A DNA stretch of 64,000 bases, taken from positions 1 through 64,000 of the forward strand of contig NZ_PQIA01000008.1 in assembly GCF_003385235.1 (NCBI RefSeq), in the 5' to 3' direction. Below the pieces are notes generated by a model. That model was not told the DNA's origin, searched no databases, and saw only the letters and a list, made by a program, of their open reading frames with translations. The position numbers and the translations under genes are program-made. Positions 1-64,000 of this stretch are shown piece by piece. The stretch's first letter is position 1. Every line of letters starts with the position of its first letter. The DNA comes from Amycolatopsis circi (lineage in GTDB: Bacteria > Actinomycetota > Actinomycetes > Mycobacteriales > Pseudonocardiaceae).

Positions 1-1295
1 GAAATCGGCAGCGGGATCCGGCCGCCGCGGGCGATCCGCACTCCGGCGGCGGCGACGGTCTGCCCGGCGAGCAGGGCCGCTCCGACGCCGTTGATCCCGA
101 AGACCGGCATGAAGACCACCGCCAGCGCCAGCACGAGGATCGACAGCGTGGCCAGCAGGCCCGCGACGACCCCGACGCGCCGCCGTGCCCTGGCCTCGCT
201 GACCGCCGCCGCGACGATGACGTTGGGGAGCGCGGACAGGGCCATCAAGACGAGCGCCCAGCGACCGGCGTCGGCGTAGCCCGGGCCCAGCAGCCGCAGC
301 GCCCACGGACCCGCGCCGGCCACCAGGGCGACGGCGGGACCCAGCAGCAACAGGGATCTCCGCTCGATCCCCCGGCGCGCGGCAGCTGCCTGGACCGGGT
401 CGCCCGCCGCGTGGGCGACCAGGGACTGGCCCATCGCCGCGGGAACCAGATACAGCGCGTACGCGATGGTCCACGCGATCGAGAACACCGCGGTCGGGCG
501 TGCGCCGAGCGCGCCAAGCACGAGTACCGGAAGCAGTTGGGTGCAGGCAAGCCAGCAAGTCGCGCCTGCGAAGTCGCCGCCGAGGTACCCGGCCAGCGCG
601 CGGACCGAGATCCGTTCGCTCGGCAAACCGGCGCGCTGGTGCGCGGGAAGCGCGCGAAGGAAGAGGTACGCCGTCGTGGCGAGCACCGCCGCCGCAGTGG
701 CCGCCATCCAGGACACGGTGATCCCGCCGGCGGGCAACGCCGCGGCAAGCCCCGCCAGCAAACCCAGCTTCAGCACGGAGAACACGAGGTTCTCCACCGG
801 CACCACCCGCGCGCGGCCGACCGCGGTCAGCACTCCGTCCTGCATCACGAAAATCGCCCAGACCGCGCAGGCCGCGGCGATGCCGGCGATCTGCGCGGGG
901 CCGTTCACCAGCCCGCCCAGCTCCGGTGCCCACCACCGGACGCCGAGCGCGAAGACCAGGCCGGCGAGGCCGGCGAGCCCGCCGCCCACGAGATAGGCGA
1001 GCGCCACCAGTCGGACCGCCCGCGTGCCGGCGACCGGCACGAACCGGATAAGCACGTTGAGCAGATTCAGTTGCGCCACTCCGGCCAGGAACATGATCGC
1101 CGCGATCAGCGCCGAGTTCCGGCCGAGCACTGCCTGGTCGTAGCCCCGCGCCGCGACGACCCAGAACAGCAGGCCGATCGCGGACGTCAGCGCCGAACTC
1201 AGCACCAGCGCGTACCCGTGGCCGTAGAGCATCCGCCGTGCGGCGGTCGGCGGGCGGACAGCCGGCTCCGGTTGCCCCTCGATCGCGGTGGTCAT
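1..1295 (-). CDS. Polysaccharide/oligosaccharide flippase, 3' end off the window
   Basis: An open frame runs from an ATG at 1295 to the left edge without a stop, about 431 codons. The protein is almost entirely hydrophobic helices joined by short Arg/Gly-rich loops. The first segment begins near residue 30 with ALVLSSALTSAIGLLFWVVA, and an early RGYDQAVLGRNSAL loop is typical of Wzx/MATE-like flippases that translocate lipid-linked oligosaccharides across the membrane. Family membership is inferred from topology and the N-terminal pattern. Its ATG overlaps the TGA of the upstream gene (ATGA), so the two are translationally coupled. The substrate is unknown; the FemAB-like gene and glycosyltransferase remnant nearby fit envelope or exopolysaccharide work. 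Confidence 0.7.
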   Translation of the reverse strand, partial: MTTAIEGQPEPAVRPPTAARRMLYGHGYALVLSSALTSAIGLLFWVVAARGYDQAVLGRNSALIAAIMFLAGVAQLNLLNVLIRFVPVAGTRAVRLVALAYLVGGGLAGLAGLVFALGVRWWAPELGGLVNGPAQIAGIAAACAVWAIFVMQDGVLTAVGRARVVPVENLVFSVLKLGLLAGLAAALPAGGITVSWMAATAAAVLATTAYLFLRALPAHQRAGLPSERISVRALAGYLGGDFAGATCWLACTQLLPVLVLGALGARPTAVFSIAWTIAYALYLVPAAMGQSLVAHAAGDPVQAAAARRGIERRSLLLLGPAVALVAGAGPWALRLLGPGYADAGRWALVLMALSALPNVIVAAAVSEARARRRVGVVAGLLATLSILVLALAVVFMPVFGINGVGAALLAGQTVAAAGVRIARGGRIPLPI

Positions 1296-3925
1296 CGACG
1301 CAGGCCTGCGGCGACCAGGCATCTCGCGATCGCCAACGGCAGGCCGCGGGCACCGCCGTTGGACGCGTCGAGGACCGTGAGCAAGGTACGGGTGCGTCGG
1401 CTCCGGGCCGGCGGACGGCACGCGTCGCACGTTCCAGGGCGATGTCCCAGCAACCGTTCGGCCGCTTGCGAGACCGCCCGCGCGTAGCCGCGGCGGAGCA
1501 CTCGAACTCCCGACGCGCGCACCGCCCGGTCGGCGTTGGCGGGTGCGCACCCGACGGCTGCCAGACGCAACATCGGCAGGTCGGTCCCGGTGTCGCCGAT
1601 CGCCAGCGCTACCGGCGCGCCGAGTTTCTCCGACAACAGCCGCAGTGCAGCGCCCTTGTCGACGCCGGCGGAGACGAAGTCCGTCTGGCCGACGCCCCTG
1701 ATCACGCGAACCTGGGCCGCGTCCGGCAGACCGGCCAGCACCCGGTCGGCCAGCTCGCCGGGGAGCGCGCCGCCGGAAGCGCGACGGGCGCGGACGACGT
1801 GCTCGAAATCCATGTCCAGCAGGACGTCCTCGCGCGCGGAAAGGGCCGCCCGGACAGCGCTCAAGGCGTGCTTCCCTGCGGCGGGAACGAGGTCGTGCGC
1901 GGTGCCGTCGACGAAGATCGCCGAGCCGTACTCGGCTACTCCTCCGACCAGTCCGTACGTTGCGCAGCGCTCGGCCACCTCGTCAGTGCTGCGGCCGGTG
2001 GCCAGCACCGGGCGGAACCCGTGGACGTGCAGCGCACGGAGAGCGACGACCGCGGTCGGCGTGGCCATCGAGAAGCCGAGGGCGTCGGACTCCAGGACCC
2101 CGTCCACGTCGAACGCGACGAGTTCGCCGTCCGGCGCCGGAGGCGCGGCGGGCAGCACCTCCGCGAGGTAGCGCTGCATCGCCCGGGCGCCGGCCCTGGG
2201 CGCCGCGCGGCCCGCCCGCTCGCGGTCCCAGAGGTGCACCAGTTCGTAGAGCAGGAACCGTTCCGGATCGGAGGGGAGCTCCCGGCGCAGCGCGGCCACG
2301 AACTCCGGATCGCTGCTGCCCGGGTCGATGCCGGCCAGGTCGTATACCGGGTCGTAGCAGGCGAGGTCGGTATTGGCAAAATCCCGGACGTCGGCGTCCG
2401 CTTTGGACAGTCCGGCCGGCCCGCGGAACCAGTGCCTCAAGCCGGTCGCGCCGTCGACCACGGACGGGACGGGCACGGTGCACAGCCGGCGCACCGCGCG
2501 GTCGAGCAGGACCGGCCGCAACGCCACTCCGGCGCGCCCGTAGTTGCGCTGCAGGACTCGGCTGGCGGCTTCCCAGACAGGTTGCCGTCCCGCGAGTTCC
2601 CGGGAACGGTCGGACCCGGCCGGCATGGCCGCCGCCCGGTCGCGAACGTAGCCGGCCAGCGCTCGTGCGTCCGCGGGTTCGGCGATCGTGACGCGCTGGT
2701 GTTCCGGCAGCCAATCGCGGAACACGATCCCGTCCTGGACGCCGTAGGTCCGGGGCAGGCGGCCGGGCAGCGCGGCCGCGACCGCCAGCGCGTGCCGGCC
2801 GAAGAACCCCAGTCCCGCTCCGGCCGCGGCGATCCGCCTCGTCGTCCCGTCCGGGAACTCGACGTCGAACACGGCGCGCGCGTGCTCGCGGCCCTGAGAA
2901 AGGCTGGTGCCCGACACCCGGCCGACGACGCGAACCGGATGACCTGCCAACGCCGACAACGACCGCACGACGTTCTCGGTCTCGAGCCGGGCGTGCACGG
3001 CCCAGTCGCGGTAGGGGAGGGCGACGGTGTCGTACCCGGCCAGCGCGCTGGGCGCTGTGTCGCCGAACAGGGGAAGCAGCAGGGTGATCCCCTCGGCCGG
3101 GACCCCGGCTCGGCGCACAGCTTCCGCGACTTCGGCGATCGACTGCCCCGTTTCGGGCGGATCGTCGACCACCGCGACGCGGCCTCCGCGTCGCGCGACC
3201 CCTCGAAGCAACGCGCGCAGCGACGGCCGTATCCGGTAACCCGGTCGGACGGTGTCGGCGTGCACGTCGCGGTAGCCCTCGGCCCGCAATGCCGCAGCGG
3301 CCAGCGGCGCGAGGTAACTGCCCGAAGTGCGGACTCCGAGGACGACGACGGGCCGCTCGCGCTCCGGGTACCGTAGCCGGAACCGGGCGGCGAGGGCGAC
3401 GAGGTCGGCCGGTTCCTGGTCGAAACTCCGAAAACATGACGGTATTCGCAGCACCGCCGAGGCGAGCTTCTGATCGAGCGACAGCAACGATCCGCGGAGC
3501 CGCGTCGCGGCCGCGAGTCGCCGTTCGCCGGACCCGCCGGGAACGGCGGCGACGACCTCCAGGGCGGCGTCGTCCCGCAGCTTGGCCGCGGCGGTTCGCC
3601 AGCGGAACGCCCTTCGGGCAGCTGGCCGCAATGAAGTGACGCCGCCAACCGCGGTCGCGGCCGCGCCCATGACTTCGGGCATCGGGCCAGCGGAGGCGTG
3701 CTCGCGGAAGTATCCGGCCGCGCGGCGCAACGCGAAAACGTCTCGCTGCAGGCGGTCCTCCACAACCTGAACCGCGGCGGACGCCAGCAAAAAAGTGTCG
3801 AGCGCGTCCTCTGCGACCGCCCGCCCGGCCAGGAGATGGGCGATTTCCGACAAATCGCAGAGAAGATCGGCAACGACGAGACGGCCACTGTCCGAGATCG
3901 GTTTGTCGCCGTATGAATACGCCAT
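1292..3925 (-). CDS. Three-domain fusion: phosphoribosyltransferase-like, kinase-like, HAD hydrolase
   Basis: 877 aa. After a helical N-terminus, residues about 190-310 look like a type-I phosphoribosyltransferase: VVVLGVRTSG, then a hydrophobic strand ending in VVDDPPETGQS at 252-262, the PRPP-binding loop pattern. Residues about 320-590 carry a motif near 513-531 (RDFANTDLACYDPVYDLAG) that resembles the metal-binding/DxA part of aminoglycoside-phosphotransferase-type kinases. Residues 600-830 are a Cof-like HAD phosphatase: FDVDGVLES with D606/D608, K757, and IGDTGTDLPML with D778/D782. A CDACRPP stretch lies near the C-terminus. Predicted cytosolic and coupled to the flippase. Phosphoribosyltransferase and HAD domains also co-occur in Ter-linked nucleoside-like pathways, but no ter gene is seen here. 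The substrate is unknown and the middle domain is the weakest assignment. Confidence 0.7.
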   Translation of the reverse strand: MAYSYGDKPISDSGRLVVADLLCDLSEIAHLLAGRAVAEDALDTFLLASAAVQVVEDRLQRDVFALRRAAGYFREHASAGPMPEVMGAAATAVGGVTSLRPAARRAFRWRTAAAKLRDDAALEVVAAVPGGSGERRLAAATRLRGSLLSLDQKLASAVLRIPSCFRSFDQEPADLVALAARFRLRYPERERPVVVLGVRTSGSYLAPLAAAALRAEGYRDVHADTVRPGYRIRPSLRALLRGVARRGGRVAVVDDPPETGQSIAEVAEAVRRAGVPAEGITLLLPLFGDTAPSALAGYDTVALPYRDWAVHARLETENVVRSLSALAGHPVRVVGRVSGTSLSQGREHARAVFDVEFPDGTTRRIAAAGAGLGFFGRHALAVAAALPGRLPRTYGVQDGIVFRDWLPEHQRVTIAEPADARALAGYVRDRAAAMPAGSDRSRELAGRQPVWEAASRVLQRNYGRAGVALRPVLLDRAVRRLCTVPVPSVVDGATGLRHWFRGPAGLSKADADVRDFANTDLACYDPVYDLAGIDPGSSDPEFVAALRRELPSDPERFLLYELVHLWDRERAGRAAPRAGARAMQRYLAEVLPAAPPAPDGELVAFDVDGVLESDALGFSMATPTAVVALRALHVHGFRPVLATGRSTDEVAERCATYGLVGGVAEYGSAIFVDGTAHDLVPAAGKHALSAVRAALSAREDVLLDMDFEHVVRARRASGGALPGELADRVLAGLPDAAQVRVIRGVGQTDFVSAGVDKGAALRLLSEKLGAPVALAIGDTGTDLPMLRLAAVGCAPANADRAVRASGVRVLRRGYARAVSQAAERLLGHRPGTCDACRPPARSRRTRTLLTVLDASNGGARGLPLAIARCLVAAGLRR

Positions 3926-4119
3926 CGAAGATCCGTTTCTGCCGACCCGTCCGAGTTGTATTAAGAGAACTCGCCGATACCTGGTCCGCCGTTACAGTCC
4001 CGGGCCGCATCCGAAAATATTCCGGCAGAGTTGTAACCCCAGCGCTGCTCATGACGAACTACCTGGTGAGCGACCCGCGGCGATGGCGTCGAGGGGGCGA
4101 GGATCGAACGGACCGCGTC

Positions 4120-5214
4120 ATGCATCGGCCCTACGCAACGAGCCCGGGAACGGCGACTGCCGACGCGCCCGTCGTGCCCGGGCTCGCGAAAATTGTCAGC
4201 CCCGCGCCGCGTGCGGAATGGAAAGCGATTCTGCACGCAGATCCTTATGCGTTGGAAAGTCAATCACCGGACTGGGCTGACGCGATGTGCGAAGCCCACG
4301 GATTGCGTGACGTCAGCAGAATGTACGAAACTGCCGCCGGGCGGAAATTCGTGTTGCCGATGCTGCGCGGCGCGCGAGCGGCGGGCTTGTTCCCGGCCGA
4401 ATATTCGAATCCGCCGGCGTGCGGCCTCGGGGGAGTGATCGCACCGGGCGGGGCGCGCACCGACGATGTCAGCGTTGTGCTGGAGGATCTCGCGGGCCGT
4501 CGCGTCGTGGTCCAGTCGGTGTATCCGGGGCCGCTCGCGGCAGACGCGTGGCGCGATGCTCGGCACCCGCGTGCGCTCGTGCGTCAGCACCACGTCCATC
4601 TGCTCGACTTGCGCGCCGGTTGGGACGAGATTCTGGAACACCGGTTCACGAAGAACACCCGTCGCGGACTCCGGATCGCCACGCGCCGGGGCGTCACGGT
4701 GGAGCGCGGTCTGGGCGGCGAGCTGCTCCCCGAGTTCTACGGGCTCATGGAACACGCGGTGCTGCGGTGGGCTCGCAAGCAGCACGAACCCGCGTGGCTC
4801 GCCCGGGCCCGCTTGCACCGCCGTGATCCGCGTGAAAAGTTCGAAGCGATCGCCCGCCGGCTCGGGGACCGTTTCCAAGTGTGGCTGGCGCGTTCGGACG
4901 GCCGGATCGCCGCCGGCTGCCTCGTCGCGCGCAGTGCCAACGCGCACGACTTCAGGGCGGCGATGGACGAAGAACTGAAGCAATGCCGGGCCACTGACCT
5001 GCTGCAGGCGTTGGCGATCCGGGACGCCTGCCTGGCCGGCTGCCGGTACTACTACCTCGGCGAGTCCGGAACCGGCACTCTCGGGCAGTTCAAGGAACGG
5101 TTCGGAGCCCGCCCGTTCGTCTACCCCGAGTTCCGTCTAGAACGGTTGCCGGTGAGCCGGGCGGAACAGGGCGTGAAGACGATGGTGAAGAAGACGATCG
5201 GATTCCGGGACTGA
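4120..5214 (+). CDS. FemAB-like GNAT-fold acyltransferase (BioF2-type)
   Basis: About 364 aa from ATG 4120; the frame is open further upstream to 3913, and no strong ribosome site settles the start. The C-terminal half has the FemAB/CelD-like acetyltransferase pattern: FTKNTRRGLRIATRRGVTVE near the start of the second GNAT fold, RFQVWLARSDGRIAAGCLV, and YYYLGESGTGTLGQFKERFG, which matches the usual end of the domain (GLxxFKxxFG). Such proteins transfer an amino acid or acyl group onto cell-envelope or exopolysaccharide precursors. It is transcribed divergently from the fusion gene at 3925, with about 190 bp between them. Function beyond acyl transfer cannot be read from the sequence. Confidence 0.7.
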   Translation: MHRPYATSPGTATADAPVVPGLAKIVSPAPRAEWKAILHADPYALESQSPDWADAMCEAHGLRDVSRMYETAAGRKFVLPMLRGARAAGLFPAEYSNPPACGLGGVIAPGGARTDDVSVVLEDLAGRRVVVQSVYPGPLAADAWRDARHPRALVRQHHVHLLDLRAGWDEILEHRFTKNTRRGLRIATRRGVTVERGLGGELLPEFYGLMEHAVLRWARKQHEPAWLARARLHRRDPREKFEAIARRLGDRFQVWLARSDGRIAAGCLVARSANAHDFRAAMDEELKQCRATDLLQALAIRDACLAGCRYYYLGESGTGTLGQFKERFGARPFVYPEFRLERLPVSRAEQGVKTMVKKTIGFRD

Positions 5215-5251
5215 CGCGCCGCAGCCGGCTCCCGACGAGTGGACGACCGGC

Positions 5252-5531
5252 GTGCACATCCTGACTGTCGCTTGCGGACTGCCCGCCGGCCCCGACGCGT
5301 TCGACCGGGTACTACGCGCGCATTCACCGTCCGCTGGCGCAAAAAGTCCCCGGGCTGCTGGAGTTCACCGCGCGGCGCTGGACGGGGCGGAGCAGCCTTA
5401 CTGCCTGTCTCCGAGCTGTCGCTCTCGTTGCCCGACAGCCTCGGGGCCGCGCGCTCCTCGCCGGACGGGCAGCCGCCGGCCTCGACAACTTCGCCGGCGG
5501 CGGCGCGACGATGTTCGTACAGCACGACTGA
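5252..5531 (+). pseudogene. EthD-family protein, frameshifted remnant
   Basis: A GTG start gives HILTVACGLPAGPDAFDR, the usual N-terminus of EthD-type dimeric alpha-beta barrel proteins. Continuity then jumps one base: the next frame reads YYARIHRPLAQKVPGLLEFT and, after more frame changes, SELSLSLPDSLGAA and finally LDNFAGGGATMFVQHD followed by TGA at 5529-5531. All parts of one roughly 95-residue EthD protein are present but spread over three frames, so the gene is broken or the sequence carries several indels. The downstream 5532-5704 segment has an open frame ending in DDMRRLLARRLPER that I cannot assign. Confidence 0.6.
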
Positions 5532-5735
5532 CCTCAGTGGACGCCCCCGGCGCCGCGGGCCGAGCGATCACAACGACCACTTTCGGTTCGGAGAACGGCT
5601 TGGTCGCCGAGTTGGAGGACCTGTGCGTGGCGACGGCTTGTCGCCGGCACGGATTTCACGACGACATGCGACGGCTTCTCGCGCGCCGCCTGCCTGAACG
5701 TTGATCTTGGCGGCGAGCCAGATCTGCCGCGCCGG

Positions 5736-6167
5736 TCAAGACTGTCCTGGCGCGGTGCGGCGCTCGATGCCGGCGAGGATCCGGAGCATTGCCGGATGGC
5801 TGCGAAAATCCTCGCGCAGCTGGTCGTGATCGGCCGGGGTCAGCCAGCCTTGCCGGAGTCCGGTGCCGAGCTGCCGCAGGTGCTCGACTCGCTGGACGGT
5901 GTCGCGGCCGCAGGTCCGGACCAGAATGTCGTGGTATGCCTGGGCTTCGTCCGGTCTGCCGTCGTCGGCGGCGTCGAGGGCGAGCGTCTGGAGCCTCAGC
6001 GCGAACAGGAATGCCGGCGTCTCGCGAACTTCGGCGGCGAGGTGGTTCGCGATCCGCCGGGCCCGGGAGAAGTCGCCGGTGCGGCGGCCCTCGACCAGCG
6101 CCGTGCGCAGGTCCGCGCCGTGCCGGGAACCGAATATCTCCGGCAGCGGGATCGGATGGTCGGCCAT
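5736..6167 (-). CDS. Hypothetical helical protein
   Basis: 143 aa starting MADHPIPLPEIF, chosen because AGGAGG sits about 5 bases upstream of ATG 6167. The longer in-frame extension to 6449 is Arg/Pro-rich and looks non-coding. The protein is all helical with heptad-like repeats of Leu/Ala (LRTALVEGRRTG, RIANHLAAEV, FALRLQTLALDAADDG), reminiscent of a TPR or SARP-like helical bundle, but no family is recognised. It stands alone between the EthD remnant and a membrane-protein gene. Function unknown. Confidence 0.5.
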   Translation of the reverse strand: MADHPIPLPEIFGSRHGADLRTALVEGRRTGDFSRARRIANHLAAEVRETPAFLFALRLQTLALDAADDGRPDEAQAYHDILVRTCGRDTVQRVEHLRQLGTGLRQGWLTPADHDQLREDFRSHPAMLRILAGIERRTAPGQS

Positions 6168-6617
6168 GATCCCTCCTGAGCCGGGGATCCGTTGCCTGCT
6201 CGGCGATTTCGCCGGGCAGCCCGGCGTCGCCCGTTCGTCAAGGCGCGTCATCAATGAGTCGGAGCCGGAGCGGTCGCTGTTACGGCGGAGAAGCGGCCGC
6301 TCCGGTATGCGAGGAGCCGATTCTTCGCGTTTCGCTTCCTGGCGGCAAATCCGCTTCCTGCACGTCCGAGCGCGAAGTCCGCTCGGATCACTTGATCCGG
6401 GTCGTCCGGGCGGCATCGGCGGACCCTCCGGCTCGATGGATTCGTTCACGCTGAAGGGAATTGTCGCGATGCGCTCGACGAGCCGGACAACTCGGCGCTG
6501 TCGAGAAGACGTGATTGGAGGGCAACGTCGGCTCGGACCTATTCGGACACCTCGCGCTGCCGACGTCGTCCTCGGTGCGTTGAATCCGATGCCGGTCCGG
6601 GCACACCGGATTCTCCC
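6168..6617. other. Non-coding stretch
   Basis: About 450 bases between the small helical protein and the terminator of the next minus-strand gene. Frames here are Arg/Ser/Pro-rich without recognisable protein features. I see no RNA gene or repeat. The segment next to 6167 must hold the promoter of the 143-aa gene. Confidence 0.4.
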
Positions 6618-6664
6618 GCCTTTGCTCGTGCCGGGTGTGCCGAGGCTGCCGGCACGAGCAAGGC
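6618..6664 (-). terminator. Long hairpin after the COG4705-like gene
   Basis: GCCTTTGCTCGTGCCGG at 6618-6634 pairs with CCGGCACGAGCAAGGC at 6649-6664, a stem of about 16 pairs with one bulge and a 14-base loop. It lies a few bases beyond the stop codon of the minus-strand gene ending at 6669, so it is best read as that gene's terminator. No strong T-tract follows. Confidence 0.65.
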
Positions 6665-6668
6665 GGGG

Positions 6669-7904
6669 TTACCCGAGGGCGGCGAGCAGATCGTTGAGCG
6701 CGGCCTTTTCCGCGGCGGGGTCGGGGCTGGTCGCGCGGAGCTGGCGGAGAACGGTGTCGATCTTGCCGTCGACGGTTGTCCAGGCTGCCTGGTTCTTGGG
6801 CTTGAGCCGGGCTTCGGCGTTGTCCCAGCCGGTTTCGAGGTCGTCGACGCGGCTGGTCGCGCCGGACTGGTCGCCGGAATTGAGCTTGGTCAATGTGTCC
6901 TGGGTGATGGTCTTGAACTGGGACAGGTCGCCGAGAGGCGACTGGTGGACCGGCGGGGCGGCGCCGGTTCCGGTCTGCGCGGGCGTCACCGCGGAGGCGG
7001 CGGAGGCGGAGTCGCTTTGGAGCGCGGAGGTCCGCACCGCGTATCCGATGACGGAGGCGACGACCGCCAGGCCGACGACCAGGATTGTTTGCCACAGGCC
7101 GCCGCGGACGGTGGCCGGCGGCGGCGTTTCGCGGGGCGTGACGTCGATTTTGGACAAGCTGAGGTAGATGACGACCGCGACGATGCCGAGGGTGAAGATC
7201 AGGCTGGTTGCCGTGGTGCCGAGGCCGAGCCCGCCGTTGTCGGGGGACTGGGAGAGGTAGTCGCCGATGGACGCGCCGAGCGGGCGGGTGAGCACGTAGA
7301 TGAACCAGAACGCGAGCACCGGGTGCAGGCCGAGCCGCCAGCCGAGCGCGAGGACGGCGATGAGCCCCGCGACGATCAGGCCGGTGGGCAGGTAGCCGAG
7401 TCCGAGGACCTCGGCCATCAGGTCGCCGGTGGCGGTGCCGAGGGCGAAGGTGAAAAGGATCGCCAGCCAGTAGAAGGCTTCGCGGCGCCGGGTGACGATG
7501 GAGTGGATGGACAGCGTCTTTTCCGAGGCGTACCAGGCGAGGAATGTGATCGCCAGCAGCACGCCGAAAACGATCGTGCTGGTTTCCAGCGGTATGCCGG
7601 CCGCGTCGGTGAGGTTGTCGGTCACCAGGGTGCCGAACACGCTGACGAGCGCGACGGTGAGCCAGTAGGCGACGGGGCGGTAGCGGTCCGCGCGGAACTG
7701 GAACACGAGCGCGACGGCCAGCAGGACGCCGGTGACGACGGACACGCCGGTCAGGCCGAGGTTCAGGTTCACGTTCAGGAAGTCCGCCGCGGACTCGCCG
7801 ACGGTCGTGCAGAGAACCTTGACGATCCAGAAGTAGGCCGTGACTTCGGGAACCTTGTTGAGCAGGGTGCGCTGCCCGGCCAGGGTGCTGCTGGGTGCGG
7901 TCAT
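6669..7904 (-). CDS. COG4705-like membrane-anchored protein
   Basis: 411 aa. The opening NKVPEVTAYFWIVKVLCTTVGESAADFLN is the signature of the uncharacterised COG4705 membrane family, and an internal repeat of the same theme follows (SIHSIVTRRREAFYWLAILFTFALGTATGDLMAE). About ten transmembrane helices run to residue 290. A soluble tail of about 100 residues then follows after a Ser/Ala-rich linker and faces one side of the membrane. This tail is longer than in most members I know and is helical (LTKLNSGDQSGATSRVDDLE). Role unknown. It is followed by a strong hairpin, so it is probably monocistronic. Confidence 0.7.
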   Translation of the reverse strand: MTAPSSTLAGQRTLLNKVPEVTAYFWIVKVLCTTVGESAADFLNVNLNLGLTGVSVVTGVLLAVALVFQFRADRYRPVAYWLTVALVSVFGTLVTDNLTDAAGIPLETSTIVFGVLLAITFLAWYASEKTLSIHSIVTRRREAFYWLAILFTFALGTATGDLMAEVLGLGYLPTGLIVAGLIAVLALGWRLGLHPVLAFWFIYVLTRPLGASIGDYLSQSPDNGGLGLGTTATSLIFTLGIVAVVIYLSLSKIDVTPRETPPPATVRGGLWQTILVVGLAVVASVIGYAVRTSALQSDSASAASAVTPAQTGTGAAPPVHQSPLGDLSQFKTITQDTLTKLNSGDQSGATSRVDDLETGWDNAEARLKPKNQAAWTTVDGKIDTVLRQLRATSPDPAAEKAALNDLLAALG

Positions 7905-7947
7905 GGGCGTGCTGGTCCGTTTCGGGTCTGGGACAGGGATAGGCCGG

Positions 7948-8793
7948 CTACTGCGCGTAGCGGGCGGACCTTTGCGACGTTAGGGGAGAGCGGGTGAGGA
8001 GTTGGCGTGCGCGGGGTAAGGGCGCGGCAAACGATCTCCGTGCGAGCGGCCTACCGCGGCCGGAAGCCGAACCGGCCGGTGCGCGACGGAGCGGATCCGG
8101 CAGCGCGGAGGCGTTGTTCGCGCAACGCGGCGACTTCGGGCAGCGGCAGGGGCCAAGCGCCGTGCCGAGTGCCCAGCTCAGGAGAAGGTCGGCCAGCGCG
8201 GGGTTCCGCGCGAGCACCGGCCCGTGCAGGTAGGTCGCCACGATCTTGCCGGTGACGGCGCCGTCGGTTCCGTCTCCGTTGCCGGTCCCGGCCGTGACGC
8301 GGCCGAGCGGCTGGCTGCCCGGGCCGAGCCGGGTCCTGCCGAGGTGGTTTTCGAATCCGGTCAGGAGCCCGATGCCGGAGCCTGCCCGCACCACGATTTC
8401 ACCGACCGACCGGCGCGTACCGGGGCTGGTGGTCAGGTCGAGCAGCCCGGCGCCGGGCTGCCAGGCGCCAGTGCCGGTGGTGAATCCCTGGCCGAGGATC
8501 TGCAGTCCCGCGCACACCTCCAGGACCGCCGCGCCCCGGCCGGCTGCTCGCCGCAGGCCGGGGTCGCTGCGCAGGCGGCTGGCGGCGAGTTCTTGTGCGG
8601 CGTCCTCGCCGCCGCCGACCAGGTAGAGATCGAGGGACGACGGAATCGGCGTGTCGTGGTCGATCTCGGTCACGGCCGCGGGGATCCCGCGCCAGCGCAG
8701 GCGCCGGACCAGGACCGTGGCGTTGCCGGAATCGCCGTAGGTGCCGAGCATTCCGGGAAGCACGAGCCCGATGCGCGGCGCCGATTCACGCAT
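7948..8793 (-). CDS. gatD: GatD-like (CobB/CobQ-type) glutamine amidotransferase, C-terminus frameshifted
   Basis: 281 aa. The N-terminal GLVLPGMLGTYGDSGNATVLVRR, the nucleophile C94 in VCAGLQILG and H190 in TYLHGPVLARNPALADLLL match GatD, the amidase subunit that supplies ammonia to MurT for lipid II glutamate amidation. After about residue 214 the reading frame becomes Pro/Arg/Ser-rich (CRCPKSPRCANN). The neighbouring frame at the same place reads LPLPEVAALREQRLRAAG, a normal GatD ending, and stops at 8051. The annotated tail is therefore out of frame, from an indel near 8150. No murT gene lies next to it, which is unusual for gatD. Confidence 0.7.
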   Translation of the reverse strand: MRESAPRIGLVLPGMLGTYGDSGNATVLVRRLRWRGIPAAVTEIDHDTPIPSSLDLYLVGGGEDAAQELAASRLRSDPGLRRAAGRGAAVLEVCAGLQILGQGFTTGTGAWQPGAGLLDLTTSPGTRRSVGEIVVRAGSGIGLLTGFENHLGRTRLGPGSQPLGRVTAGTGNGDGTDGAVTGKIVATYLHGPVLARNPALADLLLSWALGTALGPCRCPKSPRCANNASALPDPLRRAPAGSASGRGRPLARRSFAAPLPRARQLLTRSPLTSQRSARYAQ

Positions 8794-8963
8794 CGGCGTG
8801 CGGGACGAGGCGGGCTGGTCTGTTCACCCGTCCGATCATGCGCCGGATCGGGGCAGCGCGAGGTAAACCGCGGGTTATCCGTGCACAAGGTCCCGGCCGG
8901 GCAGGGCAGGCCAGGGCTCCTCGCCGATTCGGCGTCCGCGGCGACGACCGCACCGACCATCTA

Positions 8964-8977
8964 CTACATTGCTGTAG
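8964..8977. promoter_or_regulatory. Perfect CTACA-N4-TGTAG palindrome between divergent genes
   Basis: CTACA at 8964-8968 and TGTAG at 8973-8977 form a perfect inverted repeat about 35 bases before the DedA start and about 170 bases before the GatD start. The TACA/TGTA arms resemble BlaI/MecI- or CopY-type operators. No such repressor gene is in the window, so the regulator is unknown. Confidence 0.45.
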
Positions 8978-9011
8978 AATTTCAGGACCGGCGAGGGTTG
9001 TGGAGGTGCGG

Positions 9012-9638
9012 ATGGGCAGCCTGCTCGATCCGAAGTCGCTGCTGGGGACGTTCGGTCCGATCGGCGTCTTCGTGGCGATGTTCGCGGAAACCGGCTTGCT
9101 CGTCGGGTTCTTCCTGCCCGGCGACTCGCTGCTGTTCACCGCCGGCGTGCTCGCGGCGACGAGTGCCGGCTCGGCTTTGCACGTGTCGCTGCCCGTGGTG
9201 ATCGCCGCCGCGGCGGCGGGGGCGCTGCTGGGGGCGCAGACGGGCTTCGTCATCGGCAGGCGCGGCGGGGCGGCGTTGCTGGCGAGAGTGAAGAACCGGC
9301 ACCTGCACGAAGGCGTCGCGCGCGGGTCGGCGCTGCTGACGCGGTACGGCCTCGGCAAGGCGGTGGTGCTGGCGCGGTTTGTGCCCGTGGTGCGCACTGT
9401 GCTCAATCCGCTGGCCGGGATCACCGCGATGTCGCCGCTGAGGTTCCTGCTCTGGCAAGTGGCCGGCGGTCTGCTGTGGACGGTCGGGGTGACCGTGGCC
9501 GGATACGTGCTGGGCGCGTCGATCCCCAATATCGACACGTACCTGCTGCCGATTATCGCGGTGGTCGTGATTTTGTCGCTCAGCCCGTTGCTGGTGGAGG
9601 TTGTCCGTGCGCGCCGCTCGGGGCGGGATGTGGCCTGA
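9012..9638 (+). CDS. DedA family membrane protein
   Basis: 208 aa from ATG 9012, with GGAGG five bases upstream. It has the DedA/SNARE-associated pattern: FAETGLLVGFFLPGDSLLF near residues 22-40, a hydrophobic core, LARFVPVVRTVLNPLAGITAMS near 125-146 with the conserved F-x-P-x-x-R, and a C-terminal WTVGVTVAGYVLG helix. DedA proteins are implicated in undecaprenyl-phosphate or phospholipid flipping and in envelope homeostasis. The length is normal. An upstream palindrome at 8964 may control it. The frameshifted DUF1707 gene follows 27 bases downstream. Confidence 0.85.
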   Translation: MGSLLDPKSLLGTFGPIGVFVAMFAETGLLVGFFLPGDSLLFTAGVLAATSAGSALHVSLPVVIAAAAAGALLGAQTGFVIGRRGGAALLARVKNRHLHEGVARGSALLTRYGLGKAVVLARFVPVVRTVLNPLAGITAMSPLRFLLWQVAGGLLWTVGVTVAGYVLGASIPNIDTYLLPIIAVVVILSLSPLLVEVVRARRSGRDVA

Positions 9639-9664
9639 ACCTGTTCGCCTGACCTGGAACTCCG

Positions 9665-10088
9665 ATGATCGGGGAGAAACTCGTGACGGCTGAAGACCGG
9701 GTGCGTTGTTCGGATTCCGAGCGGGAGAAGGCGGCGCAAGCACTGCAGACGGCAGCGGCCGAAGGCCGGCTCCCACTCGCCGAGACCGAAGAACGCACCG
9801 TCGCCGTCTACGCGGCGCGGTACCGGGAGGAGCTGCAGGCTGCTCTGTCGGAACTGCCCCGCCGAATCCCCGCCGTCGCCGGAGGCAGCAGGCTGGCTCC
9901 CGGTTCTCACGCTGTCCGGGAAGCAGCTTCTGGCGGACCTGGCGTTGCTCGCCGGTCGGCAGAGCGTCCCCGCCAACCGGCGGCGCCGGATTGCGCTCGC
10001 TGCGCTGGTCGTGCTCGGGGCTGTGTTCCTGGCATTGCTCGCCGTGCACGGCATCACGGGCGAAGGACATGAATTCGGAAGGCATTGA
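9665..10088 (+). pseudogene. DUF1707 (SHOCT-like) membrane protein with an internal frameshift
   Basis: From ATG 9665 the first 65 codons give a clear DUF1707 domain (RCSDSEREKAAQALQTAAAE, then TEERTVAVYAARYREELQAAL). The frame then loses sense near 9860-9890. One frame over, the sequence continues as KQLLADLALLAGRQSV and RRRRIALAALVVLGAVFLAL, a transmembrane segment, ending at TGA 10086-10088. An N-terminal DUF1707 domain plus a C-terminal helix is the normal architecture, so a single-base indel has split this gene. Read in the first frame alone it would stop at 10072. Confidence 0.65.
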
Positions 10089-10495
10089 CTCGGGACTTGC
10101 TGTCGCCGGTCCTGGATCCGAGGCCGCGCTGCCGGGTACCGCCAGGGCGCGGCGAATCCCGCCGCGCACAACGAGGCCAGCGCATCGCGCTGATGCCGCA
10201 AGCCGATTCCGGCGGATTCGAGACGCGGCCGGACTGGCTCGGGCCGACTGCCTGTGGTCATCGCGCGGTGCATGGGCGGCAAATACCGTCGTCTGCCCGA
10301 CAGGGAAACGAGGCCCGATCGTCGGCACGGTGCGCAAGCGAGGCCGTCGAGCCGGGTCTCGGTACCTGCACCGGGATCTTGCGTCGGGTTCCGCGCGGCC
10401 GCGCGATTTCGGATTCAGGTTCTCGTCGCGTGCCGCCAACGGCCGGACGTCGTCGTCTGACCGCGCGTTCTCGCCGCGAGCAAGTCCTCCGGAGA
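10089..10495. other. Non-coding stretch
   Basis: About 400 bases after the DUF1707 remnant and beyond the stop of the minus-strand glycosidase gene. No frame shows a recognisable domain or a plausible start with a ribosome site, and I see no RNA gene or repeat. Confidence 0.4.
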
Positions 10496-11656
10496 TCATG
10501 TCCCGGCAACGCCGCGCGGTGCGCCGACGGGCAGCGACCCAAACGATCGCAATGCGGTCGCGAAGAAGTCGCGCTGGTCGGGCTGCAGGTACCGGTCGGC
10601 CGCACCCGGGATGCCCGGGAGCAGTTTCGTCGGGCCGCGGCCGGGAAGATCGGGGCGGTAGCTGTCGAAGGTGACCATCGGCGAGTGGATGTCGAGTTCC
10701 ATGCCCTGTTGGATGCCGGCTTGGGCCATCGCGGCGGCGAGCGTGTCGAGGGTGAGGCCGTTGCCCGCGACGTAGATCAGGTCGCCTGCCCGGTCGGTGC
10801 CGAGTCCGGAGCGCCAGGTGTACTGGTATTGGTTGGAGGCGCTGCCCCACGCGCCGGCGGGGTTGCGGCCGAGATCGGGGACAGTGCTCCCGTGGTCGAC
10901 GACGAGGTCGAGGTTTTGCCGGACCGCGACGACATGGTCGGTGAGGGAGGCGTCGCGTCCCCATTGGGCGATCGAGACGCGTCCGGTGTCGTCGACCACC
11001 GCCGAGGCTCTGCCCGGCCGCAGCGGGGCGACAGTCGTGCCGTCGAGATAGACGCCGCCGTTGCTGTCCTTGAGTTTGAAGCCGGAATTGAAGACGGCGA
11101 CCAGGGAGCTGCGCAGCGTGGCGGGCACGACGTTGGGCCCGGGGCCCCGGAAGTCTTTCGTGCCGGCGAAGAGCCGGGTGCGCACGAGACCCTGGTCGAG
11201 CCAGGCGACTCCGGCGACGACGCTGGCGTGCCGCGGGTCCGGCTGGAGGAACGTGGTGTATTCGGCGGTCCGGTCGCCGCTGCGCGCACCGGCGACCCAG
11301 ACGCCTTCGCCGGCCGGCGCGCCGAAGCGGTGCCGGATCGGAGCCGGGCGCGGACCGGCGGCCGGGGTGCGGGAGGCAGCGGGGGCAGGCAGGTCGGACG
11401 GAGCGGGTGCCGCGTTGGCTGGCGGATGCCGGGTGTACCACCAGTTCTCGGCGGCGTTGACGACACCGCCGAGTCCGATGTCGCGGAGCCAGTCGACGGT
11501 GCGGACCGCGAAGCTGGCATTGCCGGGATAGGCGAGCGCCCGTACGTAGCTGCCGGCCGGATAGGCCAGCACGACGGCGAGGAGAACCAGAGCGATGCGG
11601 CCCCGGTGCCGGCGTCGCCGAGGAGCGGGAGTGGTCAGGATCGGTGCGGCCGCCAT
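10496..11656 (-). CDS. Secreted phosphodiester glycosidase family protein (NAGPA-like)
   Basis: 386 aa. A short basic N-terminus and one hydrophobic helix (IALVLLAVVLAYPAGSYV, residues 21-38) act as a signal anchor, followed by a Pro/Ala-rich linker and the catalytic-type domain from about residue 110. Features of the PF09992 phosphodiester glycosidase fold are visible: AVFNSGFKLKDSNGGVYLDG near 180-200, AVVDDTGRVSIAQWG, NPAGAWGSAS, and a late AMAQAGIQQGMELDIHS, the conserved G-A-x-x-G-MELD motif. It is expected outside the membrane, acting on a sugar-phosphate diester in a glycan. It is divergent from the response regulator at 11833. Confidence 0.75.
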   Translation of the reverse strand: MAAAPILTTPAPRRRRHRGRIALVLLAVVLAYPAGSYVRALAYPGNASFAVRTVDWLRDIGLGGVVNAAENWWYTRHPPANAAPAPSDLPAPAASRTPAAGPRPAPIRHRFGAPAGEGVWVAGARSGDRTAEYTTFLQPDPRHASVVAGVAWLDQGLVRTRLFAGTKDFRGPGPNVVPATLRSSLVAVFNSGFKLKDSNGGVYLDGTTVAPLRPGRASAVVDDTGRVSIAQWGRDASLTDHVVAVRQNLDLVVDHGSTVPDLGRNPAGAWGSASNQYQYTWRSGLGTDRAGDLIYVAGNGLTLDTLAAAMAQAGIQQGMELDIHSPMVTFDSYRPDLPGRGPTKLLPGIPGAADRYLQPDQRDFFATALRSFGSLPVGAPRGVAGT

Positions 11657-11832
11657 GGCTCAACGCTAGATTCGCCCCGGTGTGCGGCCGGGCAACGGAA
11701 CGTTAGAGAACGGGAAAACATCTCCTCGGCGAGGTTTCGGGGAAATGGCCGGAATCGGGAAACATTCGGTTAACGCGCGGCAAGACGGTGCGTGACCGAA
11801 TACCGCGATCGTGCCGCGATAAACTGCGTCGC

Positions 11833-12522
11833 ATGGCCGGGATTCTGCTCGTGGAAGACGACGAAGCGATCGGCGAGATGCTGCGCACCAGCCTCGTCCA
11901 GCACGGGCACGAGGTCGTCTGGGTCACGCAGGGGCGGGCCGCGGTGCGCACGGGAGCGCGGCAGAGCTGGGATCTCGCGCTGCTGGACCTGGGGCTTCCC
12001 GACCTGGACGGCACGGAGGTGTGCCGGGAGCTGCGCGCGCAGTGCCCCGGCTCGGTGATCGTGGTCTTGACCGCCCGCGGCCAGGAAATGGACGTGATCG
12101 TCGGGCTGGAGGCGGGCGCGGACGACTATCTGGTCAAGCCGGTTCCGCTCGGCGAGTTGCACGCGCGGCTGCGGGCGCATCTGCGGCGCGTCAGCGGCCA
12201 GGCGGCTCCCGACCTCGCGCTGGGGCGGCTGCGCATCGACTCCGTGGCGCGTCGCGTGACCGTGGACGGGGCGGAAATAGCCTTGCGGGCCAAGGAGTTC
12301 GAGCTGCTGCTGCGCCTGGCCGCGGTCGCCGGCCAAGCGGTCAGCCGGGAGGATCTGATGGCGGACGTGTGGGACGCGCATTGGTTCGGTTCGACCAAGA
12401 CGCTCGACGTGCACATCGCGGCGCTGCGGCGCAAACTCGCCGACGCCGGAGGGAGCCGGGAGATGCCGGAGATCGTGACGTTGCGCCGGCACGGTTACCG
12501 CCTCGAAGCCCCGGCGAGCTGA
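11833..12522 (+). CDS. OmpR/PhoB-type response regulator
   Basis: 229 aa from ATG 11833. The receiver domain has the acidic pair D9/D10 (VEDDEA), phospho-acceptor D52 in LLDLGLPDLDG, Thr in VLTARGQ and Lys in DYLVKP. A winged-helix DNA-binding domain fills residues 130-225 (RAKEFELLLRLA, TKTLDVHIAALRRKLAD, VTLRRHGYRL). It is transcribed with the histidine kinase four bases downstream. The signal is unknown; the glycosidase gene is divergent and could be a target. Confidence 0.9.
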   Translation: MAGILLVEDDEAIGEMLRTSLVQHGHEVVWVTQGRAAVRTGARQSWDLALLDLGLPDLDGTEVCRELRAQCPGSVIVVLTARGQEMDVIVGLEAGADDYLVKPVPLGELHARLRAHLRRVSGQAAPDLALGRLRIDSVARRVTVDGAEIALRAKEFELLLRLAAVAGQAVSREDLMADVWDAHWFGSTKTLDVHIAALRRKLADAGGSREMPEIVTLRRHGYRLEAPAS

Positions 12523-12526
12523 GCGC

Positions 12527-13807
12527 GTGCGGCGGCGGATCGCGGTCGGCACCATGGTCGCCGCGCTCGTGGCGATCTGCCTCTTCGGCGTCCCGCTCGC
12601 GGTGGCCGCGACGCGGTACTTCACCGCCACCGAACGAGCCGAGCTCGAACGGGCGGCGGAGGCCTACGCGCTGGACGTTTCGGCGGACGTCCTGCGCAAT
12701 CGCACCCCGGACCCTTCGGCCACTGGCGAGGATCCGACCGAACTGGCCGTCTACCGCGCGTCCGGGAGCTTGCTGACCGGCAGCGGCCCGGCGGCATTGG
12801 ACGGGGCCGACCGCGACGTCCGCCCGAACGAGGTCCGGGCTGCCGACGATCCCGAGAATCTCGTCGCGATCATCCCGATCACCGAGGACGGGGCCGTCGT
12901 CGGCCTGGTGCGGGCCGCGACGCCTCGGACCGAGCTCTATCAGCGCACCGCCGCGGTCTGGGCGGCCATGGCCGGCCTGGCGGCCGTGGCGCTCTTGTCG
13001 GCCTATCTGGTGGCTCGGCGGCAGAGCCGGCGGCTGGCGCGCCCGCTGGAGACGTTGTCGGCGACCGCGGCCCGGCTCGGAGACGGCGATCTCACTGCGC
13101 GGACCGGGCGGTCCGGGATCGCGGAGATCGATTCGGTGGGGGAGACCCTCGACGCGACCGCGGCCCGGCTGGACGATCTCCTCGCCCGGGAGCGGGCCTT
13201 CACCGCGGACGCCTCCCACCAGCTTCGCACGCCGCTGGCGGCGATGCGGCTGCAGATCGAACTCGCCATCGAGGACCCCGACAGCGACCCCCGCGCAGTC
13301 GTCGAAGCGAATCTGGACGCTCTCGACCGGCTGGACCGCACGGTCACCGACTTGCTGGCACTGGCGCGGGACACGCCCCCCGTCCGCGACGCCGCGGCCG
13401 CGCGCATCCAGCTGTCCGAGATCGAACGAGAATGGGCGCCTGTTCTCCGCCGTTGCGGGCGCGAGTTCACGATGACGGTCGAGCCGGGCATCGCCGACCG
13501 CCAGGTCTCGGAGGCGGTGCTGCGCCAGGTGTTGTCCGTCCTGCTCGACAACGCCGCTCGGCACGGCAGCGGTGCCGTGACCGTCGTGGCACGGGATGCG
13601 GGCGGAGCGCTTGCGGTCGACGTGGGCGACGAGGGCCCCGGCATCGCCGACGGCGCGGACGTCTTCCGCCGGCGTTCGCCGGCTGCCCAGGGCGCCGGGA
13701 TCGGGCTGGCGCTGGCGCGCAGGCTGGCCGAGGCCGAAGGCGGCCGGCTGCGCGTGAAGCAGCCGAAGCCGGCGGTATTCACGGTGCTGCTGCCGCTGCA
13801 GGGCTGA
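12527..13807 (+). CDS. Two-component sensor histidine kinase
   Basis: 426 aa from a GTG just after the regulator stop. Two membrane helices (residues about 8-30 and 143-165) enclose an extracytoplasmic sensor of roughly 110 residues, followed by HAMP (about 165-220). The dimerisation helix carries H231 in FTADASHQLRTPLAAM, and a HATPase domain shows the N box (LLDNAARHG) and G box (DEGPGI, GAGIGLALARRLAEA). It partners the response regulator immediately upstream. The ligand is unknown. Confidence 0.9.
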   Translation: MRRRIAVGTMVAALVAICLFGVPLAVAATRYFTATERAELERAAEAYALDVSADVLRNRTPDPSATGEDPTELAVYRASGSLLTGSGPAALDGADRDVRPNEVRAADDPENLVAIIPITEDGAVVGLVRAATPRTELYQRTAAVWAAMAGLAAVALLSAYLVARRQSRRLARPLETLSATAARLGDGDLTARTGRSGIAEIDSVGETLDATAARLDDLLARERAFTADASHQLRTPLAAMRLQIELAIEDPDSDPRAVVEANLDALDRLDRTVTDLLALARDTPPVRDAAAARIQLSEIEREWAPVLRRCGREFTMTVEPGIADRQVSEAVLRQVLSVLLDNAARHGSGAVTVVARDAGGALAVDVGDEGPGIADGADVFRRRSPAAQGAGIGLALARRLAEAEGGRLRVKQPKPAVFTVLLPLQG

Positions 13808-13936
13808 ACGGGCTACGCGCGAGGCGGCGCTGTGCGGTCGCCGAAACCGCGCGGTTCACCGCCAAACGGCGGCCGCAGGGCGAGCGGACCTTGATGCGCA
13901 TTTCGCGGCTCTGCGTGGAGCAAGACTGGCCTCGCA

Positions 13937-14524
13937 GTGCTCGTCCTGGCCGCCAGTGCCTGCTGCGACGTGTACCGCATCGGCCGCTTGGACGCGGAGA
14001 AGAACGTGGACGACCTCCTCCGGGCCCTGCCGAAAGTCCCGACCCTGCACGCCACGCTCATCGGCGACGGTTCGTGCCGGACGGGGCTGGAACACCTCGC
14101 CGCCCGCCTGGACGTCGCGGACCGGGTGACGTTCCGCGGTTTCGTGCCCGACGCCGAACTGGTGCGCGCGTACCGGACCAGCCACCTGTTCTGCATGCCG
14201 GGCACCGCCGAACTGCAGAGCCTGGCGACGATGGAAGCGATGGCCGCCGGCCTCCCGGTGCTCGCCGCCGACGCGATGGCCCTGCCCCACCTGGTCGCCC
14301 CGGGCCGCACCGGGTGGCTCTACCCGCCCGGCGAGACGGAGACGCTGGGGGAGCGACTGCTGGAACTGACCGGAGACCCCGCCCTGCGCGCGAGAATGGG
14401 CCGAGCCGGTCAAGAAGCCGTTGCCAGGCACGGAATAGCGCGGACCTTGGACGCCTACGAGGGCCTCTACCAAGCCGCGACCGGGACGCTCCTGCACACT
14501 CCGGTGACCGGCCAGGCGGCGTAG
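13937..14524 (+). pseudogene. GT4-type glycosyltransferase, N-terminal domain missing
   Basis: About 195 codons encode only the C-terminal half of a GT-B glycosyltransferase: YRIGRLDAEKNVDDLLRALP, RVTFRGFVPDAELVRAYR, and the nucleotide-sugar motif around MPGTAELQSLATMEAMAAGLPVL with conserved E residues, then GRTGWLYPPGE. A normal family member has about 180 further residues at the N-terminus. The sequence before 13937 does not provide them in any frame, although a short frame from 13894 (MRISRLCVEQDWPRS) could be a scrap of the original start. Probably non-functional. Confidence 0.6.
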
Positions 14525-14758
14525 CCCTTCACGGACCAAACCCCAGAACCGCCGGTGCTCCCCGCCGCCGATCCAACGCCCATCCATGAGTTCCGGTCAT
14601 TCGACCCAGCGGCTGATCCGGCCGCGAAAAAATTAGGTAAGGGGGGAGCCGCTGGTGTTCCACCGCAGCGGGTTCCGGCCGCTGGCCGCTCACAGCGTTA
14701 GCCGGGGCACTCCCCGTTGGCGGCGAGCCGTGGCGGGTCGCCCCGTGTGGCTGGCAGG

Positions 14759-15694
14759 ATGATCGGCGTGAGGTGGGTGCTCGGGGTCGATCCGGTGTTT
14801 CGGGCGGAGATCGAACGTCGGAATCCGGAAAGCTCTGCCTGGCTGGAGGGATTGCCGACGTTGTGCCGCGCCCTGGGCCGGCGTTGGGGAGTGGTGCAGG
14901 ACGGGGCACCGCGTCATGGCCGGACCAGCATGGTGGTCCCGGTCGTCGGTGCGCGTGGGCCCGCGGTTCTGAAGCTGGTCAGCCCGGTCGGGCGGGTCGA
15001 GGCCGAAGCACGGGCGTTGTCGGTGCTTGCCGGGCGCGGCGCCGTCTCGCTGCTGGCCGTCTCCGTCGATGATCGAGCTCTGCTTCTCGACCGGATCGAC
15101 GGGCCGTCGTTGGCCGGGCTGGATGATCCGCACGAGGCGGTCGGCCTCGCGGGTGAGGTCGCGGCGCGCGTGGCAGGTGTCCCGGCCCCTGATGACGCGC
15201 CGAAACTCGCGGCGCTGGCCGCCACGTGGCTGCGTGAACTGCGAGCACAGCACGTGAAGGCGCAGGAAGCCGGAGTACCCGTGCCCGAGGAATTGTCCTG
15301 CGCCGCGATCGACGTGATCGAGGCCCTGACGGGCGACACCACGGACACGCTGACACACGGCGATCTCAGCTTGGAGAACATCATGAGATCCGCAGCGGGC
15401 CGTTGGCTGGCCATCGACCCGCTGCTGCTGTGCGGACCGGTCGCGTACGAGGCGCACACCGTGGTGCGGAGCCTGCTGCCCCGCATCGTCGCTTCAGAGC
15501 GGCCTGCCGCCCTGCTGCGAGAGCTGACCCGACGCTTCTGCGACACCGCGCACGCCGACTACGAGCAATCCCAGCTGCTGTCGCTAGCCAGATCGGTGGC
15601 CTCCTACTACTGGGAGGCCCAGCATCACGGCAACCCGGCGAACGTCGAACGCTTGCGCCGCCTGTCGATGCTGACAGGTCGCATGCTCGCCTAG
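14759..15694 (+). CDS. Aminoglycoside (streptomycin-type) phosphotransferase family kinase
   Basis: 311 aa from ATG 14759 (a GTG nine bases on is possible). The kinase pattern is clear: a nucleotide-binding Lys in AVLKLV (K72), the catalytic loop THGDLSLENIM with H200, D202 and N207, and WLAIDPLLLCGPVAYEAH with D220. The WLAIDP-G-P-A-YE form is that of the APH(6)/hydroxyurea kinase family (PF04655), which O-phosphorylates streptomycin-like substrates. Actual resistance is not shown; many chromosomal members have unknown substrates. It appears monocistronic. Confidence 0.75.
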   Translation: MIGVRWVLGVDPVFRAEIERRNPESSAWLEGLPTLCRALGRRWGVVQDGAPRHGRTSMVVPVVGARGPAVLKLVSPVGRVEAEARALSVLAGRGAVSLLAVSVDDRALLLDRIDGPSLAGLDDPHEAVGLAGEVAARVAGVPAPDDAPKLAALAATWLRELRAQHVKAQEAGVPVPEELSCAAIDVIEALTGDTTDTLTHGDLSLENIMRSAAGRWLAIDPLLLCGPVAYEAHTVVRSLLPRIVASERPAALLRELTRRFCDTAHADYEQSQLLSLARSVASYYWEAQHHGNPANVERLRRLSMLTGRMLA

Positions 15695-15825
15695 GCTTGA
15701 CGATCCATCAGGTGGCCGGTCGGGACGCGCTCACCGCCATCGCCAGCCTCACGCTCCGGCACGTCCCCCACGAGTGAGGCGGCACCGCCGCTAACTGACG
15801 AACCCGAGGCGGACGGCCGTCGCGG

Positions 15826-17025
15826 TTAGTCGTGCGTCCGGTGAGCCTGATCCGTGCCTTGTGCTTCAGCCCGTTGCGTTGTGCAGGCGGGCAGTGCGTT
15901 CGGTCTCGGCATACCGAGCCAGCACACGTGCGTTTGCATCCGCTGCCCGCTGCTGCGCATCTTCACCTGTGTCCCTCCGAGCGGGTTCGACGTCGGTCTG
16001 CGGGCTGCGGTCAGCCGCAGCTTTCTCCCAATGTGGGTGTCTCTTGGTGCGGCGGGCGGCTTCGGGAAGACTCCGGGGTCCACTGTGGACTTGAGTGTGA
16101 GGCTGACGAGGGCGGCGGCGAGGTAGAGGGCGACGAATGCCCAGATCGCGCGGTCCATGTGGGCGCTGCCGCCGAGGAGGCCGACGAGGGCGGGCCCGGC
16201 GAAGGCGGAGAGCCCGGCGGCGAGGGTGTAGATGGCGAGTGCGCTGCCGGAATCGGACTCGGGCATGAGCGCGGTGAGGGGGACGAATCCGGCGAGCCCG
16301 ATGCCGTAGACGGCCCAGCACAGCAGGGCGACGGCGAAGTTGGGGCCGAGCGCCAGGGGCACGTAGTAGAGCAGCAGCGCTCCGGCGGCGCACATCACGC
16401 AGCTGAACCAGGTGACGGTGCGACGCCAGCCGAAGCGGTCGCCGACGATGCCGAAGACCAGGTTGGCGAAAATGTTGGCGGTGTAGACGCAGGTGACGAG
16501 CAGCAGGTACTCGCCTTGGCTGAAACCGATGGTGTGGGTGAAGAAGAGGGGGGCGACGACGAAGAGGGCGAAGTTGGGCGCGGTGTTGACGAGCCGGACG
16601 AACGCGCCGGCGGTGACGCGGGGTTCGCGCCAGAGAATAGTGATGCCTTTGACCAGTTCGCGCAGCGGTGCTTCGCCCTCGGCGCGGACCGGGCCGGCGT
16701 GTCTGAGGTCGCGCACCCCGATCAGGGCGGCGAGCGCGCCGAGCAGGACGATTCCGAGCCCGACCCAGAACAGTGCCGTATTCGCCGACGACGGGGATGC
16801 AGGCGCCGGCCACGAGGGAGCCGAGGGTGGGCCGGCCGGCGCCGAAGGCGAACCAGAACCAGCCGACCGAGGTGCCGCGCTGCCGGGCCGGAGTCGCGGC
16901 GTTGATCCACACGAGGAACGCGTAGGCGAAGAAGGGGTAGCCGAGGCCGCGGATCCCGTAGACCACGGTGACCAGCACCTCGGAACCGCTCGGCCAGGTC
17001 CTGACTGTGGCGAGTCGCTCTCATT
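15826..17025 (-). pseudogene. Polyol-permease-like MFS transporter (RbtT/DalT/CsbX type), degenerate
   Basis: The transporter can be followed in two frames. From about 17025 one frame reads WPSGSEVLVTVVYGIRGLGY, then FLVWINAATPARQRGTSVGW and GRPTLGSLVAGACIPVVGEY. Near 16780 sense moves to the neighbouring frame, which continues LFWVGLGIVLLGALAALIGV through GFVPLTALMPESDSGSA to the last helix. The first helices (about 80 residues) are absent, and the C-terminus runs on into an Arg-rich tail past the expected end. A truncation plus a frameshift indicates a dead gene. Confidence 0.65.
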
Positions 17026-17190
17026 CTGGATCGGGCGCACCGCGCTGGCGACCGAGGAAGGGGTCTGACCGACAACCTGGCCGAGGTATCGGCCGTCGCG
17101 CGGGCGTGCGTCGACATCGCCGCGTCCCTGCCGAAGCTGAACCTTATTCTCTGGCTTTTACCTGTCGTGCGGGAGACTGGTCTGCCGGGT

Positions 17191-18126
17191 TCAGGTGGGC
17201 TTGTTCGTGCCCTCCTCCGACAGCGTGTCTGCGTCGCGGTGCTCTGTCGAGGGCTGTGCGAGCCGTGACGACTGCAGCGCTTCGGTGGCGGCCCAGGTGG
17301 CGAGCAGGTTGAGGCTGTCGGCTGAGGGGCTGGCGGGTTCGGCGGTGTAGGCGGTGAGCACGAGTCCTGGTGCTGCGACGAGTTCCATGGAGTCGTAGGC
17401 CAGTTCGAGGTAGCCGACGACGGGGTGGTTGAAGGTTTTGACGCCGCCTTTGTGGGAGCGCACGTCGTGGGCTCCCCAACGGGTGCGGAACGCTTCGCTG
17501 CGGGTGGCGAGTTCGCCGATCAGTTCGGTGAGGGCGGGGTCGTTGGGGGTGCGGCCGGCTTCGGTGCGCAGCAGGGCGACGGCGACGGACAGAGCGCCGT
17601 CGTGGTCGGGGTAGTAGTCGGCGGCGCGGGGATCGAGGAAGTCGAACCGGGCGATGTTGCCGCGGTGCGCGGGCTCGTCCAGGACGGGGGAGTACAGCGC
17701 TCGGCCCAGTGCGTTGGCGGCCGCGATGTCGAGTCGGCCGGTGCGCACGAACGCGGCGGTGCCGGCCATCGAGTCCAGGATCCGCTGCACGCTGGCCGGG
17801 ATTTTCGGCGCGGTTCGCCGTGGCGGTGTGCGTACCGGTTTGGCTGCTCGGGCGAGGTTGAACAGGTGCTGGCGTTCGATGTCGCTCAGTCGCAGGGCGC
17901 GGGCGACGGCGTCGAGCACGTCCTCGGACACGCCGACGATGTGGCCTTTCTCCAGCCGCGTGTACCACTCCGGGCTGACGCCGGCCAGGACGGCGACCTC
18001 CTCGCGGCGCAGCCCGGGCACGCGGCGCCGCCCGCCTCCGGGCAGCCCGACCTGCTCCGGGGTCAGCTTCGCGCGCCGGGTCAGCAGGAAGTCCCGGATC
18101 TCTTCACGGTTGTCCACGCCGACCAC
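17191..18126 (-). CDS. XRE-family regulator with MmyB-like ligand domain
   Basis: 311 aa. The N-terminal helix-turn-helix spans about residues 10-80 (REEIRDFLLTRRAKLTPEQV, GLRREEVAVLAGVSPEWYTR, LEKGHIVGVSEDVLDAVARA). An MmyB-like ligand-binding domain (PF17765) follows: ASVQRILDSM, AAANALGRALY, NIARFDFLDPRAADYY, and GVKTFNHPVVGYLELAYDSM. Members bind small ligands and usually control a divergent gene. Here the divergent operon begins at 18235 with a drug-type exporter, so this is probably its repressor. A GGGGG/CCCCC arm pair around 18150-18175 in the 108-base gap could be the operator. Confidence 0.85.
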   Translation of the reverse strand: MVGVDNREEIRDFLLTRRAKLTPEQVGLPGGGRRRVPGLRREEVAVLAGVSPEWYTRLEKGHIVGVSEDVLDAVARALRLSDIERQHLFNLARAAKPVRTPPRRTAPKIPASVQRILDSMAGTAAFVRTGRLDIAAANALGRALYSPVLDEPAHRGNIARFDFLDPRAADYYPDHDGALSVAVALLRTEAGRTPNDPALTELIGELATRSEAFRTRWGAHDVRSHKGGVKTFNHPVVGYLELAYDSMELVAAPGLVLTAYTAEPASPSADSLNLLATWAATEALQSSRLAQPSTEHRDADTLSEEGTNKPT

Positions 18127-18234
18127 GCTACGTCCCGGGGGCGGCGGCGAGGGGGGTTGAGGTTGTACCCCCGTAACGCGACCTGTCTGGCCTGCGCGAA
18201 CTGCGGTGTGCTGGTGTGCGTGAACGACCCATGC

Positions 18235-19632
18235 ATGTCAACGTCCGCCGGATCGCCGGCCGCTGCCGTGCTGGAACCCCCGCCGAGCCGCGACCGGCAG
18301 GCCGGGGCGGCGTTGGCGGCGGCGGTGCTCGGGTTCTTCGTGGTGACCCTGGACGCGGTGGTGGTGAACGTGACGCTGCCGACGATCCGGACCGATCTGG
18401 GCGGCGGCGTGGCGGGACTGCAATGGGTGGTCGACGGGTACACGCTGATGTTCGCCGCGCTGCTGCTGACCGCCGGATCGTTGTCGGACCGCCTGGGCAC
18501 CCGACGAGCCTTCGGCTTGGGGCTGGCGGCGTTCGTGCTGGCCTCGGTCGCCTGCGGGTTCGCGCCGGGGTTGGGGACGCTGGTCGCCGCCCGGTTCGTG
18601 CAAGGCGCGGCCGCTGCGGCGGTCATGCCGGCGTCGACGGCGCTGCTGCGCGAGGCCTACCCCGAGGCCCGGGCTCGCGGCCGGGCCGTGGCGGTGTGGG
18701 CGATGGGCGGTGCGGTCGCCTCGTCCTGCGGGCCGGTGCTGGGCGGTGCGCTCACAGCGGTGGACTGGCGGCTGATCTTCTTCCTGAACGTCCCCGTGGG
18801 CGCGGTCGCGCTGGTGCTGCTGGCCCGGGCCCGGCGCTCGGCGCCTCGGGCGGCGCCGTTCGACGTGCCAGGCCAGGTCACCGCCGCGGTCGCGATGGTG
18901 GCCCTCGCCTTCGGGGTGATCGAGGCGGGAGCCCGCGGCTTCGGCGACCCGGCCGTGGCGGCGTCGCTGGCGGCGGCTGGCCTGGGCATGGCCGGGTTCG
19001 TGCTCGCGCAGCGGCGGGCGGCGCACCCGATGGTGCCGCCGGGCCTGTTTCGCTCCCGGACCGTCGTGATCACCGTGGTCACCGGGTTCGCGTTCATGGT
19101 CGGGTACTACGGGCTGCCGTTCGTGGTAAGCCTGTTCCTGCAGCAGGAGCGGGGCCTGACCGCGCTGAGCACGGGGATCGTGTTCCTGCCGATGATGGGG
19201 ATCGGGCTGGCCCTGACCCCGTTCTCCGCGCGGCTGGCCGAGCGGCTCGGCCGCAAAACCCTGATCGTGACCGGGCTGGTGCTCATGACCGTCGGGCTCG
19301 CCGCCGTCGCCGTGCTGCCCGCCTCCGCGCCGCTGGGGGCGTTCGCCGCGCTGATGGTCCTGGTCGGCCTCGGCGGACCGACCGTGTCCCCACCCGCGAC
19401 CGCGGTGCTGCTTGATGCCGTGCCGCACGCCCAGGCCGGGGTCGCGTCCGGGGTGTTCAACACCAGTCGCCAGATCGGGGGCGCGCTGGCGGTCGCCGTG
19501 TTCGGCGGTCTCCTGGCCCGGCCGGGAGCGTTCGTGCACGGCGCGCAGGCGAGCCTGTGGATCGCCGCCGGCGTTCTGGCCCTGACCGCGATACTCGCCC
19601 TTTTCCTGCCCACCGCGAAGGAGACCTCATGA
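18235..19632 (+). CDS. DHA2-type (14-TM) MFS drug exporter
   Basis: 465 aa from ATG 18235. DHA2 hallmarks are visible: LDAVVVNVTLPTIRTDLGGG in the first helix, LQWVVDGYTLMFAALLLTAG, the motif-A loop GSLSDRLGTRR, RFVQGAAAAAVMPAS, and motif C GAVASSCGPVLGGAL. Fourteen helices fit the hydrophobic profile. It is the first gene of a tight operon (ATGA overlap with the next) that encodes DUF2255, CMD, cupin and aldo-keto reductase proteins, which suggests export and detoxification of one compound. It is divergent from the MmyB-type regulator. Confidence 0.9.
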   Translation: MSTSAGSPAAAVLEPPPSRDRQAGAALAAAVLGFFVVTLDAVVVNVTLPTIRTDLGGGVAGLQWVVDGYTLMFAALLLTAGSLSDRLGTRRAFGLGLAAFVLASVACGFAPGLGTLVAARFVQGAAAAAVMPASTALLREAYPEARARGRAVAVWAMGGAVASSCGPVLGGALTAVDWRLIFFLNVPVGAVALVLLARARRSAPRAAPFDVPGQVTAAVAMVALAFGVIEAGARGFGDPAVAASLAAAGLGMAGFVLAQRRAAHPMVPPGLFRSRTVVITVVTGFAFMVGYYGLPFVVSLFLQQERGLTALSTGIVFLPMMGIGLALTPFSARLAERLGRKTLIVTGLVLMTVGLAAVAVLPASAPLGAFAALMVLVGLGGPTVSPPATAVLLDAVPHAQAGVASGVFNTSRQIGGALAVAVFGGLLARPGAFVHGAQASLWIAAGVLALTAILALFLPTAKETS

Positions 19633-20018
19633 ACGACACGACACCGGCCTGGAGCGGCAGCGAACTGTCCCGGTTCGGCGACGCCGAGGAAATCGAGATC
19701 AGCACTCGCCGCCGGGACGGCAGTCTGCGGCCGTTCGTGCCGATCTGGGTCGTCGCCGTCGGCGGCGCGCTCTACGTCCGCTCCTACCGCGGAGCGGCCG
19801 GAGCCTGGTACCGCTACGCCGCCGGGCGCCCCGCCGGCGCCATCCGGATCCCGGGCCAGCAGGCCGAGGTCGTCGCTGCCGCCGCCGACCCAGGCGTGCG
19901 CGAGCAGGTCGACGCCGCCTACCGGGCCAAGTACGCCCGCTACGGCACCACCTATCTGCGGCCGATGCTCGCCGACCAGGCCGTGGCCGCCACCCTGCGG
20001 CTCGCTCCCGCGCACTGA
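19629..20018 (+). CDS. DUF2255 family protein
   Basis: 129 aa, its ATG overlapping the exporter stop. The sequence ELSRFGDAEEIEISTRRRDG, FVPIWVVAVGGALYVRSYRG, AWYRYAAGRP and VDAAYRAKYARYG is the DUF2255/nitroreductase-like small beta-barrel pattern. These proteins often sit in redox operons and may bind a flavin or a small ligand, but biochemistry is lacking. It is followed 30 bases later by the CMD gene. Confidence 0.75.
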   Translation: MNDTTPAWSGSELSRFGDAEEIEISTRRRDGSLRPFVPIWVVAVGGALYVRSYRGAAGAWYRYAAGRPAGAIRIPGQQAEVVAAAADPGVREQVDAAYRAKYARYGTTYLRPMLADQAVAATLRLAPAH

Positions 20019-20048
20019 CCGTCCATCCGATCGAAAGGAACCCCGCTC

Positions 20049-20393
20049 ATGACCGACAACCAGAACGAGAAGAACACCGGATGGACCGGAGGCCAGAACG
20101 CCTTCGGAGACTTCGCGCCCGGAATGGTGCACTACACCGACAAAGTCCTCTTCGACGAAGTATGGGAGCGCGCCGGCCTGTCCAAACGCGACCGCAGCCT
20201 GATCACGATCTCCGCGCTGACCGCGCTCGGGAAAATGGACCAGCTGCAGTTCCACCTCGCCTTCGCCCGGCGCAACGGCGTCACCGACGACGAGCTGAAG
20301 GAAGCCCTCCTGCACCTCGCCTTCTACTCCGGGTGGCCGAACGGCATGGGAGCGACCACAGTGCTGAAGAACATCGTCGAGAACGACGCCTGA
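20049..20393 (+). CDS. Carboxymuconolactone decarboxylase (CMD) family protein
   Basis: 114 aa with GAAAGGA upstream. It shows FAPGMVHYTDKVLFDEVWER, SKRDRSLITISALTALGKMD, QLQFHLAFARRNGVTDDELK and EALLHLAFYSGWPNGM, the usual CMD helical-bundle core with a conserved E and H. There is no CxxC pair, so it is a decarboxylase/isomerase-type rather than an AhpD peroxidase-type member. In this operon it probably acts with the cupin and the aldo-keto reductase on one substrate. Confidence 0.85.
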   Translation: MTDNQNEKNTGWTGGQNAFGDFAPGMVHYTDKVLFDEVWERAGLSKRDRSLITISALTALGKMDQLQFHLAFARRNGVTDDELKEALLHLAFYSGWPNGMGATTVLKNIVENDA

Positions 20394-20447
20394 GCGCACA
20401 ACCGCCCAGACCCCGCGAAGAACCGCCGACACGAACAAGGAAAAGCC

Positions 20448-20882
20448 ATGACCGCGAACGACTTCGACCAGATCTTCCCGCTCGGCGAGAAGAACGACGC
20501 CTACGCGCAGTACTTCACCGGCCAGAGCTACAACGCCCCCCTCGCCTCGGGAAGCGTCCCCGTCAACAACATCTCCTTCGAACCCGGCTGCCGCAACAAC
20601 TGGCACGTCCACCACGGCACCGGCGGCGGAGGCGACCAGATCCTGCTGTGCACGGCAGGCAGCGGCTGGTATCAAGCCGAGGGCGAAGACCCGGTCAGCA
20701 TGGAGCCCGGCACCGCGGTCCGCGTCCCGGCCGGCACCAAGCACTGGCACGGCGCGAAGGCCGACTCCTGGTTCTCCCACGTCGCCTTCATCACCCCGGG
20801 CGAGGGCGTCAGCAACGAATGGCTCGAGCCGGTCGCCGACGAGGAATACCGCAAGCTGCCGAAGAACGGAGAGAACGCATGA
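20448..20882 (+). CDS. Cupin-domain protein
   Basis: 144 aa. The first cupin motif is visible around NNWHVHHGTGGGGDQILLC, giving metal-binding His residues. The second is around PGTAVRVPAGTKHWHGAKA, with HWH. Single-domain cupins of this type commonly accompany CMD and aldo-keto reductase genes. The exact reaction is unknown. Its stop overlaps the ATG of the reductase gene. Confidence 0.85.
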   Translation: MTANDFDQIFPLGEKNDAYAQYFTGQSYNAPLASGSVPVNNISFEPGCRNNWHVHHGTGGGGDQILLCTAGSGWYQAEGEDPVSMEPGTAVRVPAGTKHWHGAKADSWFSHVAFITPGEGVSNEWLEPVADEEYRKLPKNGENA

Positions 20883-21736
20883 CCATCCTGAACGAGACTT
20901 ACTCCCTGGCAGGCGGTGTCGAGATCCCCAAGCTCGGCCTGGGAACCTGGTTCATCGACGACGGCAAAGCGGCCGAAGCGGTGCGCGCCGCGGTCGAAAT
21001 CGGGTATCGCAACATCGACACCGCACAGGCCTACGGCAACGAACACGGCGTCGGCGAGGGAATCCGCACCAGCGATCTTCCCCGCGAGGAACTGTTCGTC
21101 TCCACCAAACTCGGCGCGGAGATCAAGGACTACGACCAGGCCACGGCCGCGATCGACGAGTCGCTGTCCACACTCGACATCGGCTACGTCGACCTCATGC
21201 TCATCCACTCGCCGCAACCGTGGAACGACTTCCGCGGCGACAGCTACGCCGAGGGCAACCTCGCCGCGTGGCGAGCGCTGGAGAAAGCGCACCAGGAAGG
21301 GAAGATCCGCGCGATCGGCGTCTCCAATTTCCTGCAAGCCGACCTCGACAACATCCTCCAGAACGGCACCATCGCGCCGCAGGTGAACCAGATCCTCGTG
21401 CACGCCGGAAACACGCCCGCAGAGCTGATCGCCTACTGCCAGGGCAACGACGTCCTCGTCGAGGCATACTCGCCCATCGCGCACGGCGAGATCCTGAACA
21501 ACCCCGCTGTCGCGACGGTCGCCGACCGGTACGAAGTCTCGGTCCCGCAGCTGTGCATCCGGTACACGCTCCAGCTCGGCACCGTGTCACTGCCGAAAAC
21601 CGCGAACCCCGACCACATGCGCTCGAACGCCCAGGTCGACTTCGTCATCTCCGACACGGACATGGACACCCTCCGGAACCTGGACGAACGGAACTACGGC
21701 GACTCCAGCGCATTCCCCGTCTACAGCGGCAAATAA
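20879..21736 (+). CDS. Aldo-keto reductase
   Basis: 285 aa. AKR landmarks are present: IPKLGLGTWFIDD, IGYRNIDTAQAYGNEHGVGE with the catalytic Asp and Tyr, FVSTKLGAEIKDYDQA with the catalytic Lys, LMLIHSPQPW with the catalytic His, IGVSNF, and a C-terminal SLPKTANPDHM NADPH-binding stretch. It is a cytosolic NADPH-dependent reductase of aldehydes or ketones. Last gene of the exporter operon; a hairpin follows. Confidence 0.9.
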   Translation: MTILNETYSLAGGVEIPKLGLGTWFIDDGKAAEAVRAAVEIGYRNIDTAQAYGNEHGVGEGIRTSDLPREELFVSTKLGAEIKDYDQATAAIDESLSTLDIGYVDLMLIHSPQPWNDFRGDSYAEGNLAAWRALEKAHQEGKIRAIGVSNFLQADLDNILQNGTIAPQVNQILVHAGNTPAELIAYCQGNDVLVEAYSPIAHGEILNNPAVATVADRYEVSVPQLCIRYTLQLGTVSLPKTANPDHMRSNAQVDFVISDTDMDTLRNLDERNYGDSSAFPVYSGK

Positions 21737-21763
21737 CGGCGACCAGCGCGGCCCGCGTCGCCG
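21737..21763 (+). terminator. Hairpin after the aldo-keto reductase gene
   Basis: CGGCGAC at 21737-21743 pairs with GTCGCCG at 21757-21763 around a GC-rich loop, starting one base after the stop codon. It is a modest stem without a T-tract. Confidence 0.4.
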
Positions 21764-22229
21764 CTCAACCGGCCGGGCAGCCCGGCAGCGGACAAACCCG
21801 CCGCCTCCGCCCGGACCTGATCGGCCTCGACTTCTCCGGGAATGCGGCAGCAGATGGGGCTCGCCACAACTTATATCCGGGATCACCCGACCCGGGATTC
21901 CGAGTCTCCAGTCCGCGGTCGGCCTGCTCGCCGTTGCCCTCGTCGGCCGTCGGCCCGGACTAGGGTTCGCGACCGCGCGGCGTCGCGACTTGCGGAGTGA
22001 GTGTTGCGTGGCCTGTCCGCAACATTTGTGCTGTGGTTGGCCGTATCCGGCAGTTGAGACCAAAGGTTGCTGGCTCAGCATCGTGCTCGCGGTTGCATTT
22101 GACGTCGAATTCCGGAGGGCGGTTGGACAGCAGCCGTTTCGCCGGGGGCAGTGGCCTGATCAATTGCGAAGCGAGCGGAAAGACCCAACGATGGCCGGAA
22201 GGTCGCCGGGGTCGCCTATGCCGCTGCGG
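21764..22229. other. Non-coding stretch
   Basis: About 465 bases after the reductase operon and beyond the stop of the minus-strand hypothetical gene. The translations are low-complexity and no RNA gene is apparent. Confidence 0.4.
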
Positions 22230-22559
22230 CTATCCGTGGGTCCGGGGCCGGTAGTCGCCGTACTGCTGACGACGGGCGGGTCCCCGGCGGCGGAGCAGGT
22301 GTGCGGGCACGTAGTGGCTGACCGGGGGCGACCATTGGTCGTCGGCGGTGACGAGCTGGTAGGTGACCCAGCCGAGCAGCCCGCCGTCCTCGCGGCGCGC
22401 CCATTCGAACAGCAGCCCGGGATGCTCGGTCTCGACCCGCAGCCCGGCGCGGTTGCGCGGCGCGAGGAGTTCGGTGCCGAGCACGAGCAGCTTGCGCACG
22501 CCCACCCACACGGGAATCGGCGGATCCACTTTCCGCACGGTCGACGGCCACTCGTTCAC
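22230..22559 (-). CDS. Small conserved-looking hypothetical protein
   Basis: 109 aa with ordinary codon use and a globular composition: TVRKVDPPIPVWVGVRKLLV, EHPGLLFEWARREDGGLLGW, VTYQLVTADDQWSP and SHYVPAHLLRRRG. The alternating hydrophobic pattern suggests a beta-rich fold. I do not recognise a family, and a basic C-terminal tail closes it. It faces away from the TPR-like gene at 22758. Function unknown. Confidence 0.55.
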   Translation of the reverse strand: MNEWPSTVRKVDPPIPVWVGVRKLLVLGTELLAPRNRAGLRVETEHPGLLFEWARREDGGLLGWVTYQLVTADDQWSPPVSHYVPAHLLRRRGPARRQQYGDYRPRTHG

Positions 22560-22757
22560 CTCAAGGTCACCCGCTCGCGTTCACGTTCCGGGCCGCCCCG
22601 GTTCCCGGCGACCCGGGACGGAAGTCGAACATGTGTTCGCATCGGGTGCCAAATTGGGCTGGACGGCCCGTGACCGGCAGCGGCTGTGGTCGGACGGATA
22701 GGACCGTATTCCGGCAAAGATCGCGAACTCGGGTGGTCACTATGGGTGAATTGATAC

Positions 22758-23558
22758 TTGCTCTCGGCGAGGGGCGTCTGGTCGGACGACCTGGATCGTG
22801 CGATAGTCCACTTCGGACGGCAAGATTTCCCTGCCGCGACCGTATTGGTCGATCGCTGGTTGCGGCGGTTTTCTCCCGACAGCAACGACACGTTGGGTAT
22901 GTCGCTCTACGCCCGAAGCCTGCGGCTGCAGGGAGACTTGCGGCAGGATCAGGGTCTGCTCCGCGGACCGCTATCGGCCAGGCAGAGCTACTCGTTCGCA
23001 CGGGAGATCTTCGCCGAACTTGGCATGCCCAGACGGGTCGCGCAGGTCGAGTTGCAGTTGGCGGTGAACGAAGAGATGACGGGGTCGCACAGCCGGGCAG
23101 CAGAGAGGTACCTCGAATTCGCCGATGACGCGCGCTTGTCGAGGCGTGACCGCGCACGGTCACGGCTTTGGGTCGGTACTGCGCTGAGTAAGGCGGGCGA
23201 CCCCGAGCAAGCCGTCCATTTCATCGAACCAGCGATCGTCGAGTTTGAGCGGCTAGAGGAACCTCTCGACTGGTCGACCGCCCATCAGAAGCTCGCGCTC
23301 GCGCATCGGAGTGCTGGCAACCTCCACGGCGCGACGGCAGCGATTGGCGTGGCGCTGGACGCGCGGGGTTCCGGTACGCCGATGCAGCAGGTCCGGTTGG
23401 ACACCGCCTATAGCCACATCCTGCTTTCTGATCCGCGGACGGAGGCAGCTGGACTCTGCCGACTGGAGGATGCTGCAGACGTCGCGCGGCAATACGGCAT
23501 GATGCACCAGTTGCAGAGCATTCGAAGTCTCCGCCTCGCTCATGAGGGCCGGGCGTGA
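22758..23558 (+). CDS. TPR-like helical protein, possibly an HTH-less regulator
   Basis: 266 aa from a TTG. It consists of helical pairs typical of tetratricopeptide sensors: RAIVHFGRQDFPAATVLVDR, NDTLGMSLYARSLRLQGD, GPLSARQSYSFAREIFAELG, RDRARSRLWVGTALSKAGD, WSTAHQKLALAHRSAGNL. Similar actinobacterial proteins usually start with an XRE-type helix-turn-helix; none is found upstream in any frame, so this copy may be N-terminally shortened. The next gene overlaps it by 17 bases, so the two products are probably made together. Confidence 0.6.
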   Translation: MLSARGVWSDDLDRAIVHFGRQDFPAATVLVDRWLRRFSPDSNDTLGMSLYARSLRLQGDLRQDQGLLRGPLSARQSYSFAREIFAELGMPRRVAQVELQLAVNEEMTGSHSRAAERYLEFADDARLSRRDRARSRLWVGTALSKAGDPEQAVHFIEPAIVEFERLEEPLDWSTAHQKLALAHRSAGNLHGATAAIGVALDARGSGTPMQQVRLDTAYSHILLSDPRTEAAGLCRLEDAADVARQYGMMHQLQSIRSLRLAHEGRA

Positions 23559-24240
23559 CCGAGAGGAGTTGACGGAGTACGTGGTGCGCGAGCTGACGGC
23601 TCAGGACTGGGCGGATGCCGAGGTCGTCTGGGACTATCACCAGCTCCACCACGAGCTTGTCCCGTGCTCGGCCGCACTGATTCTTGGCGGCAACGACCTC
23701 GGCGTCGCATCGTTCGCGGCCGAGCTGTACCACCGGAGCCTGTTCCCGGTGATGGTCATGAGCGGCGGGAAGGCTCCAGGGACCGAGAAACTCTTCCCGC
23801 GAGGGGAAGCCGAGCATTTCCGCGAGGTCGCGCTTGGTTGCGGAGTGCCGGACGAGGCGATTCTGCTCGAACCGAACGCGCGGAACACCGGCGAGAACTT
23901 CGTTCTGTCGCGTGAGGTCTTCGCGGCGGCGGGGATTCGACCGACTTCGTTGCTGTTGATCGCGATGCCGTACATGGAGCGTCGTGCCTACGCGACCTGT
24001 CGGCGGCAATGGCCTGAGGTGGATCCTCGGTGCGCGTCCGCGCCCGTCGGCCTGCGCGAGTACGTCGAGAGGATCGGATCCGCGGCGGACGTTGTCGACA
24101 TGATGGTCGGCGACACGGAACGGGTCATGCGTTACCCCGACCTGGGGTTCGCGATCGCGCAAGACGTGCCGGAGCTCGCTCTCGCAGCTTATTCACGGCT
24201 CGTCGAACGCGGCTTCACCAGCCGGATGCTGAAAGCTTGA
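23542..24240 (+). CDS. YdcF/SanA-like DUF218 family protein
   Basis: 232 aa. DUF218 motifs are visible: AALILGGNDLGVASFAAELY, VMVMSGGKAPGTEKLFPRGE, AEHFREVALGCGVPDEAILL and EPNARNTGENFVLSREVFAA. No membrane helix is present, so it is a cytosolic YdcF-type member, a family with SAM- or nucleotide-binding reports and no settled reaction. It is coupled to the TPR-like gene by overlap. An araC gene follows after about 255 bases. Confidence 0.8.
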   Translation: MRAGRDREELTEYVVRELTAQDWADAEVVWDYHQLHHELVPCSAALILGGNDLGVASFAAELYHRSLFPVMVMSGGKAPGTEKLFPRGEAEHFREVALGCGVPDEAILLEPNARNTGENFVLSREVFAAAGIRPTSLLLIAMPYMERRAYATCRRQWPEVDPRCASAPVGLREYVERIGSAADVVDMMVGDTERVMRYPDLGFAIAQDVPELALAAYSRLVERGFTSRMLKA

Positions 24241-24392
24241 TGAGGGGTTACCCCCGAGTTGGGACAGGGGTTTAAGAGGGTTCAAGCAGCCGTGCGGAGT
24301 GACTGCACCGGCAGTGCGGCCGACAGAGCGGGCAGCGCGCCGAACGTGGTGACGACCCGCGCGTCCACCAGCCTGCCGACCAGGCCGCACGC

Positions 24393-24423
24393 GAATCCGC
24401 AGATAGCCGCCCGGAATCCGCAG
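24393..24423. promoter_or_regulatory. Two GAATCCGCAG boxes 21 bp apart upstream of araC
   Basis: GAATCCGCAG occurs at 24393-24402 and again, identical, at 24414-24423. The centre-to-centre distance is 21 bp, two turns of the helix, the usual geometry for AraC-family direct-repeat sites. The pair lies about 75 bases before the AraC start. The same GAATC core recurs at 26307-26377. Confidence 0.55.
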
Positions 24424-24495
24424 TCCCGCGGGGGCGGCTGCGGCCTACCGTGGAGTACTGGGCCGACGAGGGCCCGCAGACGGGAGGCGAACGAC

Positions 24496-25449
24496 GTGAC
24501 GGACCTGCTTCGGCCCCTCGAAGAACGCCATACGGCAGGTGACCTGCTCGCCGAAATCGCGGATCGCGCGCCCGCGCTCGGGGGCAACCCCGGCGGCTGG
24601 CCGGGCCTGACCTTCTACCGCTACACCCGGCCCGTCGCCCCGCAGTGGGAAGAGGTGCGGTCCCTGTCGCTGTGCATCATCGCGCAGGGGCGCAAGTGCG
24701 TGGTCGCCGACGGGCGCGCACACGCGTACGACCCGTTCAATTACCTGGTGCTGAGCGACCGCCAGCACTTCACCGCGGAGATTCTCGAAGCCACGCCGGC
24801 CAGGCCGTTCCTTTCGCTGGTGCTGCAGGTGGATCCCGCGCTGGTGCGGCGGGTGTCGGCCGACGTCCTCGACCGGCGGGCCACCACGTTCGACCGGGTT
24901 GCCCACCACCAGTCCGAGCGGGCGTTCGTCACCCCGCTGGACTGCACGCTGATGTCGGCCACGCTGCGGTTTCTCCGCGCGACGGGCACCGGCGCGGACC
25001 GCCGGGTGCTGGCGCCGATCTACCTGGCCGAGATGGTGTACCGGATCCTGCAAGCCGAGCAGTACTCGCGGCTGCTGGAGATTGCGGCGTCGGAGGTGGC
25101 GCGCAACCCGGTCAGCGAGGTCGTCTCCTACGTGCAGGACAACATGTCCGAGCCGCTGACGGTGAGCGACCTGGCGGAACGGGTTTCGCTCAGCCCGTCG
25201 GCGTTTTCGCATCTTTTCCGTGAGGTGACGGGGAAATCGCCGTACCAGTTCGTGAAGGAGATGCGGCTCAACCGCGCGCGCGACCTGTTGATCGAAGGAA
25301 GGTTGAGTGTCACGCAGGTGTCGAAGGCGGTCGGTTACGCGAGTGCGTCGCATTTCATCAACGAGTTCCGCGCGCGATTCGGGGCGACCCCGCGCGCGTA
25401 TTCCGATCTTCGCTCGCTGCGGGAGGAATTCGGCGTCCGAAACGGATGA
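24496..25449 (+). CDS. AraC-family transcriptional regulator
   Basis: 317 aa from GTG 24496, preceded by GGGAGG. An AraC_N-type domain (PF06719) fills residues 20-190 (TFYRYTRPVAPQWEEVRSLS, IIAQGRKCVVADGRAHAYDP, NYLVLSDRQHFTAEILEATP). The two HTHs of the AraC DNA-binding domain occupy about 205-310 (LTVSDLAERVSLSPSAFSHL, FREVTGKSPYQFVKEMRLNR, SKAVGYASASHFINEFRARF). It is closely related to the regulator at 34373, and the two flank the diiron monooxygenase operon. Repeats in front of this gene and of the operon suggest that it controls both. It is convergent with the PfpI gene. Confidence 0.9.
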   Translation: MTDLLRPLEERHTAGDLLAEIADRAPALGGNPGGWPGLTFYRYTRPVAPQWEEVRSLSLCIIAQGRKCVVADGRAHAYDPFNYLVLSDRQHFTAEILEATPARPFLSLVLQVDPALVRRVSADVLDRRATTFDRVAHHQSERAFVTPLDCTLMSATLRFLRATGTGADRRVLAPIYLAEMVYRILQAEQYSRLLEIAASEVARNPVSEVVSYVQDNMSEPLTVSDLAERVSLSPSAFSHLFREVTGKSPYQFVKEMRLNRARDLLIEGRLSVTQVSKAVGYASASHFINEFRARFGATPRAYSDLRSLREEFGVRNG

Positions 25450-25475
25450 CGGGGGTGCCCGCGGGCACCCCCGTC
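25448..25475. terminator. Perfect 13-bp hairpin between convergent genes
   Basis: GACGGGGGTGCCC at 25448-25460 pairs perfectly with GGGCACCCCCGTC at 25463-25475 around a two-base gap, directly between the stops of araC and the convergent PfpI gene. It can serve both strands. It overlaps the last bases of the araC stop codon. Confidence 0.75.
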
Positions 25476-25480
25476 ACGGC

Positions 25481-26203
25481 TCAGCGGACGGTCTCGACCG
25501 GTTTCAGCGCACCGGCGATCCGCTCGGCCAGCGGGGCCGACGAGGCCGGATTCTGTCCGGTGTAAAGGTTTCCGCTCACTACCACGTGGGCTTCCCAGGC
25601 GCTGGCACTCTTCTCGAACTGTCCGCCTCCGTCAACGAGGCGGTCCTCCAGCAGCCACGGCGCCTTGTCGGCGAAGCCGACCTGACCTTCCTCGACGTTG
25701 CTGAAGCCGGTCACCCGGCGTCCCGCGAACAGCCACCGGCCGTCGGCGTCCGTCGCCGGCAGCAGCGCCGCCGGCCCGTGGCAGACCGCGGCCACGGGCT
25801 TGCCCTCGGCGTCGAACTCCGCGATCAGCCGGCCGAACTCCTTGCTGGCAGCCAGATCTTCCATCGGCCCGTGTCCACCCGGGACGAACACGAAGTCGAA
25901 CTCAGCAGGGTCGGCCTCGTTCAGGTCGGCGGGTGCGCCGAGTTCGCTCGCGATGCTTTCGAGGTAGGCGCGGAACCGTTGCCCTGGCTCGGCCGAGCCG
26001 CCATTCATCTCGGGGCTGAAACCGGCCTCGTCGGCCGTGGGGACCACCGCGCCCGGGGTGGCGATCACGAGATCGAAACCGTTGTCGCGGAAGATCTTGT
26101 GCGGCACCACCAGCTCCTCGGGCCAGAAGCCGCACGGGTGCCGGGTGCCGTCGGCCAGTGTCCAGTGTGCCGAGCCGGACACGGCGAACAGTACGCGTGT
26201 CAT
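25481..26203 (-). CDS. DJ-1/PfpI family protein (Hsp31/glyoxalase-III-like)
   Basis: 240 aa from ATG 26203, preceded by GAGGTC. The DJ-1 fold shows GFWPEELVVPH with E29, FVFVPGGHGPMEDLAASKEF, and the nucleophile elbow AAVCHGPAALL with C141, followed by VTGFSNVEEGQVGFAD and NLYTGQNPASSAPLAERI. That set matches Hsp31-type members, which detoxify glyoxals or act as chaperones. It is divergent from a second DJ-1 gene across a 244-base gap that holds GAATC repeats. Confidence 0.85.
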   Translation of the reverse strand: MTRVLFAVSGSAHWTLADGTRHPCGFWPEELVVPHKIFRDNGFDLVIATPGAVVPTADEAGFSPEMNGGSAEPGQRFRAYLESIASELGAPADLNEADPAEFDFVFVPGGHGPMEDLAASKEFGRLIAEFDAEGKPVAAVCHGPAALLPATDADGRWLFAGRRVTGFSNVEEGQVGFADKAPWLLEDRLVDGGGQFEKSASAWEAHVVVSGNLYTGQNPASSAPLAERIAGALKPVETVR

Positions 26204-26306
26204 GGAAAAGACCTCGCTCTCGAAAAGGATGACTCCGGCGCCGTCGGCCGGAAAGACCGCCCCGAACGTAACCGCCGCGGCCGTGCTGCGAGCCGGTTCG
26301 TGCACG

Positions 26307-26377
26307 AATCTTGCAGACCTCGACCGGAACCCGCACCGGTTGCCGGAATCCGCACATCTTCCGCAGGAATCTTCGAT
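26307..26377. promoter_or_regulatory. Array of four GAA(T/C)C boxes in the divergent PfpI promoter
   Basis: Boxes begin at 26307 (GAATCTTGCA), 26328 (GAACCCGCAC), 26347 (GAATCCGCAC) and 26368 (GAATCTTCGA). The steps are 21, 19 and 21 bp, so all lie on one face of the helix in two 21-bp pairs like the pair before araC at 24393. The array sits between the two divergent DJ-1 genes, about 70 bases before the start of the operon that carries the diiron monooxygenase. Probably the binding sites of one of the flanking AraC regulators. Confidence 0.6.
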
Positions 26378-26447
26378 GCGGCCGGGATGACACCGGAGCT
26401 AGCGTTTCGGCACGCCCACCGAAACCGCACGTTAATCTGGAGGTCAC

Positions 26448-27467
26448 ATGGCGCGCATCGCCTACCTCGTCTCGAGTGCGAAGGAGATCGAGCTCGCCGA
26501 CGGCAGCCGGCACACCACTGGCTACTTCGCCGAGGAGGCCGTCAAACCGTATGACCGGTTCGTCGACGCCGGGGCCGAGGTGGTGGTGCTGACGCCCGAC
26601 GGGGAGCCGCCGTTCGCGGATCCCTACGGGCTGGAGCCGTTTTTCCACTACCCCGAACCAGACCAGGACTTCTTCGCGTCCGTGACTCGCACGTTCCACC
26701 ACGACCCGGACGACATCCGGATCACGCTGCACCAGACCACCGAACTGGGCCTGGTCGCCGCGCGGCGGATCGCCGAACGGCTCAAAGCCCGCGGGCTCTC
26801 GCCCGCCGAGGCCCACGCACTGGTCAGCAAGGCGGCCAAGATCGCCTGGCGCCAGGACCGGCAGCTCGCCGACGTGATGGTGGACGACGGTCTCGACGGC
26901 GGCCTGCCGGCGAGGGAGATCCGGGCAGCGGCCGCCGAACTGGACGCCGCGAGTCGTCAGCTGGCCGCGGACCGCAAGGCGCGGCTGGACGCCATCCCCG
27001 GCTTCCGGCAGCCCGCCTCGCTGGCGGGCCTGAGCGACGCACAGCTCGCCGAGTTCGACGCCATTTTCGCCCCGGGCGGACACGGGCCCATGGTCGATCT
27101 CGCCGACAACCCCGCCGTGGCAAGGCTGCTGAAGGTCCTACACGACAAACAGGCCCCGATCGCCGCGCTGTGCCACGGGCCCGCGCTGCTGTTGTCGGCC
27201 CCCGAACGCGACGACGGGCAGTGGCTCTTCGACGGGTACCGCCTCACCTGCTTCACCGACGAGGAGGAGGACCAGACGGTGCCGGGCAAGCTCGGCCTGC
27301 CGTGGTACGTCGACACGGCGCTCAAGAACGCGGGCGCGGTGTTCGACGACGGGCCGTCCGCGTGGGTCTCGCACGTGGTCGTGGACCGGAACCTGATCAC
27401 CGGCCAGAACCCCGCCTCCACGGAGGCGACGGCCGACGCGTTGCTGAAGGCGGTGGGACAGCGATGA
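26448..27467 (+). CDS. DJ-1/PfpI family protein with a large helical insertion
   Basis: 339 aa with GGAGG seven bases before ATG. The N-terminal strand region (RIAYLVSSAKEIELADGSRH, TGYFAEEAVKPYDRFVDAGA) and the C-terminal DJ-1 core (EFDAIFAPGGHGPMVDLADN, ALCHGPALLLS with C242, NLITGQNPAST) are normal. Residues about 65-190 form an extra, mostly helical block (HQTTELGLVAARRIAERLKA, GLSPAEAHALVSKAAKIAWR) that the divergent paralog lacks. First gene of the operon leading into the monooxygenase; its TGA overlaps the next ATG. It may protect against reactive aldehydes made by the pathway (inference). Confidence 0.85.
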   Translation: MARIAYLVSSAKEIELADGSRHTTGYFAEEAVKPYDRFVDAGAEVVVLTPDGEPPFADPYGLEPFFHYPEPDQDFFASVTRTFHHDPDDIRITLHQTTELGLVAARRIAERLKARGLSPAEAHALVSKAAKIAWRQDRQLADVMVDDGLDGGLPAREIRAAAAELDAASRQLAADRKARLDAIPGFRQPASLAGLSDAQLAEFDAIFAPGGHGPMVDLADNPAVARLLKVLHDKQAPIAALCHGPALLLSAPERDDGQWLFDGYRLTCFTDEEEDQTVPGKLGLPWYVDTALKNAGAVFDDGPSAWVSHVVVDRNLITGQNPASTEATADALLKAVGQR

Positions 27468-27955
27468 AACTCTTCACCCGCAAGGACCAGGACGAACACC
27501 GGGCCGATGCCGCCGGGGACCGGGCCGAAGCACCGCCGTCGCAGACCGTGTCCGCATTCCTGACCGCGTTCGGCAAGCGCGACATCGACGTTGCGATGTC
27601 CTTTGTGGACGATGCCGGTCGGGCGGTCATCCACCCGACCGGACTGCGCGAAGGCGGACCTGCCGATCTGCGGGCCTTCCTCACTGAGACCGCCACCGCG
27701 TTCCCGGACCTGCGCGTGACGGTGAAGAACCTGATCGAGACGGGCTCCGTGGTCACCGCGGAGCTGAAAGTGGAGGGCACGCAGGCGGCGGGCTACCTCG
27801 GCGCGATCAACCAGGAGAAGCATCTCGACGTGGACCAGGCCTGGCGATTCACCGTCTCCGGTGACCGCATCACCGGCGTCGACGCCTACTGGTGCCAGAA
27901 CCAGCTGTACCGGCGGCTCGCCGTGAAGCGCCTCGACCAGATCTCGCTCGTGTGA
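27464..27955 (+). CDS. SnoaL/NTF2-like protein
   Basis: 163 aa. After a charged N-terminus the NTF2 cone appears: SQTVSAFLTAFGKRDIDVAM, ADLRAFLTETATAFPDLRVT and VDQAWRFTVSGDRITGVDAY. This is the SnoaL-like polyketide-cyclase fold family that also covers isomerases and hydratases. Catalytic residues cannot be assigned. It overlaps the PfpI gene and precedes a second SnoaL-like gene, so both probably act on substrate or product of the monooxygenase. Confidence 0.75.
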   Translation: MKLFTRKDQDEHRADAAGDRAEAPPSQTVSAFLTAFGKRDIDVAMSFVDDAGRAVIHPTGLREGGPADLRAFLTETATAFPDLRVTVKNLIETGSVVTAELKVEGTQAAGYLGAINQEKHLDVDQAWRFTVSGDRITGVDAYWCQNQLYRRLAVKRLDQISLV

Positions 27956-27965
27956 GGGGAATCCG

Positions 27966-28439
27966 ATGACGACAACCGAACCGCGGAGCCGCAGCCGGGA
28001 AGCCGCTGGACAGGTCACCGCCTTCTTCGACGCCTATCGGCGGCACGACGTCGACGCGATGACCGACCTGTGCGCCGACAACGCCGACTTCTTCTACGTG
28101 CCGTTCGAGGTGTGGGGGAAGCAGCGCGTGCTGCGCGCCGACGGCAAGGTGAAGACGGTCGGCAAGACCATCTGGGTCGGGCTGATCGCCTCCTTCCCCG
28201 ACTTGTTCGCCGACGTCCACACCGTCGACGCGAACGACACCGGCGACGTGGTGGTCGCCTGCGACATCGGCGGCAGCCAGCAGCTCGCCTGGGGCGCCGC
28301 GGAGCCGAGAGGGCAGAAGTTCAGCGAGCCTCACCTGTTCATCTTCCACGTCGATGGCGACGGGCTCATCGACCGGATCTCCGCCTACTGGGACGGGGCA
28401 GGCATCAACCGCCAGCTCGGCCACCTCGAAGTCGACTGA
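27966..28439 (+). CDS. SnoaL/NTF2-like protein
   Basis: 157 aa, ten bases after the previous gene. NTF2-like pattern: AAGQVTAFFDAYRRHDVDAM, DFFYVPFEVWGKQRVLRADG, VGKTIWVGLIASFPDLFADV, KFSEPHLFIFHVDGDGLIDR. Its resemblance to the neighbour is limited to the fold, so it is a second family member rather than a recent duplicate. Role in the pathway unknown. Confidence 0.75.
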   Translation: MTTTEPRSRSREAAGQVTAFFDAYRRHDVDAMTDLCADNADFFYVPFEVWGKQRVLRADGKVKTVGKTIWVGLIASFPDLFADVHTVDANDTGDVVVACDIGGSQQLAWGAAEPRGQKFSEPHLFIFHVDGDGLIDRISAYWDGAGINRQLGHLEVD

Positions 28440-28453
28440 GAAGGGAAGCACCG

Positions 28454-29983
28454 ATGACGCTGCTGAAGCGGGAAGAGTGGCAGGGGTTCGTCCGCGACGT
28501 CGACTGGACCTACAGCTACGTCGACGACGAGGCCGTGTTCCCCGAATGGCACAGCGGCACCGGCAAGGTGCCGCGGGAAGTCTGGCTGGGCTGGGAAGAG
28601 GACTACAAGGTCACCTACCCCGACTACGTGACGACCCAGCGCGACAAGGAGCAGTCCGCGTACGCGGTCAAGGCCGCGCTCCAGCGCTCGACCGCGTTCG
28701 ATCACCTCGACGAGGGCTGGAAGTCCTCGACCAAGATGCACTTCGGCGGCGTCGCGCTGGTCGAGTACGCGGCCGTGCTCGGCGAACTGAAAATGGCACG
28801 GTTCGGGCTCAACGCGGCCTGGCGCAACATGGCCGCCTTCGGTCAGCTGGACGAGCTGCGGCACGCGCAGATCACCACGTTCTTCGGGCACGAGTTCATC
28901 AAGAAGGACCCGCAATACGACTGGACCCAGAAGACGTTCCACATGGACAACTGGGTGCCGATCTCACTGCGGAATCTGTTCGACGGCATGATGATCGCGC
29001 CGAACGTGGTGGACCTGGCGATCGCGCTGCCGTTCACCTTCGAGACCGGGTTCACCAATCTGCAGTTCATCGCGCTCTCGGCCGACGCGCTGGAGGCGGG
29101 CGACGTGAACTTCGCCAACATGATCTCCTCGATCCAGACCGACGAAGCCCGCCACTCGCAGCAGGGCGGCCCCACGATGGAGATCCTCGTCGAGCACGAC
29201 CCCGTGCGCGCCCAGTGGATCATCGACAAGAACTTCTGGGGCTCGGCCCGCGCGTTCGCCGCGCTCACCGGCCCGGCGATGGACTACTACACCCCGCTGG
29301 AACACCGGAAGCAGTCCTACCGGGAGTTCATGGAGGAATGGATCGTCGACCAGTTCGTCCGCACGATCGAGGACTACGGGCTGAAGAAGCCGTGGTTCTG
29401 GGACGAGTTCATGCGCGGCCTCGACACCTGGCACCACGGGCTGCACATGGGCCTGTGGACCTGGCGTCCGACGCTGTGGTGGCGCCCGAAGGCCGCCGTC
29501 AGCAAGGACGAGCGCGACTGGCTGCGCGAGAAGTACCCGAACTGGGAGAACGTCTACGGCGACAAGTGGGACGTGATCATCGACAACATCAACGCCAACA
29601 ACGTCGAGGCCACGCTCCCCGAGACCCTGCCGTGGCTGTGCAGCATGTGCAACCTGCCCTGCTGCAACGCCGAGCAGACGCGGTCCGGCCGGTGGCGCGT
29701 CCCGACCTGGCAGCTGGACTACGACGGCAAGACCCATCACTTCTGCACCAACGCCTGCCGCCAGATCTGGTGGAAGGACCGCGACAACGTCAACCACGAG
29801 ACGCTGATCGACCGGTTCCTCGCCGGGCAGATCCAGCCGATGGACGTCGGCGGCATCCTCGCCCACATGGGCCTCACGCCCGAGGTGATGGGCGACGACC
29901 CGGACTACGAGGCCTGGACCAGGGACTACGTCGGCCGTCCCGCGAAGGGCCTGGCACTGGCCGCCGGCACCGGGGAGGAGTGA
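28454..29983 (+). CDS. Group-2 soluble diiron monooxygenase hydroxylase, alpha subunit
   Basis: 509 aa, with GGAAG upstream. It aligns through its length with toluene-4-monooxygenase TmoA. All six diiron ligands occur at TmoA-like positions: E104 (EYAAVLGE), E134 and H137 (DELRHAQ), E197 (TFETGFTN), E231 and H234 (QTDEARHSQQGGP). Later motifs PAMDYYTPLEHRKQSYREFM and VDRFLAGQIQPMD-type (IDRFLAGQIQPMDVGG) are also conserved. Unlike TmoA, residues about 395-440 contain CSMCNLPCCN and HFCTNACRQIWW, a YHS-like cysteine set known from some phenol/alkene monooxygenases. It catalyses O2-dependent hydroxylation or epoxidation of an aromatic or alkene; the substrate is not determinable here. Confidence 0.93.
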   Translation: MTLLKREEWQGFVRDVDWTYSYVDDEAVFPEWHSGTGKVPREVWLGWEEDYKVTYPDYVTTQRDKEQSAYAVKAALQRSTAFDHLDEGWKSSTKMHFGGVALVEYAAVLGELKMARFGLNAAWRNMAAFGQLDELRHAQITTFFGHEFIKKDPQYDWTQKTFHMDNWVPISLRNLFDGMMIAPNVVDLAIALPFTFETGFTNLQFIALSADALEAGDVNFANMISSIQTDEARHSQQGGPTMEILVEHDPVRAQWIIDKNFWGSARAFAALTGPAMDYYTPLEHRKQSYREFMEEWIVDQFVRTIEDYGLKKPWFWDEFMRGLDTWHHGLHMGLWTWRPTLWWRPKAAVSKDERDWLREKYPNWENVYGDKWDVIIDNINANNVEATLPETLPWLCSMCNLPCCNAEQTRSGRWRVPTWQLDYDGKTHHFCTNACRQIWWKDRDNVNHETLIDRFLAGQIQPMDVGGILAHMGLTPEVMGDDPDYEAWTRDYVGRPAKGLALAAGTGEE

Positions 29984-29986
29984 GCC

Positions 29987-30289
29987 ATGCCCGAGACCGT
30001 CGAGCTGGGTCCTGAGGACCAAGCGCCGCAGCTGGTGCCGCTCAACGCGATCTTCGCGGACGACTTCGTGCAGATCCTGGTGCCGGTCACCACCGCGGAC
30101 ACGATCCGGGAGGTGGCGGCCGCGGTCGCCCACCACGTCGAGGGCAAGCGCGTGCGGGCCCGCGACGCCGAGAAGGTCGTGTTCCACAAAGGACGGCGGC
30201 TGCCGCCGGAGCTGACCGTGGCCGAGGCGGGCATCGGGCCGCTGGACCACGTCCGCGTCGAGTACGACCTGCCGGAGGGAGCACGGTGA
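29987..30289 (+). CDS. Diiron monooxygenase gamma subunit (TmoB-like)
   Basis: 100 aa, three bases after the alpha gene. The ubiquitin-like TmoB pattern is visible: VPLNAIFADDFVQILVPVTT, DTIREVAAAVAHHVEGKRVR and a C-terminal LTVAEAGIGPLDHVRVEYDL. It is a structural subunit of the hydroxylase. The length is slightly above that of TmoB. The next gene starts with a GTG overlapping its stop. Confidence 0.85.
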   Translation: MPETVELGPEDQAPQLVPLNAIFADDFVQILVPVTTADTIREVAAAVAHHVEGKRVRARDAEKVVFHKGRRLPPELTVAEAGIGPLDHVRVEYDLPEGAR

Positions 30290-30603
30290 AGAACCCAGTG
30301 GGCCCGATCCTGCGGATGGGCGACGAGGTGGAGCAGGTGATCGCGGCGATCGAGGACGACAACCCGGACAAGGAGATCGAAGTCATCGACCGGGGCGCGT
30401 ACGTCCGGGTCCAGGGCGAGGACCGGGTGGTGCTGACCGAGGAGACGCTGCGGCGCTACCTCGGCCACGAGTTCGAGATCCGCTCGCTCGAGACCATGAT
30501 GTCGTCCTTCGCCGGGCGCGCCATCACCACGAGCGGCGCGATCGTCTGGGAACGGATCTCGGCGCGGAAAGCCGCGTCGGCCGGTGAAGGGGTGAAGGCA
30601 TGA
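30286..30603 (+). CDS. Diiron monooxygenase effector/coupling protein (TmoD/MmoB family)
   Basis: 105 aa from GTG 30286. NPVGPILRMGDEVEQVIAAI, then DRGAYVRVQGEDRVVLTEET and RRYLGHEFEIRSLETMMSSF, is the MmoB/DmpM fold that docks on the hydroxylase and tunes O2 activation. In tmo-type operons the effector follows the Rieske gene; here it comes before the beta subunit. It overlaps both neighbours by four bases. Confidence 0.88.
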   Translation: MKNPVGPILRMGDEVEQVIAAIEDDNPDKEIEVIDRGAYVRVQGEDRVVLTEETLRRYLGHEFEIRSLETMMSSFAGRAITTSGAIVWERISARKAASAGEGVKA

Positions 30604-31631
30604 CACAGCCGAAGAAAGCAAGGCCGCGCAAGACGTTCAGCGCGTTCGGCGACATCCGCCGGATGCCGAGCGACTACGAGATCGTCACGCACGCCCAGAA
30701 CTGGACGCTGCGCAAGAACCGCACCGGCGCGTTCGAGCAGAACCCGTCCTCGCCGGCCAACCTGTGGTTCCTGACCTACCGCGACAAATCGCCGTTGCAG
30801 GTCGAGGACTGGGACGCCTTCCGCGACCCGGATGCGTTGACCTACAAGACCTACGTGACGGTGCAGGCGGAAGCCGAGGCGAAGACCGGTGGTGTGCTCG
30901 ACGAGTACGCGGGTTCGGACGCCGCGCTCGCGCCCGGCCAGCTGGCCCTGCTGACCTCCCTGTTCACGCCGTCGCGGTACCTCCTGCACGGCTGCCAGCA
31001 GATCCAGGCGTACCTCGGTTACCTGGCCCCGACCTCGTATGTGACCAACACGGCGGGTTTCGCCACGGCTGACTACCTGCGCCGGGTCACGCTGACCGCG
31101 TACCGGACCCGCGAGTTGCAGATCGCGCACCCGGACAGCGGGGCCGGCACCGCCGAGCGGCGGCTGTGGGAAACGCTCGACGCCTGGCAGCCGGCCCGGC
31201 GCGCGGTGGAGAAGGCGCTCGTCAGCTACGACTGGGGCGAGGCGTTCGTCGCGCTGAACCTGGTGCTGGCGCCGACGTTCGACGACGTGCTGGTGCGGCA
31301 GTTCAAAGAGGTCTCGCGCGAGAACCGGGACGAAGAGTCCTGGCTGCTGCTGTCGTTCCTGCAGGAGGACAACAACCGGCGCAACCGGTGGAGTTCGGCG
31401 CTGGCGCGGTTCGCCGTCGAGCAGCGGCGGTCGAACGCCGACGTGCTGCGGCGCTGGATCGACCGCTGGTCGCCGATCGCGGACGCGGCGGCGGCCGGGC
31501 TGGGCGAGCTGCTCGAGACCCGGCCGGAGCACGGCCGTCCGGCGAGCGAGGTGGCCGCCGGCGCGAAGGCCGCCCGCGAGGCGTTCCACGAGCCGATCTT
31601 CGAGCCGGAAGCGAGGCGTGCGGCGCGATGA
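30600..31631 (+). CDS. Diiron monooxygenase hydroxylase, beta subunit (TmoE-like)
   Basis: 343 aa. RPRKTFSAFGDIRRMPSDYE, then IVTHAQNWTLRKNR, is the typical beta-subunit opening. SLFTPSRYLLHGCQQIQAYL and SYVTNTAGFATADYLRRVTL follow the ferritin-like fold without iron ligands. The length matches TmoE. It pairs with alpha and gamma as an (alpha-beta-gamma)2 hydroxylase and overlaps the Rieske gene by four bases. Confidence 0.9.
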   Translation: MTQPKKARPRKTFSAFGDIRRMPSDYEIVTHAQNWTLRKNRTGAFEQNPSSPANLWFLTYRDKSPLQVEDWDAFRDPDALTYKTYVTVQAEAEAKTGGVLDEYAGSDAALAPGQLALLTSLFTPSRYLLHGCQQIQAYLGYLAPTSYVTNTAGFATADYLRRVTLTAYRTRELQIAHPDSGAGTAERRLWETLDAWQPARRAVEKALVSYDWGEAFVALNLVLAPTFDDVLVRQFKEVSRENRDEESWLLLSFLQEDNNRRNRWSSALARFAVEQRRSNADVLRRWIDRWSPIADAAAAGLGELLETRPEHGRPASEVAAGAKAAREAFHEPIFEPEARRAAR

Positions 31632-31954
31632 GCGGAACCGTGACCGGGCAGTGGCAGGAGGCGATGCAGCTCGACGAGCTGTGGGAAGGCGAGATGGCGG
31701 GCGTCGAGGTCGGCGGGGAGAAGGTCCTGCTGATGAACATCGACGGCGACGTGCGGGCGTACCGGAACCGCTGCCCGCACCAGGCCTGGGCGCTCGACGA
31801 GGGCGACTTCGACGGCGAGACCCTCACCTGTTCCCGGCACCTGTGGGAGTTCGACGCCCGCAGCGGCACCGGCGTGAACCCGGACAACTGCCGCCTCGCC
31901 TCGTTCCCCTGCCGGGTGGACGAGGACGGCACGATCCGGGTGGACGTCGGATGA
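31628..31954 (+). CDS. Rieske-type ferredoxin of the monooxygenase (TmoC-like)
   Basis: 108 aa. The two Rieske boxes are complete: C49-P-H51 in NRCPHQAWALDEG and C68-S-R-H71 in TCSRHLWEFD, which bind a [2Fe-2S] cluster with two Cys and two His. It carries electrons from the reductase to the hydroxylase. It overlaps the beta gene and the reductase gene by four bases each. Confidence 0.92.
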   Translation: MSGTVTGQWQEAMQLDELWEGEMAGVEVGGEKVLLMNIDGDVRAYRNRCPHQAWALDEGDFDGETLTCSRHLWEFDARSGTGVNPDNCRLASFPCRVDEDGTIRVDVG

Positions 31955-33186
31955 CGACCCGGCGTTGTGTGCTCGTGGGCGGCGGTGTCGCTGCCGCGTC
32001 GGCCGCCGCCCACCTGCGCAAACAGGGCTTCGACGGCGACGTCGTGCTGGTCGGCGAGGAGGTGGAAGCGCCGTACGAGCGGCCGCCGCTGTCGAAGGAA
32101 TTCCTGACGGGGCCGCCCGAGCTGGTGCGGCCGAGGGAACCCGACTGGTACGCGGCCAACGACGTCGAGCTGCGGCTCGGCGTGCGCGCCGTGGCCCTCG
32201 ACGTGGCAGGCCGAAGCGTGGGACTGTCCACAGGGGAGCGGCTGAGTTACGACGACCTGGTGCTGGCCACGGGTGCCCGGCCGCGGCACCTTCCCGGGTT
32301 CGAGGGCGAGGGTATCCACTACCTGCGCACGGCCGCCGACGCCGGACGACTGCGTGCCGAACTGGCGACGGCGCAGCGGATCGCGATCCTTGGCGCCGGG
32401 TTCATCGGATGCGAGGTGGCCGCGTCCGCCACCTCGCTCGGTGCCCAGGTCACCCTGTTCGAGCCCGAGCCCGCTCCGCTCGCGCGGGTGCTCGGCGCGG
32501 CGATCGGCGCGGTGCTGATGGACATCCATCGCGAACGCGGCGTGGAAATCCGCGCGGGCGAGCACGTCACGGCTGTCGACCGGGGCCGGCACGGTTTCGT
32601 GCTGACCACCAGCCGCGGCGACCGCGTGGAGTCCGATCTGGTGGTGGTCGGCATCGGCTCGCTGCCGAACGTCGAGCTGGGGCAGGACGCCGGGCTCGCC
32701 GTGGCCAGCGGCGGGCTTGCGGTCGACGAATACGGGCGGACCTCGGCGCCGCACGTGTATGCGGCCGGGGACCTCGCGGCCCAGCACCACCCGCGTTACG
32801 GCACGCGGATCCGGGTCGAACACCACGACACCGCCGTGCGCCAGGGCGCGAACGTCGCCGCCAACCTGGCGGGCGAGGCGACGCCCTTCGAGGAGGCGCA
32901 CTGGTTCTGGTCCGACCAGTACGAGCACAGCCTGCAGTCGACCGGCCGCATGGGCGCCTTCGACTCGATGGTGCTCCGCGGTCGGCTGGCCGACCGCAGC
33001 TTCTCGGCGTTCTCGCTGGCGGACGGCCGGATTCAGGGGGTCATCTCGCTCAACCGGCCCGGTGACGTGCTCGCGGCCCGCCGGATGCTGTTCGCGCCGC
33101 ACGAGGTGACGGCCGAGCAACTCGCCGACGAGTCGTTGCCGCTGAAACGGCTGATGCCGCGCACCAAGACAGCATCCCGGGCCTGA
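31951..33186 (+). CDS. FAD-dependent ferredoxin reductase, dioxygenase type
   Basis: 411 aa. The FAD site VLVGGGVAAASAAAHLRKQG lies at residues 7-26, PYERPPLSKEFL at 41-52, the NADH-binding ILGAGFIGCEVAASATSLGA at 146-165, and YAAGDLAAQ near 266. This is the BphA4/TodA-like ferredoxin reductase family with no plant-type [2Fe-2S] domain. Classical TmoF-type reductases instead join a [2Fe-2S] domain to a ferredoxin-NADP-reductase-like module, so the electron chain here uses a different reductase family. Confidence 0.9.
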   Translation: MTTRRCVLVGGGVAAASAAAHLRKQGFDGDVVLVGEEVEAPYERPPLSKEFLTGPPELVRPREPDWYAANDVELRLGVRAVALDVAGRSVGLSTGERLSYDDLVLATGARPRHLPGFEGEGIHYLRTAADAGRLRAELATAQRIAILGAGFIGCEVAASATSLGAQVTLFEPEPAPLARVLGAAIGAVLMDIHRERGVEIRAGEHVTAVDRGRHGFVLTTSRGDRVESDLVVVGIGSLPNVELGQDAGLAVASGGLAVDEYGRTSAPHVYAAGDLAAQHHPRYGTRIRVEHHDTAVRQGANVAANLAGEATPFEEAHWFWSDQYEHSLQSTGRMGAFDSMVLRGRLADRSFSAFSLADGRIQGVISLNRPGDVLAARRMLFAPHEVTAEQLADESLPLKRLMPRTKTASRA

Positions 33187-33217
33187 AGCCCGCCGAGTTC
33201 GCTAAGGAGGAACTGTC

Positions 33218-33949
33218 GTGACGACCATTGCGGTGCTGGAAACGCTGGAGTCCCAGACGCGGGTGACAGCCGCCGATGCCCGAGCGGCGCTGGCGCGAGT
33301 GCGTGGGCTGAGCGTGGTGGACGCGGTCGCGAAGCTGCGGCTGGGGCCGGGTCGTACGTGTGAGCCGGTCGCCCGGGTGCTCGACAAGGCACTGGCGAAC
33401 GCCGGCCGAGCCGGGCTTTCGCCCGGGCAGCTGATCGTGGCCGGCGGTTCCGCCGCACCCGCGGAGCCGATCGTGCGGGTGCGGCGGAAGGCACACGGCA
33501 AAGCCGACTGGATCAGCAGCGAGACAGCCGACGTGCGGGTCGAACTGCAACCGGCGGGTGCGTACGAAGCCGCTGCGGTACCGGTGCCCGTCGGGGCCGC
33601 GGACGAACCCGTCGTCGACCGTGTGCCGGAGGACGCACGGTCGGTTCCGGTGCGGGAGGCGCTTTACGACGTGCTCGACCCCGACCTGGGGGTCAACATC
33701 GTCGACCTGGGGTTCGTGCGGGGCGTGACTGTGGACGAGCACGACGTCGCCACATTGACCATGACGCTGACCTCGCCCGCCTGCCCGCTGACGGGAATCA
33801 TGGAGGACCAGATCCGGACGGCGCTGCTGGACGGCGGGGTCGTCGCGGACTTCCGCGTGGTGTGGGTCTGGTCTCCGCCGTGGCGGCCGTCGGACATCAG
33901 CGACGACGGCCGCGAACAGTTGCACGCCATCGGGTTCAGCAACTTTTGA
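33218..33949 (+). CDS. Ribosomal-protein-uL22-like domain fused to MIP18/DUF59 assembly domain
   Basis: 243 aa from GTG, with AAGGAGG eight bases upstream. Residues 13-111 follow ribosomal protein uL22: RVTAADARAALARVRGLSVV (compare the RG-x-x-V-x-x-A helix), EPVARVLDKALANA and the basic hairpin RVRRKAHGKADWI, ending in a DVRVEL strand. After a short linker, residues 144-243 are a MIP18/DUF59 domain: YDVLDPDLGVNIVDLGFVRG, LTSPACPLTGIMEDQI with C189, and VWSPPWRPSDISDDG. DUF59 proteins help mature Fe-S or metal centres. Its place after the reductase suggests a maturation factor for this monooxygenase; the purpose of the uL22-like half is unknown. It is not a genuine ribosomal protein. Confidence 0.8.
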   Translation: MTTIAVLETLESQTRVTAADARAALARVRGLSVVDAVAKLRLGPGRTCEPVARVLDKALANAGRAGLSPGQLIVAGGSAAPAEPIVRVRRKAHGKADWISSETADVRVELQPAGAYEAAAVPVPVGAADEPVVDRVPEDARSVPVREALYDVLDPDLGVNIVDLGFVRGVTVDEHDVATLTMTLTSPACPLTGIMEDQIRTALLDGGVVADFRVVWVWSPPWRPSDISDDGREQLHAIGFSNF

Positions 33950-33984
33950 GCAGTTCTGACAATTCTGAGCACTTTGGAGGGTTC

Positions 33985-34275
33985 ATGGCATACGTCGTCG
34001 TCGCGACCTGGGTCGCGAAGCCGGGGCAGGGGGAGAGGATCCGGCAGATCCTGGAAACGGTCACGCCCGGCAACCGGGCGGAAGAGAAAGTGCTGGAGTT
34101 CCAGGCACACGTGAGCCGGGACGACCCGGACACCTTTGTGCTGTACGAGAAGTACGTCGATGCCTCCGGGTACGCCGACCACCGCGCTACCGAGGCGTTC
34201 CAGAAGCACGTGCTCGGCGAAGCGGTCCCGAACCTGGCCGAGCGGAGCGTGCGGGAGTTCGAGACCATCGGGTGA
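33985..34275 (+). CDS. Antibiotic-biosynthesis-monooxygenase (ABM) fold protein
   Basis: 96 aa with GGAGG five bases upstream of ATG 33985. AYVVVATWVAKPGQGERIRQ, FQAHVSRDDPDTFVLYEKYV and YADHRATEAFQKHV show the dimeric alpha-beta barrel of the ABM family. Such small proteins can be cofactor-free oxygenases or product-shaping enzymes. It sits last in the operon, 35 bases after the fusion gene. Confidence 0.85.
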   Translation: MAYVVVATWVAKPGQGERIRQILETVTPGNRAEEKVLEFQAHVSRDDPDTFVLYEKYVDASGYADHRATEAFQKHVLGEAVPNLAERSVREFETIG

Positions 34276-34372
34276 GCGGCCTGCGTCACTCGCCCGGGGA
34301 GCGTAAACTCTCAGGTCCAAACGGCAGAGTCGCCGGTGCGGTCGGGACGGCTCCGTGACGTCGGAGGCAAGC

Positions 34373-35338
34373 ATGGTGCGGTCAGTTCCGCCGCTGGAAG
34401 ACCGGATGACACCCGGCGACCTGATCGCCGAACTGGCGGAACGCGCACCGGAGATCGGCGGCAACACCGGGCTGTGGCCGGGCTTGACGATCTACCGCTT
34501 CCACGAGCCGACCGAGCCGAGCTGGGAAGAGGTCCAGTCGCTGTCGCTGTGCGTGGTCAGCCAGGGTCGCAAGTGCGTGACGGTGGACGGGCAGCCCTAC
34601 CGGTACGACCCGTTCAACTACCTGGTCCTGAACAGTCACCTGCACTTCCAGGCCGAGATCCTCGAGGCCACCGTCACGAAGCCCTTCCTCTCCTTCGTGC
34701 TGCAGATCGACCCCGCGGTGGTCCGGCGGGTGTCGGTGGAAATGCTGGAACAGCGGCGCGCGGAAATGCTGGCCGACAGCCCTCCGGATCCGTCGAATGC
34801 CTTCGTCTCGGCCCTGGACTCCGGGCTGATGAGTTCGGTCATCCGGTTCCTGCGGGCGCTGTCCACCGGACCGGACCGGCGGATCCTCGCACCCGCGTAC
34901 CTGCAGGAGATGGTCTACCGCGTGCTTCAGGCCGAGCAGTACGAGCGGCTGCTGGAAATCGCCGCGGCGCAGCAGAACCACGATCCGGTCGCGCGGGTCG
35001 TCACGTTCATCCAGGACAACCTGGCCGAGCCGCTGACCGTCACCGACATGGCGGAGCAGGTGGCGATGAGCCCGTCGGCGCTGACCGCACTGTTCCGGCA
35101 GTCGACCGGGAAGTCGCCGTACCAGTTCGTCAAGGAGATGCGGCTGACCAAGGCGCGGGACCTGCTGGTGCGGGGAAACGGCACCGTCGTGTCGGTATCC
35201 CGGGCGGTCGGCTACCCGAGCGCGTCGCACTTCATCAACGAGTTCCGCCGCCGCTTCGGGTTGCCGCCGCGGGCGTACTGCGACCTGAGCACGCTCCGTT
35301 CACAGCTGGGCGCGCAGCACACCGCGAACCCCACCTGA
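34373..35338 (+). CDS. AraC-family transcriptional regulator, paralog of the one at 24496
   Basis: 321 aa. The ATG at about 34373 is preferred over an upstream GTG because GGAGG lies six bases before it. The AraC_N part (TIYRFHEPTEPSWEEVQSLS, VVSQGRKCVTVDGQPYRYDP) and the HTH part (EPLTVTDMAEQVAMSPSALT, TGKSPYQFVKEMRLTKARDL, GYPSASHFINEFRRRFGLPP) are nearly collinear with the 24496 protein. Two related regulators bracketing the catabolic operon suggest layered control or a duplication that built the island. Confidence 0.9.
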   Translation: MVRSVPPLEDRMTPGDLIAELAERAPEIGGNTGLWPGLTIYRFHEPTEPSWEEVQSLSLCVVSQGRKCVTVDGQPYRYDPFNYLVLNSHLHFQAEILEATVTKPFLSFVLQIDPAVVRRVSVEMLEQRRAEMLADSPPDPSNAFVSALDSGLMSSVIRFLRALSTGPDRRILAPAYLQEMVYRVLQAEQYERLLEIAAAQQNHDPVARVVTFIQDNLAEPLTVTDMAEQVAMSPSALTALFRQSTGKSPYQFVKEMRLTKARDLLVRGNGTVVSVSRAVGYPSASHFINEFRRRFGLPPRAYCDLSTLRSQLGAQHTANPT

Positions 35339-35513
35339 GCTGGTTCAGGTGTCAAACGCCGAGGCGCCCGCGTGCCAGTACCGGCAGCGCGGCCAGGCGG
35401 ACCACGGTCCGCCGACAGGCCCTGCTTGAAACACTCCGCTCAGCTGCCGCGACCACGGGCCCGGGGTGAACCTCATGCACGGAGCCAAGCTTCGGCTCTA
35501 GGAGCCGCGTCCG

Positions 35514-36662
35514 CTAGGGAGTCAGCTTGAGGCGCCGGTTGAGCACTTCCCGCGGGTCGTAGCGAGCCGCAGCTTCAGCGAGCGGCTGGTGCGCTTCGCC
35601 GAGATGGTTCCGCCAGTCGTCCTCCGTGAAGGGTATTGCACCCACTGGATAACTGGTGCCGCTGAGGTTCACGGCGATGTCGTACCAGCGGCGGTTGCTC
35701 TCCACCATCTGCTCGGCGATCGCTTCGGTCGATGCGAAGCGGAGTGCTGCGACGAGGAAGACCGTCGGTGCGTCTGGCACGCGGAAGAGGGGCGTGGTGA
35801 ACACGTCGGAGGGGACGGGGTAGGTCAGGATCAGCCCCGAAGCTCCGAGGTCGGCGTGAGTGAGGCCGTGCATGATCTTGTCGACGAAGGCGTCGGTGGT
35901 GCGGTCAGGAAGAAACAGGTTGGGCCACGGGTGGGGTGCGCGCCATTCGCCGGTGGTTTCGAGGTAGGTGACGGTTTCGTCGAGCCGGGTGGCGAACTCC
36001 CAGTAGCTGAGGTCTTCGATCTTGTCCCGAGTCGCGTCGAAACCAATGCCGTCGAGCAAGGCGACTTCGTCGGGTTCCGCCGGAGGGGTGTAGAAGGTAG
36101 CGAAGTCGAGCATGTGGACCCAGCCTGTGTCGCTGGGGAGGATCTGTCCCTGGAGGAAGTCGAACCGGCGCTCGCGGAGGAGTTTCCGTTGCTGGGCGCG
36201 CAGTTCGGCCGCAGTCGGATAGTAGACCTTGATTCTTCGTGCCCGCGCTGGTGCGGCGACGAGGGGGATGGTGGCGCGCACGATGATCCCGCAGCGGCCG
36301 AACCCGGCGAGCACTGCGTTGAAGAGGTCGGGGGATTCGGTCGGTGAACAGGTTCGGAGTACACCGTCGCCGGTGACGACATCGAGGGACAGCACGTTGT
36401 CGGTTTGGACTCCGTAGCGGTGAGTCGTGCCGCCGATGCCGCCGACGGACAACGTTCCGCCGACGGAAGTGCCGAGGTAGTCAGTGAGGACGCGGGGAGC
36501 CAACCCGCGCCCGAGTGTGGCAGTCAGAAGTGCGGCCCAGGTCGTGCCGGCGTCAACGACTACGTGGTCGGTACTGATGTTGTGCACGGTCTTGAGGCCG
36601 CTGAGGTCGAGCACGATGCCGGAGGGTGCCTGGGCTTGCCCCATGCTGGTGTGACCTTCCCC
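35514..36662 (-). pseudogene. FAD-linked oxidase (VAO/PCMH type), 5'-truncated
   Basis: Homology to FAD-linked oxidases starts abruptly at GEGHTSMGQAQAPSGIVLD (36662) and continues through DAGTTWAALLTATLGRGLAP, TDYLGTSVGGTLSVGGIGGT, YGVQTDNVLSLDVVTGDG and the C-terminal substrate domain ending YDPREVLNRRLKLTP. The usual first 60-80 residues, including the first FAD-binding strands, are absent; upstream sequence belongs to another gene. An internal ATG at 36644 could still start translation, but the FAD site would be incomplete. The break coincides with the truncated start of the TadC-like gene on the other strand. Confidence 0.65.
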
Positions 36663-36663
36663 C

Positions 36664-37308
36664 GTGGGGTCACCGAAAGGCCGTGCTCTGCAGCGAATCG
36701 TGTTCGCGGCGATCGGAGCGCCCTGGGTTCCGCTGCTCGCCGTCGTCCTTGCGTTCGGCGACGTGGCTCCTCCCGTCATCCTCACCGGCGCGTTGTCGCT
36801 GGCGACAGCTGTGGTCGGCTGGATGCTGCCGGCCGCGAGCCTCAAGTCGAAGGTCGCCTGCGCACGGACAGAGCTGCGCGGGGCGCTGGCGTGCTACTGC
36901 CGTCTCGTCGCGCTGGGCCGGGTCGGCGACCGAGGCCCGGTCGAGGCACTCCGCTACCCCGCAAGCTTGGGCGCCGGCTGGACGTTCCGCCGCATCCGCG
37001 AAGCGATGGACGAGGCCGCCCTGCTCGGCGACATGCCCTGGGACGGCCTGCAACGACTCGGAATCGCGACGGGAGTCCGCGAACTGAGCGACCTCACCCA
37101 CGTCGTCGCCAGCGCCGGTCACGACGGCGCGAGCATCGTCACCTCGTTGCGCGCCAAGGCCGACTCCATCGAGCAGCAACTGGCGGCCGACCGCAAGACA
37201 GGCGCGGCAATGCGGTCGGACCGGATGGATCTCCCGCTTGCTCTGCTCGGACTCGCGTTCGTCGTCTTCCTCGCCTTCCCCGGCGTCGCCACCATGCTCA
37301 CCACCTAA
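36664..37308 (+). CDS. TadC/GspF-like type II secretion F-domain protein, probably 5'-truncated
   Basis: 214 aa. Two membrane segments (about 10-55) precede a helical T2SF domain: RTELRGALACYCRLVALGRV, AGWTFRRIREAMDEAALLGD, HVVASAGHDGASIVTSLRAK, then a C-terminal helix LALLGLAFVVFLAFPGVATM. TadC-type proteins are inner-membrane platforms of Flp/Tad pili and are usually longer at the N-terminus. The frame begins right at the junction with the truncated oxidase, and the tadA and tadB partners expected upstream are missing. First gene of the remaining Tad-like set. Confidence 0.65.
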   Translation: MGSPKGRALQRIVFAAIGAPWVPLLAVVLAFGDVAPPVILTGALSLATAVVGWMLPAASLKSKVACARTELRGALACYCRLVALGRVGDRGPVEALRYPASLGAGWTFRRIREAMDEAALLGDMPWDGLQRLGIATGVRELSDLTHVVASAGHDGASIVTSLRAKADSIEQQLAADRKTGAAMRSDRMDLPLALLGLAFVVFLAFPGVATMLTT

Positions 37309-37322
37309 GGAAGGAAACCGTC

Positions 37323-37529
37323 ATGACCCGCTTCGTCCTGACCTGCTGGCTGTACGCGCACGAACTGCTTTCAGCTCGGCTGCAGGAGTTTCGCCGCGAC
37401 AGCGAACGCGGCGACGAGAACATCACCAAAGCGCTGTACGCCGCGCTGGCGGTCGGCATCGCCACGCTCATCGCCGGTGCGATCACCGCGTACGTCAACG
37501 GCAAGATCCCGCTGATTGGCGGGCATTGA
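37323..37529 (+). CDS. Small Flp-pilin-like membrane protein
   Basis: 68 aa after GGAAGGAAA. An amphipathic N-terminus is followed by RRDSERGDENITKALYAALA and the hydrophobic helix VGIATLIAGAITAYV. The size, single helix and place directly after the TadC-like gene fit a pilin-like subunit. A prepilin peptidase site is not obvious, so this is inferred mainly from context. Confidence 0.55.
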   Translation: MTRFVLTCWLYAHELLSARLQEFRRDSERGDENITKALYAALAVGIATLIAGAITAYVNGKIPLIGGH

Positions 37530-37530
37530 C

Positions 37531-37917
37531 ATGTGCTCCGAACGCCTGCGCACGGGGGAGCGGGGCGACGACACGATCACCGCGGTCCTGATCATCAGCA
37601 TCCTGATGGTCGCCGCGCTGACGGTGTTCCAGCTCGTCGCAGTCTTCCTCGGCCGGGCCATCGCACTCGAAGCCGCCCGCGACGGTGCCGACCGAGCCCG
37701 CATCCCGCCCGCCGACGTGACCGGGGCCGCCCAGCAAGCCGCCGGATACGCCCGCAACGCCACCGGTACCTGGCTGTCCAATGTGGACGCAAACGGACGC
37801 TCGGACGGCAACGTCGTCCGGGTAACGGTCAACGCTGAGGTCGCGTCCTTCGTGCCGTTCCTGACCGTGCGGATCAGCCAGACCGCCGCCGCGCCGATCG
37901 AGCGGATTCAGCCATGA
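37531..37917 (+). CDS. TadE-like pilus assembly protein
   Basis: 128 aa from ATG 37531. ERGDDTITAVLIISILMVAA, then LTVFQLVAVFLGRAIALEAA, is the charged-then-hydrophobic TadE opening, followed by an extracytoplasmic stretch ARDGADRARIPPADVTGAAQ. Its stop overlaps the ATG of the next TadE-like gene. Probable minor pilin-type component. Confidence 0.65.
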   Translation: MCSERLRTGERGDDTITAVLIISILMVAALTVFQLVAVFLGRAIALEAARDGADRARIPPADVTGAAQQAAGYARNATGTWLSNVDANGRSDGNVVRVTVNAEVASFVPFLTVRISQTAAAPIERIQP

Positions 37918-38351
37918 CGACCCGCCTCGCCGACCTGCGCGCCGAACGCGGCGACATGAACATCGAAGCCGTCATCGGCGTCTCCGCCCTGATCGCGCTC
38001 CTGGGTCTCGGTTTGCTGGGCATGCGCGTCGGAACCGCCCAGTCCGCCGTGGACGCGGCCGCACGGGCGGCCGCCCGGCAAGCGTCGCTGGCGCATGACG
38101 GCCGGGCAGCCGCGTCCGCTGCTGAGAAACGGGCCCGCGCCACGATCGAGGAGCAGGCCCTCACCTGCATCCGGCTGACCGTCGACGTCGATGCTAGCGA
38201 GTTCGCCCGCCCTGCAGGCACCGATGGCACTGTCGCCGCGCACGTCCGCTGCGATGTCCCGCTCGCCGACCTCCTCCCCGGACTGGCCGGGACCAGGCCG
38301 GTCGAGGCCACCTTCCGTTCTCCGATCGACCGCTACGGAGCCCGCCGATGA
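37914..38351 (+). CDS. TadE-like pilus assembly protein
   Basis: 145 aa. LRAERGDMNIEAVIGVSALI and ALLGLGLLGMRVGTAQSAVD give the TadE transmembrane signature, and AARAAARQASLAHDGRAAAS continues the conserved helix. The C-terminal domain contains two Cys (C161-type positions in ALTCIRLTVD and HVRCDVPLAD) that could pair outside the cell. Overlaps both neighbours by four bases. Confidence 0.65.
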   Translation: MTTRLADLRAERGDMNIEAVIGVSALIALLGLGLLGMRVGTAQSAVDAAARAAARQASLAHDGRAAASAAEKRARATIEEQALTCIRLTVDVDASEFARPAGTDGTVAAHVRCDVPLADLLPGLAGTRPVEATFRSPIDRYGARR

Positions 38352-38752
38352 ACCTGTTCCGCGACGAACGCGGCTCCATTTCCGTGCTGATCCTCGGTCT
38401 CAGCCTCGCCCTGATCATCGCCGTCGGCCTCGCCGTCGACGGCTCCCGCAAAGCACTCGCCGCATCACGGGCCACCGCGGTCGCCGAAGAAGCTGCCCGC
38501 GCCGGCGGCCAAGCCCTCGACCCGCACGCGCTAGCTGACGGGCGAACAGCTCACGTAGATCCCGGTCAAGCTGCGGTGGAAGCCAAACGCTACCTCGCAG
38601 CAGCCGGCATCTCCGGGACCGTGCAGGTCCAGGACAACCGCATCGCGGTGGACACAACCGAAACCCTCCGCACCGTTTTCCTCGGCGTCATCGGGATTCC
38701 CGCGTTGACCGTCCACGGCCACGGCGCGGCAGACCTGATTTCCGCCGGCTGA
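38348..38752 (+). CDS. TadG-like (TadE/F family) membrane protein
   Basis: 134 aa. FRDERGSISVLILGLSLALI, then IAVGLAVDGSRKALAASRAT, is the TadG-like RGS-x-x-V helix with the VDG that normally leads into a von Willebrand-like part. Here only a short extracytoplasmic domain follows. It is the third in the TadE/G series and overlaps the gene before it. Confidence 0.65.
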   Translation: MNLFRDERGSISVLILGLSLALIIAVGLAVDGSRKALAASRATAVAEEAARAGGQALDPHALADGRTAHVDPGQAAVEAKRYLAAAGISGTVQVQDNRIAVDTTETLRTVFLGVIGIPALTVHGHGAADLISAG

Positions 38753-38769
38753 GCACGAAGGAGCCGATC

Positions 38770-41334
38770 ATGCGTCCCGTCACCAGCATCGTCCGGTTCC
38801 TGGGCGGACTACTCGCCCTGACCGCGATCCTCGCCGGGCTGCCGACCGCCTTCTGGACCTTCCGCGACGTCCTGCTCCCGAACCACGTGCACACCGTCGC
38901 CGACGTGCTGGCCGCACTCGTCACACGCGACAGCGGGCAGATCTTCCTGACCCTGCTTGCATTCGCGGGCGTCGTCGCTTGGCTGCAACTCGCCGCCGCA
39001 GTACTCGTCGAAGCGACCGGCCGCCTCCGCAGACTCCCGGTGCGTCAGGTCTTCGGGCTCGGCTGGGCGAGGAAGCTCGTCGCCGGAGTACTGCTGCTGA
39101 TGATCGGGACCGCCACCGTCGCCACCGCGGCGGAACCGCCCGTCGCTCCCGCGTCGCAGTCGCGCACGACTGCCTACCTCGTGCGACCCGGGGACAGTCT
39201 GATGCGCATCGCCGCCGAACAACTCGGCGACGAACGCCGCTACACCGAGATCTACGACCTCAACCACGCCCGCCGCCAGCCCGACGGGGAAACCCTCCGC
39301 GACGTCGCACTGATCAAACCGGGATGGCACCTCGACCTGCCCGCGAAGACGCCAAGCAACGGATACCGTGTGCAGCGAGGCGAAACCCTGACGTCGATCG
39401 CCCGTGACCGGCTCGGCAACGCGGGCCGCTACCAAGAAATCCTGCGGCTCAACAAGAACCTGCACAACCCGGACGTGATCCGCGCTGGCGACACCCTGCA
39501 GCTGCCGACCGCCTTGCCCACCGTCCCCGCACCGCGACCACCTCAACCGCAGCCCTCGACACCGTCTCCGCCGGTGACCAGCCCGATCCCTGCGCCGGCC
39601 GCGAAGCAGGAGACCAGCGCACAACCGGCACCGTTGCCCGGCCCGGCAGTCAACACGCCGCTCGTCATCGCGGGAGCCGTCGGACTGGCGGCGGCCGCTG
39701 TCCTGAGCGCGGTCGGCATCCGCCGCCTCCGAGCAGCCCGCCGGCACGACCCGGGCGGAGCGAAGGCCGGACTGGTTGAGGACCCGCTCGACAATCTGGA
39801 CCGTGCCTTGCGCCAGTTCGCTCGTCACGCCGAGCGCGAGGGGAGCAAGCTGCCGGGAATCCGGATGGTCCGCCTCGGCAGCAAGGAAACAACCGTTCTT
39901 CTGGACGAGCCCGCGGATCCGATCGCGCCGTTCACTGCCACCGCGACCAGCACAAAATGGGAATTGACCCACCCGGTCCCGCCGAGTCACGCGGACGGAG
40001 ATGCTCCATACCCGTTCTTGACCGGCCTCGGCCACGACCCGGACGGCAACCTGATCCTGCTGGGCCTCGACCACATCGGTGCACTTCTCCTCGACGGAGA
40101 GCCGGAGGACATCGCGGAGGTCGGCGCGGCTATAGCTCTTGAAATCGCCAGCTCGCCCTGGGCACACGACGTCACCGTCGACCTCGTCCGCGCCGGGCAC
40201 CTCCTCGACGGCACAGACGGCATCGAACGCCATCAGTCAGTCGAGGACCTCCTCGAGCATCTGGCCGACTCCATCGAGCGACGTCCGCACGTCGTGATCG
40301 TGCCGAGCCCCCTTGCGCAGGACGACGTCGACCGTCTCGCCACCAGCGACGCCGCGGCCGACATCGTCGCCGTCGTCGCAGGCACCGGTTCGGGCACGCA
40401 CGTCCCTGGCGCATGGGAACTCGACCTCCGCCAGCACCCGACCCCGGTGGAACAACTCGACGTCCGCGTCGCACTGCAGCGTCTCCCGCAGGACGAACCA
40501 CCGGATATTGCCGAGACCGCCGGTCGCGCTCCGGACGAGACTGTCGCCCGCCCATCGCGGGCGGAGCGAGACGAGCCCGAGACGTCTGCCGAGACCGGCC
40601 CCGAACCGGCGGTGCCGGAGCTGCGGCTTCTCGGCCGGGTCTCGCTGCGCGGCGTCGACTACAGCCGGGTCGAAGGCAAGAAGGTCAACCGCCTCACCGA
40701 ACTGGCCGCGTTCCTGGCTCTCAATCCGGGAGTCCACGCCGACGAGATCTCGCAGCAGTTGGGCACCGCGACCCAGCCGTGGTCGGCCGCCACCAGGCAG
40801 GGCTACATCTCCCGCCTGCGCACCTGGCTCGGCCACGATCCCGACGGCGCGCTGTATCTGCCGAACGTGGATGCCAAGAATGGCGGCTACCGCCTCGCCG
40901 ACACTGTGCTCTGCGACTGGTTCCGATTCCAGCACCTCGTCAAGACCGCAACCGGCGAGAATCGGCTCAACCGACTGCAGCAAGCGCTCGACCTGGTCGA
41001 CGGCCTGCCGTTGAGCAACGTTCCGCGAGGCCGCTACGAATGGAGTTCCTGGCACCAACGCGACATGATCGACCAGATCGTCGAGGTTGCCCATACACTC
41101 GTGACCGCATACCGAGCTGCCGGTGACCTCACGCTGGCGCGCCGAGCCGCCGCCCGCGGGCTCCGCGCCGAACCGGTGAGCGAACTCCTCAGCCGTGACT
41201 TGTTGCAGACCGAGCTTTCGGCAGGGAACCGTGTTGCAGCTGCTGCCGTCGCGGGTCGGCTCGAGGAAACCAGCGTCGTGCTGGGCGTCCCGCTGGAGGA
41301 CGACACCCGCGACCTGCTGAAACAAACCCGGTAG
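38770..41334 (+). CDS. LysM-BTAD transmembrane protein
   Basis: 854 aa. Membrane helices occur at about 8-28, 57-80 and 103-121. Two LysM peptidoglycan-binding repeats follow at 135-190 (YLVRPGDSLMRIAAEQLGDE) and 199-246 (YRVQRGETLTSIARDRLGNA), then a Pro-rich linker and another helix at about 295-318. The cytoplasmic-type C-terminal part ends with a winged-helix/BTAD module from about 630 (RLLGRVSLRGVDYSRVEGKK, ATRQGYISRLRTWLGHDPDG, DMIDQIVEVAHTLVTAYRAA). LysM-BTAD proteins are regular partners of actinobacterial Tad loci and may link wall sensing with regulation. Confidence 0.8.
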   Translation: MRPVTSIVRFLGGLLALTAILAGLPTAFWTFRDVLLPNHVHTVADVLAALVTRDSGQIFLTLLAFAGVVAWLQLAAAVLVEATGRLRRLPVRQVFGLGWARKLVAGVLLLMIGTATVATAAEPPVAPASQSRTTAYLVRPGDSLMRIAAEQLGDERRYTEIYDLNHARRQPDGETLRDVALIKPGWHLDLPAKTPSNGYRVQRGETLTSIARDRLGNAGRYQEILRLNKNLHNPDVIRAGDTLQLPTALPTVPAPRPPQPQPSTPSPPVTSPIPAPAAKQETSAQPAPLPGPAVNTPLVIAGAVGLAAAAVLSAVGIRRLRAARRHDPGGAKAGLVEDPLDNLDRALRQFARHAEREGSKLPGIRMVRLGSKETTVLLDEPADPIAPFTATATSTKWELTHPVPPSHADGDAPYPFLTGLGHDPDGNLILLGLDHIGALLLDGEPEDIAEVGAAIALEIASSPWAHDVTVDLVRAGHLLDGTDGIERHQSVEDLLEHLADSIERRPHVVIVPSPLAQDDVDRLATSDAAADIVAVVAGTGSGTHVPGAWELDLRQHPTPVEQLDVRVALQRLPQDEPPDIAETAGRAPDETVARPSRAERDEPETSAETGPEPAVPELRLLGRVSLRGVDYSRVEGKKVNRLTELAAFLALNPGVHADEISQQLGTATQPWSAATRQGYISRLRTWLGHDPDGALYLPNVDAKNGGYRLADTVLCDWFRFQHLVKTATGENRLNRLQQALDLVDGLPLSNVPRGRYEWSSWHQRDMIDQIVEVAHTLVTAYRAAGDLTLARRAAARGLRAEPVSELLSRDLLQTELSAGNRVAAAAVAGRLEETSVVLGVPLEDDTRDLLKQTR

Positions 41335-41340
41335 CGAGCG

Positions 41341-41381
41341 GGGCGCGGGCGAAACCATCGTTCGTGGACCCGCCCGCGCCC
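41341..41381. terminator. Perfect 11-bp hairpin between convergent genes
   Basis: GGGCGCGGGCG at 41341-41351 pairs with CGCCCGCGCCC at 41371-41381 around a 19-base loop, directly between the stops of the LysM-BTAD gene and the convergent DUF2637 gene. Likely a bidirectional terminator. Confidence 0.7.
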
Positions 41382-41399
41382 ATGGGGATCTCTCTGCTG

Positions 41400-42059
41400 T
41401 CAGGCGGCCAGGATTCTCGGCCGTTCCTGTTCGTTCTCCAGCCGGGCGAGCCGACCGGTGGCTTTCCACCCGCGCAGGACGCGTCGTCCGTAGTTGTGGG
41501 TGTTGGCGACACGGTCGAGTTCCGCGCCGGTCGGGATGCGTCCGTGCGCGTGCTCGCGGACGAAGTGCTGCCACATCCGCTGTTCGGCGGTCAGCGGGGC
41601 CGTCTCGGATTCGGTTTCCGGGATCCGCACCGCGGTCTCGGTGGACATCTCGGTTGTCTCGTCCGCTTGTGCGGAGCTGCGGTGCAGTGCGCGGTTGAAC
41701 AGTTCGACTGCAAGGAGGAGCGCGATGGGCGGGCTTGCGGCGACGATGACGCTGAGGACGGTGAGGTTCTCGGCTGCTCCGATGTTGGCGCAGAGCGAGA
41801 GCGAGATCCCGAATGCGAAAGAAGCCCACGCCGTGCGGCGGCCGGTGTCGGCGGTGCGTTTCCAGAGTTCGACTGTGGCGATGACGAGGAGTCCGTCGAC
41901 GATGAGCGGCCAGATCGCGGCGGTCGTCTGGTCAGCACCGAAGCGGAGCGCGAATGTGCGTCCGTGGCGGTAGGAGGCGTAGGCGGCGCCGAGTGCGACG
42001 AGCGCGGTGCACGCGCATTGCACGGCCAGGGAGGCGGACCATCGAGGAGTCCGGTTCAT
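41400..42059 (-). CDS. DUF2637 (SpdB-like) membrane protein
   Basis: 219 aa from ATG 42059, overlapping the integrase stop. Four helices in the first 120 residues (SLAVQCACTALVALGAAYAS, IWPLIVDGLLVIATVELWKR, TAWASFAFGISLSLCANIGA, LTVLSVIVAASPPIALLLAV) are the DUF2637 pattern. A cytoplasmic tail ends with an HTH-like piece (IPTGAELDRVANTHNYGRRV, LRGWKATGRL). These proteins accompany plasmid and AICE transfer genes. Confidence 0.75.
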   Translation of the reverse strand: MNRTPRWSASLAVQCACTALVALGAAYASYRHGRTFALRFGADQTTAAIWPLIVDGLLVIATVELWKRTADTGRRTAWASFAFGISLSLCANIGAAENLTVLSVIVAASPPIALLLAVELFNRALHRSSAQADETTEMSTETAVRIPETESETAPLTAEQRMWQHFVREHAHGRIPTGAELDRVANTHNYGRRVLRGWKATGRLARLENEQERPRILAA

Positions 42060-43090
42060 GACGTGCCTCCTGGAATATGCCGGTGGGCCAAGGGATGCGG
42101 TTCGCCGGTGAGGGCGGACAGGGCGGTGGCGACGTCGTGGATCGAGGCTTTGATGTAGGTGACGGTGGCGTTGTCGGCAGAGCCGAAGTGTCCGGCGTAG
42201 GCGTGGGCGATGCCGTAGCCGAAGCGGCGTTCGACCCAGGTGAGGGTGGTGTGGCGGAGCCAGTGGGTGGAGATGTTCTGGTTGCGCACGAACGGGAGGT
42301 GCTGCCCGGTCCGTTTCCAGAGATGGTCGTAGCGGCGTTTGGTGATCGGTTCGCCGTTGCGGTAGCGCAGCAGTTGCCCGTCGGGATGCGTCGAGCCGCG
42401 CTGCATGCCGTGGTCGAGAAGGAGCCCCATCAGGGTCGGAGACACTGGTTGGAAGCGGCTGGTGCCTTCTTTCTCGCGGAGGTAGACGAGACATTCGGCT
42501 GGGTCGACGTCTCGGGGCCGGAGACTGAGCGCGCCGCCGCGGCGGCAGGCGGTCTCGGTGTGGAGGCGGAGCAGGAGGGTGTCGAGATCCGGGTCGTCGC
42601 CGGTCTCGGCGGCGACGGTGTTGATCTCGGCGAGTTCCTCGGCGGTGAGGGCGCGTCGTGGCGAGGGCAGGCGGCGGGGTTTCGCGACTTTGAGCGCGGG
42701 GTTCTGGAGTTCGGTGATGAGTTCGTCGTCGACGGCGTGGCGGTAGAGGCAGCGCAAAGCGGCGATGAAGTTCTCCATCGCGTATCGGCCGCCGCGGGAG
42801 TTGCTCCGCACCAACGCCTTCGCCCGGGATTGCTCGGCTAGCGCTTTGATCTCCGATGGTGTGGGTTCGTCGATCCGCCGATCGCCCCACACCGCCTCGA
42901 CCTGCGTCCAATAGGAAGCGTAGGAGCGTGCGGTGGCAGGGGATACCGAGCGCGCGACGACCGGGATGTAGACGGAGAAGGTCGGCATCTCCGCCGACGG
43001 TGTCGGGTCGCCGAGGAGGTCGGCGGGGGTGAGGCCCATTTTCGAGAGCAGGAGCCGGGCAGCGTCGAGTTCGGCTTGGCTAGTGGTCAT
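42056..43090 (-). CDS. Tyrosine recombinase/integrase
   Basis: 344 aa. After a SAM-like core-binding domain (residues 35-125) the catalytic residues are in order: R183 or R184 (ACRRGGALSLRP), H276-x-x-R279 (HWLRHTTL), H301 (YAGHFGSADN) and nucleophile Y312 (TVTYIKASI). It looks complete. It is co-transcribed with the AbrB-type gene upstream and the DUF2637 gene downstream. No tRNA lies beside it, so the attachment site it uses is not evident; it may belong to a different element from the serine recombinase at 57449. Confidence 0.88.
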   Translation of the reverse strand: MTTSQAELDAARLLLSKMGLTPADLLGDPTPSAEMPTFSVYIPVVARSVSPATARSYASYWTQVEAVWGDRRIDEPTPSEIKALAEQSRAKALVRSNSRGGRYAMENFIAALRCLYRHAVDDELITELQNPALKVAKPRRLPSPRRALTAEELAEINTVAAETGDDPDLDTLLLRLHTETACRRGGALSLRPRDVDPAECLVYLREKEGTSRFQPVSPTLMGLLLDHGMQRGSTHPDGQLLRYRNGEPITKRRYDHLWKRTGQHLPFVRNQNISTHWLRHTTLTWVERRFGYGIAHAYAGHFGSADNATVTYIKASIHDVATALSALTGEPHPLAHRHIPGGTS

Positions 43091-43547
43091 CGCCGGGGCC
43101 TCCGATCAGAGAGGCGTGCCGGGCGAGCACGATCTTGTCCAAGGCTGCTGTCGGGTGGACGACCAGGATGTTGTCCCGGGTGTCGGCGACCAGGAGCGCT
43201 TGGTCGCCGGTGCGCAGGCGGCAGGGTCGGCGGAGCAGGAGCGGGACGACGACTTTGCGCTTGGGATCTAGAGCGAATACGCCGTGCCGGTCCGGACGGA
43301 ACACCACGGAAGTTCCGATGACGGTGGCCGCGAGGCGGATCGAGGTCCGCCACCGGAGCTGCGCCAGGACCCCGGTCGCGGACAGTCGTCCGGAGGCGTC
43401 GAGACGGGACAACGCGTAAACCAGTTCCGTCTGCCGGGCCGGTGCCGGGGGAGTGGGCAAGGGGAGCTGTTCAGCGTCCGGAGCCAACGACGCGAGAGTG
43501 CCGGCGGGTCCGGCTCCGGGGATGAGCGGCGGCACCACGGCGGTCAT
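43080..43547 (-). CDS. AbrB/SpoVT-type DNA-binding protein
   Basis: 155 aa from ATG 43547 (a GTG nine bases upstream is also possible). The C-terminal half has the swapped-hairpin AbrB pattern: DRHGVFALDPKRKVVVPLLL, then GDQALLVADTRDNILVVHPT, with an additional conserved N-terminal segment (TELVYALSRLDASGRLSATG). It overlaps the integrase start by 11 bases and probably regulates this small operon, perhaps through the palindrome at 43594. Confidence 0.7.
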   Translation of the reverse strand: MTAVVPPLIPGAGPAGTLASLAPDAEQLPLPTPPAPARQTELVYALSRLDASGRLSATGVLAQLRWRTSIRLAATVIGTSVVFRPDRHGVFALDPKRKVVVPLLLRRPCRLRTGDQALLVADTRDNILVVHPTAALDKIVLARHASLIGGPGDDH

Positions 43548-43593
43548 GCGGACCACCGTCCGGAGACCGGGACAAGGCTGGTCGACGAGGAAA

Positions 43594-43622
43594 GCCGACC
43601 ACCCTTGTGTTGGGTGATCGGC
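43594..43622. promoter_or_regulatory. Near-perfect 11-bp inverted repeat upstream of the AbrB gene
   Basis: GCCGACCACCC at 43594-43604 and GGGTGATCGGC at 43612-43622 are inverted with one mismatch and a seven-base spacer, about 45 bases before the AbrB start on the minus strand. Good candidate for an autoregulatory operator. Confidence 0.45.
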
Positions 43623-43819
43623 TGCTGCGAGACTTGGGGAAATCTCACCAGTTTTGGTGTCCGAGGAGCGAGTTGCACACTATCCACCCGTCTGTTGGTG
43701 CCGTAGCGACCACGTTGGCGAACATCCGGCCGGGGGCGCTGCCAAGCACAAGCTGCATACGCCGTGCGATCGTCCATGGACTTCGGAGTGCAAGGTGGCG
43801 TCGGCGCTAATCTGTGCCG

Positions 43820-44953
43820 ATGGTTGACGCACCGAATCCCCGCGCCCGGCTCTACAAGGCTAACGGCGACATCGAAGACGTATCTGAGAACATGCACGGA
43901 GCACAGGCGTATTTCGACGCATGGCAGAACGAAGTGGATACACCTCAATTACAGCAGGTAACCGCTTGGCAGCGGTCCGATGATGACCATCAACCTGGAG
44001 CCGGCAGGTCCGCTTACCGAGTCGTATATAAGACGCTGAAGATAGTGCCCTACCCCTCAGTGGAAATGAAATGGCCCAATTTAAAGGTCAACTTCTACTG
44101 CGGCAGTGTTGAGCGAGGAGGAATTAGGTTTGACGGTACAATAAGTGGGCGTCGCAAAGACCAGGAGATTATCCCTGAGCACGGCCGTATTCTTGATTAT
44201 GGCGGCACGCGCCCGATGTATATTCGATGTCCAAACTTGAACTTTCACGTGGAGGCCTGGGAGGACACCGTCCAGGCTGTCTCGGTTGTAGAGGTGATCT
44301 GGGTATCTGATGTATCATGCGACAAAGGCGAAGCTCTCATTGACGCTGGGCGAACAGCCGTCGGGCCGCTTCTTACGCAGTTGGAGTTCGAGTTCGGCCC
44401 CCGGTTGCTGTCAACTAGAATTGCGGAAGAGGCGGGGGAAGTATTTGATGACTGGCATTGGAACCGTCGTATTTTCACGGGAACAGTCTACGCGGAGAGT
44501 CAAGCATCCCTCCTTCATCAGGATGGAATTGACTTTGTCCGCAGATTTCAGAAAATGCACTCCGAGTATGAAAGACTGAGCATCGAAGAACGTGAACGTC
44601 TCCGGCTGGCGTCGCGTTGGTACTGGATCGCACAGGAGGAATCTGACGCAGCATCTGCTTTCGTACAATGGTGGTTCATAGTCGAAACATTGGAGATGCC
44701 GACATCGACGGACATCAAGCCTGCGGTTGCGCAAATAGCGGCTCTTCTACGTTGCGACGTATCGATCGTGAAAGGGAAGGTGGGCCGCCTATTCGGGATG
44801 CGAAGCAAGGTAGTCCACGGGAAACTCAGAGATGTGCCCGACGAGTGGCGCACGGCAGTCGAGGCGATAGCCAGACTGCTGCTGGCCTATAGGTCAGGTG
44901 CTTCCGCAAAGGAAGAGCTGGCTGCCGCAAGAGCTATATTCGGTATTCAGTAA
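43820..44953 (+). CDS. HEPN-domain protein, ApeA-like (candidate anti-phage RNase)
   Basis: 377 aa from ATG 43820. The N-terminal 200 residues are beta-rich and unassigned. Residues about 225-370 form a helical HEPN domain (FVQWWFIVETLEMP, IKPAVAQIAALLR) with the RNase motif R328-x4-H333 in RSKVVHG. The layout, a beta-rich front and a HEPN end, resembles ApeA-type abortive-infection proteins. Base composition is visibly lower in G+C than the neighbourhood, marking recent acquisition. It converges with the nuclease-STAND gene, and together they look like a defence island. The target is unknown. Confidence 0.6.
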   Translation: MVDAPNPRARLYKANGDIEDVSENMHGAQAYFDAWQNEVDTPQLQQVTAWQRSDDDHQPGAGRSAYRVVYKTLKIVPYPSVEMKWPNLKVNFYCGSVERGGIRFDGTISGRRKDQEIIPEHGRILDYGGTRPMYIRCPNLNFHVEAWEDTVQAVSVVEVIWVSDVSCDKGEALIDAGRTAVGPLLTQLEFEFGPRLLSTRIAEEAGEVFDDWHWNRRIFTGTVYAESQASLLHQDGIDFVRRFQKMHSEYERLSIEERERLRLASRWYWIAQEESDAASAFVQWWFIVETLEMPTSTDIKPAVAQIAALLRCDVSIVKGKVGRLFGMRSKVVHGKLRDVPDEWRTAVEAIARLLLAYRSGASAKEELAAARAIFGIQ

Positions 44954-45009
44954 GCTCATGGTTTGTTAACTGCGCTCATACCCCAATCCGGAGAAGTGTT
45001 GCGGGAACG

Positions 45010-45026
45010 GATAGGTTTGGCCTATC
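45010..45026. terminator. Small hairpin between the convergent defence genes
   Basis: GATAGG at 45010-45015 pairs with CCTATC at 45021-45026 across a five-base loop, in the 81-base gap between the HEPN gene and the convergent ATPase gene. Short and weak. Confidence 0.35.
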
Positions 45027-45034
45027 GATACTTG

Positions 45035-45805
45035 TTATTCGTCAACTTGCGCGGCAGCGATCTCTTCAATTAAGTTCCGTTGATTTTGAAGCTCTGCCGA
45101 ACCCTCGTCGCTAGTGGCATACGATTCAATTCGGGCAAGCTCGGCGCGGGCGTCGTCGACCCTTCCGCACCACGCAAGTACGACCGCATACTGTGCACGA
45201 ACAGGAACAAGTAATTCATTTAACTTGAAGGCGTTCACCACTGACACGATCGACTCGGAACAATTCAACGCCACGTCAAAAAGTTCGGCCTTGGCGAGGA
45301 AATTGTCAACCGCCTCCTGGCCTGCATGTACATAGGACCGCCACGCGCAAGCCATTCTGTAGAATTTCATCGCGTTTGTAAATTCGAATAACGCAATTTT
45401 TTTCCGCTTATTACTGATGTAGCCCAGGAGTAGAAAACAGTCGCCGACATGATGATAGATGACGTGAGGATTGTCGACAGCGGTTACCTTCGAGAGAATT
45501 TCATCAGGGTTTACGCCAAAAGTATCCTTTGCAGTGATTCCTAGACGGCAATAATACTTGTCGATTAAATCTTCAACAAGCGGTTTGGCAATGTCATAAT
45601 TTGCTAAGTTAAACTGTGCTACAGAATAGTTATACTGTAGCACGCTTCGCGCTTCATTCGATGCGCTTCCTAGGTATTGCTGCCCTGCTTCGTAAGCGCC
45701 TTCTACGCCCCGCTCATCACCAGTTGTCGCTGCTGAGATCATTTGTTTATTGAGTAGGGACACTAAAAGCGTTGTGTTCGATGCTTGACCCGCTAGCCTC
45801 GGCAA
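45035..45805 (-). CDS. C-terminal TPR-like part of the STAND protein, in a shifted frame
   Basis: An open frame of about 256 codons that overlaps the end of the nuclease-STAND frame by 59 bases in another phase. The content is helical-repeat-like: GVEGAYEAGQQYLGSASNEA, RSVLQYNYSVAQFNLANYDI, FTNAMKFYRMACAWRSYVHA, VRAQYAVVLAWCGRVDDARA. Its only start near the overlap is a TTG without a ribosome site; an ATG at about 45742 exists. The simplest reading is that this is the sensor end of one long protein, separated by a one-base shift near 45770, or made by frameshifting or as a coupled second subunit. Confidence 0.55.
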   Translation of the reverse strand: MPRLAGQASNTTLLVSLLNKQMISAATTGDERGVEGAYEAGQQYLGSASNEARSVLQYNYSVAQFNLANYDIAKPLVEDLIDKYYCRLGITAKDTFGVNPDEILSKVTAVDNPHVIYHHVGDCFLLLGYISNKRKKIALFEFTNAMKFYRMACAWRSYVHAGQEAVDNFLAKAELFDVALNCSESIVSVVNAFKLNELLVPVRAQYAVVLAWCGRVDDARAELARIESYATSDEGSAELQNQRNLIEEIAAAQVDE

Positions 45806-47741
45806 TCTCGGACATGCGATGGACTAGAGGTGGGATAGCATCGTAGCGTCCATCGCGGTGAAGCCACTTGACCATGGCGTCGAAGGCCCAAAATCTCACC
45901 TCGGGTGTCAGGTCATCCTGTTCCGCGGCAGCTTCAATTGCGGACCATACGCCACGCTGGTCACCTGCTTCGTGGAAAAATTCTTGAACCGCGATATTAA
46001 TAAGGTTCTCGATTCGGCCTGTCTGCGACAGCAGCTTTATCCATAGGCTGAATCGGCCTGCATTGCCACGGCTTGGTAGGGATTTCTCTATAATATCTGC
46101 CAACTTCACCCGGGCATCTTGAAGTTTTCTTGATGAATCGGCCGACTGCGAGTCAACGGCAACTATTCGATACGCATCATGAAGTTTTACCGAGCCGTCA
46201 ATCGATGCACTAGCGAGGCCCCTGGAAGTAAGATCACGAATTGCTGAAGCAGTCAAGTCGGCTGACTGGGATTCAATGGCGGTTAGTTCATGAATCTCAT
46301 CGGCAAAAAGCGGAACGCTTGCAAGCGAGAGCAATGCCGCCACAGTTTTAGAGGCAGGACTTAATTTTTCGAACACTTCACTCAGTATTACCTCTTGGGC
46401 AGACTTGGTGATGTTTCTACGGGATTCTATTGCACTAATAAACTCGTCGACATCACCATGGTACGCCTCAGCCGTCAGCTGGGCGCCATTAAGTACGTAA
46501 AGAGGCGCTCCGCCCGTGATCTCGATAACCCGGGCAGCATGTCCAGCGTTGATGGCACAACCAGCCCTTGCGAACGCTGCAGCGATGGAGTCCAGTGACC
46601 AGCCCCGAAACATCTCGGCCTTGATGTTCAGGCGGACCTCGAGTTCTGACATGCCTGTCCATGGCTGCGCAAGCAGTATAAAATTGACACCGCTCAATGC
46701 TTCGATGATTGACCTAACGGTGCCTGTTTGTAGCTGATGCGTGTCGTCAAGTACAATGGTTATGTCACGGCGGCTCCGTGCGACTTGTTTGTCGATAAAC
46801 TTCAGTAATTCTATTCCTGTTGCTGTCGACGCCAATCCGATACCGCGAAATTCTAATTCAAATTCAAACCGAGCCGCAAGTTCGCGAGCCAATGTAGACG
46901 ATACTGCCGACTCTGGCATTTCCCCCACTGACAAGTATGTGCTCTCCCTCGTGCTTAGACGCGCGATCTGAGACGCCCAGGATGTCTTTCCTGATCCAGA
47001 CGGCCCGACGAGTAGTCGGATACGCTCAAGTGTAGCCATTTCAGGCTCGCCCCGCTGTGGCATATAAATCTTCGGTGCGGATGGAAAATCCTGTAGCTGA
47101 ACAACTAGTTGTTCGAGGTATCCCTTTACGTCATCAAGGTTGGCGCGATGATTATTGTGTCCAGCGGAAAACCGCTGCGCTAATCCAGCCAACTTTAAGA
47201 CTAAGGTTGCGGGCGACAAGCTTCGGAATGGAATATTATTCGCTAGCTTTACGCATGACGAATAAGCTGTATCTAGATCAGCGGAGACAGGTGGCAGACT
47301 GAGGTGTGCGCCGTCGTCGTAAACTCCTGGCCATAAGATTGCTACATCGCTCGGCCACGATTCCGTAGCCAGCATACGATGCAGTTCCGGCCCAGGCTTG
47401 ACATTGCTAATAATCGCAAATTCTGCATTCCTTTTACGATTACCGAGAGTGTGCTCGTTGCGTATTTGAGCGAAGCGGTCTAGCGTCGAGGATATATCGC
47501 TTAGAACTAGCGAATTCTGACGCGTCTTGATTTGCAAGTATATATGCGTATCGGCTCTTAATAGTTCAACATCTTCGTCGTGTTCGAAAATTACCGAAAT
47601 CGTACCTGTTGCGTTCATGGTCAGCAGGCAGGCAACACCGTAGAGATTTTGGTAGGTGAAGCCTCTATGGGTAGCTTCGATACGTACGAGCTGTTCTGAG
47701 TCGAGAACGGGGTCTAGAGGCTCCATGGTTACAGTGTGCAT
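45747..47741 (-). CDS. DUF4297/Cap4-like nuclease fused to STAND ATPase (Avs-like)
   Basis: About 664 aa from ATG 47741 (an ATG at 47726 is an alternative; neither has a clear ribosome site). The N-terminus has the PD-(D/E)xK pattern of DUF4297/Cap4 nucleases: GFTYQNLYGVACLL, FEHDEDVEL with D57, HIYLQIKTR with Q70 and K72, then SSTLDRF. A STAND-type ATPase follows: Walker A GPSGSGKTS at 246-254, Walker B ITIVLDDTH at 328-336, and TGGAPLYV as the GxP motif. Avs/AVAST antiviral proteins share this nuclease-STAND-TPR order, and the TPR part is in the shifted downstream frame. Low G+C and the HEPN neighbour support a defence role (inference). Confidence 0.65.
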   Translation of the reverse strand: MHTVTMEPLDPVLDSEQLVRIEATHRGFTYQNLYGVACLLTMNATGTISVIFEHDEDVELLRADTHIYLQIKTRQNSLVLSDISSTLDRFAQIRNEHTLGNRKRNAEFAIISNVKPGPELHRMLATESWPSDVAILWPGVYDDGAHLSLPPVSADLDTAYSSCVKLANNIPFRSLSPATLVLKLAGLAQRFSAGHNNHRANLDDVKGYLEQLVVQLQDFPSAPKIYMPQRGEPEMATLERIRLLVGPSGSGKTSWASQIARLSTRESTYLSVGEMPESAVSSTLARELAARFEFELEFRGIGLASTATGIELLKFIDKQVARSRRDITIVLDDTHQLQTGTVRSIIEALSGVNFILLAQPWTGMSELEVRLNIKAEMFRGWSLDSIAAAFARAGCAINAGHAARVIEITGGAPLYVLNGAQLTAEAYHGDVDEFISAIESRRNITKSAQEVILSEVFEKLSPASKTVAALLSLASVPLFADEIHELTAIESQSADLTASAIRDLTSRGLASASIDGSVKLHDAYRIVAVDSQSADSSRKLQDARVKLADIIEKSLPSRGNAGRFSLWIKLLSQTGRIENLINIAVQEFFHEAGDQRGVWSAIEAAAEQDDLTPEVRFWAFDAMVKWLHRDGRYDAIPPLVHRMSEIAEASGSSIEHNAFSVPTQ

Positions 47742-47774
47742 ACTTTGCGTGTCCGGGGGAACGAATGCAGCCAA

Positions 47775-48292
47775 CTCGTGTCCAGGCTGAACGTGTTCGA
47801 GCGGTGGCTGTATGTAGTGGTCGCTGCTTTTGATCTAAGCGTCGGACGTAAGCTCCGCTGATCGACCTGTAGTGATGGTGCCGCTGGGTGCTCGTGAAGG
47901 TTCGCAGAAGTCCACCTGCTCGGGGCTGTGAGTCGGCTTTGGCTGTGTTGTCATGTGAGTCGTTCTAGATGTTCGCGCGATCTTGGTGCCGCGGAGTCAG
48001 CTACTCGATAGCGTGACCCGCTGTGAAGGCGCTTTCGGAGAGTCGTCAACGGATCCTGTGGGCGGCAGCACTGCATGCCGCCTCCCGACAAGGTTCGTGG
48101 AACCCGCCGCCGCGCCACCTGGGTCACCCGTTCGCGCGCGCCCGGACGGCATCCCAATCCCAGCACGACCGTCCTGTGGGGAGATTAAGGGCATCCGCCG
48201 GAACAACCCGGGGAGATGCGCAGGGCAATCGCCGAGCCGTCGACCCGGACGGTGACATGGAGTAGTCGGCCGATGCTGAGGATGCGCCGTCG
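47775..48292. other. Non-coding stretch between the defence genes and the HTH gene
   Basis: About 520 bases. G+C returns to the high chromosomal level from about 47.9 kb. Short frames here have no recognisable features. The first bases must contain the promoter of the STAND gene. I see no tRNA remnant or long repeat. Confidence 0.4.
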
Positions 48293-49042
48293 CTAAGACG
48301 CAAGAGCTGAACCGGGCGTCGGCGGGAAGCCGGGCATTCTTCCGTGGCTTGCCGCGATTTGCCGGACTAACTTGATATCTGCATCAAACGGACTGCCGGT
48401 CTCACGCGGATCGACCGTAAAGATGCCAAGGCCTCGTTGTCCGCAGTAGACAACCGATTCTCCGCTGTTCATGGAGTATCGGTCGAACGCCGTCGTGAGG
48501 CCAGCCTGCCAGGCCAGATCAGCAGGGACAATGTGAAGTGCGAGAGATCGTGACCCCGCGGCAGTGCGGGCAAAGGATCGTAGGGTTTGGCTTGGGCCCC
48601 CAACCCCCTCGCGGAGAGCCTGATCGGTTACGAACGCCTCCAGGGGGGCAGACTGGGTGTCCGGGCGAGGGCGCAGGATCCGAAGCACCTCCGGGATGCC
48701 GAACGGATCCCATGTGACGATCGACTGCGCGGACTCATCGTGCGCGGCGAGCGCCATGGTCCGAGCCGGAGACCCCAGTGTGCCGCGGACGACCCAGCAT
48801 TGTTCTGCTGTGCCGTTGGCAATGCAGAGAATGTCGCGCCTTACCTGGCCGACGGCACCGATTGCGCCGAGGATGCCGGCGACGTCGGTGAGGCTCGGCG
48901 TGCGGCGCGCTTGTTCCCAGCTGGACAGCATCGCGGGCGCAACGCCGATTCGGCGTGCCAGCTCGCGGAGTCCGAAGTTGGCTTCGATGCGTGCGTTTCG
49001 GAGGCTGACTCCGAGGATGCGCGTTCGAGGAGTCGGGGGCAT
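48293..49042 (-). CDS. XRE-family regulator with DUF5753 domain
   Basis: 249 aa. The HTH spans about residues 10-70 (VSLRNARIEANFGLRELARR, IGVAPAMLSSWEQARRTPSL). A DUF5753 domain follows (LEAFVTDQALREGVGGPSQT, LRSFARTAAGSRSLALHIVP). In many actinobacteria such regulators pair with a DUF397 gene; none is seen here. It is followed upstream by a small CxxC protein on the same strand. Confidence 0.75.
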   Translation of the reverse strand: MPPTPRTRILGVSLRNARIEANFGLRELARRIGVAPAMLSSWEQARRTPSLTDVAGILGAIGAVGQVRRDILCIANGTAEQCWVVRGTLGSPARTMALAAHDESAQSIVTWDPFGIPEVLRILRPRPDTQSAPLEAFVTDQALREGVGGPSQTLRSFARTAAGSRSLALHIVPADLAWQAGLTTAFDRYSMNSGESVVYCGQRGLGIFTVDPRETGSPFDADIKLVRQIAASHGRMPGFPPTPGSALAS

Positions 49043-49064
49043 CGGCAGTTGGCTCTATCTCGTG

Positions 49065-49325
49065 CTACCGCGACAGCGCGGGATGATTCGACGGGATGGG
49101 GAAGCCGTTGGCGCGGCGGTACTGGTAGTCGCAGTGGACGCACGTGACGAGGACGCAGTTGGGGTCGCGGCTGTCGCGTGACTTGAAACCGGCCGGCGCG
49201 GTGAGACCACACATCATGGTCACGTCTTCGCCTGGATCCGGGACTGAGTCGAGGAGGGCGCGGTGCCACACGCCATCCACGACTGGGCGGACGTGATCGA
49301 GATCGATGAAGATCAGCGCTCGCAT
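49065..49325 (-). CDS. Small putative zinc-binding protein
   Basis: 86 aa. The N-terminal half is MRALIFIDLDHVRPVVDGVW; the C-terminal half has Cys residues in MMCGLTAP, NCVLVTCVHCDYQYRRANG, enough for a CxxC-type metal site. No family recognised. It lies 22 bases before the DUF5753 regulator on the same strand and is probably co-transcribed with it. Confidence 0.55.
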   Translation of the reverse strand: MRALIFIDLDHVRPVVDGVWHRALLDSVPDPGEDVTMMCGLTAPAGFKSRDSRDPNCVLVTCVHCDYQYRRANGFPIPSNHPALSR

Positions 49326-49578
49326 GAGGATCCCCGTACCGGTGGTTGGTGCGTCTCGGAGCTGTCACAGAGTGCCGGGCGGCCGCGGAGTGGCGTGACG
49401 CGACGAAAGCGGCTTTAAGCTGGGCGAATCACGGTGTGACGGCTGTGACGTGTCCCAGGCCGATGCTCACTAGAGCGCCTGAGACGCCCAGTTCGAGCCG
49501 GAGTCGACTGCTGCGGCTGGTGTCACACAGCCTTTCCGTCCCAACTGGCATCCGACCTCCTCGACCGTCTGCGATCTG

Positions 49579-49592
49579 TTGAAATCATTCAA
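49579..49592. promoter_or_regulatory. TTGAAATCATTCAA palindrome upstream of the HTH-Nudix gene
   Basis: TTGAA-ATCA-TTCAA is a perfect 5-bp inverted repeat in the 388-base intergenic region before 49714. Its TGAAATCA core recurs twice in front of the excisionase operon at 53652 and 53672. The rest of 49326-49713 holds the promoters of both divergent genes and nothing else that I recognise. Confidence 0.45.
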
Positions 49593-49713
49593 TGCGTTCG
49601 GCTGGTGCGAGACCACGGCGCTCGTGTGGCAAGGCTGTGGCACTTGTGCGGATAACCTGCGTCTGCATTTGCTATCGTCCAACTTGGCTGGCCGGAAGGG
49701 GTGAGGTGCGGCG

Positions 49714-51141
49714 ATGGCGGAGCGGCGAGAAGCGCTGATTTTGGCTCGCGAAGACGCTGGTCACACGCAGGAGACGCTCGCCGCGGTGCTCGGCGTCGAC
49801 CGGACGACCGTCGCGCGCTGGGAATCCGGTGGGCATCGCCCGTTGCCGCATCAGTGGCCGGAGCTGGGAAGAGTGCTCGGGCGACCGGTGGCGGACGTGC
49901 GGGCATTCTTCGGGCAAGGCTCGCCCGAAGCGGGAGGCCCTGCGCTTACGTCCGCGTTCGAATGGTTGGACAAGTCGGCGGGCTGGGCTGCGGGGACAGC
50001 TCGGCATGCTGTGCGACCGAAGTCGGGCCGTGAGCGTCGGATCGGTCGCCGAGCTGAGGAGGCGGAGGCACTTCGACAGTTCTACGGCGCTCCCGAGGGC
50101 GAACACTGCTACTTCGGTGCGGAGGTCGGCGGCGAACTGGTCACCACGAGCGTGGTGACCAGACCCGACTGGACCGATCTCCGCTGTTCGCTGGACGCCC
50201 AGCGGGATGTGCTCGTGCTAGATGCACGAGTTGCCGTGGCGCAACGAGTGAGGACAACGGACGCCGCGTTGGCTCGGCTGGCAGAAGCAGCGACGGCGGA
50301 CGTCCGGATTGCCGCTCGGCCGCTGTACCGGCTGCTTGACGTTGACGTTTGCGCTGATCATGTCGGCGGCACAGTCGGCACCGCCTCGTTTGTCGAGTAC
50401 GCGTTGGGTCCGGACCTGCTCGAACGGGAGTTAGCGGCTGGCGAGACCCAGTTGCGGAGCGAGCTGTTGCCAGACCTTGCTGGTGTTCTCGACGTGCGCA
50501 GTCGTCTTTGTGCCGGTGGCGTCCTAGCCCTGACGGCTATCGCCCGACCAGCGGATCCCGTGCGCGGTGAAGCTGACTATCTCTTGCTGGTCCAGGAACG
50601 ATCCGGCCAAGTGGTCAACGGCTCGGGGCGGCTCGCCGTCATTCCGAAGGGGTTCCACGGCCCGCTCGCGGACCAACGCGGAGACGCGCGGATCAGTGCA
50701 ACGCTAAGGCGTGAGCTGGAGGAAGAGCTGTTCGGCCGGGACGACGTCGACACCACGACGGAGGTGCAGCGCGCGGCTGACCCGATGCACCCGACGCGGC
50801 TCTCGGAACCGATGCGGTGGTTGACGGCGGAGCCGGGTCGGATGCGGACGGAGTGCACCGGGTTCGGGTTCAACCTGGTCAGCGGCAACTACGAGTTCGC
50901 GGCGCTCGTCGTGATCGAGGACGAGGAGTTCTGGCCGCGGTTCGGTGGTGTGGTCGAGGCAAACTGGGAAGTCTCCGGCCTGAGGCAGTACTCGTCGCTC
51001 GACCGTGAGCTGGTCGGCGAGCTGATCACCGACGAGAAGTGGACGAACGAGGGCCTGTTCGCCTTCTTGCTCGGCCTGCGCCGGTTGTCGGAGATCGGCG
51101 GTGCGCGGGTGTCGTTGCCGCCGATCGACCTACGTTGCTGA
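49714..51141 (+). CDS. HTH protein with Nudix-like effector domain
   Basis: 475 aa. An XRE-type HTH occupies residues 5-55 (LILAREDAGHTQETLAAVLG, VDRTTVARWESGGHRPLPHQ). A long middle region follows (EWLDKSAGWAAGTARHAV, RSRLCAGGVLALTAIARPAD). Near residues 305-345 there is a Nudix-box-like stretch, IPKGFHGPLAD, then ATLRRELEEELFG, close to the RE-x-x-EE-x-G rule. The rest (FGFNLVSGNYEFAALVVIED) fits a Nudix fold. It is a paralog of the protein at 51477, facing it. Ligand and targets unknown. Confidence 0.65.
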   Translation: MAERREALILAREDAGHTQETLAAVLGVDRTTVARWESGGHRPLPHQWPELGRVLGRPVADVRAFFGQGSPEAGGPALTSAFEWLDKSAGWAAGTARHAVRPKSGRERRIGRRAEEAEALRQFYGAPEGEHCYFGAEVGGELVTTSVVTRPDWTDLRCSLDAQRDVLVLDARVAVAQRVRTTDAALARLAEAATADVRIAARPLYRLLDVDVCADHVGGTVGTASFVEYALGPDLLERELAAGETQLRSELLPDLAGVLDVRSRLCAGGVLALTAIARPADPVRGEADYLLLVQERSGQVVNGSGRLAVIPKGFHGPLADQRGDARISATLRRELEEELFGRDDVDTTTEVQRAADPMHPTRLSEPMRWLTAEPGRMRTECTGFGFNLVSGNYEFAALVVIEDEEFWPRFGGVVEANWEVSGLRQYSSLDRELVGELITDEKWTNEGLFAFLLGLRRLSEIGGARVSLPPIDLRC

Positions 51142-51480
51142 CGGCCACCGGACGGTGAGCACGACAGAGTCGGCTAGCGCTTCCCAAGAGTGGTCGATTC
51201 CTGGACCCCACATGACGTAATCACCTTGGCGTGACATGGTTTTCGCGCCGCCGGTGACGTCGATGCGGAACTCGCCGGAGATGAGCATGACGAGCGTGGT
51301 GCGCTGATCATCGGCCGTCCACTCGGGACGCTTGTCTCCCGCGGGATGGTTGGCCCACTTGACTTCCACGTCGTTTGTCGCTCGAACTCCGTGCGAGGGG
51401 TCGAGGAAGTGGCCGACCAGCCAGCCGCGGTTGTCTGCAGCGTCTTCGTTGGCGTTGCCGCTGGTCCAGCCCTCGGTCAC
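51130..51480 (-). CDS. Cupin-like small protein
   Basis: 116 aa from GTG 51480, which overlaps the stop of the HTH-Nudix gene (GTGA). WLVGHFLDPSHGVRATNDVE, TTLVMLISGEFRIDV and GDYVMWGPGIDHSWEALADS show a single cupin barrel with a possible His ligand. Strict coupling to the regulator suggests it is its partner. Its 3' end overlaps the end of the convergent gene at 51141 by 12 bases. Confidence 0.65.
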   Translation of the reverse strand: MTEGWTSGNANEDAADNRGWLVGHFLDPSHGVRATNDVEVKWANHPAGDKRPEWTADDQRTTLVMLISGEFRIDVTGGAKTMSRQGDYVMWGPGIDHSWEALADSVVLTVRWPSAT

Positions 51481-53033
51481 TCGCTGATCTCCCACTCGAT
51501 CGTTGGCAGGCGCACCCGGTCTCCGCCGATTTCCGCGAGGCGTCGAAGTCCTTGCGTCATTGCGAACAAACCTTCGTTGCTCCACGCTACATCAGTCAGC
51601 AGTTCGGTCAGAAGCTCGATGTCCGTGGTCGAATACTGGCGCAGCGTCGAGGATTCCCAGTTCGCCGCGACGACTCCGCCGTACTGGTTCCAGAACTCTT
51701 CGTCTTCGATGACGATGAGGCTGGCGAACTCGAAGTTGCCGCTTACCAAGTTCAACCCGAACCCGGTCGTCTCCATGCGGAGGCGGCCGGGTTTTTGCAT
51801 GAGCCAGCGCATCGGCTCGGACAGGAGCGTCGGGTGCATCGGGTCTGCGGTTAGCGAGTCGGTGACGGTGTTGTCGATGTCCGGGCGGCCGAACAGTTCC
51901 TCTTCCATCTCGCGCCGAAGGGTTGCGCCGATCTGAGCGTCGCGGCGGACGTCGGTGAGCGGCTGGTGGAAGCCCTTCGGGATGACGGCCAGGCGGCGTG
52001 CGGCGTTCAGGACGTTGCCCGAGCGTTCTTGGACTAGTAGGACGTAGTCGGCTTCTCCGCGGAACGGGTCGGTGGGGCGGGCAATTGCGGTGAGGGCGAG
52101 TGCGCCGCCGGCGCAGAGCCGGGTTCCGACGTCGAGGATGGACGCCAGGTTGGGAAGGTAACGGTCTCGCAAAGGGAGCTTGAGCGGCCCGCCGGCGATG
52201 ATGGCGTCGACCAGCTCGCCTTCCAGGAGGTCCAGCGTCAGGGCGTAGTGGACGAAGTGCGTGGTGCCGAAGGATCCGGCGAGTTGGTGTTCAGCGATGT
52301 CCAGGGCGAGCGCGCGGTACAGAGGGCTGTTCACGAGGCGGGTGTTCATGGCCAGCGACTCGGCGAGCCGATGAACTGCTGCGGTGGCGGCGCGCTCGTC
52401 GAGGGCCAGGTCTGCCTCGGGCTGCGCGGTGGCGACCTTGAATCGGTCTGATGCGGGGCGTAGCTCGCAGTCGAGATCCAGCCAGTTCGCGCAGGTCAGG
52501 ACGCTGGTGTTCACGAGTTCGGTGCTGACCCGCGCGGTGTACAGGCCGTGGTCGCCGGTTCGGCTGCCGTAGTAGGCGGTAAGCGCGTCGGCGGTGTCGC
52601 GTTGGGTGACCCAGCTACGGCGGGTGCTGCGGTCGCGCAGGGCTTGGGTGTCCAGTTGCGCGGCTTTGGCGGCGACTGCGCGGCGCGCGGTTCCGGGAAA
52701 CCAGTGCGCGTGCTGGTCGATCCATTCGAGCGCGGACGCGATGTTTGGGTCGTCATCCAGGCGGGGATCTCCGGGTGCTTCGGCCGGTGCGGTGCCGGTC
52801 AGCTCGGCGAAGCGGGCGCGCTCGGCATCGCCGAGCTGCTCGTAGGCGCGATCGAGCACCTGTTGCATCTCCGACCGCGGGCGCAGGTCCGGCTTTTGGT
52901 GCCAGGACGCGACCGTGCGGACGCCGATGCCTAGGTGCGCGGCGAAACCCTCGTTGCTCATTCGGAGAGCTGCTTGCAAGGCCGATGCGGTGCGGCCCGT
53001 CCATTCGTCGGCAGGATTCATCGGCGCGCGCAT
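51477..53033 (-). CDS. HTH protein with Nudix-like effector domain, paralog of the 49714 product
   Basis: 518 aa (an ATG four codons later, 53021, is possible). HTH near residues 15-60 (ALQAALRMSNEGFAAHLGIG, VRTVASWHQKPDLRPRSEMQ). The effector part matches the paralog motif by motif: RLCAGGALALTAIARPTDPF, RRLAVIPKGFHQPLTDVRRD, GATLRREMEEELFGRPDI, TGFGLNLVSGNFEFASLIVI. Three evenly spaced GTGCAC-type boxes lie just upstream at 53056-53085. It heads a two-gene unit with the cupin. Confidence 0.65.
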   Translation of the reverse strand: MRAPMNPADEWTGRTASALQAALRMSNEGFAAHLGIGVRTVASWHQKPDLRPRSEMQQVLDRAYEQLGDAERARFAELTGTAPAEAPGDPRLDDDPNIASALEWIDQHAHWFPGTARRAVAAKAAQLDTQALRDRSTRRSWVTQRDTADALTAYYGSRTGDHGLYTARVSTELVNTSVLTCANWLDLDCELRPASDRFKVATAQPEADLALDERAATAAVHRLAESLAMNTRLVNSPLYRALALDIAEHQLAGSFGTTHFVHYALTLDLLEGELVDAIIAGGPLKLPLRDRYLPNLASILDVGTRLCAGGALALTAIARPTDPFRGEADYVLLVQERSGNVLNAARRLAVIPKGFHQPLTDVRRDAQIGATLRREMEEELFGRPDIDNTVTDSLTADPMHPTLLSEPMRWLMQKPGRLRMETTGFGLNLVSGNFEFASLIVIEDEEFWNQYGGVVAANWESSTLRQYSTTDIELLTELLTDVAWSNEGLFAMTQGLRRLAEIGGDRVRLPTIEWEISE

Positions 53034-53055
53034 TCCGAATTCGAAGCTGCATTAG

Positions 53056-53085
53056 TCGTGCACTGCTCGTGCACTGCCGATGCAT
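53056..53085. repeat. Three GTGCAC/ATGCAT boxes at exact 11-bp steps
   Basis: TCGTGCACTGC at 53056-53066 is repeated identically at 53067-53077, and a third variant, CGATGCAT, follows at 53078-53085. The GTGCAC, GTGCAC and ATGCAT cores begin at 53058, 53069 and 53080, one per helical turn, about 25-50 bases before the start of the 53033 minus-strand gene. Likely operator for cooperative binding. Confidence 0.55.
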
Positions 53086-53159
53086 GGGAACGGTCGCCGT
53101 TTCGGCCTTGAATTCGGGGTATGGAAATCACCTGGTTCATCAGCCCGCAGCGCAAGCCG

Positions 53160-53540
53160 TCAGCGCTTCTTCTGCACGTGGTCGACGACGGTCGCCAGGC
53201 TGGTCTGGACGTCGTCCAGCCGGTCGAAGATCTCGTCCAAGCGCTGCTCGAGCGCGTCGAGGCGGGTCGAGAGTTCGCCGCCGTCATCGGCCGGCTCGTC
53301 AGGGTGCGGCGGCGTGCGGTTCTGCAGCACGGCCTGCAGATGTTGCGGGTGCCAGCCGAGCGTGGTCGACAGTGCTTCGAGCGTGCGCGCGCTCCGTCGG
53401 CGCTCGACCGTGTGGTGCTGCAGCTCGCGCACGATCGCCTGCGACACGTGCGACCGCTCGGCCAGCTCTCGCTGTCGCCAGCCGAGTTCGTGCACGCGCA
53501 TGTCGATCGCCTTCGCGACCGCCGCCCAATCCTCCGACAC
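53160..53540 (-). CDS. XRE-type repressor-like protein of the mobile element
   Basis: 126 aa from GTG 53540, with GGAGG five bases upstream. HTH at residues 15-60 (WRQRELAERSHVSQAIVREL, RRSARTLEALSTTLGWHPQH). A predicted coiled coil closes the protein (LSTRLDALEQRLDEIFDRLD, then DVQTSLATVVDHVQ), suitable for dimerisation. It is divergent from the excisionase-WhiB-transfer operon, the usual place of an element repressor. Confidence 0.75.
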   Translation of the reverse strand: MSEDWAAVAKAIDMRVHELGWRQRELAERSHVSQAIVRELQHHTVERRRSARTLEALSTTLGWHPQHLQAVLQNRTPPHPDEPADDGGELSTRLDALEQRLDEIFDRLDDVQTSLATVVDHVQKKR

Positions 53541-53573
53541 CTATTCCTCCGCGCTCCGCCTCAGCGCCGAGAT

Positions 53574-53679
53574 TAGCGCGTCATTGCGCTTTTCTCGCGC
53601 CGCGTAGCGCGTGTGCCGCGGCGCGTCGGATATCTATGCCCTTCGGGAAGCTGAAATCAACAACATAGTCTTGAAATCA
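53574..53679. promoter_or_regulatory. Divergent control region of the transfer operon
   Basis: Between the repressor and the excisionase-like gene, TAGCGCGT occurs at 53574-53581 and 53605-53612. Nearer the plus-strand start, TGAAATCA occurs at 53652-53659 and 53672-53679, two copies exactly 20 bp apart. TGAAATCA is also the core of the palindrome at 49579. These are candidate operators for the 53160 repressor and for a second element regulator. Confidence 0.45.
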
Positions 53680-53697
53680 TCAGATTGGCCTTTTCTT

Positions 53698-53874
53698 ATG
53701 AACTCGAATGTCACTTTTCACACGCCGGATGAAGCGGCTTGGCTGCTCGGTGTCTCGCGGGGCGCGGTCAGCCGGGCCATCCGGAGTCGCAAGCTGCGGG
53801 TGGTCCGTCGCCGGGAAGGGCTGCGGATCCCGTCCACCGAGCTGACGCGCGTCCTTCGCGGAGGTGCGGCGTGA
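53698..53874 (+). CDS. Excisionase-like helix-turn-helix protein
   Basis: 58 aa from ATG 53698. FHTPDEAAWLLGVSRGAVSR, then AIRSRKLRVVRRREGLRIPS, is the compact MerR/Xis-type winged helix, found as recombination directionality factor in actinobacterial elements. It is the first gene of the transfer operon; the WhiB start overlaps its stop. With a serine recombinase in the element, a role in excision control is inferred. Confidence 0.7.
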   Translation: MNSNVTFHTPDEAAWLLGVSRGAVSRAIRSRKLRVVRRREGLRIPSTELTRVLRGGAA

Positions 53875-54197
53875 TGGACGAACTCGCCTTGATCGGGATC
53901 GCTTGGCGGCTCGACGCGCTTCGTTGGGTGCCGTCCGATGTGCTCTACGACGTTGTGACCAGGGACGGACTCTGTATGTGGCCACCGGACGGTGACCCGC
54001 CACCCGCGTCGTCGGACGCGGAACTCGCTGCCCGGATGTGCGGCGGGTGTCCGGTCCGGGACATGTGCTTGGAACTGGAGTTGCGGACGGCCGGGGCGGC
54101 GACGGTTGGCGTCTGGGGCGGGATGACCGACGACGACCGGCAGGCGTTGCACCCACACTGGCTGCGCCGCGGCGAGCGGGCTGGGGGTGCGCGATGA
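53874..54197 (+). CDS. WhiB-family Fe-S regulator
   Basis: 107 aa from ATG 53874 (a GTG lies one codon earlier). The four cluster cysteines are C34 (GLCMW), C56, C59 and C65 (MCGGCPVRDMC), followed by the GVWGG turn at 79-83. WhiB-like proteins bind a [4Fe-4S] cluster and act with sigma factor. Its place inside the transfer operon indicates an element-encoded regulator. It overlaps both neighbours. Confidence 0.88.
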   Translation: MDELALIGIAWRLDALRWVPSDVLYDVVTRDGLCMWPPDGDPPPASSDAELAARMCGGCPVRDMCLELELRTAGAATVGVWGGMTDDDRQALHPHWLRRGERAGGAR

Positions 54198-54523
54198 ACG
54201 GGCTGACCGTGTCGCCGACGCAGCTCGTGGCCGGAGTCGGCGTGCTGCTGGTGCTGTTTTGGGTGTGGCGTGCGGGTGCGCGCCGGGCGAAGGCGGCTGC
54301 GGAGAAGGCGCGGTCTGGGGCTCGGCTGGTGTCGTTGGCCGGGCGGGTCGTGTTCAATGCGGCGCTGATCGTGGCGGTTCAGTGGGTGGTGATCGCTCAC
54401 CAGGGCGGGACGTGGGTCTTGCTGGCGGTGTTGGGGTTGCCTGCGCTGTTCGCTGCGCACGCACTGACTCGGGCGCTCACCGTGACGACGGTCGACACCT
54501 CGAAGCGGGGTGGTCGGCGATGA
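54194..54523 (+). CDS. Small membrane protein of the transfer operon
   Basis: 109 aa. Helices at about 8-25 (QLVAGVGVLLVLFWVWRAGA) and 45-90 (VVFNAALIVAVQWVVIAHQG, VLLAVLGLPALFAAHAL) with a basic loop between. No family recognised; similar small proteins accompany SpdB and FtsK genes in actinomycete elements. ATGA overlaps on both sides. Confidence 0.6.
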   Translation: MNGLTVSPTQLVAGVGVLLVLFWVWRAGARRAKAAAEKARSGARLVSLAGRVVFNAALIVAVQWVVIAHQGGTWVLLAVLGLPALFAAHALTRALTVTTVDTSKRGGRR

Positions 54524-55215
54524 GTCGGGCGCAGAAGTTGGCGCAGGACGCGGCTGAGGCTGCGGAGGTTCGGGCGTACCAGACGGATCCGGACGTGGTG
54601 GCGCTGCGGATTGAGCGGGTGCGGCGGCAGGTCGACTGGATGGCGTGGTCCGGGATCATGCTCGGGCTGGGCTTCACGATGACGAACGTGCAGACCTTCG
54701 CGTCGGCGGATACGGCGGTGTGGTCGTTGCCGTGGCTGGCGGCGTGGGTGCTGGATCCGACGGTTTCGTTGGTATTGCTCGCGATTCTCCGGGCGGAGCA
54801 GGTGACGGCGCGGTATCAGGTGCGGACTGGTCCGTGGGTGCGGCGGGCGAAGTGGTTCACGCTGGCGGCGACGTATGTCATGAACACCTGGACCTCGTTC
54901 ATGGCCGGTGAGGCTGCGGCGATCGTGCTGCATTCCGTTCCGCCGTTGGTGGTGTTTGTGGCGGTGGAGGCTGTCACTGATCTTCGGGACAAGCTGACCG
55001 ATGCCGTGCTGGCGGCTGCTGGCGAGCGTCGAGTTGTTCGGCCGATCGAGGGCGGGCGGCGGAAGCTGTTCGCGGACTACCTCGCCGAGGCGCAGGCGGC
55101 TTGGGCTCCGGGCGTGGAGATCACGCCTGCGTGGGTTCGGCAGGAGACCGGGTGTTCGCGCGGGTTGTCGCCGCGGTTGGCTCGGGCGCTGCGCGCGGAG
55201 GTGGCCAATGGCTGA
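54520..55215 (+). CDS. SpdB/DUF2637-like membrane protein
   Basis: 231 aa. A charged N-terminus is followed by four hydrophobic segments (MAWSGIMLGLGFTMTNVQTF, SLPWLAAWVLDPTVSLVLLA, FTLAATYVMNTWTSF, AAAIVLHSVPPLVVFVAVEA). A cytoplasmic tail carries an HTH-like end (ITPAWVRQETGCSRGLSPRL). This matches plasmid-spread proteins (Spd) that assist intramycelial transfer. It overlaps the FtsK-type gene by eight bases. Confidence 0.7.
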   Translation: MSRAQKLAQDAAEAAEVRAYQTDPDVVALRIERVRRQVDWMAWSGIMLGLGFTMTNVQTFASADTAVWSLPWLAAWVLDPTVSLVLLAILRAEQVTARYQVRTGPWVRRAKWFTLAATYVMNTWTSFMAGEAAAIVLHSVPPLVVFVAVEAVTDLRDKLTDAVLAAAGERRVVRPIEGGRRKLFADYLAEAQAAWAPGVEITPAWVRQETGCSRGLSPRLARALRAEVANG

Positions 55216-57301
55216 CGATGCGTTGGTCAAGGCCGATCCGATGCTCGACGGCGAGCTGGTGGATGACACGTTGCCCCAGCCGCGGCCGCGGAAGCGGTTT
55301 GAGTCGTGGTGGCTGCGGTCCCGGTGGGTGCCGACGTGGTTGAAGGACCGGAGCCAGGCACGGCAAGCGGCGAAGGACTTCGTTGCGGGCGTGGTGCGTT
55401 CGCCGTTCCGTTGTCTGGGCGCGGTGGCGCGTGGGCTGGTTGCGGCTGCGCGGTGGTGGCGGGCCTGGGTGACCGTGCGGGATTTCCGGGAGGCGGCGGA
55501 GCAGTCCGAGAAGTTGGCGGACAAGTTCGCCGATATCCGGGTGCTGACGTTGTTTCGGTGGAAAGTCACCGGTGCGGTTGCAGCTGGAGCAGCTGCGGTC
55601 ACGCTGATGGCTCACCTGGTCTACGGCACCGTTGCTCTTTGGGTTGCCGGTGGAGTCTTGGCGGTTGCGTTGGCCGTGCTCGGACGGCAGCGCGAAGGGA
55701 GTCCAGGGCGGAAAGCGGTTTTGGCCGGGCCTCGGACGTTGCGCTGGACGATGGATCCGCAGGTGCTGGTCGATGCGTTCCGGGACGCGAAGCTGGTGGG
55801 CAAGGACGAGACGTTGCGGCTGTTCGAGCGCGCGACGCGGATGGGCGACGGCTGGGCGATCACCGTGGATCTTCCGGCTACGCGGAAGGCTGCGGACGTG
55901 ATCAAGAACCGTGAGGCGCTGGCATCGGCGCTCGCGGTGGATGAGGTGCAGCTGATCGTGGAGCGGGTGCGCGGTAACGGCGGGCACGCTGGCCGGGTCG
56001 CGATGTGGGTTGCCGATGAGGATCCGTACGCATCTGCACCGCGGAGGACGCCGTTGCTCGACGTGGCGCGGTGGGACGCGTGGCGGCCGGTCCCGTTTGG
56101 ACGGGATGCTCGGGACCGGCGGGTGGATCTTCCGTTGGTGTGGACGTCGTTGCTGGTTGGGGCGATTCCTCGGCAGGGCAAGACATTCGCGGCGCGGTTG
56201 GCTGCGGCTGGGCTGGTGCTTGACCCGTTCACGCGGCTGTATGTGGCGGATTTCAAGGCTGGGAAGGACTGGGACGCGGCTGGGCGCGTGGCGCATCGGT
56301 TCATGTCAGGTGACGAGCCGCAGCATGTGTTGGCGCTGGTCGGGTGGCTGGTGGAGCTGGTCGGCGAGGTGCAGGGGCGGTTCCGGCGGATGCGGGAGCT
56401 GGACGACGAGACGTGTCCGGAGTCGAAGGTGACGCCGGCGATGTCGCGGGACCGGGCGTTGGACATGCCGATCACGGCGATTTTCGTGGACGAGGTGCAG
56501 GTTCCGTTGGAGGACCGGACGCCGGTCAAGGTTGAGGGCAAGACGTTGACGGCGGGCGAATACGTCGGCGAGTTGTTGACGTGGTTGGCGAAAAAGGGTC
56601 CGGCGGCCGGGATTGTGCTGGTGTTGGCGACGCAGCGGCCGGATTCGAAGACGATTCCGTCTGGGTTGCGGGCGGTGCTGGGGTCTCGGTTCGCGTTGCG
56701 GGTCATGGATTGGCGGGACAGCAACATCGTGCTTGGCGAGCAGATGAACACGCGCGGATATGACAGCAGTCGGCTGCTCGCGTCGCACAAGGGCGTTGGG
56801 ATTCTCCGGCCGGACGGGGATGCACAGGCTGGCGGGGATGTGCTGGCGCTGACTGTGCGGACGTACTACATGCCGAATGAGGATTGGCAGAGGATCTGTC
56901 GCCGTGGTCGGGAGCTGCGTGAGGCAGAAGGGACGCTGACCGGGCACGCAGCCGGTGCGTCGATGCCGGAACTGGAGATGCCAGCCGCTCCGCAGATCGT
57001 TGCGGCTCCCCATGATGACGCGGTTCAGGAGCGGTTGCCGGAGCCGCTGCGCGCGGTGGTCGAGTACCTGGAGGACGTGGCGGACGATCGCGAGTTCGTC
57101 CCGACCTCAGAGCTGACGGCCGCGCTCGGTGTCGAGGCGAAGACGTTCGCGGCGCAGATGAGCGAACTGGGCTGCCGCCCGACGCGGTACCGCCTTACCG
57201 GCGACGACGGCCGAACTCGTCAGGTTCGCGGATACCTGATAGCTGAAATCGATCAGGCGCGACGCGAGGCGGCTTCGTTCGGCGTCGAGGGGGCGTCATG
57301 A
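55208..57301 (+). CDS. FtsK/SpoIIIE-type DNA translocase (TraB-like transfer protein)
   Basis: 697 aa. Membrane helices at about 121-160 lead into the motor domain: Walker A GAIPRQGKT at 318-326, VADFKAGKDWDAAGR near 346-360, Walker B AIFVDEVQ at 424-431, and VLATQRPDSKTIPSGLRAVL in the sensor region. The C-terminal wing (PTSELTAALGVEAKTFAAQM) resembles the DNA-recognising gamma-like domain. In AICEs one such protein moves double-stranded DNA between hyphae. The length is normal. Overlaps SpdB-like and downstream small genes. Confidence 0.88.
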   Translation: MADDALVKADPMLDGELVDDTLPQPRPRKRFESWWLRSRWVPTWLKDRSQARQAAKDFVAGVVRSPFRCLGAVARGLVAAARWWRAWVTVRDFREAAEQSEKLADKFADIRVLTLFRWKVTGAVAAGAAAVTLMAHLVYGTVALWVAGGVLAVALAVLGRQREGSPGRKAVLAGPRTLRWTMDPQVLVDAFRDAKLVGKDETLRLFERATRMGDGWAITVDLPATRKAADVIKNREALASALAVDEVQLIVERVRGNGGHAGRVAMWVADEDPYASAPRRTPLLDVARWDAWRPVPFGRDARDRRVDLPLVWTSLLVGAIPRQGKTFAARLAAAGLVLDPFTRLYVADFKAGKDWDAAGRVAHRFMSGDEPQHVLALVGWLVELVGEVQGRFRRMRELDDETCPESKVTPAMSRDRALDMPITAIFVDEVQVPLEDRTPVKVEGKTLTAGEYVGELLTWLAKKGPAAGIVLVLATQRPDSKTIPSGLRAVLGSRFALRVMDWRDSNIVLGEQMNTRGYDSSRLLASHKGVGILRPDGDAQAGGDVLALTVRTYYMPNEDWQRICRRGRELREAEGTLTGHAAGASMPELEMPAAPQIVAAPHDDAVQERLPEPLRAVVEYLEDVADDREFVPTSELTAALGVEAKTFAAQMSELGCRPTRYRLTGDDGRTRQVRGYLIAEIDQARREAASFGVEGAS

Positions 57302-57459
57302 CGAGTTCCAGGACCGACGAGCAGGGCGTTGTGGTCATCTTGCCTGCGGAGATGCCAGTATTGACGCCAGTGGTGGCGCGCGGACTGCTTGCGGTCCTGG
57401 TCGAGTTGACCGACGTGCCGTACTGGGACCGTACGGATGGGGTGACCGATGACAGCTGA
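57298..57459 (+). CDS. Small acidic protein between translocase and recombinase
   Basis: 53 aa, ATG overlapping the translocase stop and its own stop overlapping the recombinase start. TDEQGVVVILPAEMPVLTPV and ARGLLAVLVELTDVPYWDR are visible; no domain recognised. The tight overlaps on both sides are the main evidence that it is translated. Confidence 0.55.
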   Translation: MTSSRTDEQGVVVILPAEMPVLTPVVARGLLAVLVELTDVPYWDRTDGVTDDS

Positions 57460-59200
57460 TTTCGATATCGATCCGTGGGCAGTGCTGGACGATGCGCTCG
57501 GCGTCGACTCGGCCGTCGTTGCTGAGGAGCAGATCGGTTCGTTGGCGTTCTACGGGCGGTGCTCGACGGAGGACAACCAGGATCCGGAGACCTCGCTGGG
57601 TTGGCAGCTGGGGAACGCCACGAAGTTCGTTGGCCCGCTGGGCGGAGAAGTAGTTGCGCAGTACTTCGACGTTGGCCAGTCGCGTTCGGTGCCGTGGGAG
57701 CGGCGGGATGCGGGTGCGCAGTTGTTGGCCGCGCTCAAGGATTCACGGCGAGAGTGGACCGGCGTTGTGGTCGGCGAGGGGACGCGCTGCTGGTTCGGGA
57801 ACCAGTTTTCGCTGATTGCTCCCCGATTCGCGGCGTACGGGGTGGATCTTTGGGTTCCGGAGCTGGGCGGGAAGTTCGATGCGCGCAATCCGTCGCACAA
57901 GATGCTGATGAGCGTGCTCGGTGGGATGAGTGAGTCGGAACGTCAGCACGTTCAGGCGCGGGTCCGATCGGCGATGGACGCGCAGGTGATTAACGAAGGG
58001 CGGCATCAGGGCGGCCGGGCACCGTACGGGTATCGAGTGGTGGACGGGGGTCCGCATCCGAATCCGCGGAAGGCTGCTGAGGGGTTCCGGCTGCGGGTGC
58101 TGGAAATCGATGAGCCTGTGGCGGATGTGGTGCGCCGGATATTCGCCGAGTATTTGGCAGGCGTGGGCGACCGCGTCATCGCTCGTGGGCTGAACCAGGA
58201 CGGCATTCCGTGTCCGTCGAAGGCGCGGCCGGAGCAGAACCGGCACCGTCCGGGAGACGGCTGGCAGGGCTCGACTGTCCGGGCGATCCTAGAGAATCCC
58301 AGGTACACGGGTTACGCGGTTTTCGGGCGCTGGACGAAGCACGAGCGTCTGCTGAATCCGGACGACGTGAGCGCTGGTTACGTCGTGCGGTTCCGGAAGT
58401 CGGATCCGGGCACGGTGGTTCGGTCGCGGCGGCAGTCGCATCCGGAGATCGTGTCGGTGGAGACGTTCGCGCAGGCACAGCTGCTGCGGCGGTCGCGGGG
58501 CGCTGGCGGGATGCGTGGTATCGCGAAGCTGGAGCGGGACCGACCCACGTCGAAGAACGTCTACCTGCTGAAAGGTCTGATTCGCTGCGAGATCTGCGGC
58601 CGGAAGATGCAGGGCGCGCCGATCCGGAAGACGGTGTACTACCGGTGCATGGCCAGGACGTTGGCACCCGGATCACCCGCGCTGGAGAGCCACCCGAAGA
58701 CGGTCAATCTGCGCGAAGACGTCGTGATGCCAGCGTTGAACGGCTGGCTGTGTCAGGTGTTCGACCCGGCGAACCGGGACGATACGGTCGCCGCACTGGT
58801 GGCTTCGCAGGGCGGGACGCACTCGACCGGCAGGGAGTCAGCGGAGAAGCGGTTGGCTGATGCGGAGTCGCGGTTGCGCCGACATCAGGCGGCGATCGAG
58901 GCGGGTGTGGATCCGGCCGCGGTGGTCGAGGCGATCAACACGGCGCAGGCGGAGCGGGAGGCGGCGCGCGCCGAGTTGCAGCACTTGCCCAAGGTGACCG
59001 TGATCGAGGCGGCGGAGGTCTACGCGCGGCTCGATTCGATGGACGACGTGGCCCGAGCGCTGAACTCGCGGACGCCGGAGCGGATCACGCGGGTCTACCA
59101 GGACCTCGGCGTGCAACTCCGCTATGACAATGAAAAAGAGGCGGTCGTAGTGACCGCCTCTCCCCGTGTGTCTAACGTGTGTGTCCGAGGGGGGACTTGA
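57449..59200 (+). CDS. Large serine recombinase (element integrase)
   Basis: 583 aa. The resolvase domain begins LAFYGRCSTEDNQDPETSLG with nucleophile S39, and continues to GMSESERQHVQARVRSAMDA. The recombinase domain GRAPYGYRVVDGG through STVRAILENPRYTGYAVFGR follows. The zinc ribbon has C-x-x-C (IRCEICGRKMQ) and a later YYRC, and the coiled-coil segment is AEKRLADAESRLRRHQAAIE. The last codons run across the tRNA terminator (59137-59161) and the tRNA 3' end (59182-59200), ending VCVRGGT. The attachment site is therefore probably inside the tRNA-Leu 3' end, and the C-terminus is encoded by att sequence. Confidence 0.9.
   Translation: MTADFDIDPWAVLDDALGVDSAVVAEEQIGSLAFYGRCSTEDNQDPETSLGWQLGNATKFVGPLGGEVVAQYFDVGQSRSVPWERRDAGAQLLAALKDSRREWTGVVVGEGTRCWFGNQFSLIAPRFAAYGVDLWVPELGGKFDARNPSHKMLMSVLGGMSESERQHVQARVRSAMDAQVINEGRHQGGRAPYGYRVVDGGPHPNPRKAAEGFRLRVLEIDEPVADVVRRIFAEYLAGVGDRVIARGLNQDGIPCPSKARPEQNRHRPGDGWQGSTVRAILENPRYTGYAVFGRWTKHERLLNPDDVSAGYVVRFRKSDPGTVVRSRRQSHPEIVSVETFAQAQLLRRSRGAGGMRGIAKLERDRPTSKNVYLLKGLIRCEICGRKMQGAPIRKTVYYRCMARTLAPGSPALESHPKTVNLREDVVMPALNGWLCQVFDPANRDDTVAALVASQGGTHSTGRESAEKRLADAESRLRRHQAAIEAGVDPAAVVEAINTAQAEREAARAELQHLPKVTVIEAAEVYARLDSMDDVARALNSRTPERITRVYQDLGVQLRYDNEKEAVVVTASPRVSNVCVRGGT
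59132..59161 (-). terminator. Intrinsic terminator of tRNA-Leu, inside the recombinase frame
   Basis: AGAGGCGGTC at 59137-59146 pairs perfectly with GACCGCCTCT at 59152-59161 across a five-base loop. On the minus strand the hairpin is followed by TTTTT (59133-59137), a classical Rho-independent terminator about 20 bases after the tRNA. It lies within the last codons of the plus-strand recombinase gene. Confidence 0.8.
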
Positions 59201-59265
59201 ACCCCCACGTCCGTTAAGGACACTAGCACCTCAAGCTAGCGCGTCTGCCATTCCGCCACTCGGAC
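59182..59265 (-). tRNA. tRNA-Leu (anticodon GAG)
   Basis: 84 nt. The acceptor stem is GTCCGAG (59265-59259) with CTCGGAC (59189-59183), and discriminator A at 59182. The D-arm is GTGGCGGAATGGCAGACGC; the anticodon stem CTAGC/GCTAG encloses TTGAGGT with anticodon GAG. A long variable arm GTGTCCTTAACGGAC marks a class II tRNA, and the T-arm contains GGTTCAAGTCCCC. CCA is not encoded. A serine recombinase frame overlaps its 3' 19 bases from the other strand. Confidence 0.95.
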
Positions 59266-59279
59266 TTGCTGATGAAGAG

Positions 59280-59309
59280 AGTATACGACGGTTGGGCACA
59301 CCTTTTCAG
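59280..59309 (-). promoter_or_regulatory. Promoter of tRNA-Leu
   Basis: On the minus strand a -10 hexamer TATACT lies at 59285-59280 and a -35-like CTGAAA at 59309-59304, separated by 18 bases. Transcription would start about 10 bases before the mature tRNA. Confidence 0.6.
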
Positions 59310-59795
59310 GGGGGTAGGGAACCGCTCCGGCAAGCCACATGTAATAATCATATGTTCCGAGCATATGCGATAATCGGGAAGATTCCCCAGGTCGGTGTAC
59401 CGTCGACTGCCGCTCCCAGCTTGGTCGGACGTTCTGTGGATCTTGTCGGGCAAAGATCCGGAGCGTCGATTGCGAGGGCTCACTCCGCTTCGGTGACGGG
59501 AGGCACTGGGTCGCGGAAGCGGCATCGCGGAGTTTCGCAGAGGCGCTTGTCGGACAGCCGAAGGTTCGTCGCGAGGCGGTGATGTCCGGTCCGGTCGGCT
59601 TGGTTGTGCGGGCGATCACGCCGGAGGAGCACGCGGTGCGTGGCGACAGTGGCCAGCAGCCAGGCAGTGCCGCTCGTGCGGAGGTCAGCAGGCACTGCCG
59701 TAGTCGGCCGGTTGGCGAGGCGGCGCGAGTCGGAACGCCCAAAGAGACCGGGTGGGACTGTTCCGGAGATCCAGAGCAGCCCCGCCGAGCACTCG
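59310..59795. other. Intergenic region with a CATATG repeat
   Basis: About 485 bases between the tRNA promoter and the stop of the LLM gene. An AT-richer spot carries CATATG at 59349-59354 and again at 59362-59367, 13 bases apart, inside a partly symmetric sequence (AATCATATG and CATATGCGATAATC). Otherwise I see no gene. Confidence 0.4.
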
Positions 59796-60692
59796 TCATA
59801 GCAGGGCTTTGGCTTCCGCGGCCAGGGCCGTACGGAGTTCCCAGCTGTCCGAACCGATCGGGCTCAGCACGACATGTTCGACGCCCGCCTTCTCGTACTT
59901 CGCGATCTGTTCCGCGAGGTGCTCGGGCGGGCCGCTGACAACGATCTCGGTCGCCTGTTGCTCGGACAGTCCGAACTTGGCGGACAGCATCCCGGCGAGT
60001 TGCCGGTGTTCCGGTCCGCCCGGGGCTGAGGTGATCGCGGTGAACAGTTGCACTCCGGCGGCGGGTGTGGCGTTGCCTGCTTCGTCGGCGAACCTCGCCA
60101 CGGTCTCCATGCTGTCCTGGATCTGTTCGGGCGTGAGCAACGCCGGCAGCCAACCCTGACCGTAGCGCGCGGTCCGCCGGAGGGCGGCCAGCGAATGGCC
60201 GCCTACCCACACGGGCGGCATCGGCACTGCGGGCAGCAGGGTTACTTCGGCGGCTTCGTTGTCCGGCAGGCAGGTCGGGTCCCCGGACAACAGGCGCGGC
60301 AGGGCGCGCAGCAGGGCATCGGTCCGGCGGCCTCGTCGCTTCAGCGGCACGCCCGCGGCGGCCCACTCGTCGGGGCGGTCGCCGCCGACGCCGACTCCCA
60401 GCAGGAGTCGGTCTTCGCTGAGGAAGTGCAGCGTGCCGATTTGTTTCGCCACCCACGCGCTCGGGCGCAGCGCCAGCTGCAACACGGCGAACCCCACGTC
60501 GATCCGCTCGGTCGCGGCCGCGGCGGCGGCCAGGGCCAGTGAGCTCTCCAGGGTGGCGTCCTCGGTGCTGAGATGGTCCCCGCACCAGAAGGAGTCCAGG
60601 CCGAGATCTTCTATCCGGCGCGCGACCGCGCCCGGATGGGGAACCGCGCCGTCATTGAGCGCGGAATGGTTGATCCCGACTTTCACCGTCAT
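59796..60692 (-). CDS. LLM-class (luciferase-like) oxidoreductase
   Basis: 298 aa from ATG 60692, with GGAG upstream. The TIM-barrel LLM pattern is clear: VARRIEDLGLDSFWCGDHLS, ERIDVGFAVLQLALRPSAWV, LLLGVGVGGDRPDEWAAAGV, PPVWVGGHSLAALRRTARYG. These proteins use F420 or FMN. The substrate is unknown. It is divergent from the esterase at 60849. Confidence 0.85.
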   Translation of the reverse strand: MTVKVGINHSALNDGAVPHPGAVARRIEDLGLDSFWCGDHLSTEDATLESSLALAAAAAATERIDVGFAVLQLALRPSAWVAKQIGTLHFLSEDRLLLGVGVGGDRPDEWAAAGVPLKRRGRRTDALLRALPRLLSGDPTCLPDNEAAEVTLLPAVPMPPVWVGGHSLAALRRTARYGQGWLPALLTPEQIQDSMETVARFADEAGNATPAAGVQLFTAITSAPGGPEHRQLAGMLSAKFGLSEQQATEIVVSGPPEHLAEQIAKYEKAGVEHVVLSPIGSDSWELRTALAAEAKALL

Positions 60693-60848
60693 GCTCGTCT
60701 GCTCCAAAAACTGGTTGATTGAATCTGCGAAAGGAATGTAGAACCTCTAGTATGGTGAAGGTCAAGGAAGTCGCCTGATGAGGTGACGCAGCGGGTTTCG
60801 ATGGTTCTGATGGCGCAGCGATGGTTCCGGCAAATGGGGAGGCATTGG

Positions 60849-62417
60849 ATGTCAATACGGAAACGCGGCAGAATAAATTTCGTTCTTGTGGTTTGTTTGC
60901 TGGTCGGGTGGGGCCTCCCGGTCACCGCGGCGGCCGCGGCGGTGGGCCAAGCGGTGGAAACTGACAGCGGGCCGGTGAATGGTGCGGTCACCGCCGGGGT
61001 TCTTTCGTTTCAAGGAATTCCGTATGCGGCGGCCCCGGTTGGCGCGCGCCGCTGGGTCTCTCCGCAGGCGCCGCCGGCTTGGGCGGAGCCGCTGGACGCC
61101 ACTCGTGCGCCTGCTGCGTGTCCTCAGCCGGGGAACGCGGGAGACGAAGACTGTCTGAAACTCAACGTATTTGCTCCGACGAGTGCTGGTGCCGCAAAGC
61201 GGCCGGTACTGGTTTGGTTTCACGGCGGCGGATTCGTCGTCGGCTCGGGTGCGCTTTATGACCCGGCGAGGATGGTTGCACGCGGAGATGTCGTCGTGGT
61301 GACGGTGAACTACCGGCTCGGGGTGTTCGGGTTTCTCGCTCATCGGTCGCTGGACGCCCCGGGCGGCCGGTCCGGCGACTTCGGGCTCGAGGACCAGCAG
61401 GCGGCGTTGCGCTGGGTGCAGCGCAACGCGGCGGCGTTCGGCGGGGATCCGGCCCGGGTGACCGCGTTCGGCGAGTCGGCGGGCGCGACCAGCCTCTGCG
61501 GTCAGCTTGTTTCGCCGCGCGCGGCTGGGCTGTTCCTGCGCGCCATCCTGCAGAGCGGACCGTGTGCGGTGCCGTTCCGAACCCGGGACGAGGCGGAGCC
61601 GGACGGCGAACGCGTGGCGGCCGCGGCCGGCTGCGCGGGCGCCGATCCGGCGGGATGCCTTCGCGGCCGTTCTCCCGCTGAACTGCTCGCCGCGGCGGGC
61701 AGTCAGGCCTGGCAGCCGGTCGTGGGAACGGCCGTGCTGCCGGTCCAGCCCGCGGATGCGTTGCGGGCGGGGGATCTGCCTCAGATTGACCTGTTGGTGG
61801 GCGGCAACCGGGACGAGGCGCGGTTCCTCGTCGGTCCGCGTTATGACGGCGCGGGCACACCGGTGACCGCCGCGCAGTATCCGGAGCTGATCCGGCAGGG
61901 CTACGGAGCCGCCTCGGACAAGGTGCTGGCCCGGTATCCGCTGGCGGGCTACCCGACGCCGAGCCTCGCGCTCGCGGCGGCGAACACCGACTATCAGGAC
62001 GCGTTGCCGAGGATTTCGGTCTGCCCGACCCTGTGGACCGCCGAACTCGCCGCTCGGCACGCCCGGGTTCGCGCGTACGAGTTCTCGGATCGCACGGCAC
62101 CGCCGCGGACGGACATTCCCGGGTTTCCCTCCGGTGCCCAGCACACCGCCGAGCTGCAGTACCTGTTCCGCTACGCCGAGGCCGGGGCGGAATTGACCGC
62201 GTCGCAACGAGCCCTCGGCGACACCATGATCGGCTATTGGACTTCCTTCGCACGCACCGGCGTTCCTGATTCGCCTGGCGCGCCGGCGTGGCCCCGTTTC
62301 GGCTCCAGCACAGACGTCCTTTCGTTCGCGGAAGGGCCGGGCGGGATCGCTCCGGTCGATCTCGCGGCCGAGCACCAGTGCGGATTCTGGGCGTCGCTGG
62401 GAGTTCCGGGGAGCTGA
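60849..62417 (+). CDS. Secreted type-B carboxylesterase/lipase
   Basis: 522 aa from ATG 60849, seven bases after GGGGAGG. Signal peptide: basic RKRGR, a hydrophobic FVLVVCLLVGWGLPV core, and a likely cut after AAAAA. The esterase fold shows VLVWFHGGGFVVGSGALYDP (oxyanion hole), VVVTVNYRLGVFGFL, GLEDQQAALRWVQRN, the nucleophile S210 in AFGESAGATSLCG, a Glu/Asp in GGNRDEARFL, and His in GAQHTAELQYLF. Paired Cys residues near 91 and 102 fit the family. It hydrolyses esters outside the cell. A strong hairpin follows. Confidence 0.88.
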   Translation: MSIRKRGRINFVLVVCLLVGWGLPVTAAAAAVGQAVETDSGPVNGAVTAGVLSFQGIPYAAAPVGARRWVSPQAPPAWAEPLDATRAPAACPQPGNAGDEDCLKLNVFAPTSAGAAKRPVLVWFHGGGFVVGSGALYDPARMVARGDVVVVTVNYRLGVFGFLAHRSLDAPGGRSGDFGLEDQQAALRWVQRNAAAFGGDPARVTAFGESAGATSLCGQLVSPRAAGLFLRAILQSGPCAVPFRTRDEAEPDGERVAAAAGCAGADPAGCLRGRSPAELLAAAGSQAWQPVVGTAVLPVQPADALRAGDLPQIDLLVGGNRDEARFLVGPRYDGAGTPVTAAQYPELIRQGYGAASDKVLARYPLAGYPTPSLALAAANTDYQDALPRISVCPTLWTAELAARHARVRAYEFSDRTAPPRTDIPGFPSGAQHTAELQYLFRYAEAGAELTASQRALGDTMIGYWTSFARTGVPDSPGAPAWPRFGSSTDVLSFAEGPGGIAPVDLAAEHQCGFWASLGVPGS

Positions 62418-62418
62418 C

Positions 62419-62458
62419 GGAAACGGCCGGCCCGGCTGATGCCGGACCGGCCGTTTCC
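62419..62458. terminator. Perfect 12-bp hairpin between convergent genes
   Basis: GGAAACGGCCGG at 62419-62430 pairs with CCGGCCGTTTCC at 62447-62458, two bases after the esterase stop and just before the stop of the convergent ABM gene. Bidirectional terminator. Confidence 0.75.
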
Positions 62459-62466
62459 TGGCCCTG

Positions 62467-62769
62467 TCACTCGCCGGAGGTGGGAGCGCCTTCGAAGACG
62501 ACCTGGTAGACGTCCTGGTCGCTTTCCACCAGACCGGTCAGGTCCGCGAGCAACTCGGCGAACCGCTCGCCGCGGGCGGCCTGTTCGAAAGCTTCCGCCG
62601 TCTCCCATTCCGCGACGTTGAAGTACACGTCGGGCTGCTTCTGCGACCGCGCGAGCTGATACCGGATCAGGCCCGGCTGCTCTTCCATGTACCGGCCGGC
62701 TCGTTCGTAGAGCCGCTCGTAGGTCTCGGCGGAACCGAGCACGGTCATTTTGTTCACCAGCACGATCAC
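62467..62769 (-). CDS. Antibiotic-biosynthesis-monooxygenase (ABM) fold protein
   Basis: 100 aa from GTG 62769, with GGGAG six bases upstream. IVLVNKMTVLGSAETYERLY, EEQPGLIRYQLARSQKQPDV and YFNVAEWETAEAFEQAARGE show the ABM ferredoxin-like fold. It lies 11 bases after the LLM gene and is co-transcribed with it, a common flavin-oxidoreductase/ABM pairing. Function unknown. Confidence 0.8.
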   Translation of the reverse strand: MIVLVNKMTVLGSAETYERLYERAGRYMEEQPGLIRYQLARSQKQPDVYFNVAEWETAEAFEQAARGERFAELLADLTGLVESDQDVYQVVFEGAPTSGE

Positions 62770-62780
62770 GATCGTCTCCC

Positions 62781-63713
62781 TCAGCGCAGTTGTTCGATGA
62801 CGTGGCCGAACTCGTCCATGAACGGTTCCAGCACGGTGAAATAGCTGAACCCGAAGCGTTCCCGCCGGGCGCGGACCCGGTCCGCCAGTTCGCGTCCCGA
62901 GCCGGCGAGCAGGCCCGGCAGTTCGAGCGCTTCGTTGTCGGTCATCCCGTCCGGGCGACCGCGGATGCCCCTCGTCGCCGCCCGCGGGTCGGCGGTGACG
63001 GCCACCGTGTGGACCAAGACGTTCAATTCGGGTCGACGGCCGGTTTCCCCGGCCGCTTTCGCCAGGAACTCGACCCGCTCGGCCATCGCGGGCGCGTCGA
63101 CGAGCGTCAGCTCGCCCGACGACTTGCCGGGATCCTGGCGCAGGCCGCTGAACCCGACGATGTCCGCGTGCCCGGCCGCGAACCTGAGCATCCGGTCGCC
63201 GTTGGCTCCGATCAGCAGCGGCGGCCGGGGCTTCTGCACCGGGTCGAGGCCGAAACCGGGTTCCGCCAGCAGCCTGCCGACCTCGCGCACCAGCGTTTCC
63301 AGCCGGTCGACCCTGGTTTTCGCGCTCCCCCACGGCAGGCCCGCTGCCTCGAACTCGCCGCGGACGTACCCGGTGCCGAGCCCCAGCTCCAGCCGGCCGT
63401 CCGTCAGCCGGTCGATCGTCGCGATGTCGCGAGCCAGCAGGAGCGGGTTGTGAAAACCGCCGTTGAGCACGAAGGTCCCCACCTTCGGCCGTTCCGTGGC
63501 CTCGGCCGCGGAAACGAGCGCGGGCAACGGGGCCATGCTTGCCGCGTTGGCGGGGGAGGCGGGCAGCCGGAGGTGGTCGGAAAGCAGGAGCACGTCGTAG
63601 CCGAGCGATTCGGCTTTCCGGCACTTCGCGACGAATTCCCGTCGTGATCCGGTGGAAAGGAGATTGATTCCGAAACGAAGAGCGGGCGCGGAACCGCCCG
63701 ATGCCGATGTCAA
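62781..63713 (-). CDS. LLM-class (luciferase-like) oxidoreductase
   Basis: 310 aa from a TTG at 63713, chosen because GGAGG lies six bases upstream. LLM pattern: LRFGINLLSTGSRREFVAKC, AESLGYDVLLLSDHLRLP, PKVGTFVLNGGFHNPLLLAR, DRLTDGRLELGLGTGYVRGE, RPPLLIGANGDRMLRFAAGH. It belongs with TIGR03621-like F420-dependent oxidoreductases by appearance. It heads a unit with the ABM gene. Confidence 0.85.
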   Translation of the reverse strand: MTSASGGSAPALRFGINLLSTGSRREFVAKCRKAESLGYDVLLLSDHLRLPASPANAASMAPLPALVSAAEATERPKVGTFVLNGGFHNPLLLARDIATIDRLTDGRLELGLGTGYVRGEFEAAGLPWGSAKTRVDRLETLVREVGRLLAEPGFGLDPVQKPRPPLLIGANGDRMLRFAAGHADIVGFSGLRQDPGKSSGELTLVDAPAMAERVEFLAKAAGETGRRPELNVLVHTVAVTADPRAATRGIRGRPDGMTDNEALELPGLLAGSGRELADRVRARRERFGFSYFTVLEPFMDEFGHVIEQLR

Positions 63714-63742
63714 GGCGACCTCCGGTCGTGTTCCGGGAACGA

Positions 63743-64000
63743 TCAGGTCTGGCTCGGGAAACTCGACGTGAGCGCGGGCTGCTGCCGGCTCTGGTAGTCG
63801 AGGGCCGGATCCATTCTCAGCATCGCCTCGTGCAGCCTGCTGATCCGGGCGGACGGGGTCAAGCCCAATTCCCCGGCGAGATCGCCGCGGAGCCGCCGGA
63901 AGACCTCCAGTGCCTGCACCTGCCTGCCGGAGCGGTAAAGCGCGAGCATGAACAAGGACTGGAGGTTCTCGTTCATCGGATCCTGGGCGGCTTCGGCTCC
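63743..64000 (-). CDS. BTAD-containing (SARP/AfsR-type) regulator, C-terminus only
   Basis: The frame enters from the right edge and ends at 63743. Visible residues include AAQDPMNENLQSLFMLALYR, SGRQVQALEVFRRLRGDLAG and ELGLTPSARISRLHEAMLRM, the last helices of a bacterial transcriptional activator domain. The DNA-binding part lies beyond the window. Such regulators often control secondary-metabolite genes; here it precedes the LLM-ABM pair on the same strand. Confidence 0.75.
   Translation of the reverse strand, partial: GAEAAQDPMNENLQSLFMLALYRSGRQVQALEVFRRLRGDLAGELGLTPSARISRLHEAMLRMDPALDYQSRQQPALTSSFPSQT

Follow-up and report, generated by a model that had tools for sequence, protein, structure and literature searches.

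Why would an operon for a multicomponent diiron monooxygenase carry a gene whose product joins a domain resembling ribosomal protein uL22 to a DUF59/MIP18 domain, and what might such a protein do there? The gene lies in a contig of Amycolatopsis circi, of which a stretch of 64,000 nucleotides, hereafter called the window, was analysed.

The fusion gene and its operon

The fusion gene (33218–33949, strand +) starts with GTG and encodes a protein of 243 amino acids. Pfam Ribosomal_L22 matched residues 12–110 with 54.3 bits (cut-off 28; E 1.7e-14) and FeS_assembly_P/DUF59 matched residues 145–204 with 61 bits (cut-off 23.5). The fusion of a uL22-like and a DUF59 domain described in the first-pass annotation was thus recovered, both models exceeding their cut-offs. 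Residues 112–143 form the linker between the two domains, and the hairpin of the L22-like domain is IVRVRRKAHGKADWI (residues 85–99). The strong ribosome site and the position directly behind the reductase, also described there, were borne out: AAGGAGG lies 7 nt before the GTG, and the gene starts 31 bp after the reductase stop codon. The gene order, from DJ-1/PfpI to AraC, is as follows.

26448–27467, strand +, DJ-1/PfpI family protein, here taken as the first operon gene (Pfam)
27464–27955, strand +, SnoaL-like protein 1 (Pfam; open reading frame 27170–27955, ATG at 27464)
27966–28439, strand +, SnoaL-like protein 2 (Pfam)
28454–29983, strand +, diiron hydroxylase alpha subunit of the TouA/TmoA type, with a C-terminal four-cysteine YHS-like motif (Pfam, PDB search, alignment)
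29987–30289, strand +, TmoB-type gamma subunit (Pfam)
30286–30603, strand +, MmoB/DmpM-type effector protein (Pfam)
30600–31631, strand +, hydroxylase beta subunit (Pfam)
31628–31954, strand +, Rieske [2Fe-2S] ferredoxin (Pfam)
31951–33186, strand +, FAD-dependent ferredoxin reductase, AndAa/HcaD-like (NCBIfam, 341.6 bits, below the AndAa cut-off of 650)
33204–33210, strand +, ribosome-binding site AAGGAGG, 7 nt 5′ of the GTG start
33218–33949, strand +, L22-like/DUF59 fusion protein, 243 aa (Pfam, both models above cut-off)
33254–33550, strand +, L22-like domain, residues 13–111 (Pfam, profile search, hhalign, alignment)
33647–33946, strand +, DUF59/MIP18 (FeS_assembly_P) domain, residues 144–243, with the DUF59 cysteine C189 (Pfam)
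33985–34275, strand +, ABM-domain protein of the antibiotic biosynthesis monooxygenase family (Pfam, scan from 33979; start read off the sequence)
34355–35338, strand +, AraC-family regulator (NCBIfam)

The NCBIfam calls of the reductase and the AraC-family regulator all lie below equivalog cut-offs. A DJ-1/PfpI gene is also present in those relatives whose locus extends far enough. For the searches described below, the alpha query spanned 28445–29983, three residues more than the subunit as listed (28454–29983).

The alpha subunit aligned along its length with TouA (PDB 1t0q; E 4.8e-169), and the aligned E/E/H positions, which we take to be the metal ligands, are kept. In contrast to this likeness to TouA/TmoA, the reductase of the operon is closest to AndAa/HcaD, and we know of no L22-like gene in TouA or TmoA operons. 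Flanking genes were scanned in P. dioxanivorans, P. autotrophica and G. hydrophobica and revealed no consistent substrate pathway. Identity as a defence system was dropped, as PADLOC gave no match. Elsewhere in the window, a large protein with a LysM domain is encoded at 38770–41334, beside short open reading frames that presumably have the look of Tad/Flp pilus genes. The sole Rfam match in the window is a tRNA-Leu (anticodon gag, 59181–59265, strand −).

The two halves of the protein

A profile of 22 L22-like domains, searched against the PDB, matched 107 distinct sequences at E ≤ 0.01 (best E 5.4e-19). Among the matches listed (60 of the 107), 59 were named L22, uL22 or L17, the last being the eukaryotic name of uL22, and one was an AT1G52370 protein; two of the PDB alignments span the domain with a one-residue gap. 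Comparison of the profile with rplV by hhalign gave a probability of 98.8% and an E-value of 6.2e-17 and was colinear over the whole domain, hairpin included, whereas control profiles from the same operon (TmoB, effector, ABM, Rieske, SnoaL and DUF59) reached at most 0.3%. Together with the Pfam score, these searches rule out chance similarity, and the homology of residues 13–111 to uL22, proposed at the outset, is confirmed at the level of sequence and profile comparison.

Membership of the uL22 homologous superfamily, as defined by Pfam Ribosomal_L22, does not extend to ribosomal uL22 itself, from which the domain is set apart by both the rplV equivalog cut-off and the residues fixed in rplV. 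The NCBIfam model rplV_bact matched the fusion (E 2.5e-11) with 43.8 bits, below the equivalog cut-off of 73.65, a score in keeping with a diverged paralogue. Nor is the domain a native rplV out of place, since the source genome carries its normal rplV on a different contig (146.3 bits versus 45.0 for the domain of the fusion). Twelve residues found in 57–59 of 59 rplV sequences (K20, K53, S57, N61, P83, T84, P90, R91, R95, K101, R102 and H105), which we take to be rRNA contacts in uL22, occur in 0–4 of 34 unique L22-like domains. The replacement of K53 by R is mild, and R91 and R95 are often replaced by K. Residues fixed in the L22-like domains are C48 (33/34), R53, R90 and W98 (34/34 each) and H93 (all 33 sequences without a gap there), and another twelve are common to both groups (R15, G30, A36, L40, A58, A62, R87, A92, G94, A96, I99 and T103). 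Since 29 of the 59 rplV sequences were the best scorers against the L22-like profile, the rplV set is, if anything, biased towards likeness.

Domain length is 99 residues in 18 of 22 L22-like rows and about 100 in most rplV rows. The hairpin motif R-x-R-R-x-A-H-G-x-A-x-W-I is complete in 33 of the 34 unique sequences. Over residues 13–111, the mean net charge is +3.3 (range −1 to 9) in L22-like domains versus +8.9 (4 to 17) in rplV, with overlapping ranges. In a tree with the 59 rplV sequences the 22 L22-like domains form one clade (100/100), for which the program warned of long branches. Unlike rplV, the L22-like gene is part of a catabolic operon and has DUF59 as its partner, either fused or separate. 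With a normal rplV retained and twelve rplV-fixed residues mostly gone, the L22-like half is probably not a second ribosomal protein.

It is accordingly very improbable that the L22-like protein takes the place of uL22 in a subset of ribosomes and thereby positions DUF59 at the tunnel exit to load metal co-translationally. The globular part of uL22 does lie near the tunnel exit, and the hairpin aligned with rplV without gap columns in the comparison of 22 sequences, one degenerate copy excepted, with AxGxA and R87 kept. These points are outweighed by the presence of a normal rplV and by the twelve residues, which are held by at least 57 of 59 rplV sequences and at most 4 of 34 L22-like domains. 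In addition, where the two genes are split, DUF59 is a separate protein and would lack a tether to the ribosome.

Binding of RNA by the L22-like domain, for instance of the operon mRNA, either for autogenous regulation or to keep translation close to DUF59, also appears improbable. The lower mean charge speaks against it, as do the loss from most sequences of K20, N61, R91, K101, R102 and H105 and the absence of any Rfam family from the operon, by which a known RNA element was dropped as a candidate. On the other hand, the uL22 ancestor binds rRNA and the first strand of the hairpin remains basic (R87, R89 and R90). The domain encoded in the window itself carries a net charge of +7, which falls between the rplV extremes of 4 and 17, so that RNA binding would here be compatible with charge alone.

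The C-terminal half belongs to the DUF59 family by its Pfam score, and C189 is present in all 17 aligned fusions. Its top match in the PDB is SufT (5ird; E 5.8e-34), limited to residues 137–241 of the fusion. Although the DUF59 fold and the conserved cysteine are shared with SufT, the protein falls outside the housekeeping SufT group: the operon DUF59 proteins (fused, split and that of relative G080, see below) are separated by a 100/99 branch from 26 SufT-type rows, of which L042 is annotated in a suf operon and the others, DUF59 matches of family genomes, were taken as SufT. The NCBIfam PaaD models matched within residues 144–241 with 71.8 and 41.2 bits, below their equivalog cut-offs of 180 and 108.15, respectively, which leaves the fusion outside PaaD as well.

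Linkage to the monooxygenase and evolution

The distribution of the gene was surveyed in one genome per species (84,980 species) using two alignment motifs, a scan that strongly diverged members could escape. It yielded 20 loci in Amycolatopsis, Streptomyces, Pseudonocardia, Rhodococcus, Arthrobacter, Nocardia, Gordonia, Actinomycetospora and actinobacterial MAGs. All 20 adjoin the same monooxygenase genes; as the fusion proteins of L046 and L047 and those of L056 and L057 are identical, they represent 18 distinct loci. On three contigs (L047, L053 and L059) the operon is partial, and L053 is without a reductase match. L047 is a short contig of Amycolatopsis echigonensis and L046 belongs to Pseudonocardia dioxanivorans CB1190, so that their identity points to recent transfer or assembly contamination.

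A class-wide search of 394 genomes, in which at most 11 candidates per genome were scored, gave a family-like score (173.5 bits) only for the source genome among the matches listed. The next best of these, with 82.3 bits, lies in the rplV range, and the matches listed for this set of 394 genomes gave no sign of a second, widespread L22 family. Among 150 family genomes, DUF59 matched at E ≤ 1e-20 in 148, and the full-length fusion in only three: G000, G118 and G146, the last twice and once with a stop. This second operon of G146 (L035; G146:C1:3358000–3372000) is decayed, with no alpha match, fragmented beta and reductase genes and a fusion gene with an internal stop. Among 191 plasmid matches, a single record, from Rhodococcus koreensis, covered at least 80% of the fusion protein; this plasmid carries the same operon, with the fusion annotated as iron-sulfur cluster assembly protein.

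The reverse search, with alpha as the query in 390 genomes of the family, gave 27 matches at E ≤ 1e-180 in 23 genomes, 26 of them with at least 71% identity. Following exclusion of L164, L174 and L178, whose contigs end too early, 23 assessable alphas of this identity were left (the window and 22 relatives), two of which, in G766 and G767, accompany identical fusion proteins. All 23 have the L22-like gene just 3′ of the reductase; in the 22 relatives, the L22 domain begins 18–69 nt from the end of the reductase match, on the same strand. The first-pass annotation had tied the fusion to a diiron monooxygenase and had named a neighbourhood survey beforehand as a refuting test. The tie withstood it, and the linkage expected of a maturation factor holds at 20 of 20 loci and in 23 of 23 assessable operons.

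More distant alphas mark the edge of this linkage. G125, with 59% alpha identity and the same neighbouring genes, has neither the L22-like gene nor DUF59, so the general enzyme type can do without them. No L22-like match was found near three alphas of 46–47% identity in the 150-genome subset or near a broken alpha remnant in G093. At about residues 396–437, alpha carries a YHS-like motif of four cysteines (CxxC...CxxxC), which was observed in all 19 aligned alphas of the clade and in G125 and is absent from the three relatives of 46–47% identity. A link of the L22-like and DUF59 parts to this motif, or to the Rieske gene, was ruled out, since G125 has both; neither therefore marks the client.

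Among the 23 assessable operons, 13 have the fused gene; in eight, L22-like and DUF59 are encoded side by side by separate genes, which in G122 overlap by 4 bp. The remaining two are G080, with a lone L22-like gene and the DUF59 gene at the other side of the operon, and the second operon of Amycolatopsis rubida (L054/L176), with a stand-alone L22-like gene, a DUF59 gene, a short reductase-like remnant and then a second, fused copy with a broken hairpin. A further operon-type DUF59 gene, 67% identical over the domain, was observed in G102 (contig C20; L007/L040), in a 16-kb stretch without a match to other operon genes; in the tree it groups with the DUF59 of G080.

In a tree of 35 alphas, from which near-copies were left out and in which A. 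rubida locus 2 was labelled split despite its degenerate fusion, the 21 fused rows form one clade (98/99, or 100/99 when the long row of G125 is omitted). Closest to this clade stand five split rows, joined to it at 95/95; the other rows branch nearer the base without resolution. On the simplest reading of this topology, split genes are the basal state and one recruitment was followed by one fusion; G125 may represent an outgroup or a loss. What the gene comparisons show is thus a uL22 paralogue in this operon and its relatives, standing alone beside a dedicated DUF59 gene basally and fused to it in one clade. Given the single clade, the counted residue losses and a separate-gene form still found in living species, the family resembles a clear-cut example of a universal ribosomal protein that left the ribosome, the L22 copy apparently having been taken up by soil actinobacteria.

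That the L22-like gene merely hitch-hikes, without a role in the enzyme, is scarcely credible. For seven pairs, dN/dS was 0.15–0.46 in the L22 and 0.14–0.44 in the DUF59 domain, with saturated dS in one pair; both domains thus stay below 0.5 in 7/7 pairs, and the linker values are not always above those of the domains (L058/L062 and L045/L061). The gene is kept in 23/23 operons, and its residues are fixed over 34 sequences. Two cases of decay would fit hitch-hiking, the degenerate fusion copy of A. rubida locus 2 and the decayed second operon of G146, of which the former adjoins an intact L22-like copy.

A candidate maturation factor

To our knowledge, iron acquisition by bacterial multicomponent diiron monooxygenases is poorly understood, and functional heterologous expression of these enzymes is a recognised difficulty. 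Accessory chaperonins and a DUF59 protein matter for diiron monooxygenases, according to the available parts of the sources (PMC4498308, PMC7994243, PMC11057499). In particular, PaaD, like the fusion a DUF59 protein encoded with a diiron multicomponent monooxygenase (in the phenylacetyl-CoA epoxidase operon), is indispensable in vivo, though not in vitro, for the diiron epoxidase PaaABCE; in contrast to the fusion, PaaD is not described with a uL22 part in the portion of this source that was available (PMC4498308). Operons of the prmABCD type likewise carry accessory genes 3′ of a diiron monooxygenase, namely a metal-sulfur cluster gene, a GroEL gene and, in some strains, an ABM gene, as far as the accessible text of the source goes (PMC4428276). 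By analogy with these systems, we lean towards reading the product of the fusion gene as a maturation (assembly) factor dedicated to this clade of TouA/TmoA-type diiron monooxygenases.

In such a factor, the DUF59 half would, like SufT and PaaD, link the SUF machinery to the client via the conserved C189, as family knowledge suggests. The studied SufT, which acts via a conserved cysteine, has SufS, SufU and client proteins as binding partners but binds no iron, according to the part of the source at hand (PMC9045647), which makes direct iron delivery by DUF59 doubtful. The uL22-derived half may be the client-recognition part, since it is the part specific to this operon and the hairpin is its most conserved stretch. 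Its globular face and long hairpin would hold the client, more probably the apo-hydroxylase than the Rieske protein, during insertion of iron or of the cluster, and the factor may partly replace the GroEL-like chaperonins dedicated to other diiron monooxygenases. In the ribosome, the tunnel hairpin of uL22 touches nascent chains. More tentatively, and with rather less confidence than we attach to a maturation role as such, a universal ribosomal protein may have been converted in one event into the client-recognising part of an assembly factor for a metalloenzyme, the hairpin holding the unfolded or apo hydroxylase and DUF59 directing metal insertion. If true, this would amount to a new class of enzyme maturase derived from a ribosomal protein.

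The first-pass annotation had suggested a maturation factor acting co-translationally near the ribosome exit or, alternatively, a uL22 fold re-used to bind an unfolded subunit or RNA. The analogies with PaaD and with the metal-sulfur gene of prm operons make the maturation role the best-fitting proposal, while a site at the ribosome exit is disfavoured by the twelve lost residues and the lower mean charge. Re-use of the fold to bind a subunit would fit better than the ribosome exit.

A rather unlikely variant is that the L22-like protein serves as a folding or holding chaperone for alpha, standing in for MimG/MmoG, with DUF59 only adding Fe-S delivery to the Rieske protein. Other diiron monooxygenases need GroEL-like chaperonins, according to the available parts of three papers (PMC7994243, PMC7570240, PMC11057499). 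In both genomes compared, no dedicated chaperonin lies beside the operon: the two GroEL genes of the source genome are on other contigs than the operon, and the three of P. dioxanivorans are more than 150 kb from its fused operon. The stand-alone L22-like gene of the split operons is in line with a chaperone, too. Its pairing and fusion with a dedicated DUF59 lineage nevertheless suggest a shared step, and G125 is without L22-like and DUF59 genes while no GroEL was recognised by eye in the part of its locus inspected.

The fusion was also compared with the loci of MimD-type effector genes, of which 31 matches were obtained in 150 genomes of the order. Of these loci, 16 were examined: 11 contain a weak DUF59 match (12–28 bits), and none of the 16 has an L22-like match at E ≤ 1e-3 near the effector gene. 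A shared origin with the DUF59 of prm/mim operons was ruled out, the similarity being weak. With weak DUF59 matches and no L22-like gene at these loci, DUF59 may have entered the operons of diiron monooxygenases on more than one occasion.

That operons of diiron monooxygenases can contain accessory genes of the DUF59 type is already known; the uL22-derived partner, its fusion to DUF59 and its linkage to the monooxygenase are apparently new. In the open-access literature, with few subscription papers covered, neither an L22-like/DUF59 fusion nor an L22-like protein of a monooxygenase operon was found reported. The locus offers an accessory factor in tight linkage with a single enzyme clade, found naturally both fused and split, so that the two halves can be tested separately. 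One genome, probably that of P. dioxanivorans CB1190, has the fused and separate forms together. Replication-relaxation and serine recombinase genes lie 3′ of the P. dioxanivorans operon (L046:13321–17263), which suggests a mobile setting.
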